A stretch of DNA of 27,490 bases from a virus, in the IMG/VR virus record IMGVR_UViG_3300048065_000515, positions 1 to 27,490 of that record; one strand, written 5' to 3'. The notes under the pieces were generated by a model. It ran no database searches. It had not been told where the DNA came from and saw only the letters and a list, made by a program, of their open reading frames with translations. The position numbers and the translations under genes are program-made. Shown here piece by piece: positions 1 to 27,490 of the stretch. Positions within the stretch are counted from its first letter, which is position 1; the number at the start of each line of letters is the position of its first letter.

Positions 1-2
1 TA

Positions 3-284
3 GAATCCGCTGGTTTAGAGTGTAGAGCACCCAAAAAGAACCCATTTATCAAAGATAGGGTGATGGCCGCTAACGCAGCTTTTGAATCTTGTCAAGTTAT
101 GGTAAATTCAGACAAATGTCCCGAATTAGCGAGTAGTTTAGAGCAATTATGCTACGATAATAACGGTATGCCCGATAAAACGAGTGGTCTTGATCACTTA
201 ATCGATGCCGCAACTTATCCTATTGCCTTTGAATTGCCCATCATTAAACCTATAGCGGCTGTGCCGTTCAAATTTGCGATCTAA
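3..284 (+). CDS. Terminase large subunit, C-terminal fragment (5' cut by window edge)
   Basis: The frame is open from base 3 with no start, so this is the last 93 residues of a longer gene that begins outside the window. It ends in DHLIDAATYPIAFELPI. A late acidic pair followed by DAxxY is typical of the end of the RNase H-like nuclease domain of phage TerL, which cuts concatemeric DNA during head filling. The ATPase half is not visible. The position directly before a portal gene, with a 2-bp gap, is the canonical TerL-portal order. An internal GTG-ATG at base 60 could be mistaken for the start, but the coding frame continues upstream of it. The assignment rests on the C-terminal motif and the context. 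Confidence 0.75.
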   Translation, partial: ESAGLECRAPKKNPFIKDRVMAANAAFESCQVMVNSDKCPELASSLEQLCYDNNGMPDKTSGLDHLIDAATYPIAFELPIIKPIAAVPFKFAI

Positions 285-286
285 TT

Positions 287-1711
287 ATGAGTGTTGATAC
301 TAAAAATCCAGAATACGAAACTTATGTACACGAATGGGAAGCCGTTCAAGACTGCTGTGATGGCCAGCGAGCCATAAAGTCTAAGAATGTCAGATACTTA
401 AAGCCAATGGAGGGTGTGAGCTCGAGAGATAATCGGTATTTAAACTATTTGAACCGTGCTGTCTTCGTTAACTTCACAGGAAAAACCCGTGAGGGCTTAA
501 CTGGTGCTATCTTCCGAAATAAGCCGGATTTCTTACTTCCACCCGAATTAGAGTACCTGGAATCTAACGCAGATGGTGCAGGGGAGTCTTTGGTTAGTCT
601 AGCGAAAGATGTGACCGGAGAGGTCATTGCAAAAGGCCGACACGCCTTGCTTGTGGACTACCCACAGATTGAAGAGAACCTCAGTCTCGAGGAATTTAAC
701 CTCATCCAGCCAAAAGCAACAATTAATCGCTACAATTGCGAAGATTTCATCAACTGGCGTGTTGATGTCATCAATGGTAACAAATTATTAACCTTAGCTG
801 TCCTTTGTGAAGCCTATGACAGCGATGAAGACGAATTTACCTACGAAGAGTCTAAACAGTACCGAGTTTTACGCCTCAGAGATGGTGCTTATACCCAACA
901 GTTATATAGAGATGACGAACCTATAACTCCTGAGTATATGCCAAAGAAATCTGACGGCTCACCGTTTGAATTCATACCATTATTCATAATTGGTAGTGAA
1001 AATAACGATTCGACCGTTGATGTGCCGCCTCTTGGTGATATTGCAGCCATAAACATTGCTCATTACCGTAATTCTGCTGATTTAGAGGAAAACTGCTTTG
1101 TTCACGGCCAGTTAACCCTCGGTGTATCGTCTTCGATGTCGTTAGCGCAATTCCAAGAAGCTAATCCAGAAGGAATTATGGTTGGATCGATGGCTGGTCA
1201 CTTCTTAGGTGAGTCTGGGGGTTTTTCTTTTGTGCAAGCCTCTGAAAATCAACTCGCTGACCGCTTGATGGAGCGAAAAGAAGATCAAATGCGTAAATTG
1301 GGCGCAAGAATGATTGCTTTGACCTCTACTAAGACCGCAACACAGACATTGATCGAAGCTGCTGGCGAAACTTCAATAATGACCACGATTTCTAAGAATG
1401 TGAGTGAGGGTATCGCTAAGTGTTTGGAGTGGTGCGGGATGTTTATGGGTTCAAACCAAGAAACACGCTTTGCCCTATCAACCAAGTTCTTCGATGAGGT
1501 TGCTGATCCTCAAATGTTGATGGCAGCAATGCAGTTGAACGAAGCAGGTATTCTTGCTAAGTCTGATATGCAGAACCTAGCCCGGTCACAAGGTGTAGTC
1601 GCTGAATTACGATCAAATGATGACATTGATGCTGATTTAGATGAAGAAAATCAACAAACTGACGAAATAATACCTCAAACTTTGACAAATAAACCAGAGG
1701 GTGTTATATAA
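287..1711 (+). CDS. Portal protein, DUF4055-like
   Basis: This 474-aa protein forms the dodecameric portal ring at one capsid vertex, through which DNA is packaged and ejected. The N-terminus matches the DUF4055 portal pattern: a Trp-rich start, DGQRAIK, YLKP, DNRYLNYLNRAVFVNFTGKT, GLTGAIFR with KP, and GRHALLVDYP near residues 115-125. These features are recalled family hallmarks, not a database match. The length fits that family (about 450-500 aa). It follows the terminase fragment by 2 bp with no clear Shine-Dalgarno, which suggests translational coupling. The acidic, disordered C-terminus (DDIDADLDEENQQTDE) is usual for portal tails. Confidence 0.88.
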   Translation: MSVDTKNPEYETYVHEWEAVQDCCDGQRAIKSKNVRYLKPMEGVSSRDNRYLNYLNRAVFVNFTGKTREGLTGAIFRNKPDFLLPPELEYLESNADGAGESLVSLAKDVTGEVIAKGRHALLVDYPQIEENLSLEEFNLIQPKATINRYNCEDFINWRVDVINGNKLLTLAVLCEAYDSDEDEFTYEESKQYRVLRLRDGAYTQQLYRDDEPITPEYMPKKSDGSPFEFIPLFIIGSENNDSTVDVPPLGDIAAINIAHYRNSADLEENCFVHGQLTLGVSSSMSLAQFQEANPEGIMVGSMAGHFLGESGGFSFVQASENQLADRLMERKEDQMRKLGARMIALTSTKTATQTLIEAAGETSIMTTISKNVSEGIAKCLEWCGMFMGSNQETRFALSTKFFDEVADPQMLMAAMQLNEAGILAKSDMQNLARSQGVVAELRSNDDIDADLDEENQQTDEIIPQTLTNKPEGVI

Positions 1712-1719
1712 CAACTTCT

Positions 1720-1739
1720 GCCACTGGGTGGCTTCTTTT
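1720..1739 (+). terminator. Short hairpin with U-rich tail after portal gene
   Basis: A perfect 5-bp stem GCCAC/GTGGC with loop TGG is followed by TTCTTTT. It lies in the 46-bp gap between the portal stop and the scaffold start. It could be a weak intrinsic terminator or a processing hairpin that sets the portal-to-scaffold ratio. The stem is short, so it is likely leaky. Confidence 0.45.
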
Positions 1740-1757
1740 ATAACTAGGGGTTATAAG

Positions 1758-2435
1758 ATGATTAAGTACAATGTAAGTCAGGAAGAATTTTCAACTTTAG
1801 ACGAATCACAGCAGGGGTTATATTCGCAGGGCGATGATGGCTTCACGTTAAATGTTGAAGGTGTGCCGAAAGAAGACGTAAGCGGTCTGAAGAAGAAAAT
1901 TGATGAGTTGTTGACTGAGAAGAAGACAGCGCAACAAAAAGCAATTGAAGCGGAAGAATTAGCTAAGGCTGAATCGGCTGAAAAGTTAAGAAAAGCAAAT
2001 GACTATGAGCAGCTGTACAACAGTTCTGAGTCGGAAAGAGAAAAAGCCTCGAAAGAGCTAGCTGAACTAAAGGCTACGATTGACAGGCAGAAGGTATCAA
2101 ATGAAGCGACTGATGTGGCCTTTCAACTCACGAAAGACCCAGCAAGAGCTAAATTGCTTACTGAACAGATTTCTACACGCCTTGCGCTGGTAGATGGCGA
2201 GGTAAGAGTGTTGGATAGTAGTGGAAACCTTACTGTCAGCACTATTAACGAATTGACTTCTTCAATTAAGGCGGAATATCCGTTTTTAGTTGATGGGTCG
2301 CAAGCTGCCGGGGGCGGTGCAACAGGTGGAAGCAGCGGGGCTGGGGATACCAAACAAGTAAGTCGTCAAGATTTTGAGTCGATGGATGCGTCTAAGCGTA
2401 TGAAATTTATCAAGTCTGGCGGCAAAATTATTTAA
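1758..2435 (+). CDS. Capsid scaffolding protein (putative)
   Basis: This 225-aa acidic protein is rich in Lys, Glu and Ala. It has a long predicted coiled coil over about residues 25-100 (GLKKKIDELLTEKK onward), a central mixed region, a Gly/Ser-rich linker (AAGGGATGGSSGAGD), and a short basic C-terminal end (SKRMKFIKSGGKII). That architecture, placed directly between portal and coat genes, fits an internal scaffold whose basic C-terminal helix binds coat protein. I chose the ATG at 1758 because AGGGG lies about 8 bases upstream. An in-frame start at 1701 overlaps the portal end and encodes an unlikely leader. Function is inferred from position and composition only. Confidence 0.7.
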   Translation: MIKYNVSQEEFSTLDESQQGLYSQGDDGFTLNVEGVPKEDVSGLKKKIDELLTEKKTAQQKAIEAEELAKAESAEKLRKANDYEQLYNSSESEREKASKELAELKATIDRQKVSNEATDVAFQLTKDPARAKLLTEQISTRLALVDGEVRVLDSSGNLTVSTINELTSSIKAEYPFLVDGSQAAGGGATGGSSGAGDTKQVSRQDFESMDASKRMKFIKSGGKII

Positions 2436-2456
2436 TTATTTTTTTGGAGAATCCAA

Positions 2457-3599
2457 ATGGCTTATAACACCTCAATTGATGCCGATTTAATGGCTGATAT
2501 TTACGTTGCCGCTGATGTAGTTGGTCAAGAAGCAGTCGGCTTTATCCCATCTGTAACTATGAATGCTGAAAGCACTCGTGCTGGTAAAGGTGACTTTATC
2601 CGTGCTGCATTCACTCAAGAAGCTAGCCTTGGCGACATTGCTGAGTCTATGACTATCGCTGATCCTTCAGCTGTTACTATCGATGAGAAAGCACTGCAAA
2701 TGAGCAATGCTAAATCTGCTAAGTTCAGCTTAAGCGGTGAAGATACTCGCGGTCTTTCTAACTCTGGCTTATACAATACTGTTTACGGTGACTTAGTTGC
2801 TCAAGGTATGCGTAAGCTTATCAACGAAATGGAAAGCGACTTATTTTTAGCTGCTAAAAACGGTGCTTCACGCGCAACTGACAGCACTTTAAGCTCTACT
2901 TTGAACTGTATTGCTTCTGCTCGTCAGATTCTTGTTGATAACGGCTGTCCTACTGACGACTTAAGCTTAGTTGCAAACACTACTGATGGTGTTTTAATCC
3001 GCAACAACGCTAACTTGTTAAGTGCAAACCAAGCTGGTACTGACGCTGTTCGTGATCAAGGCATCTTGATTCCTGTTCACGGCTTGAATGTTCGTGAGTC
3101 TTCTCAGATTGCTACTCACACGAAAGGTACTTTAGCTGGAACACCTTTGACTGATGTTACTGATGCTGTTGACGCAACCTCTATTGCCATTAACGGCGGT
3201 ACTGGTAGTTCGACTATTGTTGCTGGTGATGTTGTTCAGTTTGGTGGAGCAGGTAACAAGCACGTTGTTGGTACTGGTACTGCTGATGCTTCTGGTGGAA
3301 CAATTGTTCTTAACCAAGGCTTGCTAGCTGAAGTTGCTAATGATACTGCTGTTGCAATCAATGCAGACTACCTCGGTAGCTTTGCGTTCCACCGCAGAGC
3401 AATTGAGCTTGCTGTTCGCGCTCCAGCGATGCCAGCAGGTGGCGATGCCGCTACTGATGCAGTAACTGTCCAAGACCCACGCACTGGTCTAGTCTTTGAA
3501 GTACGAATCTACAAAGGCTATCACACCAATATGATTGAAGTTGGTGCTGTTTGGGGCGTTAAAGCTTGGAAGTCTAACTTCATCGCAACAATCATTTAA
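2457..3599 (+). CDS. Major capsid protein, P22 coat-like HK97 fold
   Basis: This 380-aa protein is the main shell protein. Near the C-terminus, AFHRRAIELAVRAPAMP followed by a DPRTGLVFEVRIYKGYHT stretch resembles the P22 coat / N4 gp56-type branch of the HK97 fold. Residues about 230-300 are Gly/Thr/Val-rich (AGDVVQFGGAGNKHVVG) and look like an inserted beta-barrel comparable to the P22 I-domain. A strong Shine-Dalgarno (GGAG) precedes the ATG. Codons are strongly T-ending (GCT, ACT, GGT), consistent with selection for high expression. A strong terminator hairpin follows. No N-terminal delta-domain protease signature or nearby protease gene is present, which fits a separate scaffold without processing. 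Confidence 0.85.
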   Translation: MAYNTSIDADLMADIYVAADVVGQEAVGFIPSVTMNAESTRAGKGDFIRAAFTQEASLGDIAESMTIADPSAVTIDEKALQMSNAKSAKFSLSGEDTRGLSNSGLYNTVYGDLVAQGMRKLINEMESDLFLAAKNGASRATDSTLSSTLNCIASARQILVDNGCPTDDLSLVANTTDGVLIRNNANLLSANQAGTDAVRDQGILIPVHGLNVRESSQIATHTKGTLAGTPLTDVTDAVDATSIAINGGTGSSTIVAGDVVQFGGAGNKHVVGTGTADASGGTIVLNQGLLAEVANDTAVAINADYLGSFAFHRRAIELAVRAPAMPAGGDAATDAVTVQDPRTGLVFEVRIYKGYHTNMIEVGAVWGVKAWKSNFIATII

Positions 3600-3612
3600 T
3601 CTAGGTAGTGCT

Positions 3613-3663
3613 TAGCCGTCCTGTGGGGTTTCCCTCCCTTTCCCTGCGGGGCGGCTATTTTTT
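3613..3663 (+). terminator. Strong intrinsic terminator after major capsid gene
   Basis: Bases 3613-3628 pair with 3642-3657 over 16 positions, with a few G-U wobbles (core AGCCG/CGGCT and GGGG/CCCT-type pairs). The pyrimidine loop spans 3629-3641 and six T residues (3658-3663) follow. It lies entirely between the coat gene and the connector gene. It should lower expression of downstream connector genes relative to coat protein. Confidence 0.85.
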
Positions 3664-3675
3664 CAAGAGGTATAT

Positions 3676-4164
3676 ATGGCGGTTAGTGCGATAGTACAAG
3701 AAACCGGTCAGCAATCGACAACAGCTAACTCTTATGTTACTGCTGCGGGTTATGATCAGTATCTTGAAAACCGTTATTCTCGTACTGCTCTAGGTGATGT
3801 TGACGCGAACCGAAGAAATATCTTTCGTGCAACCACTTACTTTGAGTCTCTACAGTTTATCGGTTACAAATCTACTGACGAACAGGCTCTACAGTGGCCT
3901 AGAAGTCAAATTTTAATTGATGGTTACAGTTACACTTCCGAGGAAATACCCTCCGAGGTTTTGACTGCAATCTACGAATTAGCCTATGGGTATGAGCAAG
4001 GATATGCTCCTGACGCGCCTATACAGCGCGAAACCCTAAAGGAAAAAATAGGTGAGATTGAAGTTGAATACAAAGCTTCAAGTGCTCATCGTGTTTTATT
4101 GCCAGCAGCATCACAAGCTCTTAGAAAGCTGGTTAAGAACCCTATGAGGGTTGTGAGGGCATAG
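3676..4164 (+). CDS. Head-tail adaptor protein (DnaT-like / head-completion type)
   Basis: This 162-aa protein follows the coat gene. NSYVTAAGYDQYL near residues 18-30, a helical middle (RRNIFRATTYFESLQFIG) and QWPRSQ are features of small phage proteins that databases often label putative DnaT-like ssDNA-binding proteins. These proteins occupy the head-completion adaptor slot. The mostly helical composition fits a gp6/gp15-like adaptor ring docking under the portal. AGAGGT lies upstream of the ATG. It abuts the next gene without a gap. The DNA-binding name is historical; the connector role is inferred from gene order. Confidence 0.65.
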   Translation: MAVSAIVQETGQQSTTANSYVTAAGYDQYLENRYSRTALGDVDANRRNIFRATTYFESLQFIGYKSTDEQALQWPRSQILIDGYSYTSEEIPSEVLTAIYELAYGYEQGYAPDAPIQRETLKEKIGEIEVEYKASSAHRVLLPAASQALRKLVKNPMRVVRA

Positions 4165-4518
4165 ATGGCCTTTAATTACACGCCTTTGGCGACAACAGCT
4201 ACAAAATTAATCACCGACTTTGGTCAGTCAGTGACGTTTACACGTTTTTCTAGCGTCAATTACAACCCGGCTGCTGGAGTAGCTTCTAGTAGTCAAACTA
4301 CTTATGACGCACAGGTAGTATTATTTGATCAGTTGAAAGTTGAGGATGGTGAAACTAATTTGCAGGTTAAAGAGTTCCCTGCATCGATGTCCTCATCGAC
4401 AGCCCCTAAGATTGGTGATACTGCTACGATTAATTCAGAAAAGCTTAGGGTTGTTGAGATAAATCCAATACAACCTGCAGCAACGGTGGTTTATTATGAG
4501 CTTCGACTCAGAAGTTAA
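4165..4518 (+). CDS. Head-closure (stopper) protein
   Basis: This is a 117-aa, beta-rich protein with a start directly after the adaptor stop. The N-terminal segment TKLITDFGQSVTFTRF and the later GDTATINSEKLRVVEINPIQP have the small beta-barrel pattern of SPP1 gp16 / HK97 gp7-type stopper proteins, which seal the filled head. Length and position between adaptor and tail-completion proteins agree. It overlaps the next gene by 23 bp. The assignment comes from synteny and fold-like pattern, not from a recognised signature. Confidence 0.6.
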   Translation: MAFNYTPLATTATKLITDFGQSVTFTRFSSVNYNPAAGVASSSQTTYDAQVVLFDQLKVEDGETNLQVKEFPASMSSSTAPKIGDTATINSEKLRVVEINPIQPAATVVYYELRLRS

Positions 4519-4888
4519 TGCCGCAATTGCGAAGATTGAAGAAGATGCTACAACCGCTGTTCGCAACAGGGTTACTGACGTTATGCACGGTATTGTTTAT
4601 TATAATGGTCAGCGGGCATTTGATACTGGGCTTCTTGTTAACAGTTGGGAAGCTTCTATCAACGAGGCTTTTACAAATGAAGAAGGTAATGGTGCTGTTA
4701 ACGATAGAAGTGGGCCGGAGTCTGTTAGACGAATACAACAGATTTACAAAAAGATAAATCTTGGTAATAAGGTCTATTTTACTAACAGTATTCCTTATGG
4801 CACAGATAATGAGCTAGGAACAGAAAAAATGCGTCCAAGAAGGTTTTTAGGTCAGGCTGTGCAAGAAGGAGGCAAAGATATTAAATGA
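4496..4888 (+). CDS. HK97 gp10-like tail-completion protein
   Basis: This 130-aa protein contains RAFDTGLLVNSWEASIN at about residues 38-54, then a C-terminal YFTNSIPYGTDNELGTEKMRPRRFL. The pattern of DTG.L..S followed by N..PYA/G..xExG and RPxRF is the hallmark of the HK97 gp10 / minor tail Z-like family that joins tail to head. It starts inside the previous gene (23-bp overlap) and its stop overlaps the next start (ATGA). Confidence in the family is good from these paired motifs. Confidence 0.75.
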   Translation: MSFDSEVNAAIAKIEEDATTAVRNRVTDVMHGIVYYNGQRAFDTGLLVNSWEASINEAFTNEEGNGAVNDRSGPESVRRIQQIYKKINLGNKVYFTNSIPYGTDNELGTEKMRPRRFLGQAVQEGGKDIK

Positions 4889-5394
4889 GTGTTGATTACG
4901 GTTTAATAACGGAAAGCACTGATTTAACTGTAATTGGTGGTGCTACTGCTGATAACTCAAAGTTCTTTCGCAATATTCGTATTGCGTTAGAGAGTCAGTT
5001 TAATCAAATGGCCGATGATGCAAGCATTACTACAAGAGTTTTTGAAAATATAGAGTTTGATGTTACCTCGCTAGAAAAAGGCAACCTAACTAATGAGTGG
5101 GTAAGAGGCACAATAATACCTGCGGAGACAACAGCTTCGAGCTCAGGCACTATTGGTCGAGATTTGCATCAAGGTATATTTCAAATAGACTATTATAATA
5201 GGGTTGGGATTGGAGCTTACAGCGATAAGCTAGATAGTATAGCTAACGCTTTTAAAAGAGGCTCAAAATTAAGCGTGAATGACAATGTTGTTCGCATTCG
5301 TAACGTATCACTAGGCGTGGGGCGCAGAGATGGTGCATTTTTTGTTAGAAATATTGATGTATCTTATTTTGCGGTAACACCCGCTAGGAGTTAA
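4885..5394 (+). CDS. Tail terminator protein (DUF4128-like)
   Basis: This 169-aa protein starts with an ATGA overlap. It has an N-terminal helix (KFFRNIRIALESQFNQMA), then beta segments carrying RGTIIPAETT and HQGIFQIDYY, then a second helix (KLDSIANAFKRGSKL). This helix-beta-beta-helix layout and its position before the tail tube gene fit the lambda gpU / DUF4128 type tail terminator, which stops tube growth at the tape-measure length and joins the head. The assignment is by layout and synteny. Confidence 0.65.
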   Translation: MSVDYGLITESTDLTVIGGATADNSKFFRNIRIALESQFNQMADDASITTRVFENIEFDVTSLEKGNLTNEWVRGTIIPAETTASSSGTIGRDLHQGIFQIDYYNRVGIGAYSDKLDSIANAFKRGSKLSVNDNVVRIRNVSLGVGRRDGAFFVRNIDVSYFAVTPARS

Positions 5395-5396
5395 AA

Positions 5397-6335
5397 ATGG
5401 CAATAGCAAGTGGAACTAATGTAGTCATTGGTTTTAAAGAAGAAACAACATATGGAACGTCAGCCGGGTCATCGACTGACTACGACATCATACCTTTTAA
5501 ATCGGCAAGTTTGAGCCTAGCTAAGACCAATCACGAATCTGCCGTTATAACTGGTAATCGTGAAATGCAAGATTTAGTTATGGGTGCTCACTCTGTTACT
5601 GGCGATATTTCATTTGATTTAGCACACCAACCTGCATACCTTAAAATGATGCAAGCTGTGCTAGGAGAAGATGCAGATGGAGCTGATACCGCTTACGGTG
5701 TTGGCAGCACTCGACAGTCATTTACTATATTGCAAGACTACAGCACTGACCTTGCAGGTGGAAATGATGTACATATTTTCACAGGGTGCGAGTTTAATAC
5801 TTTCTCAATGACCATTCCTGCTGACGGCCTTATTGAGTGTTCTGTTGGTATTGTTGGTGCAACAATGGCCCCTGCCGCAGACTCATTAGACTCAAATGGT
5901 CTGGATGACGATGGCAGTGAATACCTTGAGGCTAATGACCCTTACCACTCATCTAACGCTACGATTACAGGTGATTTTTCTGCTATTTGTACAGATTTGT
6001 CTTTAAGTGTCGAGAACGGGATTGAGACTACAAACATAGTTGGTAATACTGTGCCAATTCAGGGTGGAATCGGTAAATGTCGTGTAACCGGCTCTCTTAC
6101 TGCTCATTTCACTAGCAGCACTTTACTCCAGAAGTTTGTAGATAATACCTCAAGCTCTTTAACAATCAGCTTTGGCTCTGCTGCTGGCGGTATGAGCTTT
6201 ACTATGGCTAAAATCATCTATACTACAGGTGCTGTAGAGGTTGGCGGTGAAGGCTTACTGTCTGTATCGATGGACTTTGTTGCAGTCACAAATGGGACAG
6301 CCTCTACATTAGTAATTGATACCGACCTATCTTAA
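5397..6335 (+). CDS. Major tail (tube) protein
   Basis: This is a 312-aa, Gly/Ser/Thr-rich beta protein. The N-terminus FKEETTYGTSAG is the E-xTYGT motif of the phage tail-tube family (Phage_tube_2 type). The middle carries SVTGDISFDL and a second, duplicated-looking beta domain (ITGDFSAICTDLSLSVENGIE), consistent with a two-barrel tube subunit. It follows the tail terminator by 2 bp and is followed by a hairpin before the chaperone gene. Codon use is T-rich, similar to the coat gene. Confidence 0.8.
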   Translation: MAIASGTNVVIGFKEETTYGTSAGSSTDYDIIPFKSASLSLAKTNHESAVITGNREMQDLVMGAHSVTGDISFDLAHQPAYLKMMQAVLGEDADGADTAYGVGSTRQSFTILQDYSTDLAGGNDVHIFTGCEFNTFSMTIPADGLIECSVGIVGATMAPAADSLDSNGLDDDGSEYLEANDPYHSSNATITGDFSAICTDLSLSVENGIETTNIVGNTVPIQGGIGKCRVTGSLTAHFTSSTLLQKFVDNTSSSLTISFGSAAGGMSFTMAKIIYTTGAVEVGGEGLLSVSMDFVAVTNGTASTLVIDTDLS

Positions 6336-6352
6336 TACGGTAGGTAAACTAT

Positions 6353-6371
6353 AGCCTCGCTGGGCGGGGCT
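6353..6371 (+). terminator. Hairpin after major tail gene
   Basis: AGCCTCGC pairs with GCGGGGCT (8 bp, one G-U) around a TGG loop, followed by TCATTT. The weak T run suggests a leaky terminator or an mRNA 3'-end stabiliser. It sits in the 58-bp gap between tail tube and tail chaperone, where a drop in expression is needed. Confidence 0.55.
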
Positions 6372-6393
6372 TCATTTAATCCTTGGGGGATAT

Positions 6394-6765
6394 ATGAAAC
6401 TAGACGAACTTTATACGACCGACTTACACGATGCAGGTGCAGAGGTAAGGATTTTAGACGGTGAGGGCAACGAAACGGATTTATACATAACTGTAGTGGG
6501 TATGGATTCAAAAGCCTTCAGAGCGCACACCAAGAGGTATCAGAAAGCTTATTTAGAGTCTTTAAGAGAAAAGAAAGACTTTAGTGAGGAAGAGATGACG
6601 GTCAGGGGGTTAGTTGACTGCACATTGAGCTGGCGTGGCGTAGAAGAGAAGTTTAGTAAAAAGTTGTGTTCTGAGTTGTATAGCAAAGCACCATATATCA
6701 GGGATCAAATTGATAACTTTATGGGCGACAGAGCAAATTTTACAAAAGCCAAACCGAAAAAATAA
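6394..6765 (+). CDS. Tail assembly chaperone, G-type (short product)
   Basis: This 123-aa protein is mostly helical and charged. It ends in a basic tail and a stop at 6763-6765. By position between tail tube and tape measure, it is the analogue of lambda gpG, which coats the tape measure during tail assembly and is absent from the virion. A canonical -1 frameshift cassette begins at 6735, 8 codons before the stop. A fraction of ribosomes should therefore continue into the following frame and make a longer G-T fusion. GGGGG lies 7 bases upstream of the ATG. Confidence 0.78.
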   Translation: MKLDELYTTDLHDAGAEVRILDGEGNETDLYITVVGMDSKAFRAHTKRYQKAYLESLREKKDFSEEEMTVRGLVDCTLSWRGVEEKFSKKLCSELYSKAPYIRDQIDNFMGDRANFTKAKPKK

Positions 6766-6775
6766 TCGAGTTTGG
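6735..6775 (+). promoter_or_regulatory. Programmed -1 ribosomal frameshift signal
   Basis: A canonical X-XXY-YYZ heptamer A-AAT-TTT occupies 6735-6741 in the G frame (Asn-Phe codons). A 7-nt spacer follows. Then 6749-6756 (CCAAACCG) pairs with 6767-6775 (CGaGTTTGG, one bulged A) as an 8-bp stem. The 10-nt loop holds the zero-frame stop. The -1 frame is open from 6714 to 7088. Everything except measured efficiency is directly visible. Confidence 0.85.
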
Positions 6776-7088
6776 TAAGTGGATATTTTTTGCTAACGGT
6801 CGCACACCCGGGGCTAAGTCAACAAGATTAGATACTTGGAAAGCAATAGAGAGGATGACGGGTACAGCTCCAGCGGAGTTAACTCGTCAGCCATTCCTAG
6901 ATGACTGCTTGATGGGAGTCTGGGATGCATATTGCTTAATTGCTCAGGGCGTTGAAAATATAACGCTCCAAGACATAAAGGCGTATACTGATCTCTACGA
7001 TGAACACTTAAGCATTTGGCAGATTGATGCCATTATGGGTCTTGATAGAGAAAGGCAGAAAGAATGGCAGACACAATCGCAAGGCTGA
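6741..7088 (+). CDS. Tail assembly chaperone, T-domain made by -1 frameshift (G-T fusion)
   Basis: After slippage, translation resumes at 6741 (TAC) and reads 115 further residues, giving a G-T fusion of about 231 aa. The extension is aromatic-rich (EFGKWIFFANGRTPGAK, then FLDDCLMGVWDAYCLI, then IWQIDAIMGLDRER). It has no start codon with a ribosome binding site of its own near its beginning. An ATG at 6855 would drop the conserved-looking first third. In lambda, gpGT recruits the tail tube subunit through the T domain while G binds the tape measure. The end overlaps the tape-measure start by 25 bp. Confidence 0.8.
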   Translation, partial: YKSQTEKIIEFGKWIFFANGRTPGAKSTRLDTWKAIERMTGTAPAELTRQPFLDDCLMGVWDAYCLIAQGVENITLQDIKAYTDLYDEHLSIWQIDAIMGLDRERQKEWQTQSQG

Positions 7089-9361
7089 TATTTCAAGCAG
7101 AAACTAAAGAGCTTCAAGCAGCCACAAACAGATTAAAAGAGATAGGCAAGGTATCTAAGTCTACCGCCTCTAGTGTTCGCTCTTTAAACAAAGCATTTAA
7201 TGACCAGCACAAAGCCTTAAAAGGCGAGCTCCAAACAACCAGTAGTGCCACTCAGAAAAGAAAAGAGTTCGGCAGGGCTACTAAAAACACCGCATCTGAG
7301 ATTAAAAGGTCAACGGTTATTGTTGACGCGCAGGGTAATGCCCTTAAGAAACTTAAAGACACTGAGAGCAAAGTCACTCAAGGTACTCAGAAAAACACCG
7401 AAGCAACAAAAATAGCTAACGCGGTAAGAAGAGCTGAGATAAAGGCGTATCAAGAGAACGCTAAAAGAAAAGAAAAAGCGGCATCAGCAAGTAATAAATT
7501 AACAAAAAAAGAAAAAGAGCTGACAAAAACCAACGAAAAGTTAGCTAACAGCTTTAGAAACGCATCGACAGCAACGGCTGCACTTCAAGGCCCGCTCAAT
7601 GGCCTCTCTGGTCGATTGTCTTTTATAGCCACAGGTTTAGGTAGAATAGGTGTATCTGGCCTAGCAGCCTCTGCTAGTTTTGTTGGCCTAGCTTTTGCCA
7701 TAAGAAACTCTTTACAAGTATTCCAAGAATACGAATTGCAAATGATGAAGGTGGAAGCCCTTGTAAAATCAACAGGCGGCACTGCTGGGTTTACATCGAA
7801 TCAATTAAATGAAATGGCTGTTGGTTTAGCCACAGCAACAATGGCATCTGCTAATGAGATGCGTAACGCCCAAGGAATACTTTTAACATTTAAGGCAATA
7901 TCCGGTGATGTTTTTGAATCTGCTCTTGGCCTTACAGTTGATATTGGCGCAGCAATGGGTCAGACAGCATCATCAGGTGCTAAGCAGTTAGGTAAAGCTT
8001 TAGAAGACCCTGCTAGAAATATGACTGGCTTGACTCGCGCAGGTATATCTTTTACCGCACAAGAAAAAGAAAGAATAACCGTATTGCAACGAAGTGGCGA
8101 TTTGCAGGGCGCACAAGCAGTCATTATTAAAACATTGCAGGATCAGTTGGGTGGAGCGGGTACAGGTGGTGGTTTAGCTGGCGCGGCAGATTTGGTAGCA
8201 GATAACTTTGAAAGATTAAACATTGCCATCGCTGAAGAGTTTGGGTTTGCCGGTCTTGCAACAAGAGCAACTATGGGTCTTGCAAATGCTCTGGGATTTT
8301 TAGCTGATAAGATAACAGAGACCCCAGAAGAGGAGTTAGCTCGGCTTTTGGGTACAAACACAAGATCTTCAAGTAGCAGAGGCGGCAGGTCAAAGAATGT
8401 AGACTTTTCTAAGACATCTAGTGGTGAGCCAGCAACAAAGCAAGCTTCTAGCTCAAGAGGTGGTAGATCAAAAGATGTAGAGTTTGACCCGTTACAAGCA
8501 AGAATTAAAGAGCTTCAAGACATTATAGCTGAAGAGGAAAAAGCACAAGCAGCAGCAGCCGTTGCAGCAGAAGCAAATCAAGTTAGAATTAAAGAAGAGG
8601 CTAGGATTGAAAGAGAGATACTAGCTGAAAATATGAACCTTAAAGTTATGGAGCTTGAAGAGCATAACTTAAGAATACAAGGGTTTGAAGAAGAAGCTAA
8701 TTTACTTAAATTTGAACGTCTAACTTTACAAAATGATTTAGAGCTTGAGGCGGCCAGAAAAAAACACGGCGATCTTGAAGAGCTTGAAAGAATACATCAG
8801 AATACAAAGAACAATATTATTACTGAACAAAATTTAGCTGAAATGAAAATAGCAGATAAACGCCATAAGCTAAAAAAGAAAGGTGATAAACAAGCTTTAG
8901 ATGATACAAAAAAATTCTTGGGCTTTATGGGAGAGCATAGCAAAAAAGCATTTAAAGTTAAGAAAATGATAGATATTGCTGATGCAATTGTTTCTGGTCA
9001 CAAAGCTGCTACTGATGCCTACGCTGCTGGTATGTCAACAGGTGGTCCTACTGCTCCTGCAGTTGCAAAAGCTTATATGGCTGCATCTATAGCTGCAACC
9101 GGAGCTAAAATTGCTGCAATAAAGTCAACCACATTTTCTGGCGGTGGTGGTAGTGGCGGTGGCGGTGGTGTTGGCGGTGCTGCGGCTGCGGATGCTGCAC
9201 CAATACAACCTGCGGCTAATGACGAAGTGGTGGCTGCGCCTCAAGCTATAAATGTAACGGTAGATGGCTCTATTGACCCAACCGGGGCAAGACGTATTAT
9301 AGAGGCTATAAACGAAGCCACTGAAGATGGCTTAGAAATTAACGCATTGGTAGGTACATAA
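7064..9361 (+). CDS. Tape measure protein
   Basis: This 765-aa protein sets tail length and is carried inside the tube. The N-terminal 170 residues are Lys/Thr/Ala-rich coiled coil. Residues about 175-230 are hydrophobic and Gly-rich (LNGLSGRLSFIATGLGRIG, then SFVGLAFAIRNSLQVF). The next part (residues about 230-400) has the LGKALEDPARNMTGLTRAGISFT pattern seen in many tape measures. Residues 480-620 are Glu/Lys-rich coiled coil, and a poly-Gly/Ala region leads to the C-terminus. At about 0.15 nm per residue (a rule of thumb) the tail would be roughly 115 nm. It starts inside the T-domain frame and ends in a TAATG overlap. A short internal repeat lies at 8369-8485. Confidence 0.9.
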   Translation: MADTIARLIFQAETKELQAATNRLKEIGKVSKSTASSVRSLNKAFNDQHKALKGELQTTSSATQKRKEFGRATKNTASEIKRSTVIVDAQGNALKKLKDTESKVTQGTQKNTEATKIANAVRRAEIKAYQENAKRKEKAASASNKLTKKEKELTKTNEKLANSFRNASTATAALQGPLNGLSGRLSFIATGLGRIGVSGLAASASFVGLAFAIRNSLQVFQEYELQMMKVEALVKSTGGTAGFTSNQLNEMAVGLATATMASANEMRNAQGILLTFKAISGDVFESALGLTVDIGAAMGQTASSGAKQLGKALEDPARNMTGLTRAGISFTAQEKERITVLQRSGDLQGAQAVIIKTLQDQLGGAGTGGGLAGAADLVADNFERLNIAIAEEFGFAGLATRATMGLANALGFLADKITETPEEELARLLGTNTRSSSSRGGRSKNVDFSKTSSGEPATKQASSSRGGRSKDVEFDPLQARIKELQDIIAEEEKAQAAAAVAAEANQVRIKEEARIEREILAENMNLKVMELEEHNLRIQGFEEEANLLKFERLTLQNDLELEAARKKHGDLEELERIHQNTKNNIITEQNLAEMKIADKRHKLKKKGDKQALDDTKKFLGFMGEHSKKAFKVKKMIDIADAIVSGHKAATDAYAAGMSTGGPTAPAVAKAYMAASIAATGAKIAAIKSTTFSGGGGSGGGGGVGGAAAADAAPIQPAANDEVVAAPQAINVTVDGSIDPTGARRIIEAINEATEDGLEINALVGT
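8369..8485 (+). repeat. Duplicated 13-residue Arg/Gly/Ser motif in tape measure
   Basis: Residues 436-448 (SSSRGGRSKNVDF) recur as residues 462-474 (SSSRGGRSKDVEF), 78 bases apart. Several codons differ synonymously, so the protein motif is conserved better than the DNA. It sits at the junction between the hydrophobic middle and the C-terminal coiled coil. Confidence 0.8.
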
Positions 9362-10251
9362 TGGGCGCAATCTTAGCAGAGAATGAGTTACATCACGCAT
9401 ATTGGCGGTCTGCCTCTAAGCCTGTTATCACAACTGTTTCTGGTGGTGAAAAGTCAGGCTTTGAGTTTGTTAATATGTTTGATAACAATGCTCATACATC
9501 TTTTAAAAACAACACAAATACACAGAGTGTTATTACTTTTGATTTTGGTTCAGCTAAAAATTTTAATGGATTTGCTATTTATGGGCATAATTTAACAACA
9601 TCGCAAGCAATCAAAATAGAATATAGTTCAGATAATTCCTCCTATACCACCTTTACTGATTCTGCTGTATATCCAGCGAATGGGGAAATCTCACCACCTA
9701 ATAACAATGGCGAGGCATTTTGCGTTTATTTAAAGGGATCAACAAATATAGGTAGATACTGGAAAATTACTACTATAGGTTGGGACACAAGCACCTTTAT
9801 AACAACATTGGCTCTAGGTAGTTTTGTAGATAACGTCAACATATCCGCACCATACACGATGCCTAGTTTCACACCACAAGAAGTATCTATTAAAAGAAAT
9901 AATCAAGGTAACTTATTAAGCTCTGATGTCAGGAAGATACCGCAAAAGTTAAATATAAAGCTAACCACACTGCAAGAGTCAGACCTTGATGCCATTCAAA
10001 CTAACATTACAAATACAACAATAAATGGACTAACTGCTAATTACTCCTTTGTTGATTATCTCGGACACTTTGTCTCAAGGTTTCCATTCTTTGTTTTACA
10101 CGATGACGGTGGTGATGGGAGTAATGCAGAAAAGCTAGCTGACAGGAATAAGATTTACTTTTGCACCATTGATAAATCATTAAAACAACCTGCCTTTGCC
10201 TCACCTACTACTCTTAACTGGAGTATCAATGCTATAGGTTATATATCGTGA
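9361..10251 (+). CDS. Distal tail-type protein with discoidin-like domain
   Basis: This 296-aa protein starts in a TAATG overlap with the tape measure. Residues about 30-155 (FVNMFDNNAHTSF, ITFDFGSAKNFNGFAIYGHNL, IKIEYSSDNSSYTTF, GRYWKIT) have the order and aromatic pattern of an F5/8 type C (discoidin) carbohydrate-binding domain. The C-terminal half (SIKRNNQGNLLSSDVRKIPQKLNIKL onward) looks like a tail-attachment part. This position right after the tape measure is the distal tail slot, joining the tube to the tip. The discoidin fold may help bind host surface glycans. The domain call is by pattern; the role is by synteny. Confidence 0.62.
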   Translation: MGAILAENELHHAYWRSASKPVITTVSGGEKSGFEFVNMFDNNAHTSFKNNTNTQSVITFDFGSAKNFNGFAIYGHNLTTSQAIKIEYSSDNSSYTTFTDSAVYPANGEISPPNNNGEAFCVYLKGSTNIGRYWKITTIGWDTSTFITTLALGSFVDNVNISAPYTMPSFTPQEVSIKRNNQGNLLSSDVRKIPQKLNIKLTTLQESDLDAIQTNITNTTINGLTANYSFVDYLGHFVSRFPFFVLHDDGGDGSNAEKLADRNKIYFCTIDKSLKQPAFASPTTLNWSINAIGYIS

Positions 10252-13200
10252 GCAAGTTGTGGTCGCCTTACAATCTCTATAACAATATTATAGGTTGGTG
10301 GGATAGTAGAGATTTATTCGCTAATAATGGTCTGTCTTATCCCATAGGCTCTGGCACTAATGATGATGTTAGTTTAGCAAAAACAGATGTTATAAAAGAT
10401 AAATCAATTTCTCGGTCTGATTTTACTGGTGAATCAAACGCTCTTTGGGATACGCTTTATTATCAAATAAATGATGTTACTGTCACTAATGGTGGTACTG
10501 CTGGAGCTTATGGCGGTGTGGCAACTGGGTTTCTTGCAAATATTGATACTACACATATAAACCAACAGGCATTTAATGGGGATTTAGTAGGCGGTAATTG
10601 GTTAGCCCCAAGAAACCGTAGTTTTAGCCCAGTTGGAGGTTTTATTAATGCTAATTATTCTAATGATGCTATTACAAGTGTCACTAGCGCGACTAGAAGC
10701 CGCAACTGGCATATTGGTGATACATTTTATGCAGACTTAGGAACTGGCACATCAAACAATGTAATATTGACTGTTTCAAGTGTTAGGGAATATGGCGGTT
10801 TGATTGGTACTGCGACTGGAACATTTTCCACAGCCGCTAGGTCTGGTTTTCCAAGCAATTTTAGATTATTTGTGATGTGCGTTTTAACTGATGATGGCGG
10901 CATATCTGACCTTGATGAGGCTTTTTTAGAGTTTGTTGATCAAGACGGCTCTAATCATATTGAGTTAATTTATGAAGTACAAGCTGGATCTTTAGGAAAA
11001 TACACCGCAAAAACTGCAATGAAAGTTAAGTATAAAGATTCAGGCGGAACAGACAGAGAAAGCTCTGGAGATTCAACAGTCACCCCAAATCAGCACACTT
11101 TATTTGAGTTTGAATTTAACTCTACTAGCTCTTTTGTTTCTGAGTTCTTAAACGGCACTGCGACAGATTCAACTGCAACCACTACAGCCATACAATTTCC
11201 TACAAATTATAAAATTAAGATGGGGAATGGTACAAGGTTTGAATTTTTTGAAATGATAATGATTGATGAAGATGTAAGGCATTTAACCCTTGCAGAACGA
11301 CAGTTGTATCACGGGTATTTTGCACATAAATATGACGATACTGGGCTTGTTTTAGTTGATGGCCACCCCTACAAGACAGTAGCACCAGCGGCTGATGGTT
11401 ATTTATATGGTGGGGCGCATAAATTAAACCCTAGAGAGCCATTGCAGATGGTCAAGATGTATCTTGATGAGTGCGATAATGTATTTGGGGTAGTTTCTGG
11501 CTTATCAAATTGCAACGCTACGCCAAGCACAGGCAATGAGTGCTATAACACTAAACATACTTGTTTAAATTTAAGCAAATACAGAGTAAATACTAACGGA
11601 AAAAAAGAGTTAACATTCTCTCAAGAGGTTGGAAATAACCTTGCTGGATTTGAGCCAACCGCTCACCCTGCTCTAATCTCTGTTACATCTGCGCCAAGTG
11701 AAATACAGCCAACTAAGGGCGTTTCTGTTAGGTCAAACATTACTATTAAACTAAGAGATTTTATCTCTGATGACAAAGGCATTGACCCCTACTTTTCTAC
11801 TCGCAGTATTATTGCTTTGGAAAACGGAACATTCTTTCAGAAGTTATTAGCTAGAAACCCACATTACTACGGTAGGCCAATAGAAATTTATGACGGCTTT
11901 TTTGATTATGATGGTACTCCGCAGGTACACGATGGCAAAAGAGAATACATCATTGAGAGCATTCATTTAGACAATGATATTTGCACAATAAAATGCAAAG
12001 ATCCTATGTCCCTTGCTGATGATTTAAAATCAAAAGTGCCAGTCCCTAGTGATTTTTCATTTAAGATTGATGTAACTACTGGCACAAAAAACAATGAAGT
12101 TTTGACTATTGACGATGCAGACGCTACAGCAGAACAACTGCAAGCCGAGTTTGGTACTAGCGGGTTTGTCAGGGTCAACGAAGAAATAATGGGTTATACA
12201 AGGTCTGCTGGCGATGCAAGTATGGACTTTCACGAAAGCTCAAGGGGTGATTGGGGTACAACAGAAGCCTCTCATAGTGCGGGTGATACAGTCCAAAAAT
12301 GCCTAGCGTTTGGGACTTATAACGATTCTGCTACTGGTTCAACTATTGACGATGTGGCCTATGAGATATTTGTAAACGGTGCTGGTGTACCTGCTGGTGC
12401 AATCAATAAAACCACAGGCGGTGAGTATAGCTGGGCAGATGAAAAAACAAACTGGCTATCTACATTCAAGATAAATACGATTATCAGTGAGCCAGAAGAA
12501 GCAAACAAGCTAGTCAACCAGCTAGGCTCTATGGTCGGCACTAACTTTTTCTACGATGATTTAGCCTCAAAGATTGTTATGAGAGCCGAGATGCCCATAG
12601 TAAATCCGCTAACTATTCAAACTATTACAGATGTAGATATAGTTGAAGATTCGTTGAAGATAATGAATTCAGAAAAGGACAGGATTAGTCGAGTTTATTA
12701 TTACTACAATCGAAAGAATGGCGTTGAAGACAGGAATAAAAAGAAATCATTTAGAAATCTATACGTTAATATTGATGTGGATTCTGAAGGTTCTGAGGAA
12801 TATGCAAAGCAATCAAACAAGGTAATTTATGGCTGGGGTGTAATTGATTCATCTACCGCAACAAGTGTCTCACAAAGGATTTTAAACAGATTTAAAAATG
12901 TACCTAAAACAGTATCATTTAAACTAGATGTTGGCTCTAAGCAAATTAAAACAGGCGATCATTTCTATTTACAAACTAAATCAATAGTAAATCTTGATGG
13001 CGGTATAACTGCGCGTACTGAAATGCAGTGCATTTATAGTAAATTTAATGATAAGCTACAAGTCTACGAAATTAAGGCTCAACAGTTTAGATTTACAGGT
13101 GCTAACTTTGGGCAAGTTACAGCCAATGTTTTATCTATCACTGCGGCTGGTAGTGGTTATGCTGTAGATAATACAATGACATTTACAGGCGGTAGTAACA

Positions 13201-13511
13201 GTGCGACAGGCTTAACTTGTAAGGTTACTTCTGTTGATGGGTCAAATGGCGTTACTGGTGTTGAGATTACCGCGATAGGCGATTTAAACACAGCTAGCAA
13301 GTACGTTGTCGGTGATGTTTTAACTGAGGGTGGTGGTACAAATAGCGGTACAGGTTGTCAGGTTACTATAGGTAGAGAATACTTTTTGGGCGAGGGTGCT
13401 GGGACTGGTACTGTTGAAGATCCATACACAGGCGCAAGGGCTACAGAGTCTTATATTTGCGATGATGATTTACAAATGAGTAATGGCTCAGAGCCATACA
13501 GGATAGTTTAA
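10248..13511 (+). CDS. Central tail tip / hub protein with adhesin-like N-terminus
   Basis: At 1087 aa this is the largest protein here. The N-terminus (IIGWWDSRDLF and residues up to about 360) resembles concanavalin/LamG-like adhesin domains (WWDSRD..., FFEMIMIDEDVRHLTLAERQ). Residues 400-620 form the tail-hub part with four cysteines (C409, C422, C432, C439) in an LDEC...CYNTKHTCL arrangement, followed by PTKGVSVRSNITIKLRDF. Residues 620-930 are J-like hub sequence. The C-terminus has two GSGYAVDNTMTFTGGS-type Gly/Thr-rich beta repeats common in phage adhesins. It overlaps the previous gene by 4 bp. Fusion of an adhesin-like head domain to the hub is unusual but the frame is uninterrupted. 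Confidence 0.68.
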   Translation: MSKLWSPYNLYNNIIGWWDSRDLFANNGLSYPIGSGTNDDVSLAKTDVIKDKSISRSDFTGESNALWDTLYYQINDVTVTNGGTAGAYGGVATGFLANIDTTHINQQAFNGDLVGGNWLAPRNRSFSPVGGFINANYSNDAITSVTSATRSRNWHIGDTFYADLGTGTSNNVILTVSSVREYGGLIGTATGTFSTAARSGFPSNFRLFVMCVLTDDGGISDLDEAFLEFVDQDGSNHIELIYEVQAGSLGKYTAKTAMKVKYKDSGGTDRESSGDSTVTPNQHTLFEFEFNSTSSFVSEFLNGTATDSTATTTAIQFPTNYKIKMGNGTRFEFFEMIMIDEDVRHLTLAERQLYHGYFAHKYDDTGLVLVDGHPYKTVAPAADGYLYGGAHKLNPREPLQMVKMYLDECDNVFGVVSGLSNCNATPSTGNECYNTKHTCLNLSKYRVNTNGKKELTFSQEVGNNLAGFEPTAHPALISVTSAPSEIQPTKGVSVRSNITIKLRDFISDDKGIDPYFSTRSIIALENGTFFQKLLARNPHYYGRPIEIYDGFFDYDGTPQVHDGKREYIIESIHLDNDICTIKCKDPMSLADDLKSKVPVPSDFSFKIDVTTGTKNNEVLTIDDADATAEQLQAEFGTSGFVRVNEEIMGYTRSAGDASMDFHESSRGDWGTTEASHSAGDTVQKCLAFGTYNDSATGSTIDDVAYEIFVNGAGVPAGAINKTTGGEYSWADEKTNWLSTFKINTIISEPEEANKLVNQLGSMVGTNFFYDDLASKIVMRAEMPIVNPLTIQTITDVDIVEDSLKIMNSEKDRISRVYYYYNRKNGVEDRNKKKSFRNLYVNIDVDSEGSEEYAKQSNKVIYGWGVIDSSTATSVSQRILNRFKNVPKTVSFKLDVGSKQIKTGDHFYLQTKSIVNLDGGITARTEMQCIYSKFNDKLQVYEIKAQQFRFTGANFGQVTANVLSITAAGSGYAVDNTMTFTGGSNSATGLTCKVTSVDGSNGVTGVEITAIGDLNTASKYVVGDVLTEGGGTNSGTGCQVTIGREYFLGEGAGTGTVEDPYTGARATESYICDDDLQMSNGSEPYRIV

Positions 13512-14165
13512 ATGACTACATATAGAGAGATAAACAATACAGAGGTTGCAGTTGATGCACCTTTAACTCAGCAATTAATGCAAGCCCTAAAGGATAATGT
13601 TATTGCTATTGCAGAGGGTGATGATACCGCCTCTACGGTAAGAATAACGCCAAAGGCTTTGACTGACACGATTTCTCAGGGCGATTTTACACTGTTGAGA
13701 ATAGTTGGTCATCAAAATACGCAAGACTCAGGAAGCGGTACTGACACCCACCGAACTATCAAATTTAGAGCGAGAATGAATGGTCAAATTAAAATTCAAG
13801 GGCGCGTGAAATACACTGACATTGGCTCACAAGATACTATGACTTTCAAGATAATTAAAGAGACTTCAGCAGGATCAACGAGCAATGAGGTGACAGTCAC
13901 CGATTCAGGTGGTGACACGACACATACAATAAGTACTAATGTTAGCTTCAACGCTGATGATATGCTTTATATCCAAATAACAACACAAGACGATGCCGAT
14001 GTTAAATTTCACGTAACATTCGGGTGCAGTGATAAAGAAATTCTTGGTCAAGCTGTTTTTTACAGCACAGCAGATGATGAAATCACTGACACATTATGGA
14101 ATTTCAATAGTTCTCAGCTAGGATCGAGTCAGGAATTTATGATTTATCAATATAGTTTCATATAG
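13512..14165 (+). CDS. Minor tail protein of unknown function
   Basis: This 217-aa protein starts directly after the hub stop. The N-terminal 60 residues are helical (LTQQLMQALKDNVIAIAEG), and the rest is Thr/Ser/Asp-rich beta sequence (FKIIKETSAGSTSNEVTVTD, ADVKFHVTFGC). A short helical attachment part followed by a beta sandwich fits a small tail-tip or fibre-base protein. I do not recognise a named family. The location between hub and fibre genes supports a virion role. Confidence 0.5.
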   Translation: MTTYREINNTEVAVDAPLTQQLMQALKDNVIAIAEGDDTASTVRITPKALTDTISQGDFTLLRIVGHQNTQDSGSGTDTHRTIKFRARMNGQIKIQGRVKYTDIGSQDTMTFKIIKETSAGSTSNEVTVTDSGGDTTHTISTNVSFNADDMLYIQITTQDDADVKFHVTFGCSDKEILGQAVFYSTADDEITDTLWNFNSSQLGSSQEFMIYQYSFI

Positions 14166-14172
14166 GTGATTT

Positions 14173-15165
14173 ATGGCTACAGCAGTACAACAAAGGCGCG
14201 GAACAGCGACAGAACACGATGACGGTGCTGGATTTACTGGGCTTGAGGGCGAGATAACGGTTGATACCACTAATGACACAATTAGGGTACACGATAACTC
14301 TACAAAAGGCGGTCATAGGTTAGCTAAGTATTCAGAGTTATCCACAGTCGCATCACCTATTTCACCAACAGATGCTGGAACAGATACAACTATGTTTCCT
14401 TTGTTAAGTGGTGACGCTACTGGCACATTGTCTGCTAAAACAGATGCCGATGGACTAACCTACAATGCTAGTAGTAAAACTTTAACTACTACGAACATTG
14501 TAGCTACTAGTATTTCTGGTACAGCCTCAAACGCAACAGTTGCAAGTAGTGCTAACACAATAGTCACCTATCAAACTGGTACTGGTGATAATTTTTTACT
14601 TATGGTTGATGCAGATGCTAATGCCGCTCAAAATGCAAGAGTCAGAGGTGAAGTAAAATGGGACGTAGGCACATCAAATTTAACTATTGATGGCACTGTA
14701 ACTGCTGATTCATTTATTCTTGAAGATGGTTCAGGCAATAAAACAACTTTGGCAGAAAATGCTAGTGGCGACATTACGCTAACCCTGCCATCAGCAACAG
14801 GAACAGTAGCACTAACTTCTGATATTGGGTTTGTTGCACCAACTACTGTAGTAGGTTCAGCCGCAGTTAACGATATGACTTCTAATATTAGTAAAAAATA
14901 TGTGCATACTGGTAGCGATGTTACTTTAAAATTTCCTAATGTCACAGCATCAAGCAATCTAGGTGATACTTGGGTTGTTGTTAATGCAGGAACAGATACG
15001 CTAACCTTTGATAGAGTTACTAGCGGAACAAGTCAATTTAAACAATTAAACGGCTCTACGGTTGCAAGTTTAGCTAATACAATTACCTTATCTAAGGGCG
15101 GTGTTGCCGAGCTAACGGTTACTGCTGATAATGAAATCATTATATTTGGTTCTGGTGTGATATGA
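14173..15165 (+). CDS. Tail fibre protein with Mtd-type N-terminus
   Basis: In this 330-aa protein the first 50 residues (VQQRRGTATEH, GLEGEITVDTTNDTIRVHD, GGHRLAKYSEL) match the QRRGT/GExTVDxxxxTxRVHDG pattern. This pattern is found at the start of many phage fibres and of the Bordetella phage Mtd attachment domain. Residues 85-215 carry repeated short beta motifs (GLTYNASSKTLTTTNI, NLTIDGTVTADSFI) typical of trimeric fibre shafts. The C-terminus is a compact beta domain that may contact the receptor. No C-terminal chaperone or diversity-generating cassette is seen. It overlaps the next gene by 4 bp. Confidence 0.72.
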   Translation: MATAVQQRRGTATEHDDGAGFTGLEGEITVDTTNDTIRVHDNSTKGGHRLAKYSELSTVASPISPTDAGTDTTMFPLLSGDATGTLSAKTDADGLTYNASSKTLTTTNIVATSISGTASNATVASSANTIVTYQTGTGDNFLLMVDADANAAQNARVRGEVKWDVGTSNLTIDGTVTADSFILEDGSGNKTTLAENASGDITLTLPSATGTVALTSDIGFVAPTTVVGSAAVNDMTSNISKKYVHTGSDVTLKFPNVTASSNLGDTWVVVNAGTDTLTFDRVTSGTSQFKQLNGSTVASLANTITLSKGGVAELTVTADNEIIIFGSGVI

Positions 15166-15764
15166 GTTCTGGTGCTGTTGCAGATTCAGGTTTGATTGCT
15201 AGGGTTAGTTTTACCTGCGATGCTGGTACTACTGCAAATTATCAAACTAACGCAGGGATTTCTCTTTCGACTTTTAATAATATTAATGATTCAAGTAAAA
15301 TAAGCACCATATCTAGTGATTTTAGATTAACTAATGGCCTTACAGTTAGCTTAGTTGCCCCCAGTAATTCAAACTCGGTTGGCACAGGTATATTTGATGA
15401 AAACTTTAATGGATTTGGCGTTTCATCTAACGCTTTCGTCATAGATTTAAAATATCTAGGTCAGGGTGCGCCACCTTCTGGAGATACTGAGCAAGAGATA
15501 AAAGACAACTATTGGCATAATGTTAGATATATCAATCATACTGCGGCAAATTCAGGATTAGTAACGGCAAGTTTTCCAGCATCTACTTGGTATCTAATTA
15601 ACCCCTATGGCGATCCAATTGACCAGAGCAGTGTTAGCGGTGAGACAGATAACCATAGAGTTCAATTTCGCAGACTGCTGGGGTCAGGATTTAATAATTC
15701 ATCTGGCGATTTGCTGAAGTGGGCATTGAATGATGAGATTACGGTAGAGTTTAGGGGATATTAG
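15162..15764 (+). CDS. Fibre-associated protein, unknown
   Basis: This 200-aa protein is rich in Ser, Asn, Gly and Thr with few Lys, like the neighbouring fibre proteins. The N-terminus is hydrophilic, and there is no signal peptide or coiled coil. A central FVIDLKYLGQGAPPSGD and a Trp-containing stretch (ASTWYLINPYGDPID) suggest a globular beta domain. It overlaps the fibre gene (ATGA) and the next gene (TAGTG). The context suggests a receptor-binding tip or fibre cap. I recognise no family. Confidence 0.45.
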   Translation: MSSGAVADSGLIARVSFTCDAGTTANYQTNAGISLSTFNNINDSSKISTISSDFRLTNGLTVSLVAPSNSNSVGTGIFDENFNGFGVSSNAFVIDLKYLGQGAPPSGDTEQEIKDNYWHNVRYINHTAANSGLVTASFPASTWYLINPYGDPIDQSSVSGETDNHRVQFRRLLGSGFNNSSGDLLKWALNDEITVEFRGY

Positions 15765-16255
15765 TGGCTTATACATTTGAGAATAGCAAAGATTGGACAG
15801 AAGAAGAATACAGCAGGCTTGTTGCGGATAGTATGAATCCTGTTTTGTCTACTTTTGATGGAAGCACTGAAGATTCTTCAACAGAGTTCATTAAGTTAAT
15901 ATTTTCTCGGTCGAATTATTTTTGTTTAAATAGAGAAGATGGTTATTTGCTTGCTATGTATATAGGCAAAAGAACAGGTGCAAAAATAGGTTGGCAATTT
16001 GCTTTATTTGGCAAGGATATTAACGGCAGTAAATCTTACATTTACAACCAAGATTGGAGCGATAGTTTTGCTACTTTCATTCGTTCAGAGGGTATAAATG
16101 AGTTAAATTCTAATGCTATAAATAACTCTCCTTTAGGAAATTATGAAACTTTTATTCAAGGCAGAGATGCAGAAAGAAGCAATGCAACAATGACAGCAGA
16201 AGAAATTACTGTTAACGAAAACACAGGTGTTATAAAAACAGCAAGGTTTAACTAA
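15764..16255 (+). CDS. Unknown protein after fibre genes (GTG start)
   Basis: This 163-aa acidic protein starts with GTG inside a TAGTG overlap. It is alpha/beta in pattern: NYFCLNREDGYLLAMYIGKRTG, then IGWQFALFGKDINGSKSY, then a helix (SDSFATFIRSEGINEL), then a Thr-rich tail. This core looks somewhat like an acyltransferase-type fold but has no convincing acetyl-CoA loop. Its role could be fibre assembly, fibre modification or an internal protein. The stop overlaps the next start (TAATG). Confidence 0.45.
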   Translation: MAYTFENSKDWTEEEYSRLVADSMNPVLSTFDGSTEDSSTEFIKLIFSRSNYFCLNREDGYLLAMYIGKRTGAKIGWQFALFGKDINGSKSYIYNQDWSDSFATFIRSEGINELNSNAINNSPLGNYETFIQGRDAERSNATMTAEEITVNENTGVIKTARFN

Positions 16256-16452
16256 TGACTATTAAAGAATTACTAGCAAAATTAGAAAAGCACGAAGAAA
16301 TTTGCACTGTCAAGTTAGAAAACATCAAGGAACGGTTAGATGATGGAAAAGAAAAGTTTGACTTCTTGCAAAAGTCCATCTGGGGGTTGTACGGGATTAT
16401 TATTACTATTACTGTCGGTGCTTCTTTTACTCTTGCCCAGTTTATCTCATAG
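16255..16452 (+). CDS. Small membrane protein, XhlA-like
   Basis: This 65-aa protein has a charged amphipathic N-terminal helix (residues 1-40) and one C-terminal transmembrane segment (residues 41-65, IWGLYGIIITITVGASFTLA). This is the layout of XhlA/hemolysin-type accessory lysis proteins found beside phage holins. It could also be a membrane anchor for a different purpose. The last 113 bases also encode the start of the next gene in another frame. It starts in a TAATG overlap. Confidence 0.55.
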   Translation: MTIKELLAKLEKHEEICTVKLENIKERLDDGKEKFDFLQKSIWGLYGIIITITVGASFTLAQFIS

Positions 16453-17047
16453 CCAAGATATAGACAGTGGGAACAGTTCTACTCAATCTGGTGATTTAAA
16501 CACTAATCAACAGGGTGCTACGGTAGACAGTAATAATGAGACTGTAACAAACACCAATCAATACAACGGTGCCGGTAGTGCTAGTAAAATTCCAGTAGCT
16601 AGTGCAGTAGCACCAAGCTTGATGAGTGGAGGTAATGACAGTTGTTTAAAATCTAGCAGTGTTGGAGCATCAAGTTTATCTTTTGGTTTAAGCAGTGGTA
16701 GGTATGAAGTAGACGAGGATTGTAACAGACGTAAAGATACACAAATGCTGTTTACTTTAAATATGAAGATAGCGGCAATAACGAGAATGTGCCAGCACGA
16801 TGCCAACTGGCTGAGTATGTTTGAAAGTGGTACGCCTTGCCCGCTCATAGTAGGAGGTAAAATAGTAGCAGGTAAGAATGCTTACCTAATGATGAAGCGT
16901 AAACCCACACTCTTTGTAAGGAATTATGAAGATAACAAGGAATATTTTGATGTCGCGTTAGGCATCAATGGAGATACAAATGGCGATGAAAAGGAAGATA
17001 CTGGCGGTAAGTCTATTAGCGAGCGTTTCCGCACAACTAAGTGGTGA
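16340..17047 (+). CDS. Sec-exported protein of unknown function, overlapping the membrane gene
   Basis: This 235-aa protein has a clear signal peptide: basic start, then an unusual run of leucines (residues 19-32), then SLSHS before QDID, a plausible signal peptidase I site. The mature part begins with Asn/Thr/Ser/Gln-rich repeats (GDLNTNQQGATVDSNN) and continues into a part with several cysteines (SCLK, DCNR, MCQ, PCPL) and KIPVASAVAPSLMSGG. The ATG at 16340 has AAGGA 8 bases upstream, inside the previous gene. The 113-bp overlap makes the leucine run and the upstream membrane segment share DNA. I recognise no function; an envelope or virion-surface role is inference. Confidence 0.6.
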   Translation: MMEKKSLTSCKSPSGGCTGLLLLLLSVLLLLLPSLSHSQDIDSGNSSTQSGDLNTNQQGATVDSNNETVTNTNQYNGAGSASKIPVASAVAPSLMSGGNDSCLKSSSVGASSLSFGLSSGRYEVDEDCNRRKDTQMLFTLNMKIAAITRMCQHDANWLSMFESGTPCPLIVGGKIVAGKNAYLMMKRKPTLFVRNYEDNKEYFDVALGINGDTNGDEKEDTGGKSISERFRTTKW

Positions 17048-18056
17048 CACAGGGGTTTATTATCCGCAATCAATTACGTTTGGCGCGTTAATCGACCCAA
17101 ACATAAATCCTCTTCGCCCTGCTGGTGAGTTTGTTGAGATACAAGAGCTCGTCAACACTGCTGCATACATTAACACTCAGGTTAGCGATGCTCAGGCCAG
17201 CGTTATAGAGATGTCTATGGGCGTTCCTCAATCTGCCGGGTCAGTTGAAGGGCTTGTAGTCCCGGTTGCTGGGCGTACAGATTCTCACAAGATAGACCTT
17301 TTAGAAGTCGCGTACTACAATCAATCCATCCTAGATACAGCAAACGCTAATTACTATTCAGCGGAACACTTACTGGTAGATTCTTATGAAGAAAATATGG
17401 ATCAAATGGAAGCGGCTATCGAAATGTTTTCAGGCGCGGCAACTGAAATTTCAAAGGCAGAGGCAATATATACAGAGGCTATTAATGCTCAAACTGATGA
17501 TGAGCGTATACAGTTACAGAATTATATACGGGCAAATGACGTTCAGCTCAACCAAGAAACAGTCCAAACATTTAACCAATCGTTGGATATTATTGAAAAT
17601 AAAGCACAAGCGGCTACTGCGAGCCTATGGGCATCTCAAGATTCAGCAACACTTGCAATGATCAACTATGACGGTATCGCTACACTATCCAACATAACTA
17701 ATTCTACGGTCGCGTATGATGCTTGGACTGACCAAATGACAATTACTTGGGACAATGCAACCGATACAGTGTTGCAAGGCGTATTCTTCAACAACGATGC
17801 CAATATAGGGTGGACACAAGCCACTACAGAGGTCTATGACGGCTTTTACGGTGATACCCCTCCTGTTAGCATCAATCAAATGTATTCAGCGTACAGCTAT
17901 GGTACAGGGGAAACTGTGGCCTCTATGGGGTCTGGTTATCAAGTAAACGCTAAGCTGTATGATCCTGTACAATTAGTTCAGGATGTATTAGATGTTCAGA
18001 ATGAAACGCCTACTACACAATTTAACAATCAAAACGGTAATTTAGGCGGTCTGTAA
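16980..18056 (+). CDS. Sec-exported helical protein of unknown function
   Basis: I chose the ATG at 16980 because GGAG lies six bases upstream. It gives MAMKRKILAVSLLASVSA followed by QLSG, a compact signal peptide with a VSA cleavage site. An ATG at 16968 would add four residues and lacks a site. The mature part is acidic, and residues about 40-230 are helical and coiled-coil-like (AYINTQVSDAQASVIEM, EENMDQMEAAIEMF, LNQETVQTFNQSLDIIENKAQ). The second half is rich in Trp/Tyr/Asp beta sequence. It overlaps the previous exported gene by 68 bp and the next by 1 bp. The function is unknown; it may be a periplasmic or surface protein, or a virion protein. Confidence 0.55.
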   Translation: MAMKRKILAVSLLASVSAQLSGDTGVYYPQSITFGALIDPNINPLRPAGEFVEIQELVNTAAYINTQVSDAQASVIEMSMGVPQSAGSVEGLVVPVAGRTDSHKIDLLEVAYYNQSILDTANANYYSAEHLLVDSYEENMDQMEAAIEMFSGAATEISKAEAIYTEAINAQTDDERIQLQNYIRANDVQLNQETVQTFNQSLDIIENKAQAATASLWASQDSATLAMINYDGIATLSNITNSTVAYDAWTDQMTITWDNATDTVLQGVFFNNDANIGWTQATTEVYDGFYGDTPPVSINQMYSAYSYGTGETVASMGSGYQVNAKLYDPVQLVQDVLDVQNETPTTQFNNQNGNLGGL

Positions 18057-18553
18057 TGGGTATTGAAGATATAGAGTTAGATGTAGGCGGGACTAAATTT
18101 AAGGGTATTTACATTGCTATCCTTATGTCCTTTGCTACCACAATAGGCGGTGGTATATGGGCGGCAAGTGAATTTGTGTCCAGAATTGACAATATAGAGG
18201 CTAATTTAGAAGCAACTATCGAATCTATACCTAATATTGAGCCAATAGAACTGGAATTAGCTAGTATTCGGACTAAAATAGAAGATAATGATTTAGGGCA
18301 TTTGCAGGGCAAGCTCGCTGAACTTGACACATTACTTCTTAGCATAAAAGAGCGACAAGCTGAAGTCCTGTCAAATGCCTCAGAATCTACAGCTAAAGTC
18401 AATGCAATGGAAAAGGATTGGATTGAGGTTAGGAACGAGTACAAGGCGATGGCTGATGCCATTAAACAATTTGAAGCTCAAGTAAATAAATTTAAGGCGG
18501 AGGTTGATGACCTCTGGAAAGGTTTAGATGCAGCGAGCTCACCATTGGGGTAG
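18056..18553 (+). CDS. Membrane-anchored coiled-coil protein
   Basis: This 165-aa protein has a short N-terminal region with GGTKFKG, one transmembrane segment at about residues 18-38 (IAILMSFATTIGGGIWAAS), and then about 110 residues of charged coiled coil. The layout resembles an inner-membrane spanin (Rz-like), but the Gly-rich start also matches structural-cluster proteins of unknown role in marine phages. No lipobox outer-membrane partner is embedded in or next to it. Its start overlaps the preceding stop (TAATG). Confidence 0.5.
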   Translation: MGIEDIELDVGGTKFKGIYIAILMSFATTIGGGIWAASEFVSRIDNIEANLEATIESIPNIEPIELELASIRTKIEDNDLGHLQGKLAELDTLLLSIKERQAEVLSNASESTAKVNAMEKDWIEVRNEYKAMADAIKQFEAQVNKFKAEVDDLWKGLDAASSPLG

Positions 18554-18556
18554 ATT

Positions 18557-18718
18557 ATGGAAAGTTTTATTGATGAAATAAAAGCTGTAGTAAAAAAGTA
18601 TAAAACTATAGCATCTGCTAGAATTACAGCATTCATTAGCTCTATTAAAGTTGCTTGGGCTAATCTAATTAAAAAGCCAGCACCACAAAGTAAAGAAAAG
18701 GTAAAGAAAAATGGCTAA
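18557..18718 (+). CDS. Small basic amphipathic peptide
   Basis: This 53-aa reading frame fills the gap between the membrane coiled-coil gene and the next gene. It is Lys/Ala/Ile-rich with an amphipathic helix (ITAFISSIKVAWANLIKK) and a basic tail. Its last 8 bases overlap the next ATG. No strong ribosome site is visible beyond GGGGT. It is likely real because it closes an otherwise empty 157-bp gap in a tightly packed operon. It could be a membrane-active helper peptide. Confidence 0.5.
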   Translation: MESFIDEIKAVVKKYKTIASARITAFISSIKVAWANLIKKPAPQSKEKVKKNG

Positions 18719-18992
18719 AGACCCACGGCTAGATAAGGTTGGTGTTAAGGGATATAACAAGCCTAAAAAAACCCCTAACCATCCAACCAAATCACACGTT
18801 GTTGTCGCTAAAGAAGGCGATAAGATCAAAACAATCCGTTTCGGCCAACAGGGCGCAGATACTAAGCCGCCTAGAAAGGGTGAAAGTGCTGCCGATAAAG
18901 CTAAACGTAAATCTTTTAAGGCAAGACACGCAAAAAATATAGCTAAAGGCAAGATGTCTGCGGCGTATTGGGCTGACCGTGAAAAATGGTAA
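18711..18992 (+). CDS. Small basic protein (KSHVVVAKEG type)
   Basis: This 93-aa protein is about one quarter Lys/Arg. HPTKSHVVVAKEGDKIKTIRFGQQGA at residues 24-49 and SFKARHAKNIAKGKMSAAYWAD at residues 68-89 belong to a recurrent family of small basic proteins in cyanophage-like and other marine phages. As I recall, that family has no established function. The charge suggests DNA or RNA binding, or a role inside the capsid. AAAGG precedes the ATG. Confidence 0.6.
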   Translation: MAKDPRLDKVGVKGYNKPKKTPNHPTKSHVVVAKEGDKIKTIRFGQQGADTKPPRKGESAADKAKRKSFKARHAKNIAKGKMSAAYWADREKW

Positions 18993-18998
18993 ATAGCT

Positions 18999-20153
18999 AT
19001 GGATCAGAATTTTTTAAAGTTTTGTGAGACAGAAAGACAAAAAGAAATACTATTAGCAAGACTTGACAGCAAGACCAACAAAGAAGCAGCCGATAAACTA
19101 GGAATTGGTGTAAGAAATGTCCAATTTGCACTTGCTAGAGTAAGGAAAAATGCGGCTAAGCAGGGTTACTCACCTGATCACGATATGCATAATCCTGTTC
19201 CTGATGGCTTTGTCGCTAAAGGTGTCTCTACTTTGTACGATGATGTGGGTAATGTTAAAGTACAATGGGTAAAAAGTAGTCTTAAGAAGCAAGATGAGCT
19301 AGACCAAATACAATCAGCGTTAGAAACATTCATATCCAGCCACGAAAAAAAATCTCCTAAAATACCTAAACCCAAGAAAAATCTTAAAAATCAAGAATTA
19401 GCTGTAGTCAATATTGGCGATGCTCACTTTGGTATGCTGGCTCACGATGACATATCGGGCGAAAACTATGACTGTAAAATAGCCGCCCAGAGACATAAAG
19501 ATGTATTTCTGAGATTGATGAATAATGTGCCTAGTTGCGACACAATCGTTATAAATCAACTGGGCGACTACTATCACGCAGACACTTACACAGGAACAAC
19601 CACTAAAGGCACTCCTTTGGACACTGACGGGCGTTTAGAGCACGTTTTCCTGATAGGGCTTGAAGTTATGTCCTTTATTGTAGAAGAGTCTCTGAAGCGA
19701 TTTAACAAGGTTGTGGTGCGTCACTGTCGTGGGAATCACGATGCGATAACCTCTATGGCCTTGAAAGCCCAGCAACAAGCCTACTGGCGTAACAATAAAA
19801 GGGTTACAATTGAAATGTCACCTGCGGTATGCTGGGTATATCAGCACGGTAAAACGTCTTTTATGGTTACTCACGGTGATACGATAAAACACGGTAAAAT
19901 GGCTGAATACTTTGCTGCGAGATACCCTGAAGTGTGGGGGGCAAGCACCCATCGATACTGCTGGCACGGCCATATCCATAGTAAGAAGATTAGTCAGGAG
20001 ACTTACGGTCAGACAGTAACAGAATCGTTCGCAGGTTTACCACCGGCAGATGCTTGGCACGATAGCTCTGGCTATGTATCTGGACAATCAATGTGCTTAC
20101 TTGTGCTTGATAAAGATAAAGGTGAGGTGAGGCGATCAACGGAGCGCGTATAA
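18999..20153 (+). CDS. HTH-metallophosphoesterase fusion (calcineurin-like nuclease/phosphatase)
   Basis: This 384-aa protein has an N-terminal helix-turn-helix at residues about 10-50 (TERQKEILLARL, KEAADKLGIGVRNVQFALARVRK), similar to sigma-region-4/LuxR or TerS-like HTHs. A Lys-rich linker follows. The complete calcineurin-like metal-binding set is GDAH (140-143), GD (189-190) with H193, GNHD (245-248), THGD (291-294) and GHIH (324-327). All five blocks are intact, so two-metal phosphoesterase activity is expected. The substrate could be DNA (Mre11/SbcD-like) or a nucleotide. It is placed on the late strand, away from the recombination genes. Its stop overlaps the next start. Confidence 0.82.
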   Translation: MDQNFLKFCETERQKEILLARLDSKTNKEAADKLGIGVRNVQFALARVRKNAAKQGYSPDHDMHNPVPDGFVAKGVSTLYDDVGNVKVQWVKSSLKKQDELDQIQSALETFISSHEKKSPKIPKPKKNLKNQELAVVNIGDAHFGMLAHDDISGENYDCKIAAQRHKDVFLRLMNNVPSCDTIVINQLGDYYHADTYTGTTTKGTPLDTDGRLEHVFLIGLEVMSFIVEESLKRFNKVVVRHCRGNHDAITSMALKAQQQAYWRNNKRVTIEMSPAVCWVYQHGKTSFMVTHGDTIKHGKMAEYFAARYPEVWGASTHRYCWHGHIHSKKISQETYGQTVTESFAGLPPADAWHDSSGYVSGQSMCLLVLDKDKGEVRRSTERV

Positions 20154-20353
20154 TGGCTGAAATTAAAGATATTACAGGACATAAGGACTTTACTTACCGG
20201 GATGATGCATCTGACGACCTTTACGAAGAGGTAATGTCTTTGGTGCAGAAGTACGCAGAGCAGGGTGCTATTACTGCTACTGATGCGGTAGGCGTGTTAC
20301 AATGGGCGACTACAACAATTATTGTTATGAACACTGATTTTGGAGGCGAATAA
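20153..20353 (+). CDS. Small acidic protein, unknown
   Basis: This 66-aa protein starts in a TAATG overlap with GGAG 8 bases upstream. It is acidic and helical (DDLYEEVMSLVQKYAEQGAIT, TDAVGVLQWATTTIIV). It has no recognisable domain. It is tightly coupled to the metallophosphoesterase upstream and a basic peptide downstream, and might be a partner of either. Confidence 0.5.
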   Translation: MAEIKDITGHKDFTYRDDASDDLYEEVMSLVQKYAEQGAITATDAVGVLQWATTTIIVMNTDFGGE

Positions 20354-20535
20354 TGGCTAAAGTTGCCAAAACCAAGGGCGGTGTGCCTAAAAAGTACGTT
20401 AAGGGGAGTAAAAACAAGAAAAAAACCGAAAAAGAGATTAAATCTACTGCGGCAAAATATAAGGCCGGGAAGTTGACTAAAGAAGAAATGAATCGTATAG
20501 CAAAACAGAGGGCTAAAAGTGCCAAAAGGAAGTGA
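20353..20535 (+). CDS. Small Lys-rich protein
   Basis: This 60-aa protein has about 20 Lys, almost no acidic clusters, and the start MAKVAKTKGGVPKKYVKGSK. GGAGG lies 7 bases upstream. Similar very short Lys-rich proteins occur in late operons of marine phages. Possible roles are DNA condensation in the capsid or RNA binding; neither is shown. Its last 17 bases overlap the next gene, which starts with GTG. Confidence 0.5.
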   Translation: MAKVAKTKGGVPKKYVKGSKNKKKTEKEIKSTAAKYKAGKLTKEEMNRIAKQRAKSAKRK

Positions 20536-20767
20536 TAAAACACTGCAGAAGTTTTCTGAGCAATACAATGTTCCGTTGTCTATACTGAAAAAGGTAATGA
20601 AGCGAGGGCAGGGGGCTTACTTTTCCAGTGGCTCTCGACCCGGTCAGACTCCTACATCTTGGGGTTTAGCTAGGGCAAGGTCTTTTGCGTCAGGTAAAGG
20701 TGGTGCAAGAAAAGCAGATAACGATTTATGGGAAAAAGTTTTAGAATCACGCAAACGAGGTAAATAA
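20519..20767 (+). CDS. DUF5824-like small protein (GTG start)
   Basis: This 82-aa protein contains GAYFSSGSRPGQTPTSWGLARARSFASGKGGARKADNDLW in its C-terminal half. The tripartite AYxSSGSRPxQ, WGxARxxSF and ARKADxDL pattern matches what I remember of DUF5824-type phage proteins of unknown function. GTG at 20519 is preceded by AGAGGG. The N-terminus starts within the previous gene. Confidence 0.6.
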   Translation: MPKGSDKTLQKFSEQYNVPLSILKKVMKRGQGAYFSSGSRPGQTPTSWGLARARSFASGKGGARKADNDLWEKVLESRKRGK

Positions 20768-20768
20768 T

Positions 20769-20858
20769 ATGCCACAAGGTAAAGGTACATACGGTTCAAA
20801 AATGGGCAGACCGCCTAAAAAAGCAAAGAAAAAAGCACCCAAGAAGGGTAAGAAATGA
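20769..20858 (+). CDS. Tiny basic protein (GTYGSK-GRPPKK type)
   Basis: This 29-aa protein begins MPQGKGTYGSKMGRPPKK and ends in a run of Lys, Ala and Pro. Proteins of almost this exact pattern recur in marine phage genomes. GRPPKK resembles an AT-hook core (GRP), so minor-groove DNA contact is possible. GAGG lies 8 bases upstream, and its stop overlaps the holin start (ATGA). This tight packing and the recognisable motif argue that it is translated despite its size. Confidence 0.6.
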   Translation: MPQGKGTYGSKMGRPPKKAKKKAPKKGKK

Positions 20859-21328
20859 ATTTTGATGCTATAAAGAGCGTTATTGGTGCTGTTGCACCCA
20901 CATTAGGCACGGCTTTAGGCGGCCCTTTAGGGGGAACTGCTGCAAAGGCGATTAGTGCTGTATTAGGGTGCGATAGTGACCCTAAATCGCTAGAAAAAGC
21001 TATTCAGCAAGCAACACCAGAGCAACTAACTGAGATAAAAAAAGCGGAGCTTGATTTTGAAACTCGTTTGGCAGAGCTTGATGTGGATATATTTGCACTT
21101 GAAACAGCAGATATACAGGATGCTAGAAAGTCTTTTGCAGGCGATTGGACTCCTAGGGTTTTTGGTCTTTTTAGTCTTGTGGGGTTTTTGGGGTACATTT
21201 TTCTCGTTACTTTACAACCACCTGATGCTAATTCTGACACTATCGTTAGTCTTGTACTGGGTTATCTTGGTGGATTAGTGAGCGGTATTAGCAGTTTCTA
21301 CTTCGGTGCTAGTCACAAGCCCGATTAA
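20855..21328 (+). CDS. Holin, GTA three-TM type
   Basis: This 157-aa protein has a Gly/Ala-rich hydrophobic N-terminus (residues 7-37), a charged middle with helical segments (PEQLTEIKKAELDFETRLAE), and FAGDWTPRVFGLFSLVGFLG. Two clear transmembrane segments lie at about 103-122 and 130-152, ending in FYFGASHKPD. WTPR..., then two TM helices and FYFGxS, is the pattern of the GTA-type three-TM holin family (PF11351-like). It is placed directly before the lysozyme. It forms the inner-membrane lesion that lets lysozyme reach the wall. Confidence 0.8.
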   Translation: MNFDAIKSVIGAVAPTLGTALGGPLGGTAAKAISAVLGCDSDPKSLEKAIQQATPEQLTEIKKAELDFETRLAELDVDIFALETADIQDARKSFAGDWTPRVFGLFSLVGFLGYIFLVTLQPPDANSDTIVSLVLGYLGGLVSGISSFYFGASHKPD

Positions 21329-21352
21329 ACGCAATTTTTGGGAGCTTTTTCC

Positions 21353-21769
21353 TTGATAGATTTAAAAAGACTCAAGGCGCAGCTTGTGCGCCACGAAGGA
21401 ATGGTATTGACCACCTACGAGTGTACAGCCGGGAAAACCACGCTGGGCGTTGGAAGAAATGTCCAAGAGGTCGGGATAACCGAGGCTGAAGCGATGCATC
21501 TTCTTTCCAATGATATAGCCAGAGTCGCTGGTGAGTGCTACGGGGCATTTTCTTGGTTTAAAGACCTCGATGAGCTCCGAAAAGAGGCAGTGATTAATAT
21601 GGTCTTTAATCTTGGCCTGACTCGATTCAAGCAGTTCAAGAAAACCATATCTTACATTGAAGCCGGAGAGTTTCAGCTCGCGGGTGCTGAAGCCCTGGAC
21701 TCTAAGTGGGCTAAGGACGTTGGTAATCGCGCTGTAGAGGTTGCTAATCAACTGGCTGGAAATCCATAA
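21353..21769 (+). CDS. Endolysin, T4-type lysozyme (GH24)
   Basis: This 138-aa muramidase is numbered from the TTG at 21353, which I prefer because GGGAG lies 8 bases upstream. An in-frame TTG at 21338 lacks a site. The catalytic triad spacing E15-x8-C24-x5-T30 (HEG, ECTAGKTTLGVGRN) aligns with T4 E11-D20-T26, with Cys at the Asp position as in many phage lysozymes. No signal or SAR segment is present, so export needs the holin. Its 3' end overlaps the convergent nuclease gene by 26 bp. No terminator is visible after it. Confidence 0.85.
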   Translation: MIDLKRLKAQLVRHEGMVLTTYECTAGKTTLGVGRNVQEVGITEAEAMHLLSNDIARVAGECYGAFSWFKDLDELRKEAVINMVFNLGLTRFKQFKKTISYIEAGEFQLAGAEALDSKWAKDVGNRAVEVANQLAGNP

Positions 21770-22181
21770 AGGTAAATTGTTCTATGCTGTAGTGAGCCAT
21801 AGGTTGGATGTCATCGGGTCTTCCTCGATCAGTCCGACCTTCTACAGTGACCTTTATTGGTTCTTGCTGCAAATCAACCCATCCAATACTGTCATCCCAC
21901 TCAACCAAAAAGATTGACTGATAGCCTAGTGCGTAGAGCTCATTAGCTTTAATGATCTTATTAAATGGGATTATCGATGTTGGGTATTTGTTAACTGGGT
22001 TGAATCGCTTCTTTACTTCCACAAATCCTACTATCTTGCCTTTACGCAGCATTGCAAAGTCCAAGACATAATGCATCGGTATCTTCTTTGCTTCACAGTT
22101 CCAAGCCCGGCAGATATAAGAAATTATTCTATCTTCATTAGGGTCTGGCTTATAGTGCCTAGCGTACTTTGTATCGCTCAT
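21744..22181 (-). CDS. PD-(D/E)XK nuclease-like protein
   Basis: This is a 145-aa protein with D41 in YVLDFAMLRKGKIVGFVEVKKR and E55-V-K57 fourteen residues later. That is the classical PD-(D/E)XK arrangement with a hairpin between, as in phage resolvase, VRR-NUC-like and restriction-type nucleases. An upstream helix (EDRIISYICRAW) precedes the core. GGGAG lies just upstream of the ATG. It overlaps the small upstream gene by 21 bp and the convergent lysozyme by 26 bp. As the last gene of the early strand it may trim recombination intermediates or degrade DNA. The substrate is unknown. Confidence 0.65.
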   Translation of the reverse strand: MSDTKYARHYKPDPNEDRIISYICRAWNCEAKKIPMHYVLDFAMLRKGKIVGFVEVKKRFNPVNKYPTSIIPFNKIIKANELYALGYQSIFLVEWDDSIGWVDLQQEPIKVTVEGRTDRGRPDDIQPMAHYSIEQFTFMDFQPVD

Positions 22182-22302
22182 AAAACTCCCTATCTGTTGT
22201 TATATCCATATAGTCCAGCTCTTCATCGGATAGATCAAGAAGGTCTAATATAGTCTCTATAAATCGCTCGGCTTCAGTTCGGCTTACTTTAGGTTCACGC
22301 AT
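22159..22302 (-). CDS. Small acidic helical peptide
   Basis: This 47-aa frame begins one base after the stop of the acetyltransferase-like gene and runs into the nuclease gene. It is Glu/Asp-rich (ERFIETILDLLDLSDEELDYMD) and probably helical. It has no strong ribosome site, so coupling to the upstream stop is likely. It fills an otherwise empty 120-bp gap. Function is unknown. Confidence 0.5.
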   Translation of the reverse strand: MREPKVSRTEAERFIETILDLLDLSDEELDYMDITTDREFYERYKVR

Positions 22303-22303
22303 A

Positions 22304-22870
22304 TTATAAAAACATATCTATTGGGTCATATTTATAAATGTTTATTTTTCTTTTACTGGTTTGCTTCCAAGTATTTTTATGTGAAATACCCATTCGTGAT
22401 GAAACTTTAACCCATCCCATAGCCCGCCAAAAAATATTACTTTCTAAGTCGTCAGCGCACCCGCAACTAAAACCTAAAGTATAGACGCTTTTTCCATACT
22501 CTATGACTGCATCTAATAATAATCGCCCTCTTAACAGTTTTCTTGCGTCTAACTGAAGACAAATTTGCGCTATTTTCCCCTGCCTACTTACTGAATTAAC
22601 TTTACCGAAACTTGCGAGGCAAAATCCAACTAAATCTCCATTTGATTCGATAATAAAAAGTTTATCATTGCAAACATCCGACCACCGCTTGCCTTTTTTG
22701 ACCCCAGTGATTGCTGACTCATAGGCCATTTTCGGTATAAAGCCTAATGCTTTGTTTTCTTTTTTAGATAAATCAACTATATACTTTAAATCTTCTAAGC
22801 AAGCAAATCTTACATCGCCCATATCAGATGTTTTTAAAAATAAACTGTCTTCAAGCACGATATTCAGCAT
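22304..22870 (-). CDS. GNAT-like acetyltransferase
   Basis: This is a 188-aa protein with VRFACLEDLKYIVDLSKK (residues 20-37), the usual GNAT start. IAQICLQLDARKLLRGRLLL (100-119) is comparable to motif A, with a basic/Gly loop that can bind acetyl-CoA pyrophosphate. FSCGCADDLESNIFWRAMGW and HKNTWKQTSKRKINIY complete a pattern I associate with a small phage-encoded GNAT family. The acetylated target is unknown; it could be a host protein or a small molecule. The start at 22870 overlaps the upstream small gene by 20 bp. A shorter start at residue 17 (MGDVRF) cannot be excluded, since neither start has a good ribosome site. Confidence 0.62.
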   Translation of the reverse strand: MLNIVLEDSLFLKTSDMGDVRFACLEDLKYIVDLSKKENKALGFIPKMAYESAITGVKKGKRWSDVCNDKLFIIESNGDLVGFCLASFGKVNSVSRQGKIAQICLQLDARKLLRGRLLLDAVIEYGKSVYTLGFSCGCADDLESNIFWRAMGWVKVSSRMGISHKNTWKQTSKRKINIYKYDPIDMFL

Positions 22871-23027
22871 AGTCAGTGTAAATGTACTTATCTATTTCAA
22901 TTAACGCTTTTTCTAAAAGCTTTTTCTTTTCTGTCTCACTGTCACAGGTATACGCCATATAAAGCAAAAACCTTACATCGCTTATGTCTTTATAACTTTC
23001 GCATCTAACTCTATTGGTTGGTTTCAT
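22851..23027 (-). CDS. Small helical protein, unknown
   Basis: This 58-aa frame has GAGAGG six bases before its ATG and overlaps both neighbours (17 bp upstream, 20 bp downstream). It starts MKPTNRVRCESYKDISDVRF and continues as a charged helix (SETEKKKLLEKALIEIDKYI). It fills a gap of 140 bases, and the ribosome site is good, so it is probably translated. No family is recognised. Confidence 0.6.
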   Translation of the reverse strand: MKPTNRVRCESYKDISDVRFLLYMAYTCDSETEKKKLLEKALIEIDKYIYTDYAEYRA

Positions 23028-23475
23028 CTTTTAGCCTCTCATACTCGCCCATAGCCTCTAATATCAAGCCTTTTTGTGCCGCGAAGGCTTGAAACCATTC
23101 CATAAACATAAACATTTCGCCTCGGTCATACTTACTGGTAGACTTCAAAACGAATGCAGATACCCCTGTATCAATATTTGTGACTCTCTGACATAGCCAA
23201 TCCCACTTCATATCCTGATAGCAGCCCTGCTTAGCCAGCAGCTTGATTGCCTCTATGTCTTCATCAATAACTTGCTTTGTCTTTTTATTTAGACGCATTC
23301 CAGCGTATTCTCTAAACCAAATATGCAATAAGGCACTCTGGGGAAGACTCCTTTCAGACACTGATTTTACAATGACCTTAAGAAGCTTCCCCTCCTCTAT
23401 AGCACCGTCAAGATAGGTGACGAATGTATCAACGCTATCCTGATTGCTAGGGTTTATAATAAATTCGGTCGCCAT
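23011..23475 (-). CDS. NinB-like recombination protein (putative)
   Basis: This 154-aa protein contains SERSLPQSALLHIWFREYAG (residues 40-59), comparable to the R(S/T)xxQNALxHxWF core of NinB/Orf-like phage proteins. The C-terminal TSKYDRGEMFMFMEWFQAFAAQKGLILE is typical of their end. Lambda Orf/NinB binds ssDNA and SSB and helps the annealing protein load. Here SSB-like and ERF genes lie upstream in the same operon, which supports that role. It starts in a TAATG overlap. Confidence 0.6.
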   Translation of the reverse strand: MATEFIINPSNQDSVDTFVTYLDGAIEEGKLLKVIVKSVSERSLPQSALLHIWFREYAGMRLNKKTKQVIDEDIEAIKLLAKQGCYQDMKWDWLCQRVTNIDTGVSAFVLKSTSKYDRGEMFMFMEWFQAFAAQKGLILEAMGEYERLKDETNQ

Positions 23476-23852
23476 TATTTCTTGACCTTTTTCTCTGTTT
23501 TCTTTTTGTAGATTAGATTTTTTATCTTACGGTAGGTAACTTTTTCGGTGATTAAGTCATAACAACGGCTCTTCGGGTTATCAGCTAATATAACCCACTC
23601 ATCCTCCTTAACACCTTCCCTAATAGCTAACATTGCTAAAGTTCCGAATGCGTCTAGCCGATGAATGCCCCTTGGATTATCCCGGACTTCTGACATTCTC
23701 CAAGCACCTTCAGGTCGGTTATAGGTAGAGGTTTTGTTACGCCAAGGCTCTACTTCTATAGCAGAACCCCGGTCGTATCTACCTTTCAACCCTAATGACT
23801 CTAAGGTATTTGTATTACCGTGAGAGTCGGTTTTTCCGTGAGCAGTAACCAT
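23475..23852 (-). CDS. Unknown basic protein between SSB and NinB-like genes
   Basis: This 125-aa protein has an excellent AGGAGG before its ATG. The middle contains GRYDRGSAIEVEPWRNK and RGIHRLDAFGTLAMLAIREGV. The end is strongly Lys-rich (KIKNLIYKKKTEKKVKK). I recognise no family. A nucleic-acid-binding role is suggested by the basic tail and the company it keeps (SSB-like and NinB-like genes), which is weak evidence. Confidence 0.5.
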   Translation of the reverse strand: MVTAHGKTDSHGNTNTLESLGLKGRYDRGSAIEVEPWRNKTSTYNRPEGAWRMSEVRDNPRGIHRLDAFGTLAMLAIREGVKEDEWVILADNPKSRCYDLITEKVTYRKIKNLIYKKKTEKKVKK

Positions 23853-23861
23853 AACTGCCTC

Positions 23862-24131
23862 CTAGAATGGTATGTCATCTTCAAAGCTTGGTGCTGGCTC
23901 AGCCTGTTTCTGAGTCATACCTTGAATAATCTCAGGTGCTTTGCTTTCTTTCTTCCTGACATTCAGCTTCATATAAGCAGTGCCAGCCTTTGACTTGCGG
24001 ACTGCTGCACCGATCCAATACTCAACACCCTCAATATCAATAGTGCCTTTGTAATCATCGTGCCAATCTTCGGCTTTCTCGCCTTGCTCTTTAAACAAAA
24101 CGCCTTTATTAGTGTTGTCATACTGTTCCAT
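23862..24131 (-). CDS. SSB-like protein with SSB C-terminal tail
   Basis: This is a compact 89-aa protein. Residues 4-60 (YDNTNKGVLF, DYKGTIDIEGVEYWIGAAVRK, AYMKLNV) form a predicted small beta-barrel like those of phage SSB/DUF736-type proteins. After a Gln/Pro linker it ends exactly in FEDDIPF, the acidic-hydrophobic tail by which bacterial SSB recruits partner proteins. It is shorter than cellular SSB (about 160-180 aa). GAGGAA lies 6 bases before the ATG, and a candidate RNA pseudoknot ends 18 bases upstream of that site. It works with the ERF and NinB-like proteins in ssDNA handling. Confidence 0.72.
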   Translation of the reverse strand: MEQYDNTNKGVLFKEQGEKAEDWHDDYKGTIDIEGVEYWIGAAVRKSKAGTAYMKLNVRKKESKAPEIIQGMTQKQAEPAPSFEDDIPF

Positions 24132-24160
24132 TTTTTATTCCTCAAGTAGTTAAAATAAGT

Positions 24161-24216
24161 GCTGGTAGTTAGGCTTACGCTGACCAGCAGCAGCGCAAAG
24201 GAGTGATGCCTAACTA
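24161..24216 (-). promoter_or_regulatory. Candidate RNA pseudoknot in the SSB leader
   Basis: In the transcript, an outer 9-bp stem (24208-24216 with 24166-24174) encloses an inner 5-bp stem (24191-24195 with 24178-24182). The 8-nt loop of the inner stem (24183-24190) contains GCUGGU. That can pair with ACCAGC at 24161-24166 downstream of the outer stem, forming a pseudoknot with one shared base. The 5' arm includes the stop codon of the upstream HTH gene. The element ends 18 bases before the SSB ribosome site. Confidence 0.55.
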
Positions 24217-24437
24217 TCGTCTTCTGGTAAATACCATTCTGCTACCCGGCATTTCTTTTCCCAGCGATTAAATACAATTTTATCCTTTGTTTTGATGGGC
24301 AAGCCACCTGATCTTAACTCAGCTATCCTTGCTGTCGGATTCATTATCCCGAGCTCCAGATACGCTATCTTTCGGGTAAGCTTTTTCCCACTCTCCAGAT
24401 AGTCTTTCACTCTCTCGCACTGCGTTGCTACTTTCAT
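24210..24437 (-). CDS. Small helix-turn-helix protein (HTH_39-like)
   Basis: This 75-aa protein is read from the ATG at 24437, which has AGGAG six bases upstream. A longer frame from 24491 adds a hydrophobic leader without a site. TQCERVKDYLESGKKLTRKIAYLELGIMNPTARIAELRSGG has the layout of a small winged HTH (Q.xRVLxYL..G..LT...A...GI....ARIxxLR). It ends VAEWYLPEDDS. It probably binds DNA, and may regulate the early operon. Its stop codon is inside the outer stem of the SSB leader structure. Confidence 0.68.
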   Translation of the reverse strand: MKVATQCERVKDYLESGKKLTRKIAYLELGIMNPTARIAELRSGGLPIKTKDKIVFNRWEKKCRVAEWYLPEDDS

Positions 24438-24528
24438 TTTTCTCTCCTTTTTTACCAAAAATACGATCAAATTCACTGTTAAACTTATCACGGTTATAAG
24501 GCCGCTGGTCTATACCTTTATGCCCCAT
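24319..24528 (-). CDS. Small protein overlapping the HTH gene in another frame
   Basis: This 69-aa frame starts at an ATG in a TGATG overlap with the upstream stop, after AGGGG. Its N-terminal MGHKGIDQRPYNRDKFNSEFDRIFGKK looks like a conserved phage small protein. Without it, 90 bases would be empty. The C-terminal 40 residues are Ser/Glu/Asp-rich, overlap the HTH gene by 119 bases in a different frame, and look less constrained. Function is unknown. Confidence 0.55.
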   Translation of the reverse strand: MGHKGIDQRPYNRDKFNSEFDRIFGKKGEKNESSNAVRESERLSGEWEKAYPKDSVSGARDNESDSKDS

Positions 24529-24755
24529 CACTCACCCCTTATTTTTTGACATTCAATTAATAAGGTTAAGCAGTCTTTATGTAAGCTTAAAAGGTTATCT
24601 GCTGCATCAAGCAGCCAAAACCTATCTTGATCAGGTATAACTTCTGCAGCCTCATCATAGATCCTGACTAGCTTCTTAGCTAAGTCTTCACTATCCTCAA
24701 AAAGCTCTAGCCGCTTGGCAAATTTAGCAATAGGCAACTCATAAACATTACTCAT
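24528..24755 (-). CDS. Small acidic helical protein, unknown
   Basis: This 75-aa protein has AGGAG six bases before its ATG. It is helical and acidic (EDSEDLAKKLVRIYDEAAEV, LLDAADNLLSLHKDCLTLLIECQ). It lies one base downstream of the ERF stop and overlaps the next start. It has no known motif. Its size and helicity would suit a small adaptor or inhibitor protein, but nothing in the sequence decides this. Confidence 0.55.
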   Translation of the reverse strand: MSNVYELPIAKFAKRLELFEDSEDLAKKLVRIYDEAAEVIPDQDRFWLLDAADNLLSLHKDCLTLLIECQKIRGE

Positions 24756-24756
24756 A

Positions 24757-25392
24757 TCACGCTCCTTTTAATAATCTGCGTTCTTCGGTTGTAAACGGTG
24801 CTGTAGATACTTTTGTGGGAGCTTTCCACATAGCCCGCTGGTCGTCTTCAGTTATTTCACCGAATGCTTCCTTGGCTAGCTGAACATTCTCCGGGGTCGG
24901 GTCAGATAGGTAACTGGTCACAGCGTTAACTGATACCTGATTTCTAAATACCGCCTCAGCGCATAGCTCAGCCTCTGACGGCTCAGCCGGCTTTCCCCGC
25001 ATCATCGCAGCCTCGGCATCCGAATCTGCAACTGGAAGCCCTAGGACGCTGGATAATCCATACCTTCGAGCATACGAGAGGCAAGCCCCGGCGGCTTGTG
25101 GGTCTGACTTAACCATCGGCATAGTGAATTCATTGCTCATCCACTCGCCGCTTTTATGCATCAGGATTGTTTCAACGCCGATGCCGTTACCGCCAGCACT
25201 GGTAATTGGAAACTGCACATAGCTAAGGCCATTTGCACACAAGGGGTCTTTAATTGCCTTGATGACGGATGTCAGGTCGGCATAAGTTGATTTAAAGAAG
25301 GGGTTTTTGCTGTCTTTGACAGCTCCACCCATTTGCTGTTGCGCTTGATTGAGTGCAAGCGCAAGATTTGCAATACTTTCTGATTTATTCAT
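24757..25392 (-). CDS. erf: ERF-family single-strand annealing recombinase
   Basis: This 211-aa protein has clear ERF hallmarks: KNPFFKSTYADL (30-40), LCANGLSYVQ, the strand pair VETILMHKSGEW (73-84), SDPQAAGACLSYARRYGLSSVLGL (96-119) and SDAEAA. ERF proteins form rings that anneal complementary ssDNA during circularisation and recombination-dependent replication. The C-terminal third is variable and Glu/Ala-rich, as usual. It is surrounded by SSB-like, NinB-like, NinG-like and nuclease genes, forming a recombination operon. GAGGAAGAGG upstream of the ATG lies in the end of the zinc-ribbon gene. Confidence 0.9.
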   Translation of the reverse strand: MNKSESIANLALALNQAQQQMGGAVKDSKNPFFKSTYADLTSVIKAIKDPLCANGLSYVQFPITSAGGNGIGVETILMHKSGEWMSNEFTMPMVKSDPQAAGACLSYARRYGLSSVLGLPVADSDAEAAMMRGKPAEPSEAELCAEAVFRNQVSVNAVTSYLSDPTPENVQLAKEAFGEITEDDQRAMWKAPTKVSTAPFTTEERRLLKGA

Positions 25393-25516
25393 TTTCCTCT
25401 TCCTCCACTTCAGGCAAGCACTCTTCGCAGACCCAAATTAAATTTTTAGTTGCAGCGCAAGGCGACCAATCGTCATCCTTGAACTCATTACAGTTTTCAC
25501 AAGTATAGATAGCCAC
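25385..25516 (-). CDS. Small zinc-ribbon protein (GTG start)
   Basis: This 43-aa frame begins with GTG and reads MAIYTCENCNEF. Two CxxC knuckles (C6/C9 and C30/C33) plus C20 lie between a DDDW patch and an acidic tail. Two CxxC pairs about 20 residues apart make a zinc ribbon very likely. It fills the 136-bp gap before the ERF gene and overlaps its ATG. The start site is preceded by a run of eight G residues that acts as the ribosome site. Confidence 0.62.
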   Translation of the reverse strand: MAIYTCENCNEFKDDDWSPCAATKNLIWVCEECLPEVEEEENE

Positions 25517-25528
25517 GAAACCCCCCCC

Positions 25529-25792
25529 TTAAAACGGTAGGTTGTCGGCGTAGTGTGATTCGCGCTCTTCTTGACGATCCTGAAGCACCGGGCTTATAAA
25601 CTCAGCATAAATTAACTGAGCGAACTCAGAGTCGGTGATTTCACCATCTAAGCAGTACAATTTATCCTTGATGGTGGTCAAAAGAACGTGGTCAGTATGC
25701 GCTTCAAACGCGCCAGCCGGGATGGCTTCATTAGACTGATTAGCGATAGACTCTAAACCTGAGTCATTTAGTAAACCTTTAACCTTACTCAT
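25529..25792 (-). CDS. Unknown protein with SSB-tail-like end
   Basis: This 87-aa protein is read from the ATG at 25792, which has GGAGG five bases upstream. The frame extends further upstream, but that part lies inside the previous gene and has no site. It starts MSKVKGLLNDSGLESIANQS and contains AFEAHTDHVLLTTIKDKLYCLDGEI. It ends HYADNLPF, which resembles the DDDIPF tail of SSB proteins, though less acidic. Function is unknown; interaction with the SSB partner network is speculation. Confidence 0.55.
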   Translation of the reverse strand: MSKVKGLLNDSGLESIANQSNEAIPAGAFEAHTDHVLLTTIKDKLYCLDGEITDSEFAQLIYAEFISPVLQDRQEERESHYADNLPF

Positions 25793-26084
25793 ACCAGCCT
25801 CCGATTTCATTTTGGATTTTATCAGCGTGACGTATAGCCATACGCTCACAGCTTCTACGCAGAAGCGTATTTGAAAGCTTCTCTGCACCTTCGTGGTTGC
25901 CACTGATAGACATACGCAACAAATTTGCATAGTCGAGGTACTCGGGTAACTCATCAACTAGGGCTTCTTCAAGCCAGAAGATGATTTCTGGGTCTTTAAC
26001 ACCACTCCCGCAGTAGTTTAGAAAAAAGTCTTCGAGGTTCTTGGCAGCAGTTTCTGAGCTCCAAGGCATAGTTTGATTAGACAT
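25785..26084 (-). CDS. Unknown acidic protein, first gene after the early promoter
   Basis: This 99-aa acidic, helical protein (KNLEDFFLNYCGSG, DPEIIFWLEEALVDELPEYLDYANLL) starts right after the promoter region. GGGAGAA is upstream, within the loop of a small hairpin. As the first gene behind a putative sigma-70 promoter with an operator, it may be expressed very early. No family is recognised. Confidence 0.55.
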   Translation of the reverse strand: MSNQTMPWSSETAAKNLEDFFLNYCGSGVKDPEIIFWLEEALVDELPEYLDYANLLRMSISGNHEGAEKLSNTLLRRSCERMAIRHADKIQNEIGGWYE

Positions 26085-26108
26085 ATCATTTCTCCCTTAA
26101 GTAATGAT
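26085..26108 (-). promoter_or_regulatory. Hairpin presenting the ribosome site in its loop
   Basis: ATCATT pairs with AATGAT (6 bp) around a 12-nt loop that holds AGGGAGA. The start codon of the downstream 99-aa gene follows directly. It may tune translation. The stem is AT-rich and only marginally stable. Confidence 0.4.
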
Positions 26109-26110
26109 GT

Positions 26111-26143
26111 TGCTAACTTTAGCATAGTGCGCGTACAAGTCAA
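26111..26143 (-). promoter_or_regulatory. Sigma-70-like promoter with palindromic operator
   Basis: On the minus strand TTGACT (26143-26138) is separated by 16 bases from TAAAGT (26121-26116). These match the -35 and -10 consensus at five of six and four of six positions. A perfect 14-bp palindrome TGCTAA-CT-TTAGCA (26111-26124) covers the -10, an ideal repressor-binding position. It lies in the 73-bp gap between the initiator and the 99-aa gene. Confidence 0.5.
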
Positions 26144-26157
26144 GGCTTTTTGTTAAA

Positions 26158-26811
26158 TTAAATTCCATCAGCCCACGATGTATCAGTCAGCCGGGTAAAG
26201 GCATCCTTTTTCTTCTTCGGCCTACCTTCATTAAACTTAACAGCATTAACATACCAAGTACGCCAAGCCGCAGCATAGTTCTTAATTCTGTTGTTAGGTT
26301 TAGATTCGTGGTGGGCTGTAAATAACAACCATTGCTCATCAGCATCGAGCTCGGCTGTCTTCTTAAGCCAATAAGTAGTTGCAGCCACCCTTAACTCATC
26401 CGATAGCCCTTTATTTAATAATTGGTTATTTACTTGTTTATTTAATTGTTTATTCCCCTCTAATGGTTGCAGGGGTAGGGGTGCAATGGCTGCAGGGGTG
26501 CGGTCTAATGGTTGCAGGGGTGCAACTATTGCAGGGGTGTCAGGAATAACTGCCTGATACCTGTTAGTCGTCCCGGAATGACCACCCTCAGTGCGCTCGA
26601 TAGCAAGCCACCCAGCGTCTTCTAAGGACTTTAAATGCTTCCTTACTGTTTGCTCGGATAGACCTGTTTCTTTGCTTATACGCCCAATAGAAGGCCAGCA
26701 AAGGTCTCTCTTCGCATTCATATAGGTTCTTAAGTAGCTTGCAACGTATTTAGAGTTGCTCGGCAGTTCCGCTATCCAAATGGCTTCCAGCCAATCTATT
26801 AACTTGTTCAT
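26158..26811 (-). CDS. Replication initiator-like winged-helix protein
   Basis: Residues 17-90 of this 217-aa protein form a winged HTH (YLRTYMNAKRDLCWPSIGRIS, KETGLSEQTVRKHLKSLEDAG, then GGHSGTTNRY), the HTH_36-type N-terminus of phage replication proteins such as O- and DnaD-like initiators. A Pro/Leu linker (APLQPLD, APLPLQPLE) and a Gln/Asn/Lys segment follow. The C-terminal domain (residues 135-217) carries NRIKNYAAAWRTWYVNA, similar to helicase-loading tails. The linker DNA contains iteron-like repeats and an AT-rich tract. AGGGGAG precedes the ATG, which lies inside the upstream gene. Confidence 0.7.
   Translation of the reverse strand: MNKLIDWLEAIWIAELPSNSKYVASYLRTYMNAKRDLCWPSIGRISKETGLSEQTVRKHLKSLEDAGWLAIERTEGGHSGTTNRYQAVIPDTPAIVAPLQPLDRTPAAIAPLPLQPLEGNKQLNKQVNNQLLNKGLSDELRVAATTYWLKKTAELDADEQWLLFTAHHESKPNNRIKNYAAAWRTWYVNAVKFNEGRPKKKKDAFTRLTDTSWADGI
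26411..26539. other. Candidate replication origin (iterons plus AT-rich tract) inside the initiator gene
   Basis: On the + strand, four copies of TTGCAGGGGT (second copy CTGCAGGGGT) start at 26467, 26490, 26512 and 26529, spaced 23, 22 and 17 bases. Three are extended on the left by AATGG. Directly left lies 26411-26454, with 5 G/C in 44 bases. Iterons beside an AT-rich unwinding tract inside the initiator gene is the lambda ori layout. Confidence 0.6.
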
Positions 26812-26935
26812 AATCTCCCCTTAGTAGTGCTTTAATTTGTTTTTTGAGCTCAGGATGCTGCTGTCTGGGCGCGAAAACGCCTCTTATTTCGTAAATACCC
26901 TTCGCGTTTTGTTTTTCTCTATAGCTATTTTTCAT
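26750..26935 (-). CDS. Small basic protein upstream of initiator
   Basis: This 61-aa protein starts in an ATGA overlap with the NinG-like stop and overlaps the initiator start by 62 bases. MKNSYREKQNAKGIYEIRGVFAPRQQHPELKKQIKALL looks like a conserved phage small protein (SYRExQxAKGIYEIRGVxAP). The last 20 residues overlap the initiator. GAGAG is upstream. Its role is unknown; the basic helical part might bind DNA. Confidence 0.55.
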   Translation of the reverse strand: MKNSYREKQNAKGIYEIRGVFAPRQQHPELKKQIKALLRGDYEQVNRLAGSHLDSGTAEQL

Positions 26936-27363
26936 ATATAACTCTCAAAGTCAGTGTAAAGTGTCTCGCCATCATTCCGTTTTCCTACCAGAATCTTGTG
27001 CTGCTCCTTGTAATGCTTCGCTATCAACCCGGCTTTGTTGTCTTTCACTAATTGCTTCGCCATATTTGAGTCATTCTTACGATCTAGTAACATTTCATAG
27101 CGTGAATCACCGAGCATTAGCTTAGCCCAGTAAGTAAAGTCGTGTGGATTGGCTGACATTTTTTGATGACACCCGTAACAGTGAGAGAAGGCATTGTCAC
27201 CGTGCCACCTGACTGACTTGTTAGCGCGACCCCAATAGTGAGAGCAGTGCAAGCCAGTAGACGACCTATCGTAGACCTTAAAACATACTTCACAGGTGTA
27301 ATTTGTGCGCTCTCTGACGCATTTACTGAACCAATTATCTGCTGCATCGCGCTTAATCCCCAT
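26932..27363 (-). CDS. NinG-like recombination nuclease
   Basis: This 143-aa protein has zinc and HNH-like residues: C24-x2-C27 (YTCEVCF), HCSH at 39-42, then NAFSHCYGCHQ (57-67) with C62, C65 and H66. CxxC, CSHxxxR and NxxxHCxxCH in this order is the pattern of phage NinG (Rap) proteins. Lambda Rap cuts branched recombination intermediates. The DNA-facing C-terminus is Lys-rich. It precedes the initiator and ERF operon genes, which fits recombination-dependent replication. Confidence 0.7.
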   Translation of the reverse strand: MGIKRDAADNWFSKCVRERTNYTCEVCFKVYDRSSTGLHCSHYWGRANKSVRWHGDNAFSHCYGCHQKMSANPHDFTYWAKLMLGDSRYEMLLDRKNDSNMAKQLVKDNKAGLIAKHYKEQHKILVGKRNDGETLYTDFESYI

Positions 27364-27490
27364 TCTGCTTTTCCCTGATCTGTTTTAAAGTGACGCAGCC
27401 CAATATGACAACCTTGTATAAGTCGTTCTTTTTGTTGTACCAATTGTTTAGCGTTTCTGTTGATTGTCCGGTCAACTGAGAGACTTCTTT
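27353..27490 (-). CDS. HTH-like protein, 5' end cut by window edge
   Basis: An open frame enters from the right edge and ends at 27353, giving 45 residues. It reads KEVSQLTGQSTETLNNWYNK and then DLYKVVILGCVTLKQIREKQ. The first part looks like a helix-turn-helix of the type that recognises DNA through SQLTGxSxxTLxNW. Small phage HTH proteins with this pattern and a GC ending are familiar to me. It overlaps the NinG-like start by 11 bases. Its full length is unknown. Confidence 0.55.
   Translation of the reverse strand, partial: KEVSQLTGQSTETLNNWYNKKNDLYKVVILGCVTLKQIREKQNGD

Follow-up and report, generated by a model that had tools for sequence, protein, structure and literature searches.

We examined if a tailed phage, represented by a linear IMG/VR virus fragment, carries its origin of replication within the gene that encodes its initiator, in the manner of phage lambda. 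The fragment (27,490 bases, hereafter the window) encodes a portal protein whose nearest counterpart, at 39% identity, belongs to Oceanospirillum phage vB_OliS_GJ44. Structural genes are read rightward up to about 21.8 kb; past this point the genes run leftward and include replication and recombination functions (NinB-, ERF- and NinG-like), with minus-strand genes for a PDDEXK_14 putative endonuclease and a GNAT-type acetyltransferase (21744-22181 and 22304-22870) closing the early region. Pfam and PHROGs profiles assigned the neighbours of the initiator gene to NinG, ERF, NinB and SSB or to nothing, and in these searches neither a helicase loader P gene nor a phage DnaB gene was recognised beside the initiator in the window.

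The initiator gene (26158..26811, minus strand) encodes a 217 aa winged-helix replication initiation protein of the O-like class, matched by Pfam HTH_36 (E=1.6e-12), by phrog_270 'replication initiation protein' (7.5e-17), and also by phrog_391 and phrog_678 'O-like'. Neither this protein nor its relatives matched Pfam Phage_rep_O (PF04492), HTH_36 being found instead, and lambda O matched Phage_rep_O at 5.7e-36; phrog_678 and phrog_345 matched both lambda O and the window initiator, over the winged-helix region. The N-terminal winged-helix domain (residues 1-90; 26542..26811, minus strand), with predicted helices and a beta wing and a Pfam match over residues 15-69, is the presumed iteron-binding part. 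The C-terminal helical domain (about residues 136-217; 26158..26407, minus strand), modelled weakly as three long helices, is a candidate for contacting a helicase, and this assignment is conjecture. Residues 92-135, between the two domains, are Pro/Leu rich and then Gln/Asn/Lys rich, and show the lowest inner AlphaFold confidence (pLDDT about 30, within a model that is weak overall, mean pLDDT 53), as expected for a disordered linker. A sequence search of solved structures with the initiator returned nothing significant.

The original prediction had placed a repeat array and an AT-rich stretch in this linker, and both are found there. Four direct repeats with the sense-strand consensus ACCCCTGCAACCATTAGA, three of them close copies and one diverged, form an array at 26461-26538 inside the coding sequence. 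Iteron 4 (26461..26476, minus strand), which adjoins the AT-rich tract, is an exact consensus copy, reading ACCCCTGCAACCATTA in the sense direction and TAATGGTTGCAGGGGT on the plus strand; iteron 3 (26484..26499, minus strand; sense ACCCCTGCAGCCATTG, plus strand CAATGGCTGCAGGGGT) is read in phase 0, unlike iteron 4; iteron 2 (26506..26521, minus strand) is again exact (ACCCCTGCAACCATTA and TAATGGTTGCAGGGGT); and iteron 1 (26523..26538, minus strand; sense ACCCCTGCAATAGTTG, plus strand CAACTATTGCAGGGGT), at the far end from the AT-rich tract, has diverged most. Mismatches to YAATGGYTGCAGGGGT number 0, 0, 0 and 3 in this order; thus the description of the iterons as four near-identical copies holds for three of them, but the fourth is clearly more diverged. 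Iteron 1 lies closer to the consensus in the related contigs L033, L034, L039, L041 and L045. The iteron starts are 23, 22 and 17 bp apart, the last of these intervals falling below two helical turns. A scan of the window gave four iteron matches against 0.52 expected, a count reached in 0 of 100 shuffles. Some copies have dyad symmetry (TGCAANNNTTGCA) and others lack it, and its significance is poor, in contrast to the clear dyad of the lambda iteron. The iteron core had been called unrelated to that of lambda; the sequences do differ, the best alignment having 10 matches against a null mean of 7.8 (p=0.055). Exact iteron matches were also seen in other viral contigs, including a pYD38-B match in L023, and were set aside as chance, being without an array and without an adjacent initiator match.

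On the C-terminal-coding side of the repeats lies the AT-rich tract (26411..26454, minus strand), the presumed DNA-unwinding element, which has exactly the 5 G/C in 44 bases originally counted and is the unique lowest-GC 44-mer across the whole 27.5 kb. Within it is a 12-bp array of three units on the minus strand: unit 1 (26446..26454) and unit 2 (26434..26442), both AATAAACAA in the sense direction, and unit 3 (26422..26430), sense AATAACCAA. Unit 2 is identical in all relatives listed, and more generally the AATAAACAA 9-mers recurring every 12 bp barely change among relatives, whereas the 3-base spacers vary freely, GGG included.

Repeats within a coding sequence could be a by-product of low complexity in the linker peptide and have no function as DNA, an explanation to which the Pro/Leu and Gln/Asn/Lys composition lends some weight, as do the 12-bp AT-rich units, which are in frame and encode an NKQ protein repeat. 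The iterons behave otherwise: their spacings are not multiples of three, and they are consequently read in two phases, 0 and 2, giving different peptides (PLQPLD versus TPATIAP), and therefore do not constitute a protein repeat. When the protein was held fixed and synonymous codons were redrawn from the phage's own usage (20,000 draws), no recoded sequence contained any 9-mer more than twice, compared with one 9-mer found four times in the real sequence; the G/C content of the AT-rich tract was likewise below what its peptide requires (p=0.002). Codons were then compared among nine distinct genes, drawn from about ten viral contigs encoding a related initiator. Over the iterons and AT-rich tract, 45 of 1007 same-residue pairs (4.5%) used a different codon, the fraction being 4.7% for the iterons and 4.0% for the AT-rich tract, against 46% for the winged-helix domain and 52% for the C-terminal domain. 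This ten-fold suppression of synonymous divergence, a strongly favourable outcome for the comparison of relatives first proposed as a check, covers about codons 90-132 and nothing else in the gene. The iterons and AT-rich tract within the initiator linker are under selection as DNA, in the same order as in lambda, which bears out the earlier view that the DNA rather than the low-complexity peptide is what is selected. The by-product explanation is refuted for the iterons by frames, recoding and synonymous divergence, and for the element as a whole we consider it exceedingly improbable.

The arrangement persists among relatives. The 23/22(/17) spacing is kept in most of the ten related contigs (60-90% protein identity), and the repeats with their spacing are conserved as DNA as far as relatives with about 60-70% protein identity. 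Every relative examined has kept the iteron that adjoins the AT-rich tract; it is the one full iteron left in L005, L006 has two, and L007 and L004 have three. A 90% identical relative, G001 (L058, L059; 33,497 bp), was closed through an identical 99-bp end overlap to 33,398 bp, and its three strong iteron matches all lie inside the initiator gene. A search of bacterial genomes for close relatives gave none that were useful. In a 32,222-bp contig (L041, G008), the iterons and AT-rich tract are intact and the initiator frame is broken by frameshifts, which may represent assembly error or decay. L004 also encodes, at 11624-12394, a protein matching the queuine tRNA-ribosyltransferase family (phrog_887).

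Suppressed synonymous change could instead reflect RNA structure within the initiator mRNA, and the sense strand does fold slightly better than shuffled sequences (z=-2.15, with 4 of 200 shuffles as good). The conserved element is nevertheless an array of direct repeats plus an AT-rich tract, and although upstream copies have been lost in L005 and L006, both still have the proximal copies and the tract; we regard an RNA-level explanation as very improbable. It is also conceivable that the iterons are an operator through which the winged-helix protein, or another regulator, controls its own operon, the AT-rich tract being incidental. Winged-helix proteins are often regulators, and in the profile searches several generic regulator families matched the initiator weakly; but the array is located within the gene, some 270-350 nt in, and not at any promoter that was recognised, synonymous sites of the AT-rich tract are just as strongly conserved, and the gene belongs to replication-initiation families. 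An operator in place of an origin is accordingly judged improbable, and regulation could coexist with origin function.

We conclude, with a probability of about 0.9, that the site is a phage replication origin of the lambda type, lying within the gene for the initiator that acts on it. By analogy with lambda, the winged-helix domain would bind the iterons, probably with the greatest importance for the copies closest to the AT-rich tract, and the wrapped initiator-iteron complex would strain and melt the AT-rich tract. The C-terminal domain might then recruit a DnaB-type helicase of the host, directly or via a host loader; a host enzyme is the likely recruit, since neither a helicase nor a P-like loader of the phage was recognised near the gene or across the early region of the closed relative G001. 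The linker, disordered and composed of Pro/Leu and Gln/Asn/Lys stretches, would be the protein outcome of a conserved DNA sequence. Counted against an origin were the single full iteron of L005 and the two of L006, the weak or absent dyad symmetry, and a GC skew minimum lying off the site. DnaA boxes, sought near the array with up to one mismatch in the window and in G001, gave no match. Cumulative skew was examined in the closed G001 and in GJ44, the window being a fragment. In G001 a local minimum at 18,001 lies 1.2 kb from the iterons (at 19,221), near the flip in gene direction, and with detrending the minimum falls at 11,094; in GJ44 the minimum and the initiator are separated by about 3.5 kb. 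In both genomes the skew tracks gene orientation, and it therefore neither supports nor refutes the origin.

The lambda origin, within initiator gene O, has four iterons of roughly 18-20 bp followed by an AT-rich tract (PMC7466680), and the iterons and AT-rich tract annotated in gene O have the same relative place as those of the window, after the DNA-binding domain and in the same gene-sense order. The label lambda-type is apt for this layout, although the protein is HTH_36 rather than Phage_rep_O. The two systems differ further in spacing (23/22/17 in the window, 20/24/23 in lambda), in the weaker dyad symmetry of the window repeats, and in that no P gene was recognised in the window clade. 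Where PMC7466680 cites Wickner and McKenney, the two lambda iterons adjoining the AT-rich tract are said to suffice in vitro, and the always-kept iteron beside the tract in our relatives parallels this. Lambda gene O and gene 18 of phages P22 and L each contain distinct iterons inside the initiator coding region (PMC8022706); the window iterons differ in sequence from those of P22 and L, and these two phages encode their own DnaB-type helicase whereas the window clade apparently does not. The layout itself is therefore already known, and what is new here is strong evidence for conservation of the DNA sequence as such, and not just of the protein. The lambda plan of an origin in the initiator linker also reaches uncultivated marine phages with initiators beyond the classical O family, and its iterons and AT-rich tract are recognisable from sequence alone by out-of-frame repeats and by a local loss of synonymous change. 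Both tests could locate replication origins on many unannotated phage genomes that have initiators of this class.

Five Vibrio phages (pYD38-B, 381E49-1, 1.079.O, 1.054.O and PVA1) have an HTH_36 winged helix about 50% identical to that of the window, linker repeats, and then an AT-rich tract in which 12-bp units of a similar AATAAACAA type recur; their iterons are of an unrelated AGCTAAAC type, and their C-terminal part is unlike that of the window protein. In 1.054.O a DnaB-family (COG0305) gene adjoins the initiator. Plasmid RK2 oriV resembles the window in having iterons beside an AT-rich tract of repeated units, but its TrfA belongs to another initiator family, and oriV is not located inside the initiator gene. 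The occurrence of a AATAAACAA-type unit after unrelated iterons, in the Vibrio phages and in L096, L108 and L189, supports a sequence-specific reading of the tract, with the limit that the last three were found through a search for the AATAAACAA motif itself. We suggest tentatively, as a possible though doubtful reading, that the AT-rich tract is a sequence-specific AATAAACAA element read single-stranded by the initiator or by a host factor, that it has persisted across phages in which the iterons and their recognition helix changed, and that the melting element is thus a module evolving separately from the iterons; the near-constant 9-mers between freely varying spacers also favour this. TrfA of RK2 recognises its 13-mers specifically on one strand (PMC4081077). 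Most unselected O-like genes are without a AATAAACAA unit, a control scan for the reversed pattern likewise picked up one or two initiators, and the in-frame NKQ repeat together with AT pressure could explain part of the pattern. Many matches of the 12-bp unit with Y positions proved to be CAAA microsatellites and were rejected.

Linker repeats of their own sequence are present not only in the Vibrio phages but also in Sphingopyxis VSN-002, Vibrio pA2SJ1, Pseudomonas U7 and GJ44. Iterons resembling those of the window are ACCCCCGCA in Sphingopyxis VSN-002 and pA2SJ1, and ACCCTGCAA in GJ44. Similarity of the recognition helix correlated weakly with similarity of the iterons (Mantel r=0.27, p=0.018, n=13 phages, with iteron consensuses picked by hand). 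The uncultivated L090, L096, L108, L145, L189 and L266 have initiator-like genes in which a linker repeat family, different in each, precedes an AT-rich tract, and the L090 repeats are near-perfect dyads (GGTGACACCCATGTCACC). In GJ44 (L344:290-390), a gene annotated as 'DNA replication protein' has a pair of ACCCTGCAAGGAT repeats at a distance of 23 bp and then an AT-rich stretch, an unannotated candidate origin.
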